Of a stretch of 64,000 nucleotides of DNA, positions 1 through 64,000 are shown one piece after another. The notes under the pieces were generated by a model. The model saw only the letters and a list, made by a program, of their open reading frames with translations, had not been told where the DNA came from and searched no databases. The stretch's first letter is position 1; every line of letters begins with the position of its first letter. A program made the position numbers and the translations under genes. This stretch comes from Brevundimonas vesicularis (GTDB lineage: Bacteria > Pseudomonadota > Alphaproteobacteria > Caulobacterales > Caulobacteraceae). The stretch covers positions 1,488,001 to 1,552,000 of the forward strand of contig NZ_CP114278.1 in the NCBI RefSeq assembly GCF_027105095.1, read 5' to 3'.

Positions 1-67
1 GCGCGCAGTCGTCCCGTCGCGGCGTTCATGCGACCTGACCGGACACCCCGCCGGAGGACGTTATCTG

Positions 68-250
68 TCGGGGCAGGTCTCCTGGCTCACGGGTCACGGC
101 TTCGGGTCCGGCCTTCCCAACGTCAGAAGACGTCAGTGACACGAAATGGACCTTCGGCTCGCCGCTCACAGTTGCGGGGGCAGCGCCGGCATCACACCGG
201 CTTCCCTCTTAGCTCCGCATCGCCCGGAGGCGACGCGCAGAACCTCGACG
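68..250 (-). promoter_or_regulatory. cobalamin (B12) riboswitch
   Basis: Read on the minus strand, the stretch contains the B12-box core GCTGCCCCCGCAACTGT (about 167-183), preceded by AAGAGGGAAGCCGGTGTGATGCCGGC and followed at the 3' end by GAGCCAGGAGACCTGCC (72-88). These are the conserved blocks of the AdoCbl riboswitch in the usual order. Cobalamin riboswitches switch off B12 uptake or synthesis genes, or B12-independent isozymes such as metE, when cofactor is plentiful. The controlled gene lies beyond position 1. A minus-strand ATG at 29 would encode only nine complete codons in view (MNAATGRLR), too few to identify. Boundaries are approximate. Confidence 0.93.
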
Positions 251-287
251 CCCCATACAACGGCGAGCCGGGGGGACAAGTCAAGAA

Positions 288-311
288 ACATATAAGGATA
301 TCGTTATATGT
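288..311. promoter_or_regulatory. palindromic operator, probable SahR site
   Basis: A 24-base near-perfect palindrome centred on GATATC, with outer arms ACATATAA and TTATATGT; only one symmetric pair of positions breaks the symmetry. It lies just upstream of the riboswitch leader on the minus strand and 73 bases before the ArsC-like gene on the plus strand. A near-identical palindrome occurs at 63341-63362, directly upstream of the ArsR/methyltransferase regulator of the metF-metH operon. Inference: the same regulator binds both sites, and here it probably covers the promoter of the riboswitch-controlled transcript. Confidence 0.7.
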
Positions 312-383
312 TTCGCCCTATGTCGAGCGACATGGAGGTCGGGTATAGCTGCGGTTCGACACCGGCTCCGAGACCCCCCCGCA

Positions 384-731
384 ATGACCTACACCCTATA
401 CGGCATTCCCAACTGCGACACGGTGAAGAAGGCGCGGGTCTGGCTGGAGCAGCAGGGGGTCGACTATGTCTTCCACGACTACAAGAAGGCCGGAGTGGAT
501 GCGGGGCGGCTGGGCCAGTGGGTCGACGAGCACGGGTGGGAGACGGTGCTGAACCGGGCCGGGACGACTTTCAAGAAGCTGCCCGAAGCCGACAAGACGG
601 ACATCGACAGGTCGAAGGCGATCGCGCTGATGACGGCCCAGCCGTCGATGATTAAACGGCCGGTGCTGGATCTGGGGGATCGGCGGCTGGTGGGGTTCAA
701 GCCCGAGACTTATGCCTCAGCGCTTACCTGA
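384..731 (+). CDS. ArsC/Spx-family thioredoxin-fold protein
   Basis: 115 residues, the normal length for the ArsC-like YffB/Spx family. The N-terminus (MTYTLYGIPNCDTVKKARVW) has the beta-strand followed by a single cysteine (C12) in the N-C-D-T context typical of YffB-like proteins. The middle matches the family pattern GW..VLNRAGTTFKKLP, and the C-terminus has the MIKRPVL cis-proline region. Family members are glutathione-dependent thiol reductases or redox-sensing proteins; arsenate reduction cannot be claimed because no ars genes are near. The 3' end overlaps the convergent EEP gene by 8 bases. Confidence 0.88.
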   Translation: MTYTLYGIPNCDTVKKARVWLEQQGVDYVFHDYKKAGVDAGRLGQWVDEHGWETVLNRAGTTFKKLPEADKTDIDRSKAIALMTAQPSMIKRPVLDLGDRRLVGFKPETYASALT

Positions 732-1533
732 GCCGCACGGTCGCGACGACGCCGAAGTGGTCGGACGGGTATTCGCCGTTGGTCGGCGTATCGCCGAAGC
801 GGCGGGCCTCGCCGGGGATGAAGGCGGCCTGTTCGACGAAGATGTGGTCGATGACACGCTCGGGGTGACCCTTGGCCGGGTTCAGGGTGGTCGTGACCGC
901 GCCGCGGGGCAGGGCGCTGAAGAAGCGGGGGCCGGTCAGGGTCGCCAGGCCGGAATCCTCCTGCGTCGCATTGAAGTCGCCCGTGACGATCAGGGGCGTG
1001 TCGTCCTGCGGCAGCCAGCTTAGCAGCGACGCGATCTGGCGGGCGCGGACCGGGCCGGCGTCCTGTTGCCACGCCAGATGGGTGACGACGACATCGACCG
1101 GGCGACCCTGAACCGCGACGCGAAGCCGAAGCGCGGTGCGGAAATCGTCGAGCGGCTCAAGCTTGGTCGAGGCCTCGGCCAGAACTGGCAGGCGGGTCAG
1201 CAGGGCGTTGCCGTAACGGCGCGGGGCGCCCTCGGCGTCGGTCGAGACGAAGGCGACGTGATAGCCGCCCAACTCGCGCGCCAGCATCCGGGCCTGGTTC
1301 TCCAGCCCGACATTGGCGTCCTCCAGCACCTCTTGCAGGGCGATGACGTCGGCGTCCTGGGCCTTCAGCGCAGCGATCAGCAGCGGACGGCGGGCGGCCC
1401 AGTCGCCCATGTTGTGCCAGATGTTGAAGGTGACGAGCTTCAGTTCGGTGGGCGTCTTAGCCTTTGGGGCCGTGGCGCAGCCTGCCAGCGGCGCGAGGGC
1501 GGCGGCGGCCAGCAGGGTGCGACGGTGGATCAT
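724..1533 (-). CDS. endonuclease/exonuclease/phosphatase family lipoprotein
   Basis: 269 residues. The start at 1533 is chosen because it gives a lipoprotein signal, MIHRRTLLAAAALAPLAGCA, with a lipobox ending at Cys. The EEP fold motifs follow in order: LVTFNIWH (metal site), ALQEV (catalytic Glu), VTHLAW, GDFNAT, and the terminal SDHFGV with catalytic Asp-His. The family includes Mg-dependent DNases, sphingomyelinases and inositol phosphatases; the substrate cannot be told. It is probably anchored to the outer membrane or periplasmic face of the inner membrane. It follows the DUF2188 gene on the same strand after 7 bases, so the two are probably cotranscribed. Confidence 0.85.
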   Translation of the reverse strand: MIHRRTLLAAAALAPLAGCATAPKAKTPTELKLVTFNIWHNMGDWAARRPLLIAALKAQDADVIALQEVLEDANVGLENQARMLARELGGYHVAFVSTDAEGAPRRYGNALLTRLPVLAEASTKLEPLDDFRTALRLRVAVQGRPVDVVVTHLAWQQDAGPVRARQIASLLSWLPQDDTPLIVTGDFNATQEDSGLATLTGPRFFSALPRGAVTTTLNPAKGHPERVIDHIFVEQAAFIPGEARRFGDTPTNGEYPSDHFGVVATVRLR

Positions 1534-1540
1534 CTCGGGC

Positions 1541-1780
1541 TCAGCCCTCGACGTCCGTGGAGGGGCGGTCATAGCCGTCCGCGCTTTCGGTGACCCATTC
1601 CCCGGCGGCGGTCTCGTATTCGATGGCGGCGGTCTGGTCCGGCACGCGCTGTTCGCGCGCGGCGCGCACGGCGGCGGCCGTTGCGTCGTCGTGGCTGGCG
1701 AAGGTTTCGGAATAGGTGTCGCCGGACTTGTAGGCCCAGCCGCCGTCGTGTTCGACGATGCGATAGGTGACATGGGCCAT
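1541..1780 (-). CDS. DUF2188 domain protein
   Basis: 79 residues, acidic. It shows the DUF2188 pattern: HDGGWAYKSGDTYSETFASH, then DDATAAAVRAAREQ, a pair of short beta elements around a helix. Function is unknown for the family, which is usually small and cytoplasmic and often found near stress genes. It starts at ATG 1780 and is followed at 7 bases by the EEP lipoprotein gene on the same strand. Confidence 0.82.
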   Translation of the reverse strand: MAHVTYRIVEHDGGWAYKSGDTYSETFASHDDATAAAVRAAREQRVPDQTAAIEYETAAGEWVTESADGYDRPSTDVEG

Positions 1781-1955
1781 GGGATGCGCTCCTGAGATTG
1801 ATGAGATCGGACCCTAGACCGAACCGACGGCGGCCGAAACGGCGACCTTACGAAGATTTCACGCAACGCCGCGCATCCGTTGAGGCGTCGGCCAGCCTCT
1901 TGTGATCAGAAGGCCGCCGCATCAGGCTGCTGCAACGGTTCAAGGGGTATTCTTC

Positions 1956-2351
1956 ATGCATGACTTCATTCCGATCTTCGCCATATTCTCTGTCTTCGGC
2001 TCGATCACGGCCATCGTCTTCGGCCCGCAGGTTCTGAAATATCGCGAGAAGCGCGATATGCAGGAGACCATCCGCCATGCGGTGGACAAGGGCCAGCAAC
2101 TGCCGCCTGAACTGATCGACGTCCTGACCAAGGACGTGCAGAAGAGCCTGCCGTCTCGCACCAAGGACATCCGGCGCGGCGTCATCTGGCTGGCGTCCGG
2201 CATCGGCATCGCCGCCTTCTCGGTCGTCAGCGAACTGGGCGGCGGTTTCAACGGCAACCTCGACAGCGGCCTGCTGGGCATCTCCTGCATTCCCGTCACG
2301 ATCGGCCTGGCCTTCATCGTGCTGAGCTTCTTCAACAAGGGCGCGGACTGA
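1956..2351 (+). CDS. DUF6249-type membrane protein
   Basis: 131 residues from ATG 1956 (MHDFIPIFAIFSVFGSITAI); an upstream in-frame ATG at 1902 would add 18 uncharacteristic residues. Three hydrophobic segments are visible (about 4-22, 75-92 and 104-124), with a charged cytoplasmic linker between the first two (KYREKRDMQETIRHAVDKGQ, then PPELIDVL). This organisation (N-terminal TM, a charged region with LPPELI, then two TM segments) matches the DUF6249 family, found beside ECF sigma factor genes. It is followed after 25 bases by the sigma factor gene. It may sense or modulate the sigma factor, but that is inference. Confidence 0.75.
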   Translation: MHDFIPIFAIFSVFGSITAIVFGPQVLKYREKRDMQETIRHAVDKGQQLPPELIDVLTKDVQKSLPSRTKDIRRGVIWLASGIGIAAFSVVSELGGGFNGNLDSGLLGISCIPVTIGLAFIVLSFFNKGAD

Positions 2352-2376
2352 CCACGGCGGGCGGGGGGAAGCTCCG

Positions 2377-2934
2377 ATGAGCAAGTCTCTACGCGACTTC
2401 CACGATGTGGAGCTGGCGGCCCAGGCGGCGGCCGGTGGTCGGCGGGAGTATGGCGAGCTGGTGCGTCGGCACGGGTCGGCGGTTCGGGGGCTGCTGCGCC
2501 GGATGGGGGCGACGCCGTCCCTGTCCGACGACGTGGCGCAGGACGCCTTTCTGCAAGGGTTCCAGCGGTGCGCGGAGTTTCGCGGGCAGGGCACGTTTGC
2601 GGGCTGGATCAAGAAGATCGCCGCGCGGCTCTATCTGAAGCGGGTGGCCAAGGAGGCGCGCTACGTCGCCGAGATCGAGGCCGATCAGGCGGGTGTAGTC
2701 GTTGATCGCGGCGGTCTGATGGACCTGGACGAGGCGCTGAAGACGCTCAGCGAGACCGAGCGTGTCTGCGTCTCCCTGTGCCACGGCGCGGGGATGTCGC
2801 ATCCGGAAATCGCGGCAGCCATGAATTTGCCGCTTGGCACGGTGAAATCGCATGTCAAACGTGGTCTGGATAAACTCCGTGCGCGGCTTCAACCGGCGCA
2901 CGGCTCAGGCGGGAGGTCGGTCCATGTCGGCTGA
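2377..2934 (+). CDS. ECF-type RNA polymerase sigma factor
   Basis: 185 residues. Region 2 covers about residues 20-85 (YGELVRRHGSAVRGLLRRM, then DDVAQDAFLQGF, the core-binding and -10 element segment). Region 4 covers about 120-170, with the helix-turn-helix GMSHPEIAAAMNLPLGTVKSHVKRGLDKLR. This is the two-domain architecture of extracytoplasmic-function sigma factors. It sits between a DUF6249 membrane protein and a single-pass membrane protein whose ATG overlaps its stop by 11 bases, so the three genes form one operon. No classical zinc-binding anti-sigma (HxxxCxxC) is encoded here. Confidence 0.93.
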   Translation: MSKSLRDFHDVELAAQAAAGGRREYGELVRRHGSAVRGLLRRMGATPSLSDDVAQDAFLQGFQRCAEFRGQGTFAGWIKKIAARLYLKRVAKEARYVAEIEADQAGVVVDRGGLMDLDEALKTLSETERVCVSLCHGAGMSHPEIAAAMNLPLGTVKSHVKRGLDKLRARLQPAHGSGGRSVHVG

Positions 2935-3340
2935 CGAATTCGATCCGATGATCGAAAGGCTGTTCGCCCAGGCGCCGAGCCTGCCGGACGAGGCCCTGTT
3001 CCTGGCGACGGTCAAGGCGCGCATGGAGACGCGGTCGCGCTGGCGCGCCCTGACCCTGACGGCGGCCGGACTGATCGGCGGTGTGCTGGCGGTGCGCGAG
3101 GGGGTGAACATCAACTTCACCGCCGACGGCGACACGACCCTGGCGCAAGGCCTCCGGGCGGCGGCCGCCACAGCGCAGGGCGCAGCGCAATCGGGCCTGG
3201 ACGGTCTGGGCCTTCAAGGTCTGGGCGTCGGCTCGCTGGATGTGATGAACGGCTCGGGCATGATGGCCTTCTGGATCGTCGCCGGGGCCCTGGTCGCCCT
3301 GATGGCGGCGGGCGTGGCGAAGCTGTCGCAGGACGTGTGA
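2924..3340 (+). CDS. membrane protein coupled to ECF sigma factor
   Basis: 138 residues from ATG 2924, preceded by GGGAGG, and overlapping the sigma gene by 11 bases. The N-terminal 45 residues are cytoplasmic and acidic (FDPMIERLFAQAPSLPDEAL). A hydrophobic segment follows at about 46-60, then a small-residue-rich middle region, then a strong TM at about 108-128 (MMAFWIVAGALVALMAAG). The position, immediately downstream of and translationally coupled to an ECF sigma gene, is where an anti-sigma factor would be expected, and the N-terminal segment could bind sigma. No anti-sigma motif is recognisable; the role is inferred from context. Confidence 0.7.
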   Translation: MSADEFDPMIERLFAQAPSLPDEALFLATVKARMETRSRWRALTLTAAGLIGGVLAVREGVNINFTADGDTTLAQGLRAAAATAQGAAQSGLDGLGLQGLGVGSLDVMNGSGMMAFWIVAGALVALMAAGVAKLSQDV

Positions 3341-3411
3341 GCGCGGCCGCAAGGGTGACACCGGCGGGGCAGGGGCCTATCTGACCCCTCTTCACGTCAG
3401 GAGGCCCGGCG

Positions 3412-4248
3412 ATGTCCGTCCATACCCAAGAGAGCGTCAAACGCATCACCGTGCCCGATATTGCGGGGCGCAAGGGCGGCGAGCCGATCGTCTGCCTGAC
3501 GGCCTATGACGCGCCGATGGCGGCCCTGCTGGACCCGCACTGCGATGTGCTGCTGGTCGGCGACAGCCTGGGGATGGCGGTTCACGGCCTGCCCAATACC
3601 GTGGGCGTGACGCTGGAGATGATGATCCTGCACGGGCAGGCCGTCATGCGCGGCGCCAGACGGGCCATGGTGGTCGTGGACATGCCGTTCGGCTCCTACG
3701 AAGGCGGCAAGGAGGTCGCCTACGCCAACTGCGTGCGGGTGATGAAGGAGACGGGCGCCCAGGCGGTGAAGCTGGAAACCAGCATCGAAATGGCCGAGAT
3801 CGTCGCCTTCCTGGTCAAGCGCGGGATTCCGGTCATGGGCCATGTCGGTCTGCGACCCCAGGCGATCCTGGCCGAGGGCGGGTTCAAGGCCAAGGGCCGG
3901 ACCGACAGCGAGCGCGACCGGGTGCTGGCCGAGGCCAGGGCCGTTGCCGAGGCCGGCGCCTTCTGCATCGTCATCGAGGGCGTCGCCGAATCGCTGGCGC
4001 GCGAGATCACCGAGACGATCGACGTGCCCACCATCGGCATCGGCGCCTCGGCCGCCTGTGACGGCCAGGTGCTGGTGGTCAACGACATGCTGGGCCTGTT
4101 CGACTGGACCCCGAAGTTCGTGCGCAAATACGCCGATCTGCGCACCGAGATCGACCGCGCCGCCGCCGCTTTCGCCAGCGATGTGAAAACCCGCCGTTTT
4201 CCTGCCGAAGTCGAGACCTACTTCTCGAAAAAGCCGGCTTCGCAGTAA
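3412..4248 (+). CDS. panB: 3-methyl-2-oxobutanoate hydroxymethyltransferase
   Basis: 278 residues, normal for PanB. It transfers a hydroxymethyl group from 5,10-methylene-THF to alpha-ketoisovalerate, giving ketopantoate, the first committed step of pantothenate and CoA synthesis. Visible motifs include [32 protein letters not shown] (Mg-binding Asp), [25 protein letters not shown] and the catalytic-Glu region VIEGV, followed by IGIGAS. It stands alone; panC is not in the window. It belongs to the one-carbon folate network together with metF and metH at the far end. Confidence 0.97.
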
Positions 4249-4327
4249 CGGACGACGTTGCGGGCGGGGAGCCGACCTTCTAGGGTCCGCGCCGGTTTGC
4301 ATTTCGCGATTTTGGGGCGACGTTTCA

Positions 4328-5158
4328 GTGGTTGATGTCTTCGAGCAGGTCGAGGAGGAGCTTCGCTCCGACAAGTTGAAGCGCCTGGCCAAGACCTGGC
4401 TGCCCGTTTTCGGCGTGGTGCTGGTCGTCGCCCTGATCGGCGCCCTGGGCTGGTGGGGCTGGGACAGCCTGAACTCCAACAAGGCCGCCAAGGCCGCCGA
4501 AGCCTATGATCGCGGCATGGAGGCCCTGCGCGCCGACAAGCCGATGGACGCCCGCGCCGCCTTCGAGGAAGCGATCAAGGAAGGCAACGGCGCCTATAAG
4601 GTCCTGGCCCTGCAGCAGCAGGCCGGTCTGGCCGTCAGCGCCAACAAGTTCCCCGAGGCTGTCCGCCTGTTCGACGAGGCCGCCAAGGCGTCCAGCGATC
4701 CGATCCTGTCGGACCCGCCCGCCCTGAAGGCCGCCTTCCTGATCATGGACACCGCGCCGCTGGCCGAGATCGAAAAGCGTCTGACGCCGCTGGCCGAAGA
4801 CAAGCGCCCGCTGCACGCCTTCGCCCAGGAAGCCCTGGCCCTGGCGCGCCTGCAACACGGCAAGACCAAGGAAGCGCGTGAGGCCTTCGTGCTGCTGCAA
4901 CTGGGTCAGGACGTGCCGGACTCGATCCGTCAGCGCGCCCAGATCGCCGTGGAATCCATCGACGCCGGAACCGCAGCCGCCATCAAGCCCATCATCGACG
5001 CCGCCGCCAAGGCGACCCCGCCGGCCGCCGGCGCTGCGAACGCGATGACGCCCTCGGCCGCCCAGGCTGCCCCGGCTCAGGCTGCTCCGGCCCAAGCTGC
5101 CCCGGCTCAGGCCGCACCCGCTCAGGCGGCTCCCGCCGCCGCGCCGGCCGCCCAATAG
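4328..5158 (+). CDS. YfgM-like single-pass membrane TPR protein
   Basis: 276 residues from GTG 4328, giving MVDVFEQVEEELRSDKLKRL, the conserved short cytoplasmic head of YfgM-like proteins. A TM follows at about 27-48 (WLPVFGVVLVVALIGALGWW), then a periplasmic helical TPR-like region (about 55-225), then a low-complexity tail with five AQAAP units. In E. coli, YfgM is associated with the SecYEG translocon and periplasmic chaperones and is encoded directly before bamB. The same order holds here, with the bamB start 27 bases downstream, which supports a joint role in outer-membrane protein biogenesis. Confidence 0.85.
   Translation: MVDVFEQVEEELRSDKLKRLAKTWLPVFGVVLVVALIGALGWWGWDSLNSNKAAKAAEAYDRGMEALRADKPMDARAAFEEAIKEGNGAYKVLALQQQAGLAVSANKFPEAVRLFDEAAKASSDPILSDPPALKAAFLIMDTAPLAEIEKRLTPLAEDKRPLHAFAQEALALARLQHGKTKEAREAFVLLQLGQDVPDSIRQRAQIAVESIDAGTAAAIKPIIDAAAKATPPAAGAANAMTPSAAQAAPAQAAPAQAAPAQAAPAQAAPAAAPAAQ
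5060..5134 (+). repeat. five tandem 15-bp units encoding AQAAP
   Basis: In-frame tandem repeat inside the YfgM-like gene: five copies of a 15-base unit of the type GCT-CAG-GCT-GCC-CCG, differing only at third codon positions. It yields a Pro/Ala/Gln-rich disordered C-terminal tail in the periplasm. Such tracts readily change copy number by slippage, so strain-to-strain length variation is expected. Confidence 0.9.
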
Positions 5159-5184
5159 TGACGACCCCTTACAGGACGCCCCCG

Positions 5185-6567
5185 ATGAACCGAGTTCTGA
5201 AAGTCGCGCTGATCTGCGGCGTCGCCGCAACGATGGCGTCCTGCGGCACCGTTCGCCGCAACCTGCCGTTCGGTCTGGGCGGCGGCAAGGAAGACGCCGG
5301 CGCGACCGCCTCGGCCGGCCAGCGCATCTCGGTGCTGGAGTTCGAACAAAGCCTGTCGCCGTCGGCCGCCCTGTCGGGCCGCGACTTCTTCCTGCCGGGT
5401 CCGCAGGCCGTGACGGCCTGGACGCAGCCGGGCGGCACGTCCGAGAATCTGGTCGAGCACGTCATTGCGGCGCCGAACTTCCAGATTGCGTGGAAGCGGG
5501 GCATCGGCTCGGGATCGGCCCACGTCGGCAACGTCATGGCCCCGATCGTGGCCGCCGACGGCAAGATCTTCGTGCTGGACGGCGAATCGACCGTTTCGGC
5601 GGTTTCGGCCGACACCGGCGCGATCCTGTGGAAGGCCAACGTCAAGAACGCCGATCGTGACCGCAACGGCGGCTTCGGCGGCGGCGTCGCCGTGGGCGGC
5701 GGCAAGGTCTTCGTCTCGTCCGGCTATCGCTCGATGACGGCGCTGGACGCCAACACCGGCGCGGTGGTCTGGACGCAGCAGGTGGACGCCCCGATCCACG
5801 GCGCCCCGACCGTCTCGGGCAACCGGGTCTTCGTCGTGGACGTGGACAGCCAGTTGTTCGCCTTCGACGCCAACACCGGCGCCCAGGACTGGACCTATCG
5901 CGGCATCGCCGAGCCGGCGCGCGTCATGCGCGCCTCCAGCCCCGCCGTCAGCGGCACGACCGTCGTCGCCCCATTCGCCTCGGGCCAGCTGGTCGCGCTG
6001 AGCGCCCTGAACGGCCAGGCGGTGTGGGAAGAGACCCTGTCGCGCACCAGCCGCACCAGCGCCCTGTCTGAAGTTCGCGACGTGGCGGGCCGTCCCGTCA
6101 TCAGCCGCGGCATGGTCTATGGCGTCAGCCACTCGGGCGTGATGTCGGCGCTCGACCTGCGTTCGGGCCAGCCCAAGTGGCAGCTGCCGGTGACGGGCGT
6201 GAACGCGCCGCTGCCGGTCGGCGACGCCGTCTTCGTGGTGTCCAAGTCGGGGCAGTTGATCACGGCCAACCGCGACACGGGCCAGATCTATTGGACGCGC
6301 GAACTGAACGAGGGCCGCGAGCGCCGCGAGGGCGGTTTCCTGACCTTCGGCCGTCGCACCATCCGCCCGCAATGGTCTGGCCCGCTGCTGGCCTCCAACC
6401 GTCTGGTGATGGTCAATTCGTTCGGCGAAGCCGTCGCCTTCGATCCGAAGACCGGCGTGGCGCAGACGACGCTGAAACTGGGCGCGCCCGCCTATATCGC
6501 GCCGGCCGCCTATAACGGCGCGCTCTATGTGCTGACCGACAACGGCCAACTGATCTGCATCCGCTGA
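5185..6567 (+). CDS. bamB: outer membrane assembly lipoprotein BamB (PQQ-like propeller)
   Basis: 460 residues from ATG 5185, which gives a lipoprotein signal MNRVLKVALICGVAATMASC with Cys20 as the lipidated residue; a GTG at 5158 would add nine residues. The rest is repeated beta-propeller blades with PQQ-like W-motifs such as ALDANTGAVVWTQQVD, AFDANTGAQDWTY and TANRDTGQIYWTRELN. BamB is the scaffold subunit of the BAM complex, which folds beta-barrel proteins into the outer membrane. It lies directly downstream of the YfgM-like gene and upstream of der, the classic yfgM-bamB-der order. Confidence 0.93.
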   Translation: MNRVLKVALICGVAATMASCGTVRRNLPFGLGGGKEDAGATASAGQRISVLEFEQSLSPSAALSGRDFFLPGPQAVTAWTQPGGTSENLVEHVIAAPNFQIAWKRGIGSGSAHVGNVMAPIVAADGKIFVLDGESTVSAVSADTGAILWKANVKNADRDRNGGFGGGVAVGGGKVFVSSGYRSMTALDANTGAVVWTQQVDAPIHGAPTVSGNRVFVVDVDSQLFAFDANTGAQDWTYRGIAEPARVMRASSPAVSGTTVVAPFASGQLVALSALNGQAVWEETLSRTSRTSALSEVRDVAGRPVISRGMVYGVSHSGVMSALDLRSGQPKWQLPVTGVNAPLPVGDAVFVVSKSGQLITANRDTGQIYWTRELNEGRERREGGFLTFGRRTIRPQWSGPLLASNRLVMVNSFGEAVAFDPKTGVAQTTLKLGAPAYIAPAAYNGALYVLTDNGQLICIR

Positions 6568-6598
6568 TTTTCAGCCCAAACTAAGCTAGAAGGCCGAC

Positions 6599-8218
6599 AT
6601 GGCTCTGAAGGTCGCCATCGTCGGCCGCCCCAATGTGGGCAAATCGACACTGTTCAACCGCCTCGTCGGCAAGCGCCTGGCGCTCGTCGACGATCGCCCC
6701 GGCGTGACCCGCGACCGGCGATACGCCGACGGCAACATCGGCGACATGGATCTGACGCTGATCGACACGGCGGGATATGAGGACGTCACCGACGACAGCC
6801 TGGAAGCCCGGATGCGCGAGCAGACCGAGGCCGCGCTGGACGACGCCGAACTGGTCATGTTCATGATGGACGCCCGCGAGGGCGTGACGTCGCTGGACCG
6901 GATCTTCGCCGAGCGCCTGCGTCGGGTGCACAAGCCGATCATCCTCTTGGCCAACAAGTCCGAGAGCCGCGAGAGCGGCGGCGGCGTCGGCGAGGCGCAC
7001 GCTCTGGGCTTCGGCGAACCCGTCGCCATCTCGGCCGAGCACGGCGAGGGGATGGCCGATCTGTACGCCGCCATCGTCGCGGCCTCGCAGGACATCTTCG
7101 TCGAGGAGATCGACGAGCCGGACAAGCCGATCCGCATCGCCGTCATCGGCCGTCCGAATGCGGGCAAGTCCACCCTGATCAACCGCCTGATCGGCGACGA
7201 CCGGCTGCTGACGGGGCCGGAAGCGGGCATCACCCGCGACTCCATCTCGGTCGACTGGCAGTTCGAGGGCAAGAACATCCGCCTGGTCGACACGGCCGGC
7301 ATGCGCCGCAAGGCCCGCGTGCAGGAAAAGCTGGAGAAGCTGTCGGTCGCCGACACCATCCGGGCCATCACCTTCGCTGAAGTCGTCATCCTGATGATGG
7401 ACAAGGACGACGCCTTCGACACCCAGGACCTGCAGCTGGCCGATCTGGTCGAGCGCGAGGGCCGCGCCCTGGTCTATGTCGCGTCGAAATGGGACCTGGA
7501 GGACGAGCCTCAGTCCCGCATGGCCAAGCTGAAAGGCATGGCTGAGGACAAGCTGCCGCAACTGAAGGGGTCGCCCTTTGTGGCCCTGTCGTCGCACAGT
7601 GGACGCGGAGTCGAGCGGCTGATGCCGGCGGTGCTTCAGGCCTATGACACCTGGTCGGTCAAGGTGAAGACCAAGGACTTGAACACCTGGCTGTCCATGG
7701 CCACCCAGCGGCACCCGCCCCCCGCCGTGGACGGTAAGCGCATCAAGCCGAAATACATCGCCCAGACCAAGGCCCGTCCGCCCACCTTCGTGCTGATGGC
7801 CAACCGCGCCGAGTCGATGCCGGAGCATTACAAGCGCTATCTGGTCAACTCGATCCGCGAGAGCTTCGACCTGCCGGGCACGCCGATCCGCCTGAACGTC
7901 AAGTCCAGTGGGGTGAACCCCTATGCCGAGGGCGGCGCCAAGTCGGGGCCGGAACGCTACAAGGGCGACGCCAAGACCGCGCCGCGCCGCGGCAAGAAGG
8001 CCGAGAAGGAAGAGGCCCTGTCCAAACTGCCCGGCAAGGCGCTGGAGCAGAAGAAGACCCGCAAGGCCCAGCCCAAGATACTGGGCGGGTTGAAGTCCAG
8101 CGCATCGAAGAAGGCCGGTTCGTCCGTGGCGGTTCAGAAGGGCGCGCGCGGCGGCGCTCGCCAGGTGTCGCGCTCGGGCCGGATCCGCACGGGTCAAAAG
8201 GGCGGCGCCAAGAAGTGA
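6599..8218 (+). CDS. der: ribosome biogenesis GTPase Der (EngA)
   Basis: 539 residues, longer than the usual 440-490. It has tandem GTPase domains: the first has GRPNVGKSTL, DTAGYED and NKSE; the second has GRPNAGKSTL, DTAGMRRKARVQEKLEKLS and SKWDL. A KH-like domain follows (about 360-450, TQRHPPPAVDGKRIKPKYIAQ). Der acts in maturation of the 50S subunit. The last 80 or so residues form a Lys/Arg/Gly-rich extension (RRGKKAEKEEALSKLPGKAL onward) that probably contacts rRNA. It follows bamB after 31 bases and precedes a Nudix gene after 4 bases. Confidence 0.96.
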   Translation: MALKVAIVGRPNVGKSTLFNRLVGKRLALVDDRPGVTRDRRYADGNIGDMDLTLIDTAGYEDVTDDSLEARMREQTEAALDDAELVMFMMDAREGVTSLDRIFAERLRRVHKPIILLANKSESRESGGGVGEAHALGFGEPVAISAEHGEGMADLYAAIVAASQDIFVEEIDEPDKPIRIAVIGRPNAGKSTLINRLIGDDRLLTGPEAGITRDSISVDWQFEGKNIRLVDTAGMRRKARVQEKLEKLSVADTIRAITFAEVVILMMDKDDAFDTQDLQLADLVEREGRALVYVASKWDLEDEPQSRMAKLKGMAEDKLPQLKGSPFVALSSHSGRGVERLMPAVLQAYDTWSVKVKTKDLNTWLSMATQRHPPPAVDGKRIKPKYIAQTKARPPTFVLMANRAESMPEHYKRYLVNSIRESFDLPGTPIRLNVKSSGVNPYAEGGAKSGPERYKGDAKTAPRRGKKAEKEEALSKLPGKALEQKKTRKAQPKILGGLKSSASKKAGSSVAVQKGARGGARQVSRSGRIRTGQKGGAKK

Positions 8219-8222
8219 CGGC

Positions 8223-8684
8223 GTGAGCGAGGCCGAGAGCGCGCTTCCCGCCCGGCCCACCTCGCGTTGGCTGATCCTAGACGGCCAGGAGCGGGTGCTG
8301 CTGTTTCACTTCGTGTTTTCCGAAGGACCGCTCGCCGGCACAGCCTTCTGGGCGACGCCCGGCGGCGGGTGCGAGACTGGCGAGACCTTCGAGGACGCCG
8401 CGCGCCGCGAACTGTTCGAAGAGACTGGGCTGGTCGTCGAAGACCCCGGCCCGCAGGTCGCCCAGGTCCGCGTCAGTTTCCGCCTGCCCGACGGCCGGAT
8501 GGCGGATGTGGATCAGAGATTCTTCCTGCTGCGTACCGAGGCGTTCGACCTGTCTTCCGCAGGCTGGACCGTGGAAGAACAGGGGGTTCTGGTCGATCAC
8601 CGCTGGTGGAGCGTCGCGGACATCCGCGCTTCGGCCGAGACGATCTGGCCGGCGGAACTGGCGGATATCCTCGATACGCTCTGA
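8223..8684 (+). CDS. Nudix hydrolase
   Basis: 153 residues from GTG 8223, four bases after der. A complete Nudix box, GX5EX7REUXEEXGU, is visible as GCETGETFEDAARRELFEET followed by GL, so the Mg-binding glutamates are present. The N-terminal RWLILDGQERVLLFHFVF and the GTAFWATPGG strand fit the fold. Family members hydrolyse nucleoside diphosphates linked to another moiety; the substrate cannot be predicted. Probably cotranscribed with der. Confidence 0.9.
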   Translation: MSEAESALPARPTSRWLILDGQERVLLFHFVFSEGPLAGTAFWATPGGGCETGETFEDAARRELFEETGLVVEDPGPQVAQVRVSFRLPDGRMADVDQRFFLLRTEAFDLSSAGWTVEEQGVLVDHRWWSVADIRASAETIWPAELADILDTL

Positions 8685-8687
8685 GCC

Positions 8688-9566
8688 TCAGCCCATCATC
8701 AGGCTTTCGCGCATGCGGGCCGCGTCGCGGCCGGGCGGCAGGCCGAACTGACGGGCGTATTCGCGACTGAACTGGGACGGGCTGTCATAGCCGACGGCGA
8801 AGCCGGTCTCGGCCGCGCCCTCAACGCCCGTCAACAGCCGGGCGCGGGCTTCGCGCAACCGCAACTGCTTGTGGAACTGCAACGGGCTCATGGTCGTCAC
8901 GGTGCGGAAGTGTCGGTGGAACGTCGACAGGCTCATGCCCGCCATGTCCGCCAGAGTCTCTAGCCTCACCGGTTCGGCGTAATGGGCGCGGAGCCAGTTG
9001 ATGGCGCGATTGACGCCTGACAGGCGGCTTTCGGCCGAGCCGATCTGGCGCACGGTCGCGGCGTGCCGGCTGTGGAGCAGCCGCCAGATCAGTTCGCGTT
9101 CGATCATCGGCGTCATGACGGCGATCTCCTCGGGCCGGTCCAGAAGGCGCAGCAGGCGCGCCATGAGCTCCAGCAGTTCATCCTCCAGCGGTGTTACATG
9201 GATGCCACTCGGCGGCGGCTGATCCGAGGGGGCGGGGACATCGATCTCCAGCATCAGGCCAGCGATGGTGGCGGGATCGAGGTCGAAGCTGAGGGCGCGA
9301 TACGGCGCCTCGATAATGCTGCCGCATACCGGCAGTTCGGCGGACACCACCAGGCAATCGCCGGCGCGATAGGAATAGACGGTTTCGCCCAGGATCGTCT
9401 GTTTGGCGCCGCACACGACCAGGCACAGCATCGGATCATAGGCGACGGGGACCACCCGCGTCTGCGCGTCGCTGCCATACAGGCGCAGACCGGGCACGGG
9501 CGATCGTGACAGATCAGGCGGCGCGTGGCGCGCAACGATGTCGGTCATTTCGGGCAAGAGGCTCAT
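8688..9566 (-). CDS. AraC-family transcriptional regulator
   Basis: 292 residues from ATG 9566 (MSLLPEMTDIVARHA). The N-terminal half matches the AraC_N type: a cupin-like ligand domain with LYGSDAQTRVVPVAYDPMLC, then CLVVCGAKQTILGE and YSYRAGDCLVV. The C-terminal 100 residues carry two helix-turn-helix motifs, LETLADMAGMSLSTFHRHFR and AAETGFAVGYDSPSQFSREY. It is divergent from the SDR gene at 9710, separated by 143 bases that must hold both promoters. It therefore probably regulates that oxidoreductase, a common pairing for this AraC subfamily. Confidence 0.93.
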   Translation of the reverse strand: MSLLPEMTDIVARHAPPDLSRSPVPGLRLYGSDAQTRVVPVAYDPMLCLVVCGAKQTILGETVYSYRAGDCLVVSAELPVCGSIIEAPYRALSFDLDPATIAGLMLEIDVPAPSDQPPPSGIHVTPLEDELLELMARLLRLLDRPEEIAVMTPMIERELIWRLLHSRHAATVRQIGSAESRLSGVNRAINWLRAHYAEPVRLETLADMAGMSLSTFHRHFRTVTTMSPLQFHKQLRLREARARLLTGVEGAAETGFAVGYDSPSQFSREYARQFGLPPGRDAARMRESLMMG

Positions 9567-9709
9567 GACGGCATTCAGCCCCCATGAGAGGCTGTTCGCA
9601 AGCGGGCGAGGGCGGTTTGACAGGATCGTGCAAGCCTTCGCCCGGATCGCCCTAACGCCGTCCACCTGACACCGCGTCTTCTCCGTCGGTCAGGCAGAGG
9701 AGATTTTCC

Positions 9710-10597
9710 ATGACAACAACCCCACAAAAGACCTGGCTCATCACCGGTGCGGCGCGTGGTCTGGGCGCCGGGATCGCCCGCGCGGCGCTGGACGCGGGCG
9801 ACCGCGTCGTCGTCGCAGGTCGAAATCGCGAAGCCCTGATCAAGGCGTTCGGACCGGACAGCGACACGGTCCTGAGCCTGCCGTTGGACGTCACCGACAC
9901 AGCCGCCATCGCCGCCGCCGTCGAGGCGGTCATGGCGCGCTTCGGCCGCATCGACGTCCTGGTGAACAATGCCGGCTATGGCCACCTCGGCATCTTCGAG
10001 GAAACGAGCGCACAGGATGCGCGCACCCAGTTCGACACCAATGTCTTCGGTCTGTTCGACATGACGCGCGCGGTGCTGCCGATCATGCGCGCGCAGAGGT
10101 CGGGCCATGTCTTCAACATCTCGTCCATCGGCGGTCTGATGGGCGGTGAGAGCGGCGCGATCTATTGCGCGTCCAAGTTCGCGGTCGAGGGCTTCAGCGA
10201 ATCGGTCGCGCAAGAGGTGCGTCCGTTTGGCGTACATCTGACCATCGTCGAGCCGGGTTTCTTCCGCACCGACTTCCTCGACGCCTCGTCGATCCGATAC
10301 GGCGACAACCCCATCGCCGACTATGCCGAAGCATCGCGTGCCATCCGCGCCTTCTATGACGCGCGCAGCCATAATCAGGCGGGCGATCCCGCGAAGCTGG
10401 GTCAGGCGCTGGTCATCTTGGCGAATGCGGAAAACCCGCCGGTGCGATGGTCTGCGGGCACGGACGCCATCGGCGTGGTCGAGATGAAGGCGGACAGCCT
10501 GAGGGCCGAACTGGAGGCTTGGCGCGATCTTTCAGCCTCAACCGATGGCGATTTCACCTTCCGCGAAGAGCCAAGGCTAGGCGGCGCCTGGGGCTGA
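9710..10597 (+). CDS. SDR-family oxidoreductase
   Basis: 295 residues. Classical short-chain dehydrogenase: cofactor motif TGAARGLG (TGxxxGxG), NNAG, catalytic Ser in NISSIGG, and YxxxK as YCASK. Downstream, VEPGFFRTDF fits the classical SDR pattern. R37 in VVVAGRNRE suggests NADP preference. Substrate unknown. It is divergently transcribed from the AraC regulator, its likely controller, and convergent with another SDR gene, with 7 bases between the stops. Confidence 0.92.
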   Translation: MTTTPQKTWLITGAARGLGAGIARAALDAGDRVVVAGRNREALIKAFGPDSDTVLSLPLDVTDTAAIAAAVEAVMARFGRIDVLVNNAGYGHLGIFEETSAQDARTQFDTNVFGLFDMTRAVLPIMRAQRSGHVFNISSIGGLMGGESGAIYCASKFAVEGFSESVAQEVRPFGVHLTIVEPGFFRTDFLDASSIRYGDNPIADYAEASRAIRAFYDARSHNQAGDPAKLGQALVILANAENPPVRWSAGTDAIGVVEMKADSLRAELEAWRDLSASTDGDFTFREEPRLGGAWG

Positions 10598-10604
10598 TAC
10601 CAGC

Positions 10605-11360
10605 CTAGACCAGCGCTTCCGTCGTCGGTCCGGCCGCCCAGTCGCGGAAGCGGATCGTCAGCGGGGCCGAGGCGCCGCGGCGGGCCAGATCGACCACCAG
10701 GGGGCCGATTTCGGACGGGTGGGGCAGGACGGACGGATCTTCGCCCGGATAGGCCTGGGCGCGCATGGCGGTGCGCATCCGGCCGGGATCGACGATGCTG
10801 ACGCGCACGGGCGTGCTCTCGATCTCGTCGGCCCAAGCCTTCACCAAGGCCTCGGCGCCGGCCTTGGTCGCCGCGTACATACCCCAGAAGGCCTTGGGCG
10901 CGCTGGCGACGCTGGTGGTGAAGTGGATGGCGCGGCCGGCGTCGGAGGCGCGCAACAGAGGCTCGAGCGAGCGGATCAGACGATAGACGGCGGTGAAGTT
11001 GGTCTTTTCGACCTTGGCGAACTCGCGCGGGTCGGCGTGCGATACCGGCGTCAGGCCCGAGGGGCCCATGGTGGCCGCGCAGTGGACCCAGATGTCCAGC
11101 TTCTTGAACCGTTCGAAGATGGCGCCGCCCAGCCGGTCGATGGCCCCGCCGTCCACCAGATCGAACGGGATAAGGGTCGCATGGCGCCCGGTGGCGGCGA
11201 AGATGGCGTCGTCCAGCTCTTCCAGACCGCCCTGGGTGCGCGCCGTCGCAATGACGTGGGCGCCGGCCTTGGCCAGCGCCAGGGCGCTCTCATAACCGAT
11301 GCCGCGCGAGGCGCCGACGACGAGGGCGATACAGTCGTTCAGGGGCAGGGCGTCGGTCAT
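10605..11360 (-). CDS. SDR-family oxidoreductase, purF-associated type
   Basis: 251 residues. SDR motifs are GASRGIGYE, CAAT in place of NNAG, FTTSVAS (Ser) and YAATKAG (YxxxK), followed by VDPGRMRT. In related alphaproteobacteria an SDR gene commonly follows purF directly; here it keeps that orientation, but a toxin-antitoxin pair on the opposite strand separates the two genes. Physiological substrate unknown. The 3' end faces the other SDR gene. Confidence 0.9.
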   Translation of the reverse strand: MTDALPLNDCIALVVGASRGIGYESALALAKAGAHVIATARTQGGLEELDDAIFAATGRHATLIPFDLVDGGAIDRLGGAIFERFKKLDIWVHCAATMGPSGLTPVSHADPREFAKVEKTNFTAVYRLIRSLEPLLRASDAGRAIHFTTSVASAPKAFWGMYAATKAGAEALVKAWADEIESTPVRVSIVDPGRMRTAMRAQAYPGEDPSVLPHPSEIGPLVVDLARRGASAPLTIRFRDWAAGPTTEALV

Positions 11361-11430
11361 GGCCGGGTGGTAAGTGTGGCAGGGCGACGGGTCAATGTGT
11401 TACCTTGCACGACAACTAAGCGAGGTGGTC

Positions 11431-11688
11431 ATGGCGAAGTCGGCTACGCTTACCCTTCGGGTCAGCCAAGAACTGAAGGAGAAGCTCGGCCGCTATGCCG
11501 AGCAGACGCAGCGTTCGCCCTCGGCGGTCGCTGAACGCGGGCTCGAAGCTTTCCTGGATCGTGAAATGGAGATGCAGATCGCCATCGATGCAGCGCTCGA
11601 CGATTTCGAACATGGTCGGGTCGTGCCGCACGAAGAGGCCATGCGTCAGATCCAGGCCACGATCGACAGGCATCGGAAGACCGCTTGA
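11431..11688 (+). CDS. CopG/RHH-type antitoxin
   Basis: 85 residues from ATG 11431, preceded by CGAGGTGG. The N-terminus, KSATLTLRVSQELKEKLGRY then AEQTQRSPSAVAERGLEAFL, is a ribbon-helix-helix: a beta-strand TLTLRVS followed by two helices. The C-terminal part is acidic (ALDDFEHGRVVPHEEAMRQI), typical of the toxin-wrapping segment of ParD/CopG antitoxins. The toxin gene follows with a 4-base overlap. RHH antitoxins usually autorepress the operon, so an operator is expected in 11361-11430. Confidence 0.93.
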   Translation: MAKSATLTLRVSQELKEKLGRYAEQTQRSPSAVAERGLEAFLDREMEMQIAIDAALDDFEHGRVVPHEEAMRQIQATIDRHRKTA

Positions 11689-11999
11689 GGCACGTCGAGT
11701 GGTCGCAGGTCGCCTTGGCGCAGTACCATTCCGCTATCGACTATCTCGCGGAACGTAATGCCGATGCGGCGCAGGATGTGGCGGATCGCATCCGAGACAC
11801 GATCAACGCCTTGGCGCGTCGACCGATCGGGCGTCCGGGAGAGCGGTCAGGCACCTATGAAAAGGCGGTGCTGCGCACGTCCTACATCATCATCTACAGT
11901 CTTGTGGGCGGTGCGAACGACAGCCTGCGTGTCTTGCGGGTCTACCACACCGCCCAGAACTGGACCGATTGGTCGCCGACGCCTGACGAGGAGGTCTAG
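11685..11999 (+). CDS. ParE/RelE-family toxin
   Basis: 104 residues from TTG 11685, which overlaps the antitoxin stop (TTGA); no better start is in frame. It matches the RelE/ParE fold: VEWSQVALAQYHSAIDYLAE, DVADRIRDTINALARRP, GRPGERSGTYEKAVLRTSYI and the C-terminal strand RVLRVYHTAQNW. The conserved Arg and Tyr positions of ParE-type toxins are present. Targets in the family are DNA gyrase (ParE) or ribosome-bound mRNA (RelE); which applies is not decidable here. The pair sits inside an otherwise conserved housekeeping block. Confidence 0.93.
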   Translation: MRHVEWSQVALAQYHSAIDYLAERNADAAQDVADRIRDTINALARRPIGRPGERSGTYEKAVLRTSYIIIYSLVGGANDSLRVLRVYHTAQNWTDWSPTPDEEV

Positions 12000-12010
12000 G
12001 CTTGCGCGTT

Positions 12011-13516
12011 TCAGGCGCTGACCAGCAAGGATAGCTGTTTGGCGCCGAACTCACGGCCGCCTTCCTCGATCTCGCGATCCAGGAGGCGGGTGGGATAGTC
12101 GCCGGTGAAATAGTGGTCGGTGAACTGCGGGGCGGCGGCGTTGCGGCCGGTCTCGCCCATCGCGCGGTACAGGCCGTCGATGGACAGGAAGCCGAGCGAA
12201 TCGACCTCCAGCATGTCGCGCATCTCTTCCAGCGTCTTGTTGGCGGCCAGCAACTGGGCGCGCTCGGGCATGTCGATGCCGTAGAAGTCGGGGAACAGGA
12301 TCTGGGGGCTGGCCGAGCGCAGGTGGACCTCGGTCGCGCCGGCGGCGCGCACGGCGCGGACCAGTTTGAGCGAGGTCGTGCCGCGCACAATGGAATCGTC
12401 GATCAGCACGACGCGCTTTCCGGCCAGGGCCGACTTGTTGGGGCTGTGCTTCATCCGTACACCCTTTTGACGGGCGCCCTGGCTGGGCTGGATGAAGGTG
12501 CGGCCCAGATAGTGGCTGCGGATGATGCCCATTTCGTAGGGGATGCCGCTTTCCTGGGCGTAGCCGAGGGCGGCCGGAACGCCGGAATCGGGCACGGGCA
12601 CGACGATGTCGGCCTCGACGCCCAGTTCGCGGGCGAGGCCGCGACCCATTTCCTTGCGGACCTCATAGACGGAGCGGCCGTTCACGACCGAATCCGGGCG
12701 CGAGAAATAGACGTATTCGAACAGGCAGGGACGCGCCGCGCGGGCGGGGAAGGGCTTGAGCGAGCGCAGGCCGCTGTCGTCGATGACGACGATCTCGCCG
12801 TGTTCGACATCGCGTACGAAGGTGGCGCCCATCATGTCCAGGGCGCAGGTCTCGGACGCCAGAACCCAGCCGTCGCCCAACTGGCCCAGCACCAGCGGGC
12901 GGATGCCCAGCGGGTCACGCGCGCCGATCATCTTGGTGCGGGTCTGGGCCACCAGGGCGTAACCGCCTTCGATCCGGGCCAGGGCGTCGGTGAAGCGATC
13001 GACGATCTTGGCTTTGCGGCTGCGCGCGATCAGGTGGAGGATGACTTCGGAATCCGAGGTCGACTGGAAGATGGCGCCTTCGCTGACCAACTGGGCGTGC
13101 AGGAATTTGAAGTTGGTCAGGTTGCCGTTATGGGCGATGGCTATGCCGCCCTGGTCCAGATCGGCGAACATCGGCTGGATGTTGCGCAGGAAGCTGCCGC
13201 CGGCGGTGGAGTAGCGGGTGTGGCCCACGGCCGCGCGGCCGGGCATCCGCGTCATCAGGTCGGCGCCGCCGAAGGCCTCGCCCACCAGGCCCTGGTGCCG
13301 TTCGGTGTAGAAGCGCTCGTCCTTGACGCTGGCGATGCCGCAGGCTTCCTGGCCGCGATGCTGAAGGGCGTGAAGACCCAGGGCGACGACGGAAGAGCCT
13401 TCGTCCTCGTCCGCGCCCCAGACGCCGCAGACGCCGCATTCCAGGCGAAGCTGGTCATCCTCCGGCTCGCGCCAGTGCTCGCGGTGAACGACGGGATCGG
13501 CGATATGGTGGCGCAT
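12011..13516 (-). CDS. purF: amidophosphoribosyltransferase
   Basis: 501 residues. It catalyses the first committed step of purine synthesis: PRPP plus glutamine gives phosphoribosylamine. The Ntn-hydrolase domain begins at Cys27 (ECGVCGVWG), so a 26-residue propeptide must be removed, longer than the 11 residues of the B. subtilis enzyme. Glutaminase motifs GHTRYST, HNGNLTN and SDSE are present. The PRTase domain has the PRPP loop VVLIDDSIVRGTT and the flexible loop GRTFIQPSQGARQKGVRMKH. The absence of an iron-sulfur Cys pattern was not examined in detail. It lies 26 bases after cvpA, as in E. coli cvpA-purF. Confidence 0.97.
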   Translation of the reverse strand: MRHHIADPVVHREHWREPEDDQLRLECGVCGVWGADEDEGSSVVALGLHALQHRGQEACGIASVKDERFYTERHQGLVGEAFGGADLMTRMPGRAAVGHTRYSTAGGSFLRNIQPMFADLDQGGIAIAHNGNLTNFKFLHAQLVSEGAIFQSTSDSEVILHLIARSRKAKIVDRFTDALARIEGGYALVAQTRTKMIGARDPLGIRPLVLGQLGDGWVLASETCALDMMGATFVRDVEHGEIVVIDDSGLRSLKPFPARAARPCLFEYVYFSRPDSVVNGRSVYEVRKEMGRGLARELGVEADIVVPVPDSGVPAALGYAQESGIPYEMGIIRSHYLGRTFIQPSQGARQKGVRMKHSPNKSALAGKRVVLIDDSIVRGTTSLKLVRAVRAAGATEVHLRSASPQILFPDFYGIDMPERAQLLAANKTLEEMRDMLEVDSLGFLSIDGLYRAMGETGRNAAAPQFTDHYFTGDYPTRLLDREIEEGGREFGAKQLSLLVSA

Positions 13517-13542
13517 CGTGGGGCTCCGATGACCGGGGAAAC

Positions 13543-14139
13543 TTAAGGGGCGGCTTCGCGGCGCGAGTTAGGCTGTGATTGCGTCGGGGGCAAGGCTTCC
13601 TCGTCGGAAAACCCCCGGCGTACGGACGAATCCACGACAGGCGTGATCGCATCGGCGCCGCGCCCGATGCTGGGCAGGACGATCTGGATCATCCGCGCGC
13701 CCATGGCGCTGACCGGATAGAGGGCCGCCTTTCCGAGCCAGAGCGGGGTGCGCTCGCCTGGCAGGGCTGCGACGATGACCAGATGCACCGCGCCGATCAG
13801 GACCAGCGCGCGGACGCCGCCGATGAACAGGCCGAAGATGCGGTCGATGACGCCGAGGTGCGGATGGTCCTTGGCGCTCTTGGACATCATTGAACCGACC
13901 AGGCGCAGGCCGAAATAGACGACGAAGAAGGTCAGGACGGCGGCTAAAATCGACCCGGCCCATTCGGGATCGACGAAGGCGCGCGTGACGCCGGCGGTCC
14001 AGGGCAGGGCGATCAGGGCGACCAGGGCCGCCAGGGTCGCGCTGAGCAGCGTAATGACCTCGCGCACCCCGCCGCGCACCCAGCCGGCGGCGACGGAAAA
14101 CAGGATCACCACGATGGCGAAGACGTCGTATCCGGTCAC
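13543..14139 (-). CDS. cvpA: CvpA family membrane protein
   Basis: 198 residues with four hydrophobic segments in the first 120 residues (YDVFAIVVILFSVAAGWVRG; ITLLSATLAALVALIALPWT; GSILAAVLTFFVVYFGLRLV; RALVLIGAVHLVIVAALPG) and the family signature FGLFIGGVRALVLIGA. The C-terminal 50 residues are polar and end in a disordered tail. CvpA is an inner-membrane protein associated with colicin V export and envelope stress; its exact function is unsettled. It is immediately upstream of purF on the same strand. Confidence 0.93.
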   Translation of the reverse strand: MTGYDVFAIVVILFSVAAGWVRGGVREVITLLSATLAALVALIALPWTAGVTRAFVDPEWAGSILAAVLTFFVVYFGLRLVGSMMSKSAKDHPHLGVIDRIFGLFIGGVRALVLIGAVHLVIVAALPGERTPLWLGKAALYPVSAMGARMIQIVLPSIGRGADAITPVVDSSVRRGFSDEEALPPTQSQPNSRREAAP

Positions 14140-14170
14140 GCGTGGGGGATCCTGCGGTTGCTACGAGGGT

Positions 14171-15541
14171 CTAATAGCGGTTCTGCGAGATTCGTTCGAC
14201 CACATCCGGCAGGCGCGTGACGGATGTCACCTTCACCCCCTTGGTCTTGGCGGTCAAAGTCGGGCTGAGCACCTGATCGAAGCCCAGTTTTTGCGCTTCG
14301 CGCAGGCGGGCCTCGGCGCGGCCGACGCTGCGAACCTCGCCCGACAGGCCGATTTCGCCGAAGACGACGCAGCCTTGGGGCAGGGACACGCCGGTCGCCG
14401 AGCTGATCAGCGCCGCCGCCGCCGCGAGGTCCGCTGCCGGTTCGTTGATGCGTAAGCCCCCGGCGACATTCAGATAGACGTCCTGATCGCCGAAGCCGAA
14501 GCCGCAGCGGGCCTCCAGTACGGCCAGCACCATGGCCAGACGTCCCGTCTCCCAGCCAATCACGGCGCGGCGCGGCGTGCCATAGGCGGACTTGGACACC
14601 AGGGCCTGCATCTCGACCAGGACGGGGCGCGAGCCTTCGATCCCGGCGAAGACGGCGGCGCCCGGTGCGCGCTCCTTGCCCTCGCCCAGAAAGAGGGCGG
14701 AGGGGTTGGCGACCTCGCGCAGGCCGGCGTCGCCCATTTCGAACACGCCGATCTCGTCTGTGGCGCCGAAGCGGTTCTTGCCGGCGCGCAGGATGCGGAA
14801 CGGATAGCCGCGCTCGCCCTCGAAGGTCATGACCGCGTCGACCAGGTGTTCGACGACGCGGGGGCCAGCGACCTGGCCGTCCTTGGTGACGTGGCCGACC
14901 AGGACGATGGCGGGGCCGTCGCTCTTGGCCAGACGCACCAGTTCGCCCGCGCAAGCCCTGACCTGGGTGATCGATCCGGGGCCGCTGTCATGCACGTCGG
15001 ACCAAAGAGTCTGAACCGAATCGATGATGACGATGTCGAAATTCTCGCGCTTCAGTGTGCCCAGGATGTCGCGCAGCGCCGTGGCGGCCGCCAGATTGAC
15101 CGGGGCGTCGGCCAGGCCCATCCGCTTGGCGCGGGCGCGGATCTGCTCGACGGCTTCCTCGCCCGAGATGTAGGCCACGCGCGATCCCCGCAGCGCCGCC
15201 TTGGCCGCGACCTCCAGCAACAGGGTCGACTTGCCGACGCCCGGATCGCCGCTGAGCAGGATGGCCGAGCCGGGCACCACGCCGCCGCCGCAGACCCGGT
15301 CGAACTCGGCCACGCCCGTCGTGATGCGCGGCGGCTCTGGCGTGTCGGACTGAAGCGTTTCGAACTGGATGCCGCGCGTCCGGGCCGAAGCCGCCGCCGA
15401 CGGCTTGATTGCGCCCGGCGGAGCCGAGCGGCTTTCTTCGCTCAAGGTGTTCCACTGGCCGCAGGAGCCGCATTGGCCCGACCACTTGCTGTGGACCGAA
15501 CCGCAGGACTGACAGACGTAGAGGGCGGAATCGCGAGCCAT
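14171..15541 (-). CDS. radA: DNA repair ATPase RadA (Sms)
   Basis: 456 residues from ATG 15541, which gives the standard zinc-finger N-terminus (YVCQSCGSVHSKWSGQCGSC). The RecA-like ATPase follows with Walker A GDPGVGKSTL, Walker B IVIIDSVQT and the RadA-specific KNRFGAT. The C-terminal Lon-protease-like domain (about 290-456) has AVLEARCGFGFGDQDVYLNV then AGGLRINEP. RadA helps branch migration during recombination repair. It is divergent from the YIP1 gene and 31 bases upstream of cvpA, so it leads the radA-cvpA-purF unit. Confidence 0.97.
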   Translation of the reverse strand: MARDSALYVCQSCGSVHSKWSGQCGSCGQWNTLSEESRSAPPGAIKPSAAASARTRGIQFETLQSDTPEPPRITTGVAEFDRVCGGGVVPGSAILLSGDPGVGKSTLLLEVAAKAALRGSRVAYISGEEAVEQIRARAKRMGLADAPVNLAAATALRDILGTLKRENFDIVIIDSVQTLWSDVHDSGPGSITQVRACAGELVRLAKSDGPAIVLVGHVTKDGQVAGPRVVEHLVDAVMTFEGERGYPFRILRAGKNRFGATDEIGVFEMGDAGLREVANPSALFLGEGKERAPGAAVFAGIEGSRPVLVEMQALVSKSAYGTPRRAVIGWETGRLAMVLAVLEARCGFGFGDQDVYLNVAGGLRINEPAADLAAAAALISSATGVSLPQGCVVFGEIGLSGEVRSVGRAEARLREAQKLGFDQVLSPTLTAKTKGVKVTSVTRLPDVVERISQNRY

Positions 15542-15713
15542 GGGCTTCCTTAGCAGATCGTACGGTCGCGCCGGACATAGCGTCGGCTCACGACAGTTTC
15601 GGTCGCAGGCGCAACCTTTGCCATATTGAAGGATTGAGAATCTGTCGCACACCCTTGCTTCTTGAAGCGACGCAACGTCAACATCCGCCCATCTTCTCTC
15701 GCCGAGGCCTGCC

Positions 15714-16361
15714 ATGACCGATCCGACGACCCACTCCCAACCCGCTGTCGATCCGGCCCTGGTCGCGCGGGTCAAGGGCATATTGCTGCAACCCAAGTCT
15801 GAATGGCTGAAGATCGACGGCGAGTTCGCCACGACCAAAAGCCTGTTCACCCGCTATGCGATGATCCTGGCGGCGATCGGCCCGGTCTGTTCGCTGCTCG
15901 GCGGTCAGTTGATGCCGATCATGGGCATGAAGCTGTCGATCGTCGGCGCGATCGTCGTGGCGCTCGTCAGCTACGGCATGTCCCTGTTGGGGGTCTTCCT
16001 GCTGGGACTGATCATCAATGCGCTGGCGCCGAACTTCGGCGGGACGCCCAATAAGGTTCAGGCCATGAAACTGGCCGTCTATTCCTGGACCGCCGCTTGG
16101 CTGGCGGGCGTGTTCGGCCTGATCCCGATGCTGGGCATCATGGCCATCCTGGGCCTGTACAGCTTCTATCTGCTGTTCGTCGGCCTGCCGATTTTGATGA
16201 AAGTGCCGGAAGACAAGAAGGTCGGCTATTTCATCGTGACGGTGATCGCCGGCGTCGTGATGTATTTCATCATCTCGGCGATCGTAGGAGCCATTTCGAT
16301 GAGCTTCGTCGCCGCGTCGGTCGGCATGGCCGGTCTTGCCGGAATGGGCGCCGGCTACTGA
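15714..16361 (+). CDS. YIP1 family membrane protein
   Basis: 215 residues. A cytoplasmic head with VKGILLQPKSEWLKIDGE, the bacterial Yip1 signature (helix, then EW..I), is followed by about five hydrophobic segments: 42-60, 70-95, 115-145, 150-165 and 170-200. The family is polytopic and without established function in bacteria. It is the only plus-strand gene between alr and radA, its end overlapping the end of alr by 7 bases; it may be a late insertion into the minus-strand block. Confidence 0.87.
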   Translation: MTDPTTHSQPAVDPALVARVKGILLQPKSEWLKIDGEFATTKSLFTRYAMILAAIGPVCSLLGGQLMPIMGMKLSIVGAIVVALVSYGMSLLGVFLLGLIINALAPNFGGTPNKVQAMKLAVYSWTAAWLAGVFGLIPMLGIMAILGLYSFYLLFVGLPILMKVPEDKKVGYFIVTVIAGVVMYFIISAIVGAISMSFVAASVGMAGLAGMGAGY

Positions 16362-17401
16362 GAATAGACGCGCGGCACGCGGGGGGTGATCGAGGTCAGC
16401 AGCTCGTAGCTTATGGTCCCCGCTGCGGCCGCGGCGTCGTCCAACAGGCGGTTCGGGCCGAACAGTTCGACCGGGTCGCCGACTGCGACATCCAGGCCGG
16501 TGATGTCCACCGCGCAGACATCCATCGAGACCCGACCCAGCAGCGGGCGGGTCTCGTTGGCGATCCAGACGGCGCCCTTGGGCGAATAGGATCGCAGCAA
16601 TCCATCCGCATAGCCGGCCGCCACGGTGGCGACCTTGATCGGCCTCTCGGCGATATAGCCGCGCGAATAGCCGACGCTCTCGCCGGCGGGCACGTCGCGA
16701 ACCTGGAGCACCTCGGCCGTCAGGGTCGCCACGGGTGCGATCCGGGGATCGGGGAGCCCCTCCGGTCCGCCGCCGTAAAGACAGATGCCCGGCCGCACCG
16801 TGTCGAAGGCGAAGTCCGGGCCCAGGAAACAGCCGCTGGAGTTGGCGAACGACCGGATCACGCCCGGATAGCGATCCAGCACGCCCGCAAAGGCGTCACG
16901 CTGGCGCCGGTTCATCGGATTGGCCGGTTCGTCGGCGCAGGCGAGGTGGGTCAGGACCAGGGCCAGGCCGTCGAACGCCTCAGGTGCGTCCTCTGGCCGA
17001 ATACCCAGCCGATTCATGCCGGTGTCGATCTGCAGGCCGCAGGTCTCGCCGCCCGCCGCCCTCCAGGCCTGAATTTGCGCCGGATGGTTCAGCACGGGCC
17101 GCAGGTCCGACGCCTTCAGCATCGCCGCATCGTCGCCGTGACAGCCGTCGAGCACATAGATCACCGGACCGTCGGCGCCCAGGGCAGCCCGCAACCGCGC
17201 GCCCTCCGCCGCCCGCGCCACGAAGAAGGTCCGCGCCCCCTCGGCCATCAGCCGCGTCGCCACGGCCTGCGCGCCCAGCCCATAGCCGTCCGCCTTGATC
17301 ACCGGATGCACCGGCTGGCCGCTGACGGCCTCCAGCGTGTGATAGTTGCGCGCGAGGGCGTTCAGATCGACGGAGAGGACGGCGGGGGTCGATGCGGTCA
17401 T
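16355..17401 (-). CDS. alr: alanine racemase
   Basis: 348 residues from ATG 17401 (MTASTPAVLSVDLNALARNY); an upstream ATG at 17425 would add eight residues. The PLP lysine is in PVIKADGYGLGA. The catalytic tyrosine motif GYSRGY and the C-terminal beta-domain RVSMDVCAVD are present. It makes D-alanine for peptidoglycan. It lies 38 bases downstream of dnaB on the same strand, which is the conserved alphaproteobacterial order dnaB-alr-radA. Confidence 0.95.
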   Translation of the reverse strand: MTASTPAVLSVDLNALARNYHTLEAVSGQPVHPVIKADGYGLGAQAVATRLMAEGARTFFVARAAEGARLRAALGADGPVIYVLDGCHGDDAAMLKASDLRPVLNHPAQIQAWRAAGGETCGLQIDTGMNRLGIRPEDAPEAFDGLALVLTHLACADEPANPMNRRQRDAFAGVLDRYPGVIRSFANSSGCFLGPDFAFDTVRPGICLYGGGPEGLPDPRIAPVATLTAEVLQVRDVPAGESVGYSRGYIAERPIKVATVAAGYADGLLRSYSPKGAVWIANETRPLLGRVSMDVCAVDITGLDVAVGDPVELFGPNRLLDDAAAAAGTISYELLTSITPRVPRVYSQ

Positions 17402-17439
17402 GGCGTCCTTATGCGCCAACACCACGCCGATGGAAGAGG

Positions 17440-18930
17440 CTACTCGTAGCTGACTTCCTCATAGCCGTGCGCCAGGTTGCCGAAGCGGACGGTGTCGGCG
17501 TCGAAGGCCAGTTTGACGATGCCGATCGGGCCGTGGCGCTGCTTGCCGATGACGACCTCGGCCTGGCCTTGCAGGCGGTCCATGTCCTGCTGCCATTGCA
17601 GATGTTCTTCGGTCCCCTCGCGCGGCTCGGCTCGACCCAAGTAGTAGCTCTCGCGATAGACGAACATCACGCAGTCGGCGTCCTGCTCGATCGAGCCGGA
17701 TTCGCGCAGGTCCGACAGTTGGGGGCGTTTGTCGTCGCGCTGCTCGACCTGACGCGACAGCTGCGACAGGGCGATGATCGGCACCGACAGCTCCTTGGCC
17801 AGGGCCTTTAGTCCGCCGGTGATTTCGGACACCTCCTGCACGCGGTTCTTCTGGCCCCCGCTGTTGCCGGTCGTGACCAGCTGCAGATAGTCGACGATGA
17901 TCAGGTCCAGCCCATGCTCCATGCGCTTCAGGCGGCGCGCGCGGGCCGCCAGCTTGGAGATGGACAGGCCGCCGGTGGCGTCGATGTAGAGGGGGCTTTC
18001 GCCGATCTCGACCGCCGCGTCGCGCAGCTTGCCGAAGTCGGTTGCGTCGATTTCGCCCTTGCGCAGCTTGTCCGACGACACGCCGGACGCATCGGCCAGA
18101 ATACGCATCGCCAGCTGTTCGGCGCTCATTTCCAGAGAATAGAAGGCGACGACGCCGCCGTTGACCGTCTTGCGGCCCTCCGGCGTCGGCTCCCACTGAT
18201 AGGCGCGCGCTACGTTGAAGGCCATGTTGGTCGCGAGCGCCGTCTTGCCCATCGACGGACGGCCGGCGAGGATCAGCAGGTCGGATGGGTGCAGGCCGCC
18301 CAGTTTGCGGTCCAGATCGTTCAGGCCGGTGGCGAGGCCGGCCAGCTTGCCTTCGCGCTGATAGGCTTCGGCCGCCATCTGAACGGCGCCGGACAAGGCG
18401 TTGGAGAAGCTGACGAAACCGGACGAGGGCTTGCCCGTCTCGGCCAGCGAATACAGGGTCTGTTCGGCCTGTTCGATCTGCTCGTCGGCGGGCGTCTCCG
18501 GATTGGGCGCCTCCTTGATCATGTCGCCGCCGATGCGGATCAGGTCGCGGCGCAGCGCCAGGTCATAGACGACGCGCGCATAGTCGGGAGCGTTGGCGGC
18601 GGGCGGCGCCCGATCGACCAGGTCGGCGAGGTAACGGAGGCCGCCGAACTCCTGGAACGCCGGGTCCTGCTTGAACCGCTCCATCAGGATGGTGGGCTCG
18701 GCTAGCAAGCCTTGGCGGATATGGTCCTCGATCGCGTCGAACAGCCGCTGGTGGAAGGGTTCGTAGAAGTGCGAGCCGCGCAGCCGGTCGTTCAACCGCT
18801 CGAACACGGCGTTGTCGAACATCAGCGAGCCCAGCAGCGCCTGCTCGGCCTCCAGATTGTGCGGCATCGAAGTGACGCCGCCGGCGTCCATGGGCGAAGA
18901 CGAAAAGGGCATGGGGGCGAAGGCGTTCAT
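17440..18930 (-). CDS. dnaB: replicative DNA helicase
   Basis: 496 residues. The N-terminal domain (about 22-125: PHNLEAEQALLGSLMFDNAV) is followed by a RecA-like motor with Walker A GRPSMGKTAL, the Walker B region LIIVDYLQL, and the KELSVPIIALSQLSRQVEQR sensor. DnaB unwinds the fork as a hexamer. In relatives it follows rplI directly; here about 3.4 kb carrying a TonB receptor and a secreted protein intervenes. No intein is present at the usual Walker A or DnaB insertion sites. Confidence 0.98.
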   Translation of the reverse strand: MNAFAPMPFSSSPMDAGGVTSMPHNLEAEQALLGSLMFDNAVFERLNDRLRGSHFYEPFHQRLFDAIEDHIRQGLLAEPTILMERFKQDPAFQEFGGLRYLADLVDRAPPAANAPDYARVVYDLALRRDLIRIGGDMIKEAPNPETPADEQIEQAEQTLYSLAETGKPSSGFVSFSNALSGAVQMAAEAYQREGKLAGLATGLNDLDRKLGGLHPSDLLILAGRPSMGKTALATNMAFNVARAYQWEPTPEGRKTVNGGVVAFYSLEMSAEQLAMRILADASGVSSDKLRKGEIDATDFGKLRDAAVEIGESPLYIDATGGLSISKLAARARRLKRMEHGLDLIIVDYLQLVTTGNSGGQKNRVQEVSEITGGLKALAKELSVPIIALSQLSRQVEQRDDKRPQLSDLRESGSIEQDADCVMFVYRESYYLGRAEPREGTEEHLQWQQDMDRLQGQAEVVIGKQRHGPIGIVKLAFDADTVRFGNLAHGYEEVSYE

Positions 18931-19041
18931 CGATTAACGCTTTAGCCCTCTCACGCCCCTGCGTCAGACGCGGACGCCGCCTGGACCGTGGACAGATCGT
19001 CCCGCCTTGGGGACGAACCGGAATTCCTCAATCGGCGCGCG

Positions 19042-19407
19042 TCAGGCGCACGGATAGTCGTGCGCCATCCATTCGCGCACAGCCTGGGTCACGCTGATAT
19101 TGCGACGGCTTTGCGGGACGGCGTTGAAACGGCTCAGGATGGCGTTGGGCGAGACGCTGACCTTGTCCGGCATGCAGGTCGCGGGCTGACGGCCGGCCGC
19201 CTTGGCCTGGGTCTGTTCGGCGCGGACGGTGCGAACGGCGCCCCGGAACTCGGCCATCAGACGGCGGGTGTCGGAGCGTAGCAGGGCGGTCGGGTTTTGA
19301 GGGATGGCGTTGGCGGTGGTCAGGAATTCCTGAACCGTCATGGCGTTGGCCGCGCCGGCGAAAAGCGACATCGCCAGGACGCCGGCCGCAATTGACTTGG
19401 TCTTCAT
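19042..19407 (-). CDS. small secreted protein, weakly Rap1a-like
   Basis: 121 residues from ATG 19407. It has a clean signal peptide, MKTKSIAAGVLAMSLFAGAANA, cleaved after ANA. The mature part has two cysteines (in TCMPD and at the penultimate residue of DYPCA) and ends in SVTQAVREWMAHDYPC. The pattern of a central CxP, then a short helix and a terminal PC recalls the Rap1a/Tai immunity fold, but the match is by eye only. No T6SS effector gene is nearby, so an immunity role is not supported. The gene sits between dnaB and a TonB receptor. Confidence 0.7.
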   Translation of the reverse strand: MKTKSIAAGVLAMSLFAGAANAMTVQEFLTTANAIPQNPTALLRSDTRRLMAEFRGAVRTVRAEQTQAKAAGRQPATCMPDKVSVSPNAILSRFNAVPQSRRNISVTQAVREWMAHDYPCA

Positions 19408-19514
19408 CTGGTCCCCTCCAAAGCCCCCTCTGGCTACGCCCAGATTGAACGACGATATGTGTCGCAACTGGGGCGAAGCAGAACGGCCAAGCTGAAGGTT
19501 TGGTAATGCAAACA

Positions 19515-19541
19515 GGGAAAAGGGCGCTCCGAAGAGCGCCC
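19515..19541 (-). terminator. intrinsic terminator after TonB receptor
   Basis: On the minus strand an 8-bp perfect stem GGGCGCTC/GAGCGCCC with loop TTCG is followed by TTTTCCC. It lies 27 bases after the stop of the TonB receptor gene at 19568 and would end its transcript. Confidence 0.85.
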
Positions 19542-19567
19542 CTGCCTGACCGGCGATCAGCCCGACC

Positions 19568-21991
19568 TCACCATTTCAGGCTGAGACGGGCATAGCCGTA
19601 ACGACCGTTGAAACCAAAGGGCGAATAGTAGGGGAAACCCAGAACGCCGTTGGAGTTCAGCGACGCCGGCACGAAGTCCGGATATTCGTCGAACACATTG
19701 TCCACGCCGATCGCCACGCCGACGCGCTCAGTCAATTGGAACCGGCCTTCCAGATCCACGACCGTCTTGGCTCCGGTGCTATAGTCGTTCGCCGCCGTCG
19801 ATCCGGGTTGCAGCACGTCGCCATAGTAGGTGGCGCGAACCGTAGCGCCCCACTTGTCCCGGCTCCAGTCCGCCGACGCCGACACCTTGGTGTCGGGCGT
19901 GCCGTCTTCGATGGTCAGGATGCGTTGGCGGGCGAACAGGGTCGGGACCGGGTTCAGAACCGAGGAGGACGTCGGCACGCGGTTGACAGACACATCGTTG
20001 AAGTTCGCCGCGACGGTGAAATCGAAATCGCCGAGCGTATCGGTCGGCAGGCGATAGCGTCCAACGATGTCCACGCCTTCGGTCGAGGTCGAGACGCCGT
20101 TCAGGAAGAAGCGCGCGGCCTGGACGCCTTGCGGATCCAGCAGGCTGGCGACCTGGCCCGAGAACGTCCGGCTGATCAGCTCTGACAGAACGATCTGATC
20201 GTCGATGTCGATCTTGTAGGCGTCGACGGTCAGGTCGAACCGGCCCAATCGCACCACCGCGCCGACCGAATAGTTGGTCGAGGTCTCAGCCTTCAGCGGA
20301 CGCGCGCCAAGAGCCGTCGCGACCGCGCTGGTGGCCGGGAAGGTGCCGGTTTCGACCACGGCGCCGTTCTGGATCACCGAGGCGGTCGAGGTGAAGAAGG
20401 ACTGCTGCAACGACGGCGCGCGGAAGGCGGTCGAGACCGAACCGCGCAGGGCGAAGCTGGGGGTGAAGTCATAGCGGGCCGACAGCTTGCCCGTCTGGGT
20501 GTCGCCGAAATCGGAATAGTCCTCGAACCGCACGGCGCCCTCGACGCGCAGCTTGTCGGTCAGGGGAATTTCGACGTCGGCGTAGGCGGCGAAGTTGTCG
20601 CGATCAACATCGACGGCGTTCGAGGGCTGGAAGCCGACAAAGCCCTGGGCGCCGCCGGTCAGGGCGGTGTTGCCGCCCAACGGCCCGCGGTTGTAGCTCT
20701 CGGGCTGACCGGCCTCGATCTTGTAGTTTTCCCAGCGCTGCTCCAGGCCCCAGGCGAAGTTCAGCGGGCCTCCGGACAGACCGACCTCGAACTCACGGCT
20801 GAAGTCGGCGCCCAGAACCAGCTGGTCGTAGATCAGGCTGCCGGAATCGAAGCTGGTCGGCGAAGTCGCGCCATAGGTGGAGTTCAACGAATCCTCGGTG
20901 CGGAAGTCCAGGGCATTGCGGCCGTAGGTCAGGCTGATGTCCATGTTCCAGCCCGCCAGTTCGCCTCGAAGGCCGCCAGCCAGCGAGGCGTCCTTCGAAT
21001 TGATGGCGACCTTCGGCAGGAAGCCGTTCGGGTAGATGGAGGCGACGTTGTTGACGTTGTCGGACAGGCGAGGGAAGGCGGCGCCTTCGCTGTCCCGGTC
21101 CTGATACCCGGCCCAGCCATAGGCCTCCCAGCCGTTGCGCAGGCCTTTGCCGGCGTTGGCGAAGACGGTCCATTGCTCCACATCCGGGTCGCCGAAGCGG
21201 GCAGTGATCGCGCCGTTCGCCGCCGCGCGGGGATCGTAGTCCGAGCGGTTGGTCGACTCGCGGTTCAGATACTCCGCCGACAGGGTCAGAAAGCCGTCGT
21301 CGCCCAGCGAGAACCCCTGCCAGGCCGAGGCCGTGACGGTGCCGCCATCGTTTTCGTCGCGTTCGCCGCGCGCGGTCTTCACGGTGGTGAAGTACTGGCC
21401 GTAGGTCACGCTAGCGCCGCCGCCGCTGGAGGCTTCCTTCAGGCGCAGGTTCACCACGCCGGCGATGGCGTCCGAGCCGTATTGGGCCGAGGCGCCGTCG
21501 CGCAGCACCTCCACCCGGTCCAGAGCGCCGGTCGGAATGGTGTTCAGATCGACGGCGGCCGAACCGCGTCCCACCACGCCGTTGACGTTGACCAGGGCCG
21601 AGGCATGGCGACGCGTGCCGTTGACCAGCACCAGCGTCTGATCCGGCGACAGGCCGCGCAGGGTGATCGGGCGGATCGAGTCCGAGCCATCGTTGGCCGA
21701 CGGCCGCTGGAAGGTCAGCGAGGGTACGGCCTGAGCCAGGGCGGTGGCGAACTCGGTCGTGCCGCGCGTCTGCAACGCCTCGGACGTCACGACATCGACG
21801 GGGGCCAGGGTGTCGAGGCGCGACCGATTTTGGACCCGCGTGCCGGTCACGACGATGTCGTCCACCTGCACCGCCTCATCGGCGACGGGTTCGGCGCTTT
21901 GAGCAAAGGCCGGGGCGGCGGTCAGCAGGGCGAAGGCCGAGACCGTGGCGAGCAGGGCCGGTGCGGCGGCCCGTTGAGAAAGAGAGCGCAT
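19568..21991 (-). CDS. TonB-dependent outer membrane receptor
   Basis: 807 residues from ATG 21991, giving MRSLSQRAAAPALLATVSAF and a signal peptide ending AFAQ. The TonB-box region VDDIVVTGTRVQNRSRLDTL is followed by the plug domain (about 50-165: ITLRGLSPDQTLVLVNGTRR; VEVLRDGASAQYGSDAIAGV). The long beta-barrel ends in a C-terminal aromatic residue (ARLSLKW). It imports some scarce ligand across the outer membrane, powered by TonB-ExbBD; the ligand is not deducible. It has its own terminator and a 381-base upstream region, and it interrupts the rplI-dnaB linkage. Confidence 0.95.
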   Translation of the reverse strand: MRSLSQRAAAPALLATVSAFALLTAAPAFAQSAEPVADEAVQVDDIVVTGTRVQNRSRLDTLAPVDVVTSEALQTRGTTEFATALAQAVPSLTFQRPSANDGSDSIRPITLRGLSPDQTLVLVNGTRRHASALVNVNGVVGRGSAAVDLNTIPTGALDRVEVLRDGASAQYGSDAIAGVVNLRLKEASSGGGASVTYGQYFTTVKTARGERDENDGGTVTASAWQGFSLGDDGFLTLSAEYLNRESTNRSDYDPRAAANGAITARFGDPDVEQWTVFANAGKGLRNGWEAYGWAGYQDRDSEGAAFPRLSDNVNNVASIYPNGFLPKVAINSKDASLAGGLRGELAGWNMDISLTYGRNALDFRTEDSLNSTYGATSPTSFDSGSLIYDQLVLGADFSREFEVGLSGGPLNFAWGLEQRWENYKIEAGQPESYNRGPLGGNTALTGGAQGFVGFQPSNAVDVDRDNFAAYADVEIPLTDKLRVEGAVRFEDYSDFGDTQTGKLSARYDFTPSFALRGSVSTAFRAPSLQQSFFTSTASVIQNGAVVETGTFPATSAVATALGARPLKAETSTNYSVGAVVRLGRFDLTVDAYKIDIDDQIVLSELISRTFSGQVASLLDPQGVQAARFFLNGVSTSTEGVDIVGRYRLPTDTLGDFDFTVAANFNDVSVNRVPTSSSVLNPVPTLFARQRILTIEDGTPDTKVSASADWSRDKWGATVRATYYGDVLQPGSTAANDYSTGAKTVVDLEGRFQLTERVGVAIGVDNVFDEYPDFVPASLNSNGVLGFPYYSPFGFNGRYGYARLSLKW

Positions 21992-22314
21992 TGAGAGATT
22001 TCCTAAAGTCTGTTTTGTGGCGCGAGCGCGCATCGCCGTCGCTTACCGCGACGGGCTTTGAGGTCGATCTGAAGTGCAGATGTCTTGCGGTCTCAGCCGC
22101 AACATCGCGCGATGGCGGGCGGCATCGCCATAATATTGGTGGTGATCTTCATGGCCTCTCCAACCGCAAGGTCGGGGAGGTCCCAGCGGTCATGGCCATA
22201 TCAGGGCGAAGGTGCGGCGGGTCAATCGCGCGGCATCGCCATGTTTTCTGTCTCGGCCGTATAGAAAATCTACGGCGTGATGGCCCGTGCGGTTGGCTGC
22301 CGTCTCCCGCGCAG
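21992..22314 (-). promoter_or_regulatory. upstream region of TonB receptor
   Basis: No gene is visible in this stretch between the TonB receptor start and the rplI terminator. It contains a 13-base direct repeat, GCGGCATCGCCAT, at about 22119-22131 and 22230-22242 (111 bases apart), and AT-rich patches (CCATAATATTGG near 22128; TATAGAAAATCTA near 22260) that could be promoter elements. Repeated motifs upstream of a receptor could be regulator binding sites. No riboswitch or Fur box was recognised. Confidence 0.4.
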
Positions 22315-22348
22315 CAAAAAGGGCGCGTCCCTTGCGAGACGCGCCCTT
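22315..22348 (-). terminator. intrinsic terminator of rpsF-rpsR-rplI
   Basis: On the minus strand, GGGCGCGTC and GACGCGCCC form a 9-bp stem followed by TTTTTG. It lies 25 bases after the rplI stop codon and ends the ribosomal protein operon before the TonB receptor. Confidence 0.9.
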
Positions 22349-22372
22349 GATGTCGTTTGGGATCCGCTCGGA

Positions 22373-22957
22373 TCAGGCTTCGTCGCCGAAGCCTTCTTGT
22401 TGACCGGCGCCGCCTTCGATCAGTTCCTGGGCCGATTGCTCGGCGGCCTGGCGCTCATCGTCGAACTGGCTGCGGATCACGTCCTCGCCCTTGGCTTGGC
22501 GCTCGGCCTCGTCCATCGAGCGGGCGATGTTGATCTTGACCGTGGCGCGGACCTCGGCGTGCAGGCGAACCGGCACTTCGTGGACGCCCAGGCTCTTGAT
22601 CGCCGTGTTCAGGACGACCTGCGAGCGCTCGACCTTGCCGCCTTCGGCCTGGATGGCCTCGGCGACGTCGCGACCGGCGACCGAACCATACAGGTGACCG
22701 GTTTCACCGGCCTGACGGATCATGACGTAGGTCTGGCCGTCGATCTTGTCGGCGACCTTCTGTGCGTCGGCCTTGTTCTTCTCGTTGCGCTGCTCGATGG
22801 CGGCGCGGTCGAGTTCGAACGCCTTCAGGTTGGCGGCGGTGGCCCGGCGGGCCTTGTCGCGCGGCAGAAGGAAGTTACGGGCGAAGCCGTCCTTGACGGA
22901 CACGACGTCGCCGATGGCGCCGAGATTCTCGACGCGTTCAAGCAGAACGACCTTCAT
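22373..22957 (-). CDS. rplI: 50S ribosomal protein L9
   Basis: 194 residues. The N-terminal rRNA-binding domain is canonical: MKVVLLERVENLGAIGDVVS followed by VKDGFARNFLLP. A long helix and the C-terminal domain (about 85-150) follow. The tail of about 45 residues beyond the usual 150 is acidic and Gln/Glu-rich (DDERQAAEQSAQELIEGGAG), a lineage extension. It is one base from the rpsR stop codon, so translation is coupled. Confidence 0.97.
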   Translation of the reverse strand: MKVVLLERVENLGAIGDVVSVKDGFARNFLLPRDKARRATAANLKAFELDRAAIEQRNEKNKADAQKVADKIDGQTYVMIRQAGETGHLYGSVAGRDVAEAIQAEGGKVERSQVVLNTAIKSLGVHEVPVRLHAEVRATVKINIARSMDEAERQAKGEDVIRSQFDDERQAAEQSAQELIEGGAGQQEGFGDEA

Positions 22958-22958
22958 C

Positions 22959-23237
22959 TCACTTCACCACGTAAGGCAGGAGGGCCAGATAGCGAGCGCG
23001 CTTGATGGCCTTGGCCAGTTCACGCTGCTTCTTCTGGGAGACGGCGGTGATGCGCGAAGGCACGATCTTGCCGCGTTCGGAGACGTAACGCTGCAGCAGC
23101 TTGACGTCCTTGTAGTCGATCTTCGGCGCATTGGCGCCCGAGAACGGGCAGACCTTGCGGCGACGATAGAAGGGGCGGCGGCCGGCGGCGCCGGAGCCCG
23201 CCGGTGCGCCCGGGGTCGGGGCGGTGGTATCGGTCAT
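22959..23237 (-). CDS. rpsR: 30S ribosomal protein S18
   Basis: 92 residues, slightly longer than usual because of a Gly/Ala/Pro-rich N-terminus. The core is [54 protein letters not shown] and [10 protein letters not shown], the universal S18 sequence. S18 dimerises with S6, encoded 12 bases upstream, on the platform of the 30S subunit. Confidence 0.97.
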
Positions 23238-23249
23238 GTTCCGGGTTCC

Positions 23250-23636
23250 TTATTCGGCGTCGGCGGCGGCGTCGTCGCGCGGGGTGCGCTCGCGCTCACG
23301 CTCGCGTTCACGCTCGCGGCGGGCCAGCAGCGGCGACAGTTCCAGGTCGAGTTCCTCGACGCGGACGGTCAGCCAGCGCAGCACGTCTTCGTTGATCGAC
23401 AGCTGACGCTCGACTTCGGCCATGGCGGCCGGAGGGGCGTCGACGGCCAGCAGCGAATAGTGAGCCTTGCGGTTCTTCTTCACGCGGTAGGTCAGGTTGC
23501 GCAGACCCCAGTATTCGATCTTGGCGACCGAGCCGCCACCGGCGACGATCAGATCCTTGATGGTGTCATTCAGCGCTTCGGCCTGTTGCGCCGAGATATC
23601 CTGGCGCGTCATGACCGTGTGCTCGTAAAGAGCCAT
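23250..23636 (-). CDS. rpsF: 30S ribosomal protein S6
   Basis: 128 residues from ATG 23636 ([20 protein letters not shown]). The ferredoxin-like S6 fold has [20 protein letters not shown] and [20 protein letters not shown]. The C-terminus is a charged run with four Arg-Glu dipeptides (RERERERE) and then [11 protein letters not shown]. It is first gene of the rpsF-rpsR-rplI operon, whose promoter must lie within 23637-23855. Confidence 0.97.
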
Positions 23637-23855
23637 GCGGTAGTCTCCCTTGTGGACGTCGGCGCGGAAACGACCGGGTAAGTCGGTCTCCACGATGGCT
23701 CCTGGCGCGGCGGCCGGACCGAACGTCCAACCCTTTGGTGCTCCGCGACAGGACCGAAGCCCTGGAAAGGCGGGGCCTATAGGCGAAAAGGGGCGAGGAA
23801 GCAAGGATGGCGGCAGACGCTTGTGGCGCCCCTCGACCCCGCCTAAACCAGCCCC

Positions 23856-25448
23856 ATGCCGAAGCTGACGTCCGCGGTCGATCCGCAAAGCCAAAAATAC
23901 AAGTCCCTGCACGCGCACAACAGCGCCCTGGTCGCCGAGTTGCGCAACCATGTGGCCAAGGCCGCGCGCGGCGGGTCTGACAAGTCCCGCGAGCGTCACG
24001 TCGCTCGCGGCAAGCTGTTGCCGCGCGACCGCGTCGAGCGCCTGCTGGATCCCGGCTCGCCCTTCCTAGAGATCGGGCAACTGGCTGCGCACGACATGTA
24101 TGACGGCGAGGCCCCGGCGGCGGGCGTCATCGCCGGCATCGGTCGGGTCTCGGGCCGCGAGGTCATGATCGTCTGCAACGACCCGACGGTGAAGGGCGGC
24201 GCCTATTTCCCCATGACGGTGAAGAAGCACCTGCGCGCCCAGGAAGTCGCCGAGCAGAACCGCCTGCCGTGCGTCTATCTGGTGGATTCCGGCGGAGCCA
24301 ATCTGCCGCACCAGGCCGAGGTGTTTCCCGACCGCGACCATTTCGGCCGCATCTTCTTCAACCAGGCCCGGATGAGCGCCAAGGGCATCGCCCAGATCGC
24401 CTGCGTCATGGGCCTGTCCACCGCCGGAGGGGCCTATGTGCCGGCCATGTCGGACGAGACGATCATCGTCAGGAACCAGGGGGCCATCTTCCTGGCCGGC
24501 CCGCCGCTGGTGAAGGCGGCGACCGGCGAGGTCATCTCGGCGGAGGAACTGGGCGGGGCCGAAACCCACGGCCGTCGCTCGGGCGTGGTGGATCATGTCG
24601 CCGAGAACGATGAGCATGCGCTGGAGATCGTGCGCTCCATCGTCGCCAATCTGAACACGACCAAGGCCGTCGAGATGGATGTGCGCGAACCGCGCGCGCC
24701 GGCCTTTGACGCGGAGGAGCTGTACGGCCTGATCCCCGACGACGTGCGCGCCCCCTATGATGTGCGCGAGGTCATCGCCCGGCTGGTGGACGGGTCGGAG
24801 TTCGACGAGTTCAAGAGCCTGTACGGCTCGACCCTGGTGTGCGGGTTCGCCCGCATCTGGGGCTATCCGGTCGCCATCCTGGCCAACAACGGCGTCATCT
24901 TTTCCGAAAGCGCCCAGAAGGGCGCGCACTTCATCGAACTGGCCTGCAAGCGCAAGATTCCGCTGCTGTTCCTGCAGAACATCAGTGGCTTCATGGTCGG
25001 CGGCAAATATGAGGCGGGCGGCATCGCCAAGGACGGCGCCAAGCTGGTGACGGCCGTGGCCTCGGCCGAAGTGCCCAAGTTCACTGTCCTGATCGGCGGT
25101 AGCTTCGGGGCGGGGAACTACGGCATGTGCGGCCGGGCCTATTCGCCGCGCTTCCTGTTCACCTGGCCCAACAGCCGGATCGGAGTCATGGGCGGCGAGC
25201 AGGCCGCCAGCGTGCTGGCCACCGTGCACCGCGACGCCGAGACCTGGAGTGCGGACGACGCCGAGGCCTTCAAGGCGCCGATCCGTCAGAAGTATGAGGA
25301 CGAGGGCAATCCCTATTACGCCACCGCCCGCCTGTGGGACGATGGCGTCATCGACCCGGCGCAGACGCGCGATGTGCTGGGCCTGGCCATCAGCGCCAGC
25401 CTGAATGCCCCGATCCCGGAGACGACGTTCGGCCTGTTCCGGATGTAA
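23856..25448 (+). CDS. mccB: 3-methylcrotonyl-CoA carboxylase beta subunit
   Basis: 530 residues, typical of the MCC beta (LiuB) carboxyltransferase. N- and C-terminal crotonase-like domains show [76 protein letters not shown] and [10 protein letters not shown]. The MCC-specific [11 protein letters not shown] and [14 protein letters not shown] distinguish it from propionyl-CoA carboxylase. With the alpha subunit at 27247 it carboxylates 3-methylcrotonyl-CoA in leucine breakdown. Confidence 0.94.
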
Positions 25449-25498
25449 CCTATTGGTCCGCGCCTCGTTGTGAGCGGACACGCAGTTTGGAGACCCCC

Positions 25499-26398
25499 AT
25501 GGCCGATCAACCGACCGTAGCCGACCTGAACGCCCTGGACGTCACAGACGCCGAGGCGGCCGAGATCAACAGCATCGCCCAGCCGCTGGTGCCCGATGCG
25601 GCGCCGGACGCCGACGATGATCTGGTGCAGATCGATTCGACCACCGACGGCGTCGTCTTCGTCACCATCAACCGTCCGGCCAAGAAGAACGCCTTCGACG
25701 CCGCGACCATCGCGGCCCTGCATGAGGCGTTCGAAACGCTGCACGGCGCGGACCGGGTGCGGGCCGTCTTCATTCGGGGCGCGGGCGGCACCTTCAGCGC
25801 CGGGGCCGATCTGAACTGGATGCGCGACGCCGCTGGTTGGTCCGAGAGCGACAACCGCGACGACGCCATGGGCCTGGCGAAAATGCTGAAGGCCCTGCAC
25901 GACATTCCCGCCCTGACGGTGGCGGTGGTCGAGGGCAACGCCATGGGCGGTGGAGCGGGCATCGTCGCCGCCTGCGACATGGCCGTGGCGGTCGAGGGGG
26001 CGCGCTTCGCCTTCTCCGAGGTCAAGCTGGGTCTGATCCCGGCGACCATCGCCCCTTACGTCATAGAGGCCGTCGGCGCACGCCGCGCCCGCCAGCTGTT
26101 TCTGACCGCCAACGCCTTCGACGCCGACTACGCCGCCCATGCCGGCCTGATCGACCTGGTGCTGCCTGAGGGATCGGTGGACGAGTTCATCTCGATGCTG
26201 AGCGACAGCCTGACCAACAATGCGCCGGGCGCGATGGGCGAGGCCAAGCGTCTGGTCAACGACATCGCCCACCACAAGATCGACAACGGTCTGATGGACG
26301 AAACCGCCAAACTCATCGCCCGCGCCCGCGTCTCGGACGAAGGCCGCGAGGGCGTCGCCGCCTTCCTGGAAAAGCGCAAGGCCAGCTGGACGGTTTGA
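25499..26398 (+). CDS. liuC: enoyl-CoA hydratase family, probable methylglutaconyl-CoA hydratase
   Basis: 299 residues from ATG 25499. The first 45 residues are an Asp/Ala-rich extension not usual for crotonases. The crotonase core then begins at VFVTINRPAKKNAFDAATIA. The oxyanion-hole segment GGTFSAGADLNWM and the second motif AMGGGAGIVAACDMAV are clear, and the catalytic region EVKLGLIPATIAPYVIEAVG keeps the conserved Glu and Pro. Position between the two methylcrotonyl-CoA carboxylase genes makes 3-methylglutaconyl-CoA hydratase the likeliest activity. That assignment rests on context. Confidence 0.88.
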   Translation: MADQPTVADLNALDVTDAEAAEINSIAQPLVPDAAPDADDDLVQIDSTTDGVVFVTINRPAKKNAFDAATIAALHEAFETLHGADRVRAVFIRGAGGTFSAGADLNWMRDAAGWSESDNRDDAMGLAKMLKALHDIPALTVAVVEGNAMGGGAGIVAACDMAVAVEGARFAFSEVKLGLIPATIAPYVIEAVGARRARQLFLTANAFDADYAAHAGLIDLVLPEGSVDEFISMLSDSLTNNAPGAMGEAKRLVNDIAHHKIDNGLMDETAKLIARARVSDEGREGVAAFLEKRKASWTV

Positions 26399-26408
26399 TC
26401 CTTTCCTA

Positions 26409-26537
26409 CCGTCATTCCGGGGCGTCTGAAGGACGAACCCGGAACCCAGGGGGCATTCATCCGCGCATGACGCGGTCGGTATTGGGACCGTCCCCTGGCT
26501 TCCGGGTTCCTCGCTGCGCTCAGCCCCGGAATGACGG
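26409..26537. repeat. palindromic intergenic repeat (129 bp)
   Basis: Terminal inverted repeats of 15 bases match perfectly: CCGTCATTCCGGGGC at 26409-26423 and its complement at 26523-26537. Inner complementary segments (GAACCCGGAACCCAGGGG against CCCCTGGCTTCCGGGTTC) make one long imperfect hairpin. The shape and sequence style are those of REP/MITE-like elements dispersed in alphaproteobacterial intergenic regions. It occupies the whole gap between two convergent genes and may also act as a terminator. Confidence 0.85.
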
Positions 26538-26547
26538 ATGAGTTCGT

Positions 26548-27159
26548 TCAGGCGTAGTTGAAGCTGATCGAAATCCGGTCGGCCTTGGCCAGGTTGGTCG
26601 GCACCTCGTGCCGCAGCCAGCTTTCCCACATCAGCACCGTGCCTGCCTGAGGCTGAAGATAGACGAACGGCCGCTCGGCCTCGCTCGCGTCGTCGGTCAC
26701 CGACGGGCGGGCCATCATGAAGGGCAGGCGGGGGTCTTCCAGCTTCAGCGATGAGGCGCCGTCAGGCACGTCGATATAGACGGTGCCCGACAGGAAGGCG
26801 TGCGGGTGGATATGACTTGTATGGCCGCCGCCGGGCTTCAGAATATTGACCCACAGATTGTCGAGGCGGGGTTTGCGGGCCAGGTCGAAGTTCAGCGCCT
26901 TGGCATAGGCGACGGCATGGCGATCCAGATGGCGCTTCAGCTCGGCGAACTCGGGGAGCCGCTGGGGCAGGTCGTTCAGTGATCCGTAGGAGGTGTAGCC
27001 TCGATAGGCGTTGGCCTTGCACCACCGGCGGCCGGCCTCATCCTCCTCGGCCATCATGCGGATGACGTCGATCAGCTGTGCGTTGATGTCGGGCCAGCCA
27101 CGCCCTTCGGCGAGGGAGGCTTCATAGACCTGGGTGACGAAGAGGGGGCGCAGGGACAT
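26548..27159 (-). CDS. putative 2OG-Fe(II) oxygenase (TIGR02466 type)
   Basis: 203 residues. The distal double-stranded beta-helix has LDNLWVNILKPGGGHTSHIH followed by PHAFLSGTVYIDVP, giving the HxH/D iron ligands; the late WESWLRHEVPTN supplies the second histidine, and RISISFNYA the arginine that would bind 2-oxoglutarate. The N-terminus PLFVTQVYEASL is typical of the TIGR02466 family. Substrate unknown. It is divergent from mccA (87 bases), inside the leucine-catabolism cluster, but nothing in the sequence ties it to that pathway. Confidence 0.85.
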   Translation of the reverse strand: MSLRPLFVTQVYEASLAEGRGWPDINAQLIDVIRMMAEEDEAGRRWCKANAYRGYTSYGSLNDLPQRLPEFAELKRHLDRHAVAYAKALNFDLARKPRLDNLWVNILKPGGGHTSHIHPHAFLSGTVYIDVPDGASSLKLEDPRLPFMMARPSVTDDASEAERPFVYLQPQAGTVLMWESWLRHEVPTNLAKADRISISFNYA

Positions 27160-27246
27160 GGAAGGGGCTTAACGCCTGCCGCGTCGCGTGAGAAGGGTCG
27201 TGCTCTGCCTCTCGCCTGATGCGCACGATCCGGCTAAGACCGCTTC

Positions 27247-29208
27247 ATGTTCAAGTCCGTCCTTGTCGCCAATCGCGGCGAAATCGCCTGCCGTGTCTTC
27301 CGCACCGCCAAGCGGATGGCGATCCGCACCATCGCCGTCTATTCCGAGGCGGATGCAAACGCCCTTCATGTGCGCGAAGCCGACGAGGCGGTGCTGATCG
27401 GTGCGGCGCCGGCGCGCGAATCCTATCTGGACGGCGCCAAGGTGCTGGCGGCGGCCAAGGCGACCGGCGCCGAGGCGATCCACCCCGGATATGGGTTCCT
27501 GAGCGAGAACGCCGACTTCGCCGAGGCTGTCGCGGCGGCGGGCCTGGTCTGGATCGGGCCGGACCCGTCCTCGATTCGCGCCATGGGCCTGAAGGACGCG
27601 GCCAAGGAGCTGATGATCCAGGCCGGGGTGCCGGTGACGCCAGGCTATCAGGGCGCGGACCAGTCGGAGGCGACGCTGACGGCCGAGGCGGCGCGGATCG
27701 GCTATCCGGTGCTGATCAAGGCGGTCGCAGGCGGCGGCGGCAAGGGGATGAAACGGGTCGATGATCCGGCCGATTTCGCCGCCGGTCTGGCCAGCGCCAA
27801 GCGCGAGGGGGCGGCGGCCTTCGGCGACGACCGGGTTCTGATCGAACGCTACATCACCCGCCCCCGCCACATCGAGGTGCAGGTGTTCGGCGACAAGCAC
27901 GGCGAGGTCGTCCACCTGTACGAACGCGACTGTTCGCTGCAACGCCGCCACCAGAAGGTGATCGAAGAGGCGCCCGCGCCGGGCATGAGCGAGGCTGTGC
28001 GCGCCGCCGTGACCGGCGCCGCGATCAAGGCGGCCCGGGCCGTGAACTACGTCGGGGCCGGCACCATTGAGTTCATCGCCGACGCCTCGGACGGGCTGAA
28101 GGCGGACGGCGTCTGGTTCATGGAGATGAACACCCGGTTGCAGGTCGAGCATCCCGTGACCGAGAGTGTGACGGGCGTCGATCTGGTCGAGTGGCAGTTC
28201 CGCGTCGCCGCAGGCGAGCCGGTCCCCCTGAAGCAGGCCGAGATCCAGCTGAACGGCTGGGCCATGGAGGCGCGGCTGTATGCCGAGGATCCCGCAAACG
28301 GCTTCCTGCCTTCCATCGGCAAGCTGGAGCATTTCGTCATGCCTGAAGGCATCCGCGTCGATACCGGCGTGGAGCAGGGCGGCGAGGTCAGCCAGTTCTA
28401 TGATCCGATGATCGCCAAGCTGATCGTGCATGAGGACACGCGCGAGGCGGCGGCGGCGCGTCTGGCCGAGGCGGCGGGCGAGGTCGAGGTCTGGCCGGTC
28501 AAGGCCAACGCCGGCTTCCTGAAACGCTGCCTGGAGCACCCGCGCTTCGCAGCGGGGGATGTGGATACGGGCTTCATCGCGGCGGAGGAGGCGGCGTTGC
28601 AGCCGCGGCCGTCCGACGCGGCGACGCTGGCGGCCCTGACCCTGATTGCGGAAGCGGCGGCGGATGCGGTCGAGGCGCGTTCGGACCGTTTCAGCCCCTG
28701 GGGCGGGCAGCCAGGTCTGTCCTATGGCGTGCGCCTGAATGCGCCGGCGCAGACGACCGTCTGGGGCCATGTCGACGGCCAGGGCGTGTCCGCTGCGGTG
28801 ACGCCGGTCGAAACGGGCTGGCGCGGTTCGCAGGGCGAACTGGCCCACGTCGGCTTCGATCAGGTCCAGGCGGGGGATCGCCTGTTCGGCTATCAGGCCG
28901 TCGACGACGGGTTCGTCCTGTTCGTCGATGGCGAGGCGCGTCGCGTCACGCCCTATCGTGCCGCCGTGGGTTCAGGCGCGGGCGCGGTGTCGGATGGTTC
29001 GCTGCGCGCGCCCATGCCTGGCAAGATCGTGGCGACGCCGGTCAAGGCGGGCGACGCCGTCACTAAGGGACAGCCGGTCGTGGTGCTGGAAGCCATGAAG
29101 ATGGAACACGCCCTGACCGCGCCGTTCGACGGCGTGGTGGAAAGCGTCTCAGCCCTGGGCGATCAGGTCGTGGAGGCGGCCGTGCTGGCGGTGGTGAAGG
29201 CGAACTAA
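27247..29208 (+). CDS. mccA: 3-methylcrotonyl-CoA carboxylase alpha subunit
   Basis: 653 residues. Biotin carboxylase domain (about 1-445): FKSVLVANRGEIACRVFRTA, ATP-grasp loop [32 protein letters not shown], and [15 protein letters not shown] middle BT domain follows, then a C-terminal biotinyl domain with VVLEAMKMEHAL, the lysine of MKM being biotinylated. With MccB (23856) it forms the leucine-pathway carboxylase. The combination of BC and BCCP in one chain separates it from the two-gene acetyl-CoA type at 44410-46257. Confidence 0.94.
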   Translation: MFKSVLVANRGEIACRVFRTAKRMAIRTIAVYSEADANALHVREADEAVLIGAAPARESYLDGAKVLAAAKATGAEAIHPGYGFLSENADFAEAVAAAGLVWIGPDPSSIRAMGLKDAAKELMIQAGVPVTPGYQGADQSEATLTAEAARIGYPVLIKAVAGGGGKGMKRVDDPADFAAGLASAKREGAAAFGDDRVLIERYITRPRHIEVQVFGDKHGEVVHLYERDCSLQRRHQKVIEEAPAPGMSEAVRAAVTGAAIKAARAVNYVGAGTIEFIADASDGLKADGVWFMEMNTRLQVEHPVTESVTGVDLVEWQFRVAAGEPVPLKQAEIQLNGWAMEARLYAEDPANGFLPSIGKLEHFVMPEGIRVDTGVEQGGEVSQFYDPMIAKLIVHEDTREAAAARLAEAAGEVEVWPVKANAGFLKRCLEHPRFAAGDVDTGFIAAEEAALQPRPSDAATLAALTLIAEAAADAVEARSDRFSPWGGQPGLSYGVRLNAPAQTTVWGHVDGQGVSAAVTPVETGWRGSQGELAHVGFDQVQAGDRLFGYQAVDDGFVLFVDGEARRVTPYRAAVGSGAGAVSDGSLRAPMPGKIVATPVKAGDAVTKGQPVVVLEAMKMEHALTAPFDGVVESVSALGDQVVEAAVLAVVKAN

Positions 29209-29495
29209 AGCCCCACGCCGCCGATGGGGCGGGTGAAGACGGTGTCGCCAAAGGTGGCGATGAGCGCCAGGGCGGGTCGCATGACGCCTGTCTCGCGGAT
29301 GCTAACCGACCAGGCGTCGTGCGTCGCCTTGCTCATCCACACCTCGGTGACCCACAGGGTGTCGGCGTCATTCGGATCGTGCGCCACCACGTAGCTGTGA
29401 CAGCCTGGACGCCTCATGTTCGGGTCCATCAGGCACAGCCCAAGTTCGTCGCGACGACCAGGATGGGCCGACAGCCGGGTAATCAATCCGTACAT
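29205..29495 (-). CDS. antibiotic biosynthesis monooxygenase (ABM) domain protein
   Basis: 96 residues from ATG 29495 (MYGLITRLSAHPGRRDELGL). The dimeric ferredoxin-like fold is suggested by HSYVVAHDPNDADTLWVTEV and then WMSKATHDAWSVS, the ABM signature with a paired Trp and HDA. Members range from quinone-forming monooxygenases to heme-degrading enzymes; no specific function can be assigned. Its stop overlaps the mccA stop in a convergent arrangement. Confidence 0.85.
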   Translation of the reverse strand: MYGLITRLSAHPGRRDELGLCLMDPNMRRPGCHSYVVAHDPNDADTLWVTEVWMSKATHDAWSVSIRETGVMRPALALIATFGDTVFTRPIGGVGL

Positions 29496-29598
29496 ACTGG
29501 TCTCTGGCTGCGCCGGGAGGGGAGAGCGCGCTACCATCCCTAGCGGGCTGTTCATTAAGAATCTGGCTAATGTGCCTAAGGGGCACTACGTGGGCGCC

Positions 29599-29997
29599 AT
29601 GCCGCTTCACATGATCAAGCTGGGCGTCGGGGTGCCGGACGTCGAATGGCTGGAGGCCCGCGCCGCCAAGGGCGGACCGCTCGTCGTCCACACGCGCATG
29701 ACGCCGAAACGGGCGACCGAGATCGAGGACGGCGGCTCGCTTTACTGGGTGGTGAAGGGGACGATCGTCTGTCGCCAACCGGTGCTGGACATCGCCACCT
29801 TCGGCGAAGGTAAGCAAAGCCGATGCGAGATCACCCTCGAACCCAAGGTCATCCGCACTGCGCCCATGGCCCGGCGACCCTTCCAGGGCTGGCGATATTT
29901 CGAGCCCAAGGATGCGCCGGTCGATCTGACCGACCTCGACGCCGGCGAGGCTCCTGAGGAACTGGTGCGTCAGCTGCGCGAACTGGGCGCCTGGTAG
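29599..29997 (+). CDS. DUF1489 family protein
   Basis: 132 residues from ATG 29599; in-frame ATGs upstream to 29416 would add 61 residues that do not resemble the family. It begins MPLHMIKLGVGVPDVEWLEA and continues with the DUF1489 hallmarks HTRMTPKRATEIEDGGSLYW, then VVKG, and PKVIRTAPMARRPFQGWRYF. The family is confined largely to alphaproteobacteria and has no known function. It is upstream of the MATE gene by 63 bases. Confidence 0.9.
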   Translation: MPLHMIKLGVGVPDVEWLEARAAKGGPLVVHTRMTPKRATEIEDGGSLYWVVKGTIVCRQPVLDIATFGEGKQSRCEITLEPKVIRTAPMARRPFQGWRYFEPKDAPVDLTDLDAGEAPEELVRQLRELGAW

Positions 29998-30060
29998 GCC
30001 GAGCCCTCAAAGTTTTTGGGAGTTGACCCCGGCGGGTCGGCGTGGCCTGTGCCGCGTCCG

Positions 30061-31407
30061 ATGATCGCGCTCAGCCCCCAGACCCGTACCGCCTTCCGCG
30101 ACCTGCTGAACCTGGCATGGCCGGTGATCCTGGCGCGCATCGGCATCATGACCATGGGGCTGACCGACGCCATCGTGGTGGGCAACTATTCCAGCAAGGA
30201 ACTGGCGTTCCATTCTCTGGCCTGGGCGCCGACGTCGATCGTGGTGACGACGGCGGTGGGCCTGATGCTGGGCGTGCAGGTGATGACGGCGCGGATGCTG
30301 GGCGAGGGGCGTCGGCACGCTGTCGGCTCAGTGCTGCGTCGCGGTCTGACCTATTCGTTGCAGATCGGCGTGGTGTCGATGATCGCCCTGATCGCCATTG
30401 GCCCGTGGGGACTGGGCAAGCTGGGGCTGGAGGATGGTCTGGCGGAGGGCGCCGGGCCTGCCCTGGTCGTCTTCGCCCTGTCCATGCCCTTCTATCTGAT
30501 TTCGGTGACGGGCCAGTTTTTCCTGGAGGCTCTGGGCCGGCCCAAGCCCGGCATGGTCGCCATGTGGGTGGCGAACGGGGTCAATCTGGCGCTGAACATC
30601 GTGCTGGTGCCGGACCTTCTGGGCTTCGGCTTCGACGGCGCCTTCGCTTCGGCTTGGGCGACGTTCGGGGCGCGGGCGGCGCTGGCGATCTTTCTGGTGA
30701 TCTACATCCTGCGTCTGCCCGAGGCGCGTGCGCTGGGCATCTTCGACAAGCCCGAGCGCGATCCCGGGGCCGCGCGTGAGCAGGTCAAGGTCGGCCTGGG
30801 CGCCGGGGCCTCCTACTTCATCGAGGTCGGGGCCTTTTCGGGCTTCACCTTCTTCGCTGGTCAGATCGGCACGGCCGAGACCGCGGCCTGGGCGGTGGTG
30901 CTGAACGTCTCGGCGATCGTCTTCATGCTGCCGATGGGACTGTCGTCAGCGACGGCGGTGCTGGTGGGCCGCAGCTATGGCGCCGGCGACGGGCGAGGGG
31001 TGATGCGTGCCGGGCTGGTGGGGCTGGGCGTCGTGACAGCCTTGACCTTGGTGGTCGCCCTGCTGGTCTGGCCTAGCGCCCATCTGATCGTCGGCGCCTA
31101 TAATCGCGATCCGGCCCTGCTGGCCATCGCCGCGCCGGCCCTGGTGCTGGCGACGCTATTCTTCGTTGCGGACGGCATTCAGGTCGTTGCGGCCCAGGCC
31201 AACCGCGCGGCGGGCGACGTCTGGTGGCCTACCATCATGCATTTCGCCGCCTATGGCGCGGTGATGATGCCGCTGGGCTGGGTGCTGGCGCATCAGATGG
31301 GCGTCAATGGCCTGGTCTGGGCGGTGGTCATCGCCAGTCTGGCGTCCTCGACCCTGCTGACCGGGCGTTTCATCCGTATTGCGCGCCGTCTGCCGCAAGG
31401 CGTTTGA
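30061..31407 (+). CDS. MATE family efflux transporter
   Basis: 448 residues from ATG 30061, giving a short cytoplasmic head (MIALSPQTRTAFRDLLNLAW) before the first helix. Twelve hydrophobic segments are expected and about that many are visible. MATE landmarks are GLTDAIVVGNYSSKELA in helix 1-2, VMTARMLGEGRRHAVGSVLR, GQFFLEALGRPKPGM and, in the second half, the equivalent SATAVLVGRSYGAGDGRGVM and DGIQVVAAQANRAAGDVWWP. Probably a Na+ or H+ coupled exporter of cationic compounds; substrates unknown. Confidence 0.93.
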   Translation: MIALSPQTRTAFRDLLNLAWPVILARIGIMTMGLTDAIVVGNYSSKELAFHSLAWAPTSIVVTTAVGLMLGVQVMTARMLGEGRRHAVGSVLRRGLTYSLQIGVVSMIALIAIGPWGLGKLGLEDGLAEGAGPALVVFALSMPFYLISVTGQFFLEALGRPKPGMVAMWVANGVNLALNIVLVPDLLGFGFDGAFASAWATFGARAALAIFLVIYILRLPEARALGIFDKPERDPGAAREQVKVGLGAGASYFIEVGAFSGFTFFAGQIGTAETAAWAVVLNVSAIVFMLPMGLSSATAVLVGRSYGAGDGRGVMRAGLVGLGVVTALTLVVALLVWPSAHLIVGAYNRDPALLAIAAPALVLATLFFVADGIQVVAAQANRAAGDVWWPTIMHFAAYGAVMMPLGWVLAHQMGVNGLVWAVVIASLASSTLLTGRFIRIARRLPQGV

Positions 31408-31461
31408 GGAAACCGCGCCGCCGCTCTATATCCCTGCGCTTCCCCGAACACCTGGACGATC

Positions 31462-33162
31462 ATGGCCCGTATCCTCATCACCTCGGCGCTGCCCTACATC
31501 AACGGCATCAAGCACCTGGGGAATCTGGCGGGCTCGATGTTGCCGGCCGACGTCTGGGCGCGGTTCAAGCGGGCCCAGGGGCATGAGGTCCTCTACATCT
31601 GCGCCACCGACGAGCACGGCACCCCGGCCGAGCTGGCCGCCGCCGCGGCCGGCCAGGATGTGCGCACCTATTGCGACGAGCAGCACGAAATCCAGAAGGC
31701 CGCGGGTCAGGCCTTCGGCCTCAGCTACGACTGGTTCGGCCGATCGTCGAACCCACAGAACCACCGGTTGACCCAGCATTTCGCCGAGGCGCTGGAGAAG
31801 AACGGCCTGATCGAGGAGCGGGTGGATCGGATGATCTATTCGATCGACGACGCGCGCTTCCTGCCCGACCGCTATGTCGAGGGAACCTGCCCTCACTGCG
31901 GCCATGTCGGCGCGCGCGGCGATCAGTGCGACAACTGCGGCCGCCTGCTGGACCCGACCGACCTGATCGATCCCTATTCGTCGGTGTCGGGGTCCAAGAA
32001 TCTGGAGGTGCGCGATACGCGTCACCTCTATCTGCTCCAGACCAAGATCGAGCCCGAGATCCGCGCCTGGGTCGACGGCAAGACGGGCTGGCAACAGTTG
32101 GCCAAGTCCATCGCCTACAAACATTTGGACGAGGGGCTGATCGACCGGGGCATCACCCGCGACCTGGCCTGGGGCGTGCCGGTGACCAAGGACGGCTTTC
32201 CGCGTCCCGGAATGGAGGACAAGGTCTTCTACGTCTGGTTCGACGCCCCCATCGAATACATCGCCGCGACCGAGGAATGGGCCGAGTCGACGGGCGGGTC
32301 ATGGCGTGACTGGTGGCGCCTGGACGAGGGGGCAGAGGACGTTCGCTATGTCCAGTTTATGGGCAAGGACAACGTCGCCTTCCACACCGTCAGCTTCCCC
32401 GCGACCATCATCGGCTCGGGCAAGCCGTGGAAGACGGTGGACCAGCTGAAGGCGTTCAACTGGCTGAACTGGTACGGCGGCAAGTTCTCCACCAGCCAAA
32501 AGCGCGGCGTCTTCATGGATCAGGCGCTGGAGCTGCTGCCCGCCGACTACTGGCGCTGGCGCCTGACGGCCTATGGGCCGGAGCACGCAGATTCGGCCTT
32601 CACCTGGGAGGACTTCCAGGCCTCGACCAACAAGGACCTGGCCGATGTGCTGGGCAATTTCGTCAACCGCATCGTCAAGTTCGCGGAATCCAAGTTCGAC
32701 GGCGTGGTGCCCGAGGGCGGCGAGGCCGGACCGGTCGAAATCCAGCTGGAGGCCGACATCAAGGCCGCCGTCGCCGAGGCGACCGAACAGCTGGAGGCGA
32801 TGGAGTTCAGAAAGGCCGCCGTCGCCATCCGCGCCGCCTGGGTGTTGGGCAACGAGTATTTGCAGGTCGCGGCGCCCTGGACGGCGCTGAAGACCGATCG
32901 CGACCGCGCGGCGGTCGGGGTGCGCACGGGGCTGAATCTGGTCGCCCTGTTCGCGCGTCTGGCCGCGCCGATCCTGCCCTTCACCGCGCCCAAGATCGCG
33001 GCGTCGGTTGGGGTGGAGGACCTGAGCTGGCCTGGCGCCGACGAAGATTTGCTGAACCGCCTGCCTGTGGGCGGCAAGGTCGAAGCTCAGGGCGTGCTGT
33101 TCGCCAAGATCGAGGACGCCCAGGTCGCGGAATGGTCCGACCGCTTCGGCGGCGCGGAGTAA
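31462..33162 (+). CDS. metG: methionyl-tRNA synthetase
   Basis: 566 residues. The class I signature is [15 protein letters not shown] (HIGH-like). A single zinc-knuckle [18 protein letters not shown] is inserted in the connective peptide, and the KMSKS-equivalent is FSTSQKR. An anticodon-binding helical domain follows (about 390-540). There is no C-terminal EMAP/dimerisation domain, consistent with this length. The enzyme charges tRNA-Met. It follows the MATE gene by 54 bases. Confidence 0.96.
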
Positions 33163-33227
33163 GCTCCACTCCGCTACCAATGCGTGGGATCGCGAGCGTA
33201 CTCGACTGATCCGACATTGGACGGCCC

Positions 33228-33263
33228 AAAGAACTGGGTCCCCGCTTTCGGGGGGATGAGCGG
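33228..33263. repeat. short palindromic repeat / possible terminator
   Basis: AAGAACTGGGTCCCCGCTTT followed by CGGGGGGATGAGCGG lies between the convergent metG and rhodanese genes. The CCCCG/CGGGG hairpin (33240-33253) with flanking CTGGGT resembles the widespread alphaproteobacterial element built around 'AAGCGGGGACCCAG' on the other strand. It probably serves as a bidirectional terminator. Only one copy is present in the window. Confidence 0.5.
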
Positions 33264-33265
33264 TA

Positions 33266-33601
33266 TTATTGTTCGGCGAACACGACCGGAAGCCCCGCCG
33301 CGTTCCAGGCCTGGATGCCGCCCGTCAGGTTGAACAGCGGCTGGCCCTCGGGGCCCGTCGGCCCGACGAAGGCGCAGACCTGGTGGCTGCGGCCGCCCTT
33401 CAGGCATTGGACGATGATCTTCTTGTCGGCCGGAAGGTCCAGCGCCTCCCAGGCGGCGGGCATCTGGCTGAGCGGGGCCAGAATCGCGCCGTCGATGCGG
33501 GCGGCGGCGAACTCGTCCGGCTCGCGCACATCGATCAGCACCGCTTCGCCGGCCTGCAGCCAGGCGGCGGCCTCTTCGACGGTGACGGTGGCGACGGTCA
33601 T
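33266..33601 (-). CDS. rhodanese-like domain protein
   Basis: 111 residues, a single rhodanese domain. Visible: EEAAAWLQAGEAVLIDVREP (CH2A region), the persulfide cysteine in IIVQCLKGGRS, and the C-terminal FNLTGGIQAWNAAGLPV. The loop has CLKGGRS where many sulfurtransferases have CxxGxR. Its ATG overlaps the TerC stop (4 bases), so they are cotranscribed. Sulfur carrier or detoxification roles are possible; the sequence does not decide. Confidence 0.92.
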   Translation of the reverse strand: MTVATVTVEEAAAWLQAGEAVLIDVREPDEFAAARIDGAILAPLSQMPAAWEALDLPADKKIIVQCLKGGRSHQVCAFVGPTGPEGQPLFNLTGGIQAWNAAGLPVVFAEQ

Positions 33602-34404
33602 GGCGCGACCGTCGGTTCAGCGGGCGCCGGCGTCGGGCTGTCCTCGGTGCGCTTCTGACCCAGGTGTTTGGCCGCTTCCTCGGGACCGATCTCAAGGAAG
33701 GCGGGGGCCGAGGCGTTGAACTCGTCCATATGGCCGGTGCGGACCACCACCTGACGGGCACCGTCCCAGATCATGTGCAGGGCGACATAAAGGACGACGA
33801 TCAGACCGATATAGCCGATCCAGCTGAAGCGATGCAGCAGCTTGGCGATATAGGTGGCGGCGACGCCCATCAGGGCGATCGACAGCACCAGGCCGAAGAC
33901 CATGATCCACGGGTGTTCGTGCGCAGCGCCGGCGACGGCCAGCACATTGTCCAGCGACATGGTGATGTCGGCGACCATGATCTGAATCAGGGCGGCGCCG
34001 AAGCTCTTGCGCTTGATTCCCAGTTCCTCGGGCGATGGACCAGAGCCGTGCTCGATGCTCATGGCCAGTTCGAGTTCCTTCTCGGCCTCGGCCTGATCGT
34101 GCGTCGCCTGCTCGCGCAGTTCGCGCCACATCTTCCAGCACACCCACAGCAGCAACAGGCCGCCGGCCAGCAGCAGGCCGACCAGGGCCAGAAGCTGCAC
34201 GGTGATCAGCGCAAAGCCGATTCGCATGACGACGGCGGCGGCCAGGCCGATCAGAATGGCCTTCTTGCGCTGGTCCTGGGGCAGGGCGGCGGCGGCCAGG
34301 CCCACGGCGACGGCGTTGTCGCCGGCCAGGACCAGATCCATCAGCAGGACCTGGCCCAGGGCCGTGGCCTGGCTGGCGAGTTCGGGAGACGAGAGGAATT
34401 CCAT
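33598..34404 (-). CDS. TerC/YjbE family integral membrane protein
   Basis: 268 residues. TerC signature: LLMDLVLAGDNAVAVGLAAA in the first half and its mirror ADITMSLDNVLAVAGAAHEH in the second, each with the conserved Asp-Asn. About seven TM segments are present, with a charged loop near 95-135. The C-terminal tail is Pro/Glu-rich. YjbE and related TerC proteins export Mn2+ in several bacteria. No yybP-ykoY (Mn) riboswitch is visible in the 30 bases between this gene and rlmB, so Mn control is not shown. Confidence 0.9.
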   Translation of the reverse strand: MEFLSSPELASQATALGQVLLMDLVLAGDNAVAVGLAAAALPQDQRKKAILIGLAAAVVMRIGFALITVQLLALVGLLLAGGLLLLWVCWKMWRELREQATHDQAEAEKELELAMSIEHGSGPSPEELGIKRKSFGAALIQIMVADITMSLDNVLAVAGAAHEHPWIMVFGLVLSIALMGVAATYIAKLLHRFSWIGYIGLIVVLYVALHMIWDGARQVVVRTGHMDEFNASAPAFLEIGPEEAAKHLGQKRTEDSPTPAPAEPTVAP

Positions 34405-34435
34405 TTCCGCTCCTTAGCCTCGGTGCGGCGTTCTG

Positions 34436-35320
34436 TCAGCCGCGTTGCGCGCGCGCCGCTTCATAAAGCGCGACCGCCGCCGCGTTGGACACGTTCAGAC
34501 TTTCAAATCCGCCCGGCATGGGGATCTTGGCCAGGACGTCGCAATGTTCGGCGACCAGACGACGAATGCCGTCGCCTTCGGACCCCATGACCAGAACGGT
34601 CGGCTGATGATCCAGCGCTTCTTCCAGCGTCTGTTCGCCCGTTCCGTCCAGCCCGACCGCGCGCCAGCCCAGATCGGCCAGCCGCTCCAGCGCACGGGAC
34701 AGATTCGTGACGCGCGCATGGGGCAGGCGTTCGGTGGCGCCGACGGCCGCCTTGGCCAGGGCGCCCGCCAGGGCCGGAGCATGACGGTCCTGAACGATGA
34801 TCCCCCGCGCGCCGAACGCCAGGGCCGATCGGAAGATGGCGCCGACGTTCTGGGGGTCGGTCAGCTGATCCAGCATGACGATGACGCCCTCAGCCGGCTC
34901 GGCCAGCTCTTCCAGCGACACGCCTTCCAGCGGCTGGACCTTGAAGGCCAGTCCCTGATGCACGGCGCCGGGGGGCAGCATACGGGTCAGGGTCGGGATA
35001 TCGACCACCTCGATCCTGTGGCCGTTTGCGAGAGCATTGTTCTCGATCTCGGCGGCGCGCTCGGCCGTGGCCAGCAGACGACCCATGCCGCGACGGGCGG
35101 GATTCGCCAGAGCGGCCAGAACCGGGTGGCGCCCCCACAGAAAATTATCGGCGTCCGACTTGCCCCGATCGGGCGAACGGGGCTGCCGAGGGGTTTCCTC
35201 GCGCCGGCCAAACCCTTGCGCAGCGGGCTTTTGACCCTTGTCGCGGGGGCCGTCGGGACGGTTTCCGAAGACCGGTTTTTTACCGCTTTTACGGTCGTTG
35301 CGTTCTGATTTCGACGACAC
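34436..35320 (-). CDS. rlmB: 23S rRNA (guanosine-2'-O)-methyltransferase RlmB/TrmH family
   Basis: 294 residues from GTG 35320 (VSSKSERNDRKSGKKPVFG); an in-frame ATG at 35350 would add 10 residues. A Lys/Arg-rich disordered leader of about 55 residues precedes the substrate-binding domain, which starts LWGRHPVLAALANPARRGMG. The SPOUT catalytic motifs are present: LTDPQNVGAIFRSALAFGA (motif 1), VLVMGSEGDGIRRL (motif 2) and SLNVSNAAAVALYEA (motif 3). It methylates G2251-equivalent of 23S rRNA; some family members methylate tRNA. Divergent from the tRNA genes. Confidence 0.92.
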   Translation of the reverse strand: MSSKSERNDRKSGKKPVFGNRPDGPRDKGQKPAAQGFGRREETPRQPRSPDRGKSDADNFLWGRHPVLAALANPARRGMGRLLATAERAAEIENNALANGHRIEVVDIPTLTRMLPPGAVHQGLAFKVQPLEGVSLEELAEPAEGVIVMLDQLTDPQNVGAIFRSALAFGARGIIVQDRHAPALAGALAKAAVGATERLPHARVTNLSRALERLADLGWRAVGLDGTGEQTLEEALDHQPTVLVMGSEGDGIRRLVAEHCDVLAKIPMPGGFESLNVSNAAAVALYEAARAQRG

Positions 35321-35469
35321 TATAAGACGCCCTCCGATTTGGAGCCCCAAGGGCTTTCGGGTCTGGGCGCCCCCTCTATCCTAGAGGAGGCGACAAGCCG
35401 AAGGCTTTTGTTTCGTCCCGCTTCTTTATGGGCGGAAACGAGGGGTCCGACGGTTCGACAAGGCGCGCT

Positions 35470-35553
35470 GGGGGAATGTCCCGAGCGGCAAAGGGGGGGG
35501 ACTGTAAATCCCCTGCGTAAGCTTCGAAGGTTCGAGTCCTTCTTCCCCCACCA
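35470..35553 (+). tRNA. tRNA-Tyr (GTA)
   Basis: Acceptor stem GGGGGAA (35470-35476) pairs with TTCCCCC (35543-35549); A is the discriminator and CCA is encoded. The anticodon GTA is at 35504-35506, in ACTGTAAAT. A long class II variable arm and the T-loop TTCGAGT (GGTTCGAGTCC) are present. The encoded size is 84 bases, normal for tRNA-Tyr. Confidence 0.96.
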
Positions 35554-35634
35554 CGCGCCTTGACGGATACGACGGATCAGGACGACGGAGAGGAACCGGC
35601 TGCGGCGTTCCGAAAGAACTTCCGCAGTCTCCGC

Positions 35635-35708
35635 GCGGGTATAGCACAATGGTAGTGCAGCAGCCTTCCAAGCTGAGGATGTCGGTTCGATCCCGTCTAC
35701 CCGCTCCA
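35635..35708 (+). tRNA. tRNA-Gly (TCC)
   Basis: Acceptor stem GCGGGTA (35635-35641) pairs with TACCCGC (35698-35704); T is the discriminator and CCA is encoded. The anticodon loop CTTCCAA gives anticodon TCC (35667-35669), and the T-arm is GGTTCGATCCC. It lies 81 bases after tRNA-Tyr and 64 bases before tuf, the common tRNA-Tyr, tRNA-Gly, tuf arrangement, so all may share one transcript. Confidence 0.96.
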
Positions 35709-35772
35709 GGTTTTTAAAAAGATCAGCATCGCGCCCCTCCGCTGACGGACCCGGGCCATCAGGAGTTTGGCC

Positions 35773-36963
<1,191 letters not shown>

Positions 36964-37032
36964 GCTAAAACGGCCTCAAGCCGCGCGCCTCCGCGAGGCG
37001 CGCATCGGCCGAAAGACAAAGTCGCGTAACAG

Positions 37033-37064
37033 AACGGCCTCCGGAGCAATCCGGGGGCCGTTTT
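37033..37064 (+). terminator. intrinsic terminator of tuf
   Basis: AACGGCCTCCGGA and TCCGGGGGCCGTTTT form a stable imperfect stem with a GCAA loop, followed by a four-T run. It is about 70 bases past the tuf stop. Nothing else is seen in the rest of the 37065-37217 gap. Confidence 0.85.
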
Positions 37065-37217
37065 GCTGTGCGGGCTATCTTTCAGGCCTGGCCAGAGGGC
37101 GCTGTTAAAGTGCCGAATTCGACCGGGTTGCGCCGCAGGCCAAGGCCTCCGGTCTCCGTGGCGCGGTCCGACCTGAAATGCGGGGCAGTCCCAAAGAACG
37201 AGTCCGGGGCGGACAGC

Positions 37218-38105
37218 CTAGTTTTCGGCGTTGACCAGGTTGCGCACACGAGGCGGCGCGGGCGGCGTGGGGGCTGCGCGGACGATGCGGATCGAACTGC
37301 TGCGGCAGGCCTGGGGCGAGAGGCGGCCGGGCAGGCGTGTGGAGCCGTCGCCGCAGGCCTCGCTGATCTGGTCTTGCGTCAGGCCTCGCGCGCCCGACAG
37401 GTCGGCGCCGCGAATGTCGGTTCGACGCAGCGAGGCGTTGGAGAAGTCGGCGCGCGAGAAGCTGCCGCCGGTCAACCGCGCCCCATCCAGGCTGGCGTTC
37501 GAAAAGTCCGCGTTGGAGAAATCGCCGCCCGAAAGGTTCGAGGCTGTGACCTCGGCGCTGGCGAAGTTGGCGCCCGACGCCCGGACATTGGCCAGTGTGG
37601 CGCCGAACAGCTCCGAGTTGGAGAAGTTGGTTCCGGCCAGAGTGGCGCCGGTGAAGTTGACGCCGTGCATCTCGCTGCCCGAAAGGTTGGCGCGGGTCAG
37701 GTTGGCGCGAACAAAGGACGATCCTTGCGCCTCGGCGCCGTTGATTTGCGCCCCGGTGAAGTTGGCGGAGGTGAAGTTGGCGCCGACGATCTCGACGCCG
37801 CCCATGTTGGCGCGGCTGAAATCACTGCCGGTGAAGTTGGAGCCCATCATCTCGGCGCCGCGCAGATTGGCGCCGACCAGGGTGGCGTTCATGAAGCTGG
37901 CGCCGGTGAAGGTGGCGCCCGACAGATTGCGGCCGGACAGTTCGCAGCGATTGCACGATCCGCCCAGCGACACCGAACGGGCCACGTCGCGGTCCTGCAT
38001 CGACATCTCGACCCCGGCGAAGGCGGGCGAGGCGGCGAGCGCCAGTCCCAGCGTCAGCAGGGCCAATGTGGGGCGGACACGGATATGTTCAGCGATCTGT
38101 TTCAC
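37218..38105 (-). CDS. secreted pentapeptide-repeat protein
   Basis: 295 residues with a signal peptide (MKQIAEHIRVRPTLALLTLG, cleavage after AFA). The mature protein starts with a cysteine pair (GGSCNRCEL) followed by about 35 pentapeptide units of A(D/N)LXX type (for example ANLRGAEMMGSNFTGSDFSR), which form a right-handed beta-helix. It then ends with GLTQDQISEACGDGSTRLPG and a Pro/Arg tail. Function unknown. The neighbour at 38187 is a shorter paralogue with the same cysteine pair and the same 'GLTQ..ACGDGST.LP' C-terminal motif. Confidence 0.9.
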   Translation of the reverse strand: MKQIAEHIRVRPTLALLTLGLALAASPAFAGVEMSMQDRDVARSVSLGGSCNRCELSGRNLSGATFTGASFMNATLVGANLRGAEMMGSNFTGSDFSRANMGGVEIVGANFTSANFTGAQINGAEAQGSSFVRANLTRANLSGSEMHGVNFTGATLAGTNFSNSELFGATLANVRASGANFASAEVTASNLSGGDFSNADFSNASLDGARLTGGSFSRADFSNASLRRTDIRGADLSGARGLTQDQISEACGDGSTRLPGRLSPQACRSSSIRIVRAAPTPPAPPRVRNLVNAEN

Positions 38106-38186
38106 GCACTCTGAATGCCTCGAAACCCCCGCCGCACCTACTTAAATCGAGGTAACTTCATGAAATCGAGGCAAGGTCGGCGCCGC

Positions 38187-38678
38187 TCAGCAGGCCGGAA
38201 TGCGAAGACCGCGCGGCAGGACGGTGGAGCCGTCGCCGCACGCTTGGTTCAGTTGGCCCTGAGTCAGGCCGGTGGCTCGTGCCAGCTGGGCGCCCGACAG
38301 ATTGGTCCCCGACAGGGTCGCGCCGGCAAAGCTAGCGCCTTCGAGATAGGCGCCGACGAAGCTGGCGTTGGTCAGGTTGGCGCGCGAGAAGTTCGAGCCC
38401 GAGAAAACGCCGCCATAGGCTTCGACATCACGCATGTCGGTGTTGGAGAAGCGCGTGCGGTTCATCACCGAAAGGCTGAGATCCGCCTGACGCAGGCGTG
38501 AGCCGGCCAGGTTCAGGCCGCGCGCCTCTAGCCCCGAAAAGTCACCCTGAAAAAGATTGCAACCGGCGCAGGAGGCGCCGCTCCGCACGCTGGCGATCTG
38601 ACCCGCGTTCTGGGCCAGCGCCGGCGCGGCGACGGCCAGCAGGGCGGCGATCAGGCCGAGGGAAAGTGTGCGTTTCAT
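38187..38678 (-). CDS. secreted pentapeptide-repeat protein (short paralogue)
   Basis: 163 residues with signal peptide MKRTLSLGLIAALLAVAAPA ending ALAQ. The mature protein begins with GASCAGCNLFQGDFSGLEAR, a cysteine pair equivalent to that in the paralogue at 37218. About 15 pentapeptide units follow, and the end is GLTQGQLNQACGDGSTVLPR. The two genes are tandem on the same strand, 81 bases apart, and are clearly an old duplication. Function unknown; the family includes gyrase-protecting proteins, but these two carry signal peptides and so are probably periplasmic. Confidence 0.9.
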   Translation of the reverse strand: MKRTLSLGLIAALLAVAAPALAQNAGQIASVRSGASCAGCNLFQGDFSGLEARGLNLAGSRLRQADLSLSVMNRTRFSNTDMRDVEAYGGVFSGSNFSRANLTNASFVGAYLEGASFAGATLSGTNLSGAQLARATGLTQGQLNQACGDGSTVLPRGLRIPAC

Positions 38679-38735
38679 GGACCGGGCTCCGACGTTTGAT
38701 CGTCTGTCAGCAAACCCTAGGCCATAACCCTTAAC

Positions 38736-41279
38736 CTAGCCCTGATCGCCGCCCTTCAGCGCCGGGGCCGCCCCGCAGGTGTCGCACACCCAGGCGGCGC
38801 CGCGTTGCTGCAGGCTGAAATCGCCGCAGGCGGGGCAGGCGACGGCCTCGCTGTTGGCGGCGGCGCGAGCCTCTGGATCGCCTTTCTTGCCAAAGGGCAG
38901 GACGACCAGATTGTCGGGCGCGGAACCGCGCGCAAATCCCTTGGAGATGAAGCGGGCGGCGGGCACGGCCGCGTTGGCGTCAGGCTTTCCGTCGCCCAGA
39001 TCGTCGGGGTTCTGCGCCTCCGTCTCGGCGTTGGCCAGTTCAGCGCGTTCCAGATAGGAGACGCCCAGTTCGCGGAAGATGTAGTCCAGGATCGAGGTCG
39101 CCGACTTGATGGAATCGTTGCCGGTGACGCGGCCGGCGGGCTCGAACCGGGTGAAGACGAAGGCGTCCACGAACTCGTCCAGCGGCACACCGTATTGCAG
39201 GCCGATCGAGATGGCGATGGCGAAGTTGTTCATCAGGCTGCGGAAGGCGGCGCCTTCCTTGTGCATGTCGATGAAGATTTCGCCGAGCTCGCCGTCTTCG
39301 TATTCGCCAGTGTGGATATAGACCTTGTGGCCCCCGACGGCGGCCTTCTGGATGTAGCCCTTGCGCCGGTCGGGCAGTTTGCGGCGCGCGCGTTCGCGCT
39401 CGACCACGCGTTCGACGACCCGTTCCGTCGGAGCCGGGCGGGGCGCTTCGCGGGCCGGCTCTGGGCGGCCAATCTCGGGGCGGGCGGTGTCGAGCGACGG
39501 CAGCGATAGCAACGGTCCCGCTGGCGGTGCCGCGCGGAACAGGCGAAGGGCCCGTCGGCCGTCCAGCGCGCCCTGGCTCAGCAGGCGCGCGGCCTGGGTC
39601 GAGGTCGTGCGCCAGTCCATCGGTTCGATGGCGATGTCCGGCATGTCGCTGAACGGTTCGACGGCGCGCCGCAGGTCGGCCGCCGCCGCCGCCGGATCGG
39701 CCAGCAGGGCGGCGACGGACGCCGGCGCCTCGGGCCAGTCGCGCAGATCGCCATGACCGAAGACCCAGCGCGTCGCCGCCGTCTCCGCCTCTTCGGACAC
39801 GCCCAGCAGGGTCAGCAGCAGACCGTCGCCGTCCTCTACGCCCAGGACGTCGCGGATGAAGCCGGGGTCAAGGACAGGGGCGGCGAAGACCGTGTCGAAA
39901 TCCTCGGCCCAGCCCAGGGCGGTCTCGATGGCGGCCAGTTCGATGTCGGTGAAGCCCAGCGCGCGCAAGGCTGTATGGTCGATGCCTGGCGCCTCGACCA
40001 GGGTGCGACGACCGAACGTCCACCGTTCCGCCGCCTCCACATCGCCGCCGGCGGCGGAGATGGCCGTGGCGAGCGCGGGATGCAGCCGGCGACCGATCTC
40101 CCCGTCCGCGGTCTGGAACACGTCGACTGCCGCGACGCGGCCCAGGCCCAGCCGCAGCCGCGCCTCAGCATCCTCGACGAACAGGCCGATGGCCGAATGG
40201 CGACGCGGCTTCTCCGGGTCTTCCCAGTCGGGGCAAGGACCGCGCAGGGTGGCCAGTTCGGCCGAGGTCTGCGCCGCCGTCGCCGCGATCAGGCCCACGA
40301 GCGCCTGCGCCTGATCCATGCGGTCGTCGCTGGCCGCCAGAGCGTCCAGCAGACCGTCCAGTCCCAGCGCGATGGGACCAGGCCGGGCGGACTGAAGGTC
40401 CAGCGCCACGGTCAGCAGGCGGGTCATATCCGCCAGATCGGTCGCTGTGTCTCCGTCAAGCGCCAGGACGGCGCCTAGATCGATCAAAGCCCGCGCGGTC
40501 TGCGCCGTCGCGGTCTCCGCATCGCGCGGGTCGAAGGCGACGATCAGCCCGCCGTCCAGCGCCGCTTCGGCCGCCAGCAGGGCTTCGGGCGCGCCCGCCG
40601 CGATCTGGGTGCGGTCCGCTAGGGCGACCAAAGGCGCGCCTTCGACCATAGGCTCCAGGGCCATTGCGGGCCGTTCGCCGTCGATCGCTCTCAGGATATC
40701 GGCGTCGCTCGCGCCGCACCGCCGCGCCAAAGCCGCCGCCCGGCCCAGGGCCGGATTGCGCGAAGGGTCGCCGCAGTCGCCGCGAGGACCTTCGCAGCGA
40801 TCCACCGCATCGGCCACGCCGGCCAGCGCTTCGGCCAAGGCGTCGGCCGCCTGGGCCCCCAGACGCAGGGCCGCGCGCCGTCCGGCGTGCGCTTTCAAAC
40901 GCGCGGCCGCGCCGGGGTCGTTCAGATCGACGACGCCGACGGCCGCAGGGCCAGACGCCGCCGGCGCCGCCAGGCCCAGCCTGAAGGCGCCCGACAGCTC
41001 CTCGACGAACGCGGCGGCCTCGGCCCGGTCGAACACGCCCTCGGCCACGCCCGTCGCCGCCAGCCGCTCGGCCCAGGCGTCGGCGCCGCCATTCAGCCAG
41101 TCGCCGGACAGGGGCGTTGCGAACCCTTCCGCCTCGACCCAATCCAGCCAGGCCTCGATCCGGACGTCGGACCAGCCGGCGGGGGCCAGGACCTGCTGCA
41201 CGCCGGCGGGGCGCTCGATGGCGCGGGTCTCCATCGCGACTCGGTCGGCGCGAGCGGCGAAGCCGGATTGAAAGCGCAT
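38736..41279 (-). CDS. degenerate class II ribonucleotide reductase-like protein (NrdJ paralogue)
   Basis: 847 residues from ATG 41279 ([20 protein letters not shown]). Residues 634-745 match the C-terminal TSCPD domain of B12-dependent ribonucleotide reductase Nrd[41 protein letters not shown] and [19 protein letters not shown] terminal CPAC...CDTC pair (815-818, 832-835) matches the NrdJ redox/zinc end. Upstream pieces also recall Nrd[15 protein letters not shown] (167-180), [13 protein letters not shown] (299-311) with TSAELA (338-343), and [10 protein letters not shown] (440-449). No NPCSE catalytic-cysteine motif is present. The family normally has about 1200 residues. It looks like a catalytically dead paralogue of unknown role. 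Confidence 0.8.
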
Positions 41280-41485
41280 GGCGGCGTCTCTCGGAAAGGT
41301 TCGGGCGAGCCTAGGATGCGCACGCGGCTTAGCCAATACATCTGGTGTCGCTGGGCGGGGTTGCCCACAAGATATCGATTCACCGCCAGGCGCTTGAACG
41401 CTGGACGAAGAGGGCGCGGGTTTCTATGATCCGACCCAGACGCCGCCTCCCTTTCCGGCGACCCCTTACGGTTGGATTCCACGAC

Positions 41486-41878
41486 GTGTTGAGCAAGATT
41501 TTCGGCTGGTGGGAGGGCGCCACGATCGGCACCCGGTTCACCATCGCCAAGCGCGGTCGCTTCGTCGGCCAGGACGAGAACGGCAATCGCTATTACGAGA
41601 GCCGCGACAACGTCAGCTACGACGGCCGCAAGCGTCGGTGGGTCATCTATGACGGCTATGCCGAGGCGTCCAAGGTGACGCCCGACTGGCACGGCTGGCT
41701 GCACTACACCTTCGACCTGCCGCCGACCGAGCAGCCGCTGCCGCGTCGCGCCTGGGAAAAGGATCATCTGCCCAATCTGACCGGCACGCCTCTGGCCTGG
41801 CGTCCGCCCGGCTCGCTGGCGGGCGACGCCAAGCGCCCGGCCGCGACCGGCGACTATCAGGCCTGGATGCCCGAGTGA
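41486..41878 (+). CDS. NDUFA12-family complex I accessory subunit
   Basis: 130 residues from GTG 41486, giving MLSKIFGWWEGATIGTRFTI, the conserved start of the alphaproteobacterial/mitochondrial NDUFA12 (B17.2) family; in-frame ATGs at 41345 and 41426 would add residues that do not fit. The core GQDENGNRYYESRD and RRWVIYDGYAEASKVTPDWH then GWLHYTFD are family signatures. It is an accessory subunit of NADH:ubiquinone oxidoreductase, found only in alphaproteobacteria and mitochondria. The next gene overlaps its stop by 4 bases. Confidence 0.93.
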   Translation: MLSKIFGWWEGATIGTRFTIAKRGRFVGQDENGNRYYESRDNVSYDGRKRRWVIYDGYAEASKVTPDWHGWLHYTFDLPPTEQPLPRRAWEKDHLPNLTGTPLAWRPPGSLAGDAKRPAATGDYQAWMPE

Positions 41879-42528
41879 AAATCCGCCGCATCCTGTTGGG
41901 CGCGGCGTCCGTCGCGGCTGTGCTGAGCGCCGGTGCGGTGACCGCCAGCGTGCTTCAGGACGCGCCGCGCGATGCGCGTCCGGTTCAGGATCCGATCGGC
42001 GACATTCTGCGCACCACCCCGACCCAGCCCTCGGTCCCGACCGAGACGCCGCCCGCGGGCGCGCCCGCGCCTCGAGCGCCCGTCGCGGTAACCCCGCCGC
42101 CGGCCGTAGTGATCGCCGAGGACGCCGCCGTCGAGGAAAAGGCCGAGGAAGAGGTCAAGGCCGAAAAGCCGGTCGCGGAGAAGGCCGTCGATCAACCCGC
42201 CACGCCCGCGCGCCGTCAGCGTCGCAAGTTCGCGATCATCCAGGCCATCGACAAGGTCACCGCCGAGACGATGAAGTTCGAGGTCGAGGTCGGCGGTCGT
42301 CCCGTGCGCTTCAACCAGAATCTGATCTTCGCCGCCCGCGCCTGCGAGGTCACGACGCCCGACGAACTGACCGAGGACGCCATCGCCTATATGGACGTCT
42401 CGCTTCAGCCGCGCGGCCGCCAGGCAGGACGCCAGATCTTCCGCGGCTGGATGTTCGCTTCGTCACCCGCCGTCAGCGGGGTCCAGAACCCCTATTACGA
42501 CGCCTGGGTCGTGGGGTGTAAGAACTGA
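41875..42528 (+). CDS. DUF2155 domain protein, exported
   Basis: 217 residues from GTG 41875, translationally coupled to the preceding gene (GTGA). The N-terminal segment MKIRRILLGAASVAAVLSAG is a signal or anchor. A Pro/Glu-rich linker (about 30-115) precedes the DUF2155 domain (117-217: AIIQAIDKVTAETMKFEVEV, LIFAARACEVTTPDELTEDA, GWMFASSPAVSGVQNPYYDA). Two conserved cysteines (in RACEV and the final GCKN) may form a disulfide. The DUF2155 gene beside NDUFA12 is a conserved alphaproteobacterial pairing; its function is unknown. Confidence 0.9.
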   Translation: MKIRRILLGAASVAAVLSAGAVTASVLQDAPRDARPVQDPIGDILRTTPTQPSVPTETPPAGAPAPRAPVAVTPPPAVVIAEDAAVEEKAEEEVKAEKPVAEKAVDQPATPARRQRRKFAIIQAIDKVTAETMKFEVEVGGRPVRFNQNLIFAARACEVTTPDELTEDAIAYMDVSLQPRGRQAGRQIFRGWMFASSPAVSGVQNPYYDAWVVGCKN

Positions 42529-42554
42529 GCTTTGACGCCGCGAGGAGGCGCGCC

Positions 42555-42893
42555 ATGGATCGCAACAAGCCGCCCAAGAAGACCGAAACGGTCGAAATCC
42601 GACTGCCCCACGCGACCAAGACCGCCTTCATGGCCCGGTGCCGTGACCAAGGCCGGACGGCCAGCGACGCCATTCGCCGCTTCATCGACGCCGAGTTGAA
42701 CACGACGTCATCCGCGCGTCCTCAACCCCGCCTGAGCTGGCGGCCCCTGCTGGCCGCCGCCGTCGCGGGCCTGGCGCTCGGCGCCGTCGCCGCGCCCTCC
42801 CTGGCCCAGTCGTCGCCCACCCGCGCCGATTTCGACCGGCTGGATCGCAATCACGACGGCGTCGTCAGCTTCGAAGAGTACCGCGCGCGTTAG
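42555..42893 (+). CDS. RHH-like domain / TM / EF-hand protein
   Basis: 112 residues from ATG 42555, preceded by GAGGAGG. Residues 11-48 (TVEIRLPHATKTAFMARCRD, then QGRTASDAIRRFIDAEL) have the strand-helix-helix pattern of ribbon-helix-helix DNA-binding proteins. Residues 64-84 are a hydrophobic segment, LLAAAVAGLALGAVAAPSLA, ending with a signal-peptidase-like SLA. Residues 97-108 are a canonical EF-hand loop with D97, N99, D101, V103, S105 and E108. So a DNA-binding motif appears to be tethered to the membrane with a calcium-binding loop on the far side. Function unknown; the pairing is unusual. Confidence 0.8.
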   Translation: MDRNKPPKKTETVEIRLPHATKTAFMARCRDQGRTASDAIRRFIDAELNTTSSARPQPRLSWRPLLAAAVAGLALGAVAAPSLAQSSPTRADFDRLDRNHDGVVSFEEYRAR

Positions 42894-43654
42894 CGGATGC
42901 GGACCAGGAATCGGTCCCACTGAAGGTCTAACCACGTCCAGGGTTTGAACAGGCTGGCGCCCGGCTTCCAGGACGCCAGCACCACCTCGGCCCGGCCGAT
43001 GATGTTCTCGGCCGGCAGCAGGCCGACGCCAATCTCGGGCGGCCAGCGGCTGTCCAACGAGTTGTCGCGGTTATCGCCCATCATCAGATAGTGGCCAGCC
43101 GGCACACGGCGCACAGGCGTGTCGTCGCCCGGCAGGTCCGGCCCGCCGTCGTAGGTGACGTAGGATCGTCCGTCGGCCAGGGTCTCGCGCACCTGCTGGA
43201 CCCGTCGCTGCGGCGCATCGTGATCGGCGACCACATCCAGTCGGGTCTGGCGCACCGGATCGCCATTGACGAACACTACGCCGCCCCGCACCTCGACCGT
43301 GTCGCCCGGCAGGCCGACGACGCGCTTGATCCAGGCCTCGCTGGGATCGCGCGGCAGGCGGAACACCGCGACGTCGCCGCGTCTTGGCTCGCGCCCCAAC
43401 AGCCGTCCCGGCGACATCGCCGGATTGAACGGCAGAGACGCCGTGCTCCAGCCATAGGGATATTTCGACACGACGATATAGTCGCCGGTCACCAGCCCCG
43501 GCTCCATCGACGACGAGGGGATGGTGAAGGGTTGGAACAGCACGATGCGGATCGCGAGCGCCAGGATGATGGCGAAGATCAGCGTCAGGGCGATCTCTCG
43601 CACCTCGCGAAGAAGGGACGGGCGGGGCGGGGCTTTTGGCGGGGTCTGTGTCAT
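42890..43654 (-). CDS. lepB: signal peptidase I
   Basis: 254 residues from ATG 43654. A TM segment (about 19-40: EIALTLIFAIILALAIRIVL) precedes the catalytic serine motif IPSSSMEPGL (Ser49 region). The catalytic lysine is in WIKRVVGLPGD, and the C-terminal box is YLMMGDNRDNSLDSR. It cleaves signal peptides on the periplasmic side of the inner membrane. The stop faces the RHH/EF-hand gene, with a 4-base convergent overlap. In relatives lepB is usually followed by rnc and era; those are not here, so this may be a second copy. Confidence 0.96.
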   Translation of the reverse strand: MTQTPPKAPPRPSLLREVREIALTLIFAIILALAIRIVLFQPFTIPSSSMEPGLVTGDYIVVSKYPYGWSTASLPFNPAMSPGRLLGREPRRGDVAVFRLPRDPSEAWIKRVVGLPGDTVEVRGGVVFVNGDPVRQTRLDVVADHDAPQRRVQQVRETLADGRSYVTYDGGPDLPGDDTPVRRVPAGHYLMMGDNRDNSLDSRWPPEIGVGLLPAENIIGRAEVVLASWKPGASLFKPWTWLDLQWDRFLVRIR

Positions 43655-44409
43655 GCCGCCATTGACCGCCGGGCCGGGCGAAGACGCCAATCCTAAGCTG
43701 TCGGGACAGGCCCCGAATTGTGTCCGGACAGACTAGGCGCTGGCTAAGGCGACCGCTTCTGCGCCGGTCAGGGGTGCGCGCAACGCGCCTTGGTCCGGTC
43801 TGACCGACAGCGCGGGCTGAAGTCGCTCAAGATAGGTCGCTTGCGGCGTTTCAACCGCACCGAACTGGCTGAGATGGTCGGTCAGGAACTGGGCGTCCAG
43901 CAGGGTCCAGCCGCCCTTTCGCAGGCGCGCGACTAGATGCACTAGTGCGACCTTGGAGGCGTCCCGCTCGCGGCTGAACATGCTCTCGCCGAAGAACGCC
44001 CCGCCCAGCGACACGCCGTAAAGGCCGCCCACCAGCCGCTCGTCACGCCAGCACTCGATGGAATGGACGAAGCCCATGGCGAACAGGGCGGCGTACAGCC
44101 GCCGGATCGGGCCGTTGATCCAGGTGTCTTCGCGATCCGGCCCTTGCGCCGCCGCGCATCCATCCAGCACCGCCTCGAAGGCGGTATCGACCCGCACCTC
44201 GAACGGCTCGCCCCGCACGGTGCGGCGCAGGCGGCAGGGGATGTGGAAGGCGTCCAGCGGAATGACGCCGCGCTGTTCCGGCTCGATAATGAAGACGCGC
44301 GGATCATCGCGCGCCTCGGCCATCGGAAACACGCCCCTGGCGTAACAGGCCAGCAGGTCCTCGGGGCCGAAACCGCCGAAAGGCCCGCTGGCGCTGAAAT
44401 CGGGGTCGG

Positions 44410-45762
<1,353 letters not shown>

Positions 45763-45765
45763 GGC

Positions 45766-46257
45766 TTAGGCTTCCAGCAGGACGAGGGGTTCGCCGAACT
45801 CGACCGGCTGGGCATCGCCGACCAGGATTTCGGCCACAACCCCGTCGCGCGGGGCCTGGATCGGGTTCATCGTCTTCATGGCTTCGACGATCAGCAGGGT
45901 TTGGCCCTTCTTGACCTTGTCGCCGGGCTGGACGAAGGCCGGAGCCTCCGGCGAGGCCTGCAGATAGGCGGTGCCGACCATCGGCGACTTCACCTCTTCG
46001 CCGGCGCGGGCGACGATGGTGGCGGGATCCGACGGCATGGCGGCCGGCGCAGCAGCAGCGGCGGGCGCAGCGGCGACCGGAGCGGGGGCGGCGGCGTACT
46101 GAACCGGGGCGGCGTTGACGGTGACTTCGCGCGCCACGCGGATGCGCAATTCGCCGCGCTCGACCTCGACTTCCGTCAGATCGGTCTCGTTCAGGATCTC
46201 GGCCAGCTGGCGAACCAGTGCGGCGTCGATTTCGGCGTGTTTCTTGTCATCGGCCAT
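45766..46257 (-). CDS. accB: biotin carboxyl carrier protein AccB
   Basis: 163 residues. A helical N-terminus (AALVRQLAEILNETDLTEVE, VERGELRIRVARE) is followed by a Pro/Ala linker (about 52-85) and the biotinyl domain SPMVGTAYLQASPEAPAFVQ. The biotinylated lysine is in LIVEAMKTMNPIQA. It carries the carboxyl group from AccC to the carboxyltransferase. It lies 47 bases downstream of aroQ, on the same strand. Confidence 0.98.
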   Translation of the reverse strand: MADDKKHAEIDAALVRQLAEILNETDLTEVEVERGELRIRVAREVTVNAAPVQYAAAPAPVAAAPAAAAAPAAMPSDPATIVARAGEEVKSPMVGTAYLQASPEAPAFVQPGDKVKKGQTLLIVEAMKTMNPIQAPRDGVVAEILVGDAQPVEFGEPLVLLEA

Positions 46258-46304
46258 TGGAGTTGCGCCTTGTCTTTCGTGGTCTTTGATAAACGGGACG
46301 GGGC

Positions 46305-46751
46305 TTAGCCGCGTTCCCGAACCTGGGTGAGGGCCGCCTGGACGGCCAGTTCATAGCCCGCCGCGCCGAAGCCGGCGATGACGCCGGTCGCCGCGGAGGA
46401 CACATAGGAGTGATGGCGAAACGCCTCGCGCGCCGCCGGATTGGACAGATGCAGTTCGATCACCGGGATCGACAGCGTCTTCAGGGCATCGTGCAGCGCC
46501 ACCGACGTATGCCCGTAGGCCGCCGGATTGAGGATAAGGGCGTCGGCGCCCTCGCGCGCCTCCTGGATCCAGTCGACCAGCACCCCTTCATGGTTGGTCT
46601 GGCGAAACACGATCTGCGCCTTGCCGGCCGCCCGGACGCAGCGCTGCTCGATGTCCGCCAGGGTGTCGCGGCCATAGATGTCCGGCTCCCGAACCCCGAG
46701 CAGGTTCAGATTGGGGCCGTTCAGCACATGAATGACGGGCGTTTCGGCCAT
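46305..46751 (-). CDS. aroQ: type II 3-dehydroquinate dehydratase
   Basis: 148 residues from ATG 46751, the family norm. It has [18 protein letters not shown] with the catalytic tyrosine, [27 protein letters not shown] and the late VIELHLSN. It dehydrates 3-dehydroquinate to 3-dehydroshikimate in aromatic amino acid synthesis. It is the first gene of the aroQ-accB-accC group; its upstream neighbour thiS is divergent. Confidence 0.97.
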
Positions 46752-46937
46752 GGTTCCAGAATCGATCCGGCGCAGCGCGGCGCAAGAGGGGCCTTTTAGC
46801 GGACGCAGGGCGTGGGTCAAACGCTCGCGGCGTTGAACCTTACCCAAGGTCACCGGGCCGGCGCAGCGCGGTCTGGCGATCCGATCCTTCAGTCGCTATC
46901 TGAAAGGTCGCGCCGACAACGCCGAGAGACCCGACCG

Positions 46938-47138
46938 ATGCACCAGATCCATCTCAACGGCGAGCCGCGCCAGGTTCGAGCCGCCACCATCCTGGCCCTG
47001 GTCGAAGAGCTGTCGCTGGACCCGCGCAAGGTCGCCGTCGAACGCAATCTCGAGATCGTGCCCAAGTCCCTTCATGCCGCTACGCCGGTGGCCGCAGGCG
47101 ACCGTATCGAACTGGTCCAGTTCGTCGGCGGCGGGTGA
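46938..47138 (+). CDS. thiS: thiamine biosynthesis sulfur carrier protein
   Basis: 66 residues from ATG 46938. The beta-grasp sequence [20 protein letters not shown], then [14 protein letters not shown] and [13 protein letters not shown], fits ThiS, with the C-terminal Gly-Gly that becomes a thiocarboxylate. It donates sulfur to ThiG for thiazole formation. ThiG lies 61 bases downstream. No TPP riboswitch was recognised upstream. Confidence 0.95.
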
Positions 47139-47199
47139 TCCGATCAAATCGGGCTACGACGGGTTCCCCCGCGCGCCGGAGAGGCCTAGGTCAGCATCC

Positions 47200-47982
47200 A
47201 TGACTGATACAGCCAACGAAACCTGGTCCGTCGCCGGCCGCACCTTTAACTCGCGACTGATCGTGGGCACCGGCAAATATGCCGACTACGCCCAGAACGC
47301 CGCCGCCGCCGAGGCGGCCGGGGCCGAGATCGTCACTGTCGCGGTGCGCCGTGTGAACCTGTCGGATCCGACCCAGCCGATGCTGGTCGATTATGTGAAG
47401 CCGGATCGCTTCACCTTCCTGCCCAACACCGCCGGCTGTTTCACGGGCGAGGACGCGGTGCGGACCCTGCGCCTGGCGCGCGAGGCGGGGGGATGGAGTC
47501 TGGTCAAGCTGGAGGTGCTGTCCAACACCGCCCACCTGTATCCCGACATGATCGAGACGCTGCGGGCGCTGGAACTGCTGATCAAGGACGGGTTCGACGT
47601 CATGGTCTATTGCACCGACGACGTGGTGATGGCCAAGCGGCTGGAGGACGCCGGGGCCGCCGCCATCATGCCCGCCGCCGCCCCGATCGGCTCGGGCCTG
47701 GGCATCCAGAACGAGGTCAACGTCCGCCTTATCGTCGAACAGGCCAAGGTGCCGGTTCTGGTCGACGCGGGCGTCGGCACGGCCTCGGACGCGACCCGCG
47801 CGATGGAACTGGGTTGCGACGCCGTCCTGATGAACACCGCCATCGCCGGGGCCAAGGATCCCATCCGCATGGCCCGCGCCATGAAACACGCCGTCATCGC
47901 CGGCCGCGACGCCTATCTGGCCGGGCGGATGGCCAAGCGGATGTATGCGGACCCGTCGTCGCCGCTGGCGGGACTGATCTGA
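47200..47982 (+). CDS. thiG: thiazole synthase
   Basis: 260 residues from ATG 47200. TIM-barrel signatures: [54 protein letters not shown], the Schiff-base lysine in [22 protein letters not shown] and [20 protein letters not shown]. It joins deoxyxylulose phosphate, dehydroglycine and ThiS sulfur into the thiazole of thiamine. thiO/thiH and thiE are not in the window. Confidence 0.97.
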
Positions 47983-47989
47983 TCCAACC

Positions 47990-48131
47990 GTCTCCTCCCC
48001 GCTTTGCGGGGAGGGGGACCGCGAAGCGGTGGAGGGGCTCTTGACGTCCCACAGAGGTCGGGGATGCGCGAAGAGCCCCTCCGTCTCTCCGCTGCGCTTC
48101 GAGCCACCTCCCCATGACATGGGGAGGAGAC
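47990..48131. repeat. palindromic intergenic repeat (142 bp)
   Basis: Terminal inverted repeats GTCTCCTCCCC (47990-48000) and GGGGAGGAGAC (48121-48131) match perfectly. An inner pair, GGAGGGGCTCTT (48031-48042) and AAGAGCCCCTCC (48071-48082), also matches perfectly, so the whole folds into one long hairpin. It resembles the multi-copy palindromic elements of Caulobacterales genomes but differs from the one at 26409. It follows thiG and may stop its transcript. Confidence 0.85.
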
Positions 48132-48189
48132 GATGCTCAGCCATCGCAATGACGCTGGCCGCTCCCAAACGATTTCAACCGCTTGCCGA

Positions 48190-48545
48190 TTTATGTCCCC
48201 CGTCTCCCATCCCAGGGGTCAAACGGCCCCATAATGCACCCGTCTCGTCGCATGGAGGGCTCGTAAGGCCTGCGACCTTGCGGCGGCGGGAGCGGAGGGA
48301 ACGGGGGCGATGGTGAGATCCCATCGCGGCGCCGGGACTGATCGGTCGGGGAATCGCCCCGGCGTCCGCAGTCGCGTCGGAGGGTCGAGGGGGATACTCG
48401 GCCGCACTCGGGACGGTCCTCGCAGGGACCGCCGACCCGTCGCAGGCTTATGGGGTTAGGCGATAAGACCGCCACCGCTCGACGCCCCGAGCTTGCAGAC
48501 CAACCCCTCGCGCGGAGCGTCATACCCTTCGTCGAAACGGTAACA
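48190..48545. other. structured gene-free stretch, candidate ncRNA
   Basis: No convincing gene lies between the repeat at 47990 and position 48643. This part has many inverted repeats: GCGATGG/CCATCGC (48307-48327), GGGG/CCCC (48348-48360), CGGTCC/GGACCG (48414-48431), and a three-way junction closed by GGGGTT/AACCCC (48452-48507) that encloses GGCG/CGCC and GCTCG/CGAGC hairpins. Density and nesting exceed chance by eye. The strand is undetermined. It lacks the hallmark sequences of tmRNA, RNase P RNA, SRP RNA and 6S RNA. Confidence 0.5.
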
Positions 48546-48642
48546 CTACAAATCAACTCCGGGCGAAGGCCCGGCGCTCCGCCCAGCCCTCCAGACTTCG
48601 CTGCGACCGCGCGAAGCCGATAACCCGTGTTCGGAGACCCGC

Positions 48643-49011
48643 ATGGCCCGCCCCAAACCTCGCCGTCCCAAACCCGGGCGCGGCCTGCCGCCGCCCTACA
48701 GACAGACGCCCGAGGAAGAGGCCGAGGATGACCGCCTTCGCGCCCTGCTGGAACTCGAATACGTCCGGCTGGACGCCATCCTGGTCGAGAAACAGGCCGA
48801 AGCCGCCGAACGGGCGCGCATCAGGGCGATGAATGGTCATCCGCCCGCTGAGCCGGTCGCGCTCCGACCGGGAGAATTCCGGGTCGGAGACGTCTTCGCT
48901 AATCGTCCAGCAGGGCCTGCAGCAGCGGATGGGCCAGGACAGGCGCGGCGAGACGCACCACGGCCTGGGGATCTTCAAGACGCACCGCCGCCGTCGCATC
49001 GGCAACGATGA
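48643..49011 (+). CDS. small charged hypothetical protein
   Basis: 122 residues from ATG 48643, with GGAG at 48633-48636. The N-terminal 25 residues are basic and Pro-rich (MARPKPRRPKPGRGLPPPYR), the next 55 form an acidic-to-mixed helix (EEEAEDDRLRALLELEYVRL, KQAEAAERARIRAM), and the rest is Pro/Ala/Arg-rich. The last 113 bases overlap the convergent kinase gene, so the true protein may be shorter in evolution than the frame suggests. No family recognised. Confidence 0.5.
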   Translation: MARPKPRRPKPGRGLPPPYRQTPEEEAEDDRLRALLELEYVRLDAILVEKQAEAAERARIRAMNGHPPAEPVALRPGEFRVGDVFANRPAGPAAADGPGQARRDAPRPGDLQDAPPPSHRQR

Positions 49012-49546
49012 AGTCGGCGTGGGTGCGCGACGGTTCGGTCAGGCGCTCGTGACCCGGACGCACCGTGGCCAGATATTGCGCCACGACCGAATCCGCCGAC
49101 CGTCCCCGCTCGGCCTGGTCGCGCAGCAGGCGGCGGATGAAGCGGATGTCGGCAGGGGTGTCCACGAAGACCCGGATGTCGAACAGGGCGGTCAGGTCGG
49201 GGGTGCACAGAACGTGCGTGCCCTCGACGATCACCACCTCGGCCGCCGGGATCGGCTCGCCGCCCGGCTCGCGGCCGTGATGGATGAAGGAATAGACCGG
49301 CGCCGTCACCGCGCGCCCGGCCTTCAATGCCTTCAGGTCCGAGATCATCAGGTCGTGATCGCGCGCCGTCACATCGTCGAAGTCGAAGGTCGCGGCGTCG
49401 AAGCCGGGCAGGGAGGCCGCATCCTTGTAATAGCTGTCCTCCCGCACCAGCACGGCCGAGCCCTCCGGCAGGGCCGAGACCAGCGCCTCGGCCAGGGTGC
49501 TTTTGCCGGAGCCGGAGCCCCCCGTGATCGCGATCAATATGGTCAT
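48899..49546 (-). CDS. udk: uridine kinase-like protein
   Basis: 215 residues. P-loop GGSGSGKST, then LVREDSYYKD, FDFDDVTARDHDLMISDLKA and VYSFIHHGR, the uridine-binding and lid pattern of the uridine kinase/PRK family, and VVIVEGTHVL with FVDTPADIRFIRRLLRDQAE. Uridine kinases phosphorylate uridine and cytidine with NTPs. The substrate is not proven by sequence, so a related nucleoside kinase is possible. Convergent with the small gene at 48643. Confidence 0.88.
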   Translation of the reverse strand: MTILIAITGGSGSGKSTLAEALVSALPEGSAVLVREDSYYKDAASLPGFDAATFDFDDVTARDHDLMISDLKALKAGRAVTAPVYSFIHHGREPGGEPIPAAEVVIVEGTHVLCTPDLTALFDIRVFVDTPADIRFIRRLLRDQAERGRSADSVVAQYLATVRPGHERLTEPSRTHADFIVADATAAVRLEDPQAVVRLAAPVLAHPLLQALLDD

Positions 49547-49704
49547 GGGCGGCCTTCTAGACCGCTGAACCGGCCGACGCCACGGGGGACGATCCGCCGC
49601 GCCGTTGCTGACGCTACGTCACGTTGCTTATCGCCGATCACCGATGTTAGCGTCGGCTCAAGCGTCGCATCAAAGCAGACGCATCCAAGGGACAAGGATA
49701 CGAC

Positions 49705-51333
49705 ATGCTGGGCTTGATGCAGGACTGGCCGCTGACGGTCGACAAGATCATCGACCACGCCAAAAACTGGCATGGCGAGCGCGAAGTGGTGACGCGCTCG
49801 GTCGAGGGGCCCATTGTCCGCACGACCTACGCCCAGATCCACGACCGGGCCAAACGCGTGTCCAGCGCGCTGAAGGATTGGGGCGTCCAGCCGGGCGACC
49901 GCATCGCCACCCTGGCCTGGAACACCGCCAACCACATCGAGGCCTGGTACGGCATCATGGGCATCGGCGGGGTGTGTCACACCCTGAACCCGCGTCTGTT
50001 CCCCGAACAGCTCGTCTACATCATCAATCACGCCGAAGACCGGATCATCTTCGTCGACCTGACCTTCGTGCCGCTGCTGGAAGCCATCCTGCCGCATATC
50101 CCGAAGGTCGAGCGCGTCGTCATCATGACGGACGCCGCCCATATGCCGCAGACGAAGCTGCCCAAGGCCGTCGCCTATGAGGACGCGATCGCCGGTCAAT
50201 CGACCGACGTCGTCTGGGGCGACTTCGACGAACAGACGGCCTGCGGCCTCTGCTACACCTCCGGCACCACGGGCAATCCGAAGGGGGTGCTGTATTCGCA
50301 CCGCTCCAACTTCCTGCACACCTTCATGGGCCTTCAGGCCACGGTGATGGGCGCCACGCCCAAGGAAGTGATCCTGCCGGTCGTGCCGATGTTCCACGCC
50401 AACGCTTGGGGCATCGCCTTCGCCGGCCCCGCCGCCGGGACCAAGCTGGTCATGCCGGGCGCCAAGATGGACGGTCAGTCGATCTATGAGCTGATCGAAC
50501 AGGAGGGCGTCACCTTCTCGGCCGCCGTGCCGACCGTCTGGCAGGGCCTGTTCGCCCATATGAAACAGAACGGCTTGGGCTTCTCGACCCTGAAACGCGT
50601 GCTGATCGGCGGCTCGGCCTGCCCGGAAAGCCTGATCCGCGGCTTCCAGGACGATTTCCGCGTCGAGGTGACCCATGCCTGGGGCATGACCGAGACCTCG
50701 CCCATCGGCACCATCGCCAACCTGCCGCCCGAAATCCTGAAGCTTTCCTACGACGAGCAGATGAAATACCGCCTGAAGCAGGGCGTGCCGCCGCTGGGCG
50801 TCGAGCTGAAGCTGAAGGACGAGGCGGGCGCCGAATTGCCGCATGACGGCGCGACATTCGGTCGTCTGATGGTCAAGGGCCCTACGATCAGCCGCGTCTA
50901 TTTCAAGGAAGACGGCTCGATCCTGGATGGCGAAGGCTTCTTCGACACCGGCGATGTAGCCACGGTCGACGACCTGGGCTTCATGCAGATCACTGACCGC
51001 GCCAAGGACGTGATCAAGTCGGGCGGCGAGTGGATCAGCTCCATCGAGATCGAAAACATCGCCGTGGGTCACCCCAAGGTCGAGATCGCCGCCGTCATCG
51101 GCGCGGCCCACCCCAAATGGGACGAACGGCCCGTGCTGATCCTGAAGCTGAAACCCGACGAGACGCTGGACAAGCAGGAGCATCTGGACTTCCTGACCGG
51201 CAAGATCGCCAAATGGTGGATGCCCGACGATGTGGTCGCCGTGGACGACATCCCGCTGGGCGCGACCGGCAAGATCGACAAGAAGCTTCTGCGCGACCGG
51301 ATGAAGGACTATCGTCTGCCGACCGCTGCCTAA
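49705..51333 (+). CDS. long/medium-chain acyl-CoA ligase (AMP-forming)
   Basis: 542 residues. ANL-superfamily motifs: the P-loop [48 protein letters not shown] with [16 protein letters not shown] (hinge and core A8), and the catalytic lysine in [13 protein letters not shown]. It is of the AlkK/fatty-acyl-CoA synthetase type. It activates a fatty acid to its CoA thioester via an acyl-adenylate; chain length is not predictable. It is followed after 18 bases by a DUF1499 gene. Confidence 0.93.
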
Positions 51334-51351
51334 GTGAAAACCGGAGCCTGA

Positions 51352-52020
51352 ATGCCGACCAGAAAGCCCGTACCCGCCATTCTGCCCTGGCTGACGGCGC
51401 TTGCGGCGGCGCCCTTTGTTCTGATTGTGGCGGCCGTTACGGCGACGCGGTTCGGCGGGCTCGATCTGGCGATCGGCTATGACCTGCTGACCTGGACCGT
51501 AGCGCGCCTCCTGGCCTGGGTCGGTCTGGCGGCGGCTCTGGTGGCGGCGGTGCTGGCGCTGCGCGACCTGAAGGGCAGGGGTCTTTATGCGCTGGCGGCG
51601 TTAGCTCTCTCGGGTGCGACCGTCGCCGGCTTCGTGCTGCGTCAGGGGCAGGATGCGACGCCCCATCCGCGTGACGTCAGCACCAATCTTGACGAGCCGC
51701 CCGGCCTGCCGCGCGCCGCCGGCCTGCGCAGCGGCACGCCGCAGACCTGTGTGGGCGTAGACGCCAGCCCGACCCAGGTCCTGGCCCAGCAGGCGACCTC
51801 GGCGCTGGTCGACGCCGGCTTCGTCGTCACCCGCGCCACAACCTTCCAGGTCGAAGCCGTGCACGCCGGCGCCTGGTTCGGCTTCGCCACCGACGCCGTC
51901 GTCCGCATCCGCCCCGGCCGCACCGACATCCGCGTCGCCGCACGCGGCAGCCGTCCTGACGGCGGCGCCACCTGCCGCCTCGCCGCCAAGATTGCTCGAA
52001 ACCTGGAGGCGGGACGCTAG
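51352..52020 (+). CDS. DUF1499-family membrane protein
   Basis: 222 residues. Three or four TM segments occupy the first 100 residues (PAILPWLTALAAAPFVLIVA; ARLLAWVGLAAALVAAVLAL; GLYALAALALSGATVAGFVL). The C-terminal domain matches DUF1499: QATSALVDAGFVVTRATTFQ, VEAVHAGAWFGFATDAVVRI and TDIRVAARGSRPDGGATCRL then AAKIARNL. Function unknown. It overlaps the convergent MBL gene by 4 bases. Confidence 0.85.
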   Translation: MPTRKPVPAILPWLTALAAAPFVLIVAAVTATRFGGLDLAIGYDLLTWTVARLLAWVGLAAALVAAVLALRDLKGRGLYALAALALSGATVAGFVLRQGQDATPHPRDVSTNLDEPPGLPRAAGLRSGTPQTCVGVDASPTQVLAQQATSALVDAGFVVTRATTFQVEAVHAGAWFGFATDAVVRIRPGRTDIRVAARGSRPDGGATCRLAAKIARNLEAGR

Positions 52021-52925
52021 GCCAGCCGGAACTGCGCCGACAGGCCGGGCGCGCCGTCGCTGATCGCCGCGCCGTCCTCGACCAGCTTGATCAGATTTGC
52101 CAGCACCGACAGCGAAGCGGCCGGCCACAGCCGCTGATCGACTGCGGCGTACAGAACCGGGACCATCTGCGCGATCGTCCGATCCCCCGCCGCAAGCCGC
52201 TGGAGCACTTGCGCCTCCCGCTCCAGCCGATGAGCGCGATAGGCCTCCAGAAACGGCCGCACCTCCGTCACCGGCGCTCCGTGCGTCGGCCACAGCACGT
52301 CGAAGTCGCGCGCGATCACCGCCTCCAGGCTGGCCATATACTGGCGCATGCTTCCATCTGGCGGCGCCACGACCGTCGTTGACCAGCCCATGACATGGTC
52401 GCCGCAAAACAGCGCGTTCTCCTCGCGCAGAACAAAAGCCATATGATTTAACGCATGGCCGGGCGTGAACATCGCCTCGATCGTCCAGCCGTCGCCTTCG
52501 ATGACCTCGCCGCTCGTCAGCACCACATCGGGCGCGAAGTCCGCATCCTCATCCTCGTCCAGCGCACCCGACGCATGCGTTTCCCGCATCGGAGGCCGGG
52601 CCGCCCAAATCCGTGCTCCGGTCGCCTCGGCGAACGGCCGGGCCAGAGGCGCATGATCCCGATGCGTATGCGTCACCAGCACATGGCTGACCAGCCGCCC
52701 CTCGACCGCCGCCATCAGCGCCGCCAGATGCGCCTGATTCAGCGGCCCCGGATCGATCACCGCGACCTCGGCGCCTGCCTCCGGCCGGCCGACGATATAG
52801 GTCCCCGTCCCGGTGAAGGTGAAAGGCCCCGGATTGTCGGCGATCACCCGCTGGATCAATGGCGACAACTGATCGCGCCGCCCATAGGCGAAATCGAACG
52901 CTCTCACGAACGGGATCATCGGCAC
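52017..52925 (-). CDS. MBL-fold metallohydrolase
   Basis: 302 residues from ATG 52925, or 300 from ATG 52919. Metal motif THTHRDHAP (HxHxDH), then TPGHALNHMAF, CGDHVMGWST and LWPTHGAP provide the remaining zinc ligands. The C-terminal 80 residues (about 215-302) form a helical winged-helix-like domain as in the LACTB2/RNase subfamily. The substrate is unknown; endonuclease or thioesterase activity is possible. Lies between DUF1499 and a small membrane gene. Confidence 0.9.
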   Translation of the reverse strand: MPMIPFVRAFDFAYGRRDQLSPLIQRVIADNPGPFTFTGTGTYIVGRPEAGAEVAVIDPGPLNQAHLAALMAAVEGRLVSHVLVTHTHRDHAPLARPFAEATGARIWAARPPMRETHASGALDEDEDADFAPDVVLTSGEVIEGDGWTIEAMFTPGHALNHMAFVLREENALFCGDHVMGWSTTVVAPPDGSMRQYMASLEAVIARDFDVLWPTHGAPVTEVRPFLEAYRAHRLEREAQVLQRLAAGDRTIAQMVPVLYAAVDQRLWPAASLSVLANLIKLVEDGAAISDGAPGLSAQFRLA

Positions 52926-52985
52926 GGACGCGTTTGGCGCAGAGCTTGCGTTAACGTCTCGGTAATCATGCCTGGAGCGCCCACA

Positions 52986-53132
52986 ATGGCCCGTTCGATC
53001 GCCAACGCTGTATCAAATCGGCTCCCGTTCGTCGCGGCGGCGATCCTGTGTCTCGCCGCGGTGCAACTGATCGCCGCCTCCTGCACGCCGGAGCCCGCAC
53101 CCTATGCGGCGCGGGTTCTCGTTCAGCGGTAG
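52986..53132 (+). CDS. small single-pass membrane protein
   Basis: 48 residues from ATG 52986 (MARSIANAVSNRLPFVAAAI); an in-frame ATG at 52968 would add six residues. A single hydrophobic stretch, LPFVAAAILCLAAVQLIAAS, is followed by CTPEPAPYAARVLVQR. The AASC could be a lipobox-like site, but the charged stretch before it is short. No family known; recorded because of position, frame and composition. Confidence 0.5.
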   Translation: MARSIANAVSNRLPFVAAAILCLAAVQLIAASCTPEPAPYAARVLVQR

Positions 53133-53135
53133 CTT

Positions 53136-53672
53136 CTATTGGCGACGGACGCGAACCGCGCGGCTACGGTCCAGCGTCATCATGAAGCTGCCTAATGCTG
53201 CGCGGCGGATACGTACTTGCACGCCCGCTCTATTGGGGAACCTCACTGAATCTGAATCGACTTGGCGCCATTCAGACCCGTCTGCCAAGCGGAAAAGCCA
53301 TTTCCCATCGACGGTAGCGGTTGCGGAAGTCAACGTCGTTTCAATGGCTTCCACTTCAGGTTCTGCGGTTCCTCCCAGACGAGCTGCAAAGGGGTTGGTG
53401 AACTGGAAACCGAACAACTGACGGTTTGCGTCTCGGACTTGGGCGCGGTCCATCACGACGATGTCGCCGGTCTGTTCGGCAGAATCTAGCCGCGCCACTG
53501 CCTCATCGTAGCAGACCAATCGTGCTGTCTCTGCTGAGATGCTACGGCAAGCGGCCACATCCTTTAGCGCTGCCGCACGGTCTGGTTGCGTTTGAGCGAT
53601 GGCCAACCTCGGCTCACCAATGACCATCAAGGCCGAAGCTGTGGCGACTACAAACAGCCCCCTATTGCGCAT
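53136..53672 (-). CDS. secreted hypothetical protein
   Basis: 178 residues. It has a signal peptide (MRNRGLFVVATASALMVIGE, cleavage near AIAQ). The mature protein has a two-cysteine start (DVAACRSISAETARLVCYDE), as in the export-associated family with CRxI...RLxCYD, followed by beta-rich sequence FGFQFTNPFAARLGGTAEPE, GKWLFRLADGSEWRQVDS and IRRAALGSFMMTLDRSRAVR. Such proteins are widespread in alphaproteobacteria with unknown role. The gene is less GC-rich than its neighbours. Confidence 0.8.
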   Translation of the reverse strand: MRNRGLFVVATASALMVIGEPRLAIAQTQPDRAAALKDVAACRSISAETARLVCYDEAVARLDSAEQTGDIVVMDRAQVRDANRQLFGFQFTNPFAARLGGTAEPEVEAIETTLTSATATVDGKWLFRLADGSEWRQVDSDSVRFPNRAGVQVRIRRAALGSFMMTLDRSRAVRVRRQ

Positions 53673-53950
53673 TTTCGTACCCTAAAAAGAGCCGTGTTGG
53701 AGTTGATTTGGTCAAAAAAGGCCAGATCGACCTAAAAGCTATCAGATATTTCTGCCTACAAGAAGCGTGGTGATTTTGCGACAGTTCTGCCTCAATGGTG
53801 TTGCTCAGGTGTAATTGCCATGGCGAGGAGAGCAAAGCCGGGTCACTCTCGCTGAGTCTACATCATGCTTCAGAGCGCATAGATGTCAGGGGACAATGTT
53901 GCGGCGGCTATTGTCGCTGAGTTTCGGCAAACCTCAGAGGGGAAAATTAC

Positions 53951-56926
53951 GTGAGATCTCAGAACCAGCGCAGGCGTCTGCTTGAGTCCACCATTATCGC
54001 TGGCTTCGCCATGATCGGCCTGAGCACCCCCGCTCTGGCGCAGTCGACGGACGAAGCCGTAAATGTCGATGAAGTCGTCGTTACCGGATCGCGCATTCCC
54101 CAGGCAAATCTGCGCACCACCAGCCCAGTGACGCAGGTTACTGGCGAAGATATCCGCGTCCAGGGCGTTACGCGCGTGGAAGATCTGGTGAACCAACTTC
54201 CTCAAGCGTTCGCAGCCCAGAACTCGACTGTCTCCAACGGCGCTTCGGGCACGGCAACGGTGGACCTGCGCGCGCTTGGCCCGGACAGAACGCTGGTTTT
54301 GATCGACGGTCGCCGTATGGGTTACGGCTCGCCCAACGACACTGCTGCTGACCTTAACCAGATCCCCGGGCAACTTGTTGAGCGTGTTGAAGTGCTGACC
54401 GGCGGGGCTGCTGCAGTTTATGGCTCCGACGCGATCGCCGGTGTCGTGAACTTCATCATGAAGAAGGACTTCGAAGGGCTTCAGGTTGACGCTCAATACG
54501 GCTTCTTCCAGCACCACAACGACTACGATGGCCCGGGTAATCTGCGAACCGTGATCCAAGGACGGTCTGCGGGCAACCCTGCTCAGTTCAAGCTGCCTGA
54601 TGACGATGTGATGGACGGCTTCAGCCGTGAAGTCACGATCGCCATGGGCGTTAACGCCCCGGACGGGCGCGGCAACGTTACGGCCTTTGCTGGCTACCGG
54701 AAGAACAACAAGATTCTTGGCCGTGATCGTGATTACTCGGCTTGTTCGCTTGGCGGGGAGTCGGCGGGTAGCTTCACGTGCGGTGGTTCCTCCACTAACG
54801 CTACGGGCCGTTTCCTGTCTCTGGACAGCGGGGCCAATCTCACTGTCGCGGACGGCGGCGGTTTCCGTAACTACACCGCAAACGACGCCTACAACTTCGG
54901 CCCATTGAACTATTATCAACGGCCTGACGAGCGCTACACTCTGGGCGCTTTCGGAAACTATCAAGTCAACGATAAGATTGAAGCGTTCGCGTCGCTGAAC
55001 TTCAGCGACTACAGCACGGTCGCGCAGATCGCGCCGTCTGGCATCTTCTTCGGCGGCGGGACTTCGGCAAACGGCGGCTACAACATCAGTTGCTCCAATC
55101 CGCTCCTGACGCCCGCGCAAGCTGCGCAGTTGGGATGCGCCCCTGGCGTCGGCTCGGTCGAAGTGCTGATCGGTCGCCGCAACGTCGAAGGCGGCGGACG
55201 TCAAGATGACATCAGCTCTCAGAACTACCGCGGCGTGGTTGGCATTCGAGGCGATCTGAGCGATGTGTGGAGCTACGATCTGGCAGCATCCTATTCGAAG
55301 GTCAGCCTGAGCCGCATCTATCGCAACGAGTTTTCGAACACTCGTATCGGCCGCGCGCTTGATGTCGCTATTGATCCCGCCACAGGTCAGGCCGCGTGCG
55401 TTTCTGCGATCGATCCCGATGGGCCGACCGGACCGCTGGCGGCCGTTGACGCGGCCTGCGTGCCCTACAATCTTTATGCTCCGGGGGGAGTCACCCAAGC
55501 GGCCCTGAACTATATTCAGGTACCCGGTTTGCAGCGCGGCATCACCGAGCAGCAAGTCATCACCCTGGCGACCACGGGCGATTTGACACAGTATGTACGC
55601 AGCCCGCTTGCGGAAGGCGGCCTTCAGGTCGCGTTCGGCGCCGAATATCGTCGTGACAAGTTGGTCGCCACATCGGACCAGGCGTTTGAAACCGGCGACC
55701 TGGCTGGACAAGGCGGGCCTACCCAAAGCGTGGCCGGATCGGTTCAGGTCTATGATCTGTTCGGTGAGTTCCGAATGCCGCTGATCGAAGGTCGTCCGTT
55801 TGCCGAGCAAGTGTCGATCAACGGCTCCTACCGTAGATCGACTTACGACAAGTTCAACTCGGACGCCTATGGCCTTGGCGTCGACTGGGCGCCGATCAGC
55901 GACCTTCGCTTCCGCGCCAGTCTGGCGCGGACGACCCGCGCTCCCAACGTGATCGAACTGTTCCGGCCGGAAGGCTTGAACCTCTATGATGCGGATGGCG
56001 ACCCCTGCGGACCGAACCCTACCGCAACGCTAGCGCAGTGTGTGGCGACGGGCGTTCCTGCCGGGCAGTACGGGCTTGCGACCGACAATGGCGGCCTGCT
56101 TGAAAGCCCTGCGGGCCAGTATAACTTCCTGCAAAAGGGCAATGCTGATCTGGCTCCGGAGACGGCGGACACCTTTACGGTTGGTGCCGTTATCACCCCG
56201 TCGTTCCTGCCGGGCCTGAACGTTTCGATCGACTATTACGATATCGATTTGAAGGACCGGATCGACATCATCGATCCGCTGGTCACGCTGGATAACTGCT
56301 ACGTCAATAATGAAGCGGCTGCCTGCTCCCGTATTGTCCGCAGCGATATTGGGACCCTTTGGACGACGGGCGGCTATATTGAAGCCTTCAACACTAATAT
56401 AGGCGGCCTAAAGACTTCGGGCATCGATATCAACGCCAACTACAGCATGGATCTGGAGCGCGTTGGGCTCGAATCCTATGGCAGTCTGGCATTCAATATG
56501 GTCGGATCTTGGTTGGAGAAGCTTGAAACTGATCCGGGTGCCGGCGCTGCAGCTTACGACTGCGTCGGCAAGTTCGCCGGTGAATGCGGCACGCCCAAGA
56601 ACGAATGGCGTCACCGCGCTCGCGTGACCTGGCAGATGCCTTGGAATGCCGATCTTTCGGCGACATGGCGCTACTACGGCGAAGTGGAGAACGTCGCTGG
56701 CGCCGGACGTCTGGACAGCAAGTTTGATGCGCAAAACTACTTCGATCTGTCCGGTAGCATTCAACTGCGCGACAATCTGAAGTTGCGTGCCGGCATCAAC
56801 AACATCCTCGACCGTGATCCACCACTGTCGTATTCGGTTGGCACGACCGGAAACAACAACACCTATCCGCAAACCTACGATGCGATGGGACGTTTCATGT
56901 TCATCGGTATAACGGCCGACTTCTAA
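53951..56926 (+). CDS. TonB-dependent outer membrane receptor (large)
   Basis: 991 residues from GTG 53951, with GAGGGGAAAA upstream. Signal peptide ends PALAQ; the TonB-box-like VDEVVVTGSRIPQANLRTTS leads into the plug (about 45-170, with LVLIDGRRMGYGSPND and VEVLTGGAAAVYGSDAIAGV). The barrel ends YDAMGRFMFIGITADF, a C-terminal aromatic. The long loops include cysteine pairs (for example SCSNPLLTPAQAAQLGCAP). It is of the large Sphingomonas/Caulobacter receptor type, often peptide- or glycan-related, but no adjacent gene indicates the ligand. Codon use is less GC-rich than the neighbours. Confidence 0.95.
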   Translation: MRSQNQRRRLLESTIIAGFAMIGLSTPALAQSTDEAVNVDEVVVTGSRIPQANLRTTSPVTQVTGEDIRVQGVTRVEDLVNQLPQAFAAQNSTVSNGASGTATVDLRALGPDRTLVLIDGRRMGYGSPNDTAADLNQIPGQLVERVEVLTGGAAAVYGSDAIAGVVNFIMKKDFEGLQVDAQYGFFQHHNDYDGPGNLRTVIQGRSAGNPAQFKLPDDDVMDGFSREVTIAMGVNAPDGRGNVTAFAGYRKNNKILGRDRDYSACSLGGESAGSFTCGGSSTNATGRFLSLDSGANLTVADGGGFRNYTANDAYNFGPLNYYQRPDERYTLGAFGNYQVNDKIEAFASLNFSDYSTVAQIAPSGIFFGGGTSANGGYNISCSNPLLTPAQAAQLGCAPGVGSVEVLIGRRNVEGGGRQDDISSQNYRGVVGIRGDLSDVWSYDLAASYSKVSLSRIYRNEFSNTRIGRALDVAIDPATGQAACVSAIDPDGPTGPLAAVDAACVPYNLYAPGGVTQAALNYIQVPGLQRGITEQQVITLATTGDLTQYVRSPLAEGGLQVAFGAEYRRDKLVATSDQAFETGDLAGQGGPTQSVAGSVQVYDLFGEFRMPLIEGRPFAEQVSINGSYRRSTYDKFNSDAYGLGVDWAPISDLRFRASLARTTRAPNVIELFRPEGLNLYDADGDPCGPNPTATLAQCVATGVPAGQYGLATDNGGLLESPAGQYNFLQKGNADLAPETADTFTVGAVITPSFLPGLNVSIDYYDIDLKDRIDIIDPLVTLDNCYVNNEAAACSRIVRSDIGTLWTTGGYIEAFNTNIGGLKTSGIDINANYSMDLERVGLESYGSLAFNMVGSWLEKLETDPGAGAAAYDCVGKFAGECGTPKNEWRHRARVTWQMPWNADLSATWRYYGEVENVAGAGRLDSKFDAQNYFDLSGSIQLRDNLKLRAGINNILDRDPPLSYSVGTTGNNNTYPQTYDAMGRFMFIGITADF

Positions 56927-56949
56927 GTCTAGAAATCGGTTAGGAGACG

Positions 56950-56986
56950 GGGCGGCAAACTTGAGGGTTTGCCGCCCTTGTTTTTT
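56950..56986 (+). terminator. intrinsic terminator after TonB receptor
   Basis: GGGCGGCAAAC (56950-56960) and GTTTGCCGCCC (56967-56977) form an 11-bp perfect stem with loop TTGAGG, followed by TTG and six Ts. It is 23 bases after the receptor stop and should be strong. Confidence 0.95.
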
Positions 56987-57064
56987 GTAGTCATGGAAAA
57001 ACCATTTCGTTTGACGAACGTTATGACGACCACAAGACCAGAGCCGGGAGGCTCTTACCCAAGG

Positions 57065-57628
57065 ATGACCATGCTAAAGACCGCTGCCCTACTGGCTGCC
57101 GCTGTTGTGATCACGAACCTTTCGGCTCACGATCGTGCCGTAGCTCAAGACGGTCCGATTGTGACCGGAAACCGGCCGACGGAGACTGCCGATGCGGTGA
57201 AGACGCGCGAGGCCATCGCCTATGCACGGCCGCTGCCGCGGGGCGCGCCGAGCGCCGACTATCCGCTGGTGGCGTGGTGCGATGCGCTGGTGACCGGGCA
57301 CGCCGATCTGGGCGAGACGCTGACGTCGCGCGCGCCGGAGGATGTCGAGCTGGTGCGTCTGGGCCGTCTCGAAGCCCAGGATTTCCGCAGCGCCCTGGCG
57401 GCGGCCGCGCCGCGCCAATCGGCCGCTTCGAAGGCTGAGGCCGAGCAGGCCGTCGCCGCCGTCAAGGCGCAGTGGGCCCCGCTGATGGCCAATCCCGACG
57501 CCGAGGCGCGCAGCCAGTCGTTCGGCCTATTCTTCGGTCTGCCGGGCCGCTGCGAGCACGCCGCGCGCCGCCTGCGCGACAACATCACCACGCCGCCCGC
57601 CACGCTGGAGAGCGTCGGCATCAACTGA
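57065..57628 (+). CDS. secreted hypothetical protein
   Basis: 187 residues from ATG 57065, or 185 from ATG 57071, for which AAGGATG is a well-placed ribosome site. Signal peptide MTMLKTAALLAAAVVITNLS with cleavage near AVAQ. The mature part is helical and Ala-rich, with cysteines in LVAWCDALV and PGRCEHAAR; the pattern of two central helices and 'YPLVAWCDAL...GRCEHAARRL' suggests a small disulfide-bonded periplasmic protein. No family recognised. It follows the TonB receptor after a terminator, so it has its own promoter. Confidence 0.75.
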   Translation: MTMLKTAALLAAAVVITNLSAHDRAVAQDGPIVTGNRPTETADAVKTREAIAYARPLPRGAPSADYPLVAWCDALVTGHADLGETLTSRAPEDVELVRLGRLEAQDFRSALAAAAPRQSAASKAEAEQAVAAVKAQWAPLMANPDAEARSQSFGLFFGLPGRCEHAARRLRDNITTPPATLESVGIN

Positions 57629-57652
57629 TCAGTTCGGCGGTTATCCGATGAC

Positions 57653-57673
57653 AGACGGCGGCTTGAGTTCGGC

Positions 57674-57690
<17 letters not shown>
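57653..57690. terminator. bidirectional terminator overlapping metH end
   Basis: ACGGCGGCTTGAG (57655-57667) and CTCAAGCCGCCGT (57673-57685) form a 13-bp perfect stem with a TTCGG loop, followed by TTTCGC. It overlaps the final codons of the second metH gene and lies 25 bases after the plus-strand gene, so it can serve both convergent transcripts. Confidence 0.85.
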
Positions 57691-60340
<2,650 letters not shown>

Positions 60341-61423
60341 TTACGCTACCAATTCAAAAGGTTCGAGGCCGGACAGGCGCAAGGCCACAGGCCGTTCCGG
60401 GATGGCGCGGGGCTTCAGCGGCGCGACCTCTTCGGCGACGTGACGAATGTGGTCCGGCGTCGTGCCGCAGCAGCCGCCGACGATGTTGACCAGGCCGGAG
60501 GCGGCCCATTCCTCGATGAAGTGGGCGGTCTCGTGCGGCTCCTCGTCGTACTGGCCCATGGCGTTGGGCAGGCCGGCGTTGGGGTAGGCGGCGACCAGGG
60601 TGTCGGCGACGCGGCTCAGCTCGGCGATAAAGGGTCGCATCAGGTCGGCGCCCAGGGCGCAGTTGAAGCCGACGGCGAACGGTTTGGCGTGGCGTACGCT
60701 GTTCCAGAAGGCTTCGGCTGTCTGGCCTGACAGGGTGCGGCCCGAGCGGTCGGTGATGGTGCCGCTGATCCAGATGGGCAGAGCGTCCATGCCTTCGTCT
60801 TCCAGGTCCTTGATCGCCTTGATCGCGGCCTTGCAGTTCAGCGTATCGGTGATGGTTTCGATCAAATAGAGATCGACCCCGCCTTCGTTCAGCGCCTTCA
60901 CCTGATGGCGATAGGCCTCATAGACCTGGTCGAAGGTCACACTGCGTGCGCCGGGGTCGTTCACGTCGGACGACATTGAGAGCATCTTGTTCAGCGGGCC
61001 GATGGAACCGGCGGCGAAGCGCGGCTTGTGCGGCTCCTTCTCGGTCCAGCGATCGGCCGAGGCGCGGGCCAGTTTCGCGCCCTCCAGATTGATGTCCCAC
61101 ACCGCCTGGGCGTCCAGGGCGTAGTCTTCTTGTGCGATAGTGGTGCCCGAGAAGGTGTTGGTCTCTGAGATGTCGGCGCCGGCGGCGAAATACTGGTCGT
61201 GCAGGTCGGCGATGATGTCGGGCCGCGTGATGCAGAGGATGTCGTTGTTCCCCTTCATCTGATGTTTCTCGTCATAGCCGTTGGCTGCGACAAAGCGGTT
61301 GGCGCGGAAGTCGGCCTCGTCCAGCCCGCGACGCTGGATCATGACGCCCCAACTGCCATCGAGGACCAGGATGCGTTTCTTGGCCGCCTGATACAGGGCG
61401 GCGATGCGTTCCGTGCGGGTCAT
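60341..61423 (-). CDS. metH: methionine synthase, homocysteine-binding part
   Basis: 360 residues from ATG 61423 ([20 protein letters not shown]). Only the homocysteine S-methyltransferase barrel: [35 protein letters not shown] and the zinc ligands GFNC (about 229-232) and GGCCG (295-299). In E. coli both domains are in one 1227-residue protein; here the chain stops and the rest begins at the next base as a separate gene. The ATG overlaps the metF stop (ATGA). Homocysteine is methylated from methylcobalamin bound by the second protein. Confidence 0.97.
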
Positions 61424-62376
61424 TGGGCTGCCGCCGTCTCGCGCACGCCCAGAACGCGACAGATCGCATAGACCAGGTCGGCGCGGTTCAGGGTGTAGAA
61501 GTGGAAGTCGGAGAAACCCTCTTCCTGCAGACGCGCGCACGTCTCGGCGGCGACGGAGGCGGCCAGCAGTTTGCGGGTTTCGGGATCGTCGTCCAGGCCG
61601 TCGAAATGCGCCTTCAGCCAGTCGGGGATGCTGGCGCCGCACGCGCCGCACATCCGCTGAAGACCGGCGAAATTGGACACCGGCATGACGCCGGGGATCA
61701 GGGGGATGGTGACGCCCGCCGCCCGCACCCGGTCGCGGAAGCGCAGGAAGGCGTCGATGTCGAAGAAGAACTGGCTGACGGCGCGGGTCGCGCCGGCATC
61801 GATCTTGGCCTTCAGCACCTCGATGTCGTGATCGATGGAGGGGCTTTCGGGGTGGCGTTCGGGATAGGCGCCGACCGTGACGTCGAATCCGCCGATGCGG
61901 TTGATGGCGGCGGTCAGTTCCGTGGCGTTGGCATAGCCGTCGGCGCGCGGCTGATAGACGCCGCCGATGCCAGCCCCGCCGGGCGGATCGCCACGCAGCG
62001 CCACGATGTGATCGACGCCGATGGTCTTATAGCCTTCGATGACCTCATCGACTTCTTCCCGGCTGGCCTCGACGCAGGTCAGGTGGGCGGCGGGGCGTAG
62101 CGAAGTCTCGGTGATGATGCGCTGGACTGTGCGGTGGGTCCGCTCGCGGGTCGAACCGCCGGCGCCGTAGGTGACGGAGACGAAGGCGGGGTTCAGCGGC
62201 TCCAGACGGCGGATCGCCTTCCACAGATTGGCCTCGGCCTCATCGGTTTTGGGCGGAAAGAACTCGAACGAGACGCGCACGGCGTCGCGGTTCGATCCGG
62301 CGCGGGCCACAGGGCCAAGAGGCGACAGCAGCAGGGCGCGAGCGTCGGCCAGGTTGAGGGAGGCGGAGGAGGCCAT
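61420..62376 (-). CDS. metF: 5,10-methylenetetrahydrofolate reductase
   Basis: 318 residues, FAD enzyme of about usual size. Motifs: VSFEFFPPKTDEAEANLWKA, VSVTYGAGGSTRERT, HLTCVEASREEVDEVIEGYK, DHIVALRGDPP, YPERHPES and VSQFFFDIDAFLRF. It makes 5-methyl-THF, the substrate of MetH. It overlaps the sahR stop by one base and the metH1 start by 4 bases, so the operon is tightly packed. Confidence 0.97.
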   Translation of the reverse strand: MASSASLNLADARALLLSPLGPVARAGSNRDAVRVSFEFFPPKTDEAEANLWKAIRRLEPLNPAFVSVTYGAGGSTRERTHRTVQRIITETSLRPAAHLTCVEASREEVDEVIEGYKTIGVDHIVALRGDPPGGAGIGGVYQPRADGYANATELTAAINRIGGFDVTVGAYPERHPESPSIDHDIEVLKAKIDAGATRAVSQFFFDIDAFLRFRDRVRAAGVTIPLIPGVMPVSNFAGLQRMCGACGASIPDWLKAHFDGLDDDPETRKLLAASVAAETCARLQEEGFSDFHFYTLNRADLVYAICRVLGVRETAAAQ

Positions 62377-63335
62377 CAGGCGGTCTTTCTATCCTGGACG
62401 CGGCGTTCCGCCGTCCAGATGGTCACGGTCAGGCCCTCGGCATCGTGGGGCAGGGCGATGGGGGCCGATGGCGTCAGGCCGCCGTCAATGAGCCAACCGT
62501 TGATCTCGCTGTCGGCGAAACCCAGGCGGCGATGCTGATGCGCCTCGCGCATATGTTCGAAGTCGTGCGGGGCGAAGTCGATGATGACCAGGCGGCCGCC
62601 CGGACTGACCAGGCGGGCGGCCTCAGCGACGGCGGCGGACGGATCGGACAGGTAGTGCAGCACCTGATGCACGATCACCAGATCGGCGCTGGCGGCGGGC
62701 AGGCGGGTGGCGAAGATGTCGCCGTGGCGCAATTCGACCTGCTCCACGCCCGCCTTGGTGACGTTGGTGCGGGCGATGTTCAGCATGTTCTGACTGAGAT
62801 CCAGCCCGACTGACATCTTGGCCTTCTTGCCGAACAGGGTCAGCATCCGGCCAGAACCTGTGCCCAGATCGACGACGCGTTCGAAGGGGCCGGGACCGAC
62901 CGCCTTTTCCAGCGCCGCCTCGACAGCGCTTTCGCTCACGTAGAGCGAACGCAGGCGATCCCACTGGGGAGCGACCTGTTCGAAATAGCTGGCGGCGGCT
63001 TCCTCGCGGTCCTTGCGGACCTCGTCCAGACGCCGATGATCCGCCTCGCCGGCGTCCTCGGCCAGGATGTCCAGCACCGTGTCGATCAGCCGGCGCGCCT
63101 GGGCGTCATGCGACAGGCGGTAGTAGACGCGGGCGCCGTCGGGAAAGCGTTCGATCAGCCCGGCGTCGGTCATCAGCTTGAGATGGCGGGACACCCGAGG
63201 TTGGCTCTGGTCCAGGATGCGGGACATTTCCATGACCGAAAGCTCTTCGCCCGCGAGCAGCGACAGAACGCGCAAACGGGTGGGTTCGCCGGCGGCGCGG
63301 AGGGCTTCGACAGTCTGATCGGCGGACAAACTCAT
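62376..63335 (-). CDS. sahR: ArsR-family regulator with methyltransferase domain (SahR-like)
   Basis: 319 residues from ATG 63335; an ATG at 63371 would run through the operator, so the shorter start is preferred. The N-terminal winged helix (about 8-80) is ArsR type: EPTRLRVLSLLAGEELSVME, then MSRILDQSQPRVSRHLKLMT. The C-terminal half is a SAM-dependent methyltransferase fold, with VVDLGTGSGRML (154-165) and GLDLSQNML. This architecture is that of SahR, the S-adenosylhomocysteine-responsive repressor of methionine genes in Proteobacteria. It heads the metF-metH operon and its own start overlaps the operator region. Confidence 0.92.
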   Translation of the reverse strand: MSLSADQTVEALRAAGEPTRLRVLSLLAGEELSVMEMSRILDQSQPRVSRHLKLMTDAGLIERFPDGARVYYRLSHDAQARRLIDTVLDILAEDAGEADHRRLDEVRKDREEAAASYFEQVAPQWDRLRSLYVSESAVEAALEKAVGPGPFERVVDLGTGSGRMLTLFGKKAKMSVGLDLSQNMLNIARTNVTKAGVEQVELRHGDIFATRLPAASADLVIVHQVLHYLSDPSAAVAEAARLVSPGGRLVIIDFAPHDFEHMREAHQHRRLGFADSEINGWLIDGGLTPSAPIALPHDAEGLTVTIWTAERRVQDRKTA

Positions 63336-63340
63336 ATGCT

Positions 63341-63362
63341 CATATAAAGATATCCTTATATG
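63341..63362. promoter_or_regulatory. palindromic operator of sahR-metF-metH operon
   Basis: A 22-base near-perfect palindrome centred on GATATC, with arms CATATAA and TTATATG; only one symmetric pair differs. It lies 6 bases upstream of the sahR ATG (63335). The complement of the left half is the same as the corresponding half of the site at 289-310. ArsR-family regulators bind such palindromes, so autoregulation of the operon is expected. It also lies about 93 bases before the EF-hand gene on the other strand. Confidence 0.8.
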
Positions 63363-63454
63363 ATTTGGCAAGCGAAATCGGTTTCTTGGAAACGCATCGA
63401 CGGGAATGGTTCGTGCGCGCGTTAAAGCCAGCAGACCCGTCTTGGAGTGATCTC

Positions 63455-63859
63455 ATGCGTAGCCTGTTCATCGCCGCTCTTGCTGTCGCCGCCGCCGGTC
63501 CGGCGTTGGCCCAGAGCGACTTTCCCGAGACGCCCATGCCTCAAATGTCTGGGCCTGAAATGTCAGGGCGGCCTATGGGCGGACAGATGCGGCCGCCGGA
63601 GCGCGAAAACCTGGCCCAGATGCAGGCGCGCATGACCCAGATGTTCAACCGTCTGGACGCCAATGAAGACGGCGTGGTCGACGCCAGTGAACTGGCCAAT
63701 GCGCGGGGCGGTCGGATGCTGGCGCGCTTCGACGCCGATGCGGACGGGCGCCTTACTCGCGAGGAGTTCGACGTGGGCCTCGCCGCCGCCTTCAAGGCGA
63801 TGGACAAGAACGGCGACGGCGTGGTGACGGCGAACGAGCGGCCGCAGCGTCCCCGCTGA
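63455..63859 (+). CDS. secreted EF-hand protein
   Basis: 134 residues from ATG 63455, with TTGGAG before it; the upstream ATG at 63365 would overlap the operator. The signal peptide is MRSLFIAALAVAAAGPALAQ. A Met/Pro-rich stretch follows (MPQMSGPEMSGRPMGGQMRP), then three EF-hand loops of canonical spacing: 68-79 (D68, N70, D72, E79), 93-104 (D93, D95, D97, E104) and 117-128 (D117, N119, D121, E128). Probably a periplasmic calcium-binding protein. The Met-rich part might bind copper, but that is speculation. Confidence 0.9.
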   Translation: MRSLFIAALAVAAAGPALAQSDFPETPMPQMSGPEMSGRPMGGQMRPPERENLAQMQARMTQMFNRLDANEDGVVDASELANARGGRMLARFDADADGRLTREEFDVGLAAAFKAMDKNGDGVVTANERPQRPR

Positions 63860-63861
63860 AG

Positions 63862-64000
63862 TCAGACGACGGGCGTCTTCAGCGGCTCGCCCGCGAAATG
63901 CGCCTGCAGATTTTCGATCAGCAGCATCAGCATGCCCTGCACCCCGGCGGTCGTGGCCCCTGCGGTGTGGGGCGTCAGAATGACATTGGGCACGTCGGCC
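63862..64000 (-). CDS. 2-hydroxyacid dehydrogenase, C-terminal end (partial)
   Basis: Only the last 45 codons are in the window; the gene continues past the right edge. The visible end, ADVPNVILTPHTAGATTAGV then QGMLMLLIENLQAHFAGEPL, has the conserved PNVILTPHTAG with the catalytic histidine of D-isomer-specific 2-hydroxyacid dehydrogenases (glyoxylate/hydroxypyruvate or lactate type). It ends at the TGA at 63862-63864, 2 bases after the EF-hand stop in convergent orientation. Confidence 0.88.
   Translation of the reverse strand, partial: ADVPNVILTPHTAGATTAGVQGMLMLLIENLQAHFAGEPLKTPVV

Follow-up and report, generated by a model that had tools for sequence, protein, structure and literature searches.

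The analysed window, a stretch of 64,000 nucleotides from Brevundimonas vesicularis, carries on its reverse strand a whole gene (38736..41279, ATG at 41279) for an 847-aa protein, P0001, which appears to be a non-catalytic descendant of the class II B12-dependent ribonucleotide reductase (RNR) NrdJ. Profile-profile alignment with hhalign gave end-to-end homology to NrdJ (E 1e-137), and the NrdJ equivalog model NF005736 matched P0001 in four stretches (2e-96) with 323.8 bits, below its curated cut-off of 1737 bits. A barrel remnant spans residues 64-590 (39510..41090), as delimited by hhalign, the AF2 model, VIA-align and distances; Pfam detects the barrel only below threshold (residues 301-356, E 0.12), and the AF2 model retains the class II RNR barrel fold according to VIA-align. 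Near residue 114 (40935..40940) lies a junction where about 155 NrdJ residues, including the HACFI motif, are gone (hhalign, motif counts), and residues about 248-262 (40494..40538) mark the hhalign site of the missing NPCSE finger loop with the thiyl cysteine and, after it, the second redox cysteine. The TSCPD block, near-invariant by dN/dS and identity, occupies residues 631-750 (39030..39389), with the PF12637 match at residues 648-738 (E 4.5e-10, 40.1 bits vs a gathering score of 22.8). Apart from a C-terminal zinc-ribbon-like CxxC...CxxC found by motif counts (residues 815-838, 38766..38837), the tail cysteines of NrdJ are absent. All of these features lie on the reverse strand.

The original prediction had described a class II RNR remnant without its catalytic core, and the end-to-end homology and vanished catalytic motifs bear it out. 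It had placed NrdJ-like segments at residues 634-745 and at the terminal CPAC...CDTC. Aligned to the profile, the upstream blocks come in the same order as in NrdJ; the NF005736 model has 1222 positions, and P0001 falls short of it by 375 residues (about 350 had been proposed). Neither the profile alignment nor motif counts recover NPCSE. The alternative of a simple TSCPD fusion with an unrelated front part was rejected, since residues 1-600 are RNR-related by hhalign and model fold.

The catalytic motifs were counted in 30 full NrdJ proteins and 60 short relatives, including L039 and L046, which are truncated at the 5' side by a contig end. NPCSE was found in 30/30 full and 0/60 short proteins, as were HACFI together with the cysteine following NPCSE, which we take to be the first and second members of the active-site redox pair, and the terminal GCS, presumably the shuttle cysteine; the tail CxxC..CxxC is present in all full NrdJ and in 50 of the 60 short proteins. 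No barrel cysteine is invariant in the 58-row alignment of short proteins, the commonest columns (162 and 169) being occupied in 49/58. Residues 162 and 169 of P0001 form a C-x6-C pair that falls at no cysteine position conserved in full NrdJ. All 60 short loci examined are open frames of 680-1165 aa (two end at a contig edge). Judged by these motifs, P0001 has probably lost reductase activity.

The divergent neighbour on the forward strand (41426..41878, with the start codon assigned inside ORF 41345-41878) is, by its sequence, presumably an NDUFA12 homologue and serves as a marker of the nrdJ locus. It adjoins the gene in 29/30 Brevundimonas, 19/30 other Caulobacteraceae, 13/30 full NrdJ and 8/15 other decayed loci, where the flanks searched extended no more than 1.5 kb from the match and in some cases ended before NDUFA12 could be reached; it is also partly visible beside a full NrdJ (L224). 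The neighbour is common to loci with short, full and TSCPD-only genes, which shows, on gene order, that the P0001 gene is nrdJ, still where it usually lies, and that it decayed there into a predicted pseudoenzyme. Downstream of the gene, two reverse-strand frames (37218-38105 and 38187-38678) encode proteins that by eye resemble pentapeptide-repeat proteins; relatives of these flank 30/30 Brevundimonas loci and many other Caulobacteraceae loci.

Whole-gene dN/dS is 0.159 (NG86, 45 pairs among 10 close Brevundimonas). By residues, it amounts to 0.021 at 631-750, 0.089 at 361-482, 0.399 at 301-360 and 0.11-0.27 elsewhere, and the TSCPD block of 29 other Brevundimonas loci is on average 97.4% identical to that of P0001. 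The ratio of barrel to TSCPD distances is 2.04 in full NrdJ (n=30), 8.88 in short proteins (n=58) and 6.33 in non-Brevundimonas short proteins (n=28); the barrel remnant thus diverges faster than the barrel of full NrdJ. Selection on a non-catalytic role, as originally predicted, gains support from the TSCPD value. The accompanying picture of a conserved tail beside a freely diverging front holds for the tail only: with dN/dS of 0.09-0.40, residues 1-610 are, on these alignments, under weaker purifying selection and not in free divergence.

Distribution of decayed NrdJ in Alphaproteobacteria

P0001 has matches in 120 of 131 Brevundimonas genomes. Among the 120 listed of 344 protein matches, the names are mostly Brevundimonas, and the annotations include 'TSCPD domain-containing protein', 'ribonucleoside-diphosphate reductase alpha chain' and 'Vitamin B12-dependent ribonucleotide reductase'. 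Within the Caulobacteraceae, 298/299 genomes match NF005736 at E<=0.001, class I nrdA being counted in, and about 281/299, by a reading of the table, match at <=1e-40 with a partial NrdJ; none of the 299 exceeds the model cut-off. The cut-off is exceeded in 148 of 241 genomes across the class Alphaproteobacteria. The 30 non-Brevundimonas Caulobacteraceae loci examined (L033-L062) were the best-scoring ones. A scan of at least 80 named loci found NPCSE in 0/20 titled Caulobacterales, a partial test for L168 and L170-L172, whose 5' parts are missing, and in 58 of the 60 others, no frame having been read in L182 and L215. Full NPCSE-bearing NrdJ occurs on contigs titled Pelagibacteraceae (L224), Hellea (L202) and Euryhalocaulis (L227). 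Eleven Brevundimonas genomes have no match, and the five most complete of these (L235-L239, 2.5-2.9 Mb) show a clean deletion between NDUFA12 and the pentapeptide gene, with a best P0001 trace of E 0.28; the gene is therefore dispensable in those genomes.

Among 19 further alphaproteobacterial genomes chosen for intermediate NrdJ scores, 15 have an NPCSE-less NrdJ relative and four have other RNR types only. TSCPD is retained in families f2, f9, f23, f34, f84, f85 and f131. Families f89, f99 and f104 (five loci: L094, L100, L101, L102 and L104) keep NPCSE-less barrel remnants and have lost TSCPD, so TSCPD is not always the retained part; tandem NrdR-type boxes are present at L100, L101, L102 and L104, and L102 has a stray NTCDE that is not in its sister L104. 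The decayed NrdJ of genome G508 is cut in L096 and whole in L240 (812 aa, no N.C.E), and the frames of L095 and L105 run off the locus edge at their 5' ends. Genome G541 holds two similar decayed copies on two contigs (L095, L112). A separate smaller RNR with NPCGE was seen in L114 (G508) and L108 (G587); in G508, which belongs to the same order as the window, it exists alongside the decayed NrdJ.

SAR11 bacteria are among the most abundant marine bacteria. The f9 and f84 forms consist of TSCPD only, without barrel (272-278 aa); such remnants were observed at L097, L098, L099 and L103, in genomes of 1.2-1.4 Mb. In the SAR11-type protein, about 53 residues at the N-terminus are strongly conserved, and its model reaches a pLDDT of about 90 over residues 100-210 (62-row alignment), with no significant PDB relative found for the TSCPD fold. 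Searching with the f84 protein gave at least 8000 matches (E<=0.001, within the allowed length), which need not all come from SAR11. Identity is 86% or more among the 120 listed, whose lengths are 273-292 aa. P0125 of Candidatus Pelagibacter, 98% identical to the SAR11-type P0242 (274 aa), is named ribonucleotide reductase.

A TSCPD tree was built from 67 rows after dropping identical rows and the duplicates L132, L143 and L147; it is also without rows missed by the selection pattern, among them L105, L146 and L149. The catalytic/decayed label changes five times on this tree (bootstrap 5-5), and at least three of the changes are forced by well-supported branches. To judge from the tree, catalysis is lost several times within the Alphaproteobacteria. 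SAR11 falls among the Caulobacterales on a long branch, a placement that is possibly an artefact. The TSCPD residues 643 I and 656 H, which told the 60 short proteins apart from the 30 full ones and are shared by the SAR11-type L099 and L103, were rejected as a convergent mark of lost catalysis because NPCSE-bearing proteins of the wider sample have both (L146, L149, L185, L201, L202, L224, L227).

Putative NrdR-type boxes and other ribonucleotide reductases

Upstream of the P0001 gene, two 16-bp NrdR-type boxes lie in tandem on the reverse strand: box 1, AATCGATATCTTGTGG (41365..41380), and its partner box 2, ACACCAGATGTATTGG (41333..41348), 32 bp away, within the 31-33 bp used for the search. 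The box consensus and spacing are taken here as assumptions. Loci with at least 100 upstream bases were compared with 100 dinucleotide shuffles, and tandem boxes reached p<=0.05 in 30/30 Brevundimonas, 23/28 other Caulobacteraceae, 22/30 full NrdJ and 5/13 other decayed loci, counts that are not independent since related loci share ancestry. The test failed at the other 8 of the 13 decayed loci, and the SAR11-type L099 and L103 have no tandem box (p 0.71 and 0.20). These upstream patterns support the view that the P0001 gene is still switched together with dNTP synthesis through the putative boxes.

Other RNR genes had been suggested to exist elsewhere in the genome, and class I nrdA (C1:245455-247047, the sole TIGR02504 matches), nrdB (C1:261908-262720) and an ATP-cone NrdR-like gene (C1:1978535-1978795) were indeed located. 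In the whole nrdA locus the best box pair (p 0.016) sits 44-90 bp ahead of the likely ATG, and in the nrdB locus (p 0.03) it is directly upstream; no tandem pair was found in the nrdR locus. P0001 is probably expressed together with the class I RNR, and NrdAB probably supplies the dNTPs. The single ATP cone of the genome sits in the 167-aa NrdR-like frame, hence the class I nrdA is cone-less. One cone each was found in 9/9 genomes searched, including five Brevundimonas without the P0001 gene; replacement of the ATP cone by P0001 finds no support, since cone-less genomes also exist without the gene.

Proposed role and competing explanations

We favour, with a probability of roughly 60%, a selected pseudoenzyme that is expressed with dNTP synthesis and serves as a binding or regulatory module by way of its TSCPD domain. 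By sequence, nrdJ no longer encodes the thiyl-radical finger loop, the redox pair of the active site or the shuttle cysteine at the C-terminus; its barrel has stayed on as scaffold, and TSCPD is almost frozen. In this scenario, the pseudoenzyme would be made along with the dNTP synthesis machinery, class I NrdAB would produce the dNTPs, and P0001 would serve dNTP supply via TSCPD. TSCPD may dock on a conserved partner, a guess for which the class I RNR subunits, the replication machinery and a nucleotide or nucleic-acid ligand are the first candidates. On this reading the TSCPD function is separable from RNR chemistry, for which the TSCPD-only proteins speak, and the conservation of this C-terminal domain in Caulobacter relatives and SAR11 suggests that it has a job of its own. 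The broader proposal stands at about even odds: the TSCPD of alphaproteobacterial NrdJ would be a moonlighting module for dNTP supply or replication, independent of ribonucleotide reduction and kept by Caulobacter and SAR11 when class I RNR takes over and the enzyme dies.

If the protein were a remnant in slow decay, functionless beyond harmless folding, and its TSCPD seemed frozen only because it had always been slow, this could explain the clean deletion in five Brevundimonas, a barrel rate that, measured against TSCPD, is 3-4 times that of full NrdJ, and the families f89, f99 and f104 that dropped TSCPD instead. We consider it improbable given the dN/dS values for the whole gene and TSCPD, the open frames at all 60 short loci, upstream boxes conserved across genera and the retention of TSCPD-only forms in genomes of 1.2-1.4 Mb. 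Continued action as an RNR, either as a subunit of a hetero-oligomer or by thiyl chemistry via another cysteine, is very hard to reconcile with catalytic cysteine motifs at 0/60, a barrel without a cysteine common to all 58 short proteins and the finding that TIGR02504, searched against the same genome, matched the class I nrdA locus only, even though the model keeps a predicted barrel fold, NrdR-type boxes lie upstream and PMC6538847 names C. crescentus CCNA_01966 NrdJ, under nucleotide reduction.

The barrel could alternatively bind cobalamin or a nucleotide and signal through the TSCPD tail to a partner, and selection on the barrel remnant (residues 361-482) would fit such a sensor; it is nevertheless unlikely, as the f9 and f84 forms have no barrel and no Rfam riboswitch reached its gathering score within 33000-48000. 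A role linked to the divergent NDUFA12 in complex I assembly, and not to dNTPs, would agree with the pairing seen at full, short and TSCPD-only forms. Such a role is improbable: NDUFA12 remains where the P0001 gene is deleted, and the promoter has NrdR-type boxes.

Under the pseudoenzyme reading, the protein annotated as B12-dependent ribonucleotide reductase in Caulobacter species, their relatives and SAR11 is very probably not one, and inferences of B12 demand change if the annotated NrdJ of these bacteria is a non-reductase. The natural split of TSCPD from catalysis provides a clean genetic handle, making the TSCPD role directly testable in C. crescentus. In this species dNTP pools and nrdR affect cell-cycle timing: in the portion available of PMC12186491, elevated dNTPs and nrdR deletion alter Caulobacter behaviour and cell-cycle timing, with NrdJ unmentioned there. 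Nor is nrdJ mentioned in the available part of a treatment of NrdR regulons (PMC5343134), and PMC5869019 lists CCNA_01966 as an RNA co-purifying with GsrN. The available parts of PMC12816887 and PMC10547690 hold nothing bearing on decayed NrdJ, and the word TSCPD occurs in PMC10907483 (methanol oxidation) and in a medical paper. None of the titles and abstract openings searched, few of them from subscription journals, describes an NrdJ without catalysis or assigns a function to TSCPD.

Comparison with known systems

P0001 resembles class II B12-dependent NrdJ (NF005736; 7b9p and 7b9q of Rhodobacter sphaeroides) in its end-to-end homology, barrel, TSCPD, NDUFA12 neighbour and NrdR-type boxes, but differs by its shorter chain, a score far below the cut-off and the loss of the NPCSE loop, the redox cysteines and the terminal GCS. 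The Caulobacter loci L155-L157 are short and NPCSE-less like P0001, and the Caulobacter vibrioides control genome stays below the NrdJ cut-off. For C. crescentus CCNA_01966, to which PMC6538847 assigns nucleotide reduction, the comparison with P0001 is by name.

The SAR11-type P0242 shares with P0001 the TSCPD block and the NDUFA12 homologue alongside; unlike P0001, it has no barrel, possesses its own conserved N-terminal segment and shows no detectable tandem NrdR-type boxes. To our knowledge, no function of its own has been described for the TSCPD domain (PF12637), which in P0001 scores above its gathering cut-off and, in distinction to its known setting, outlives catalysis.
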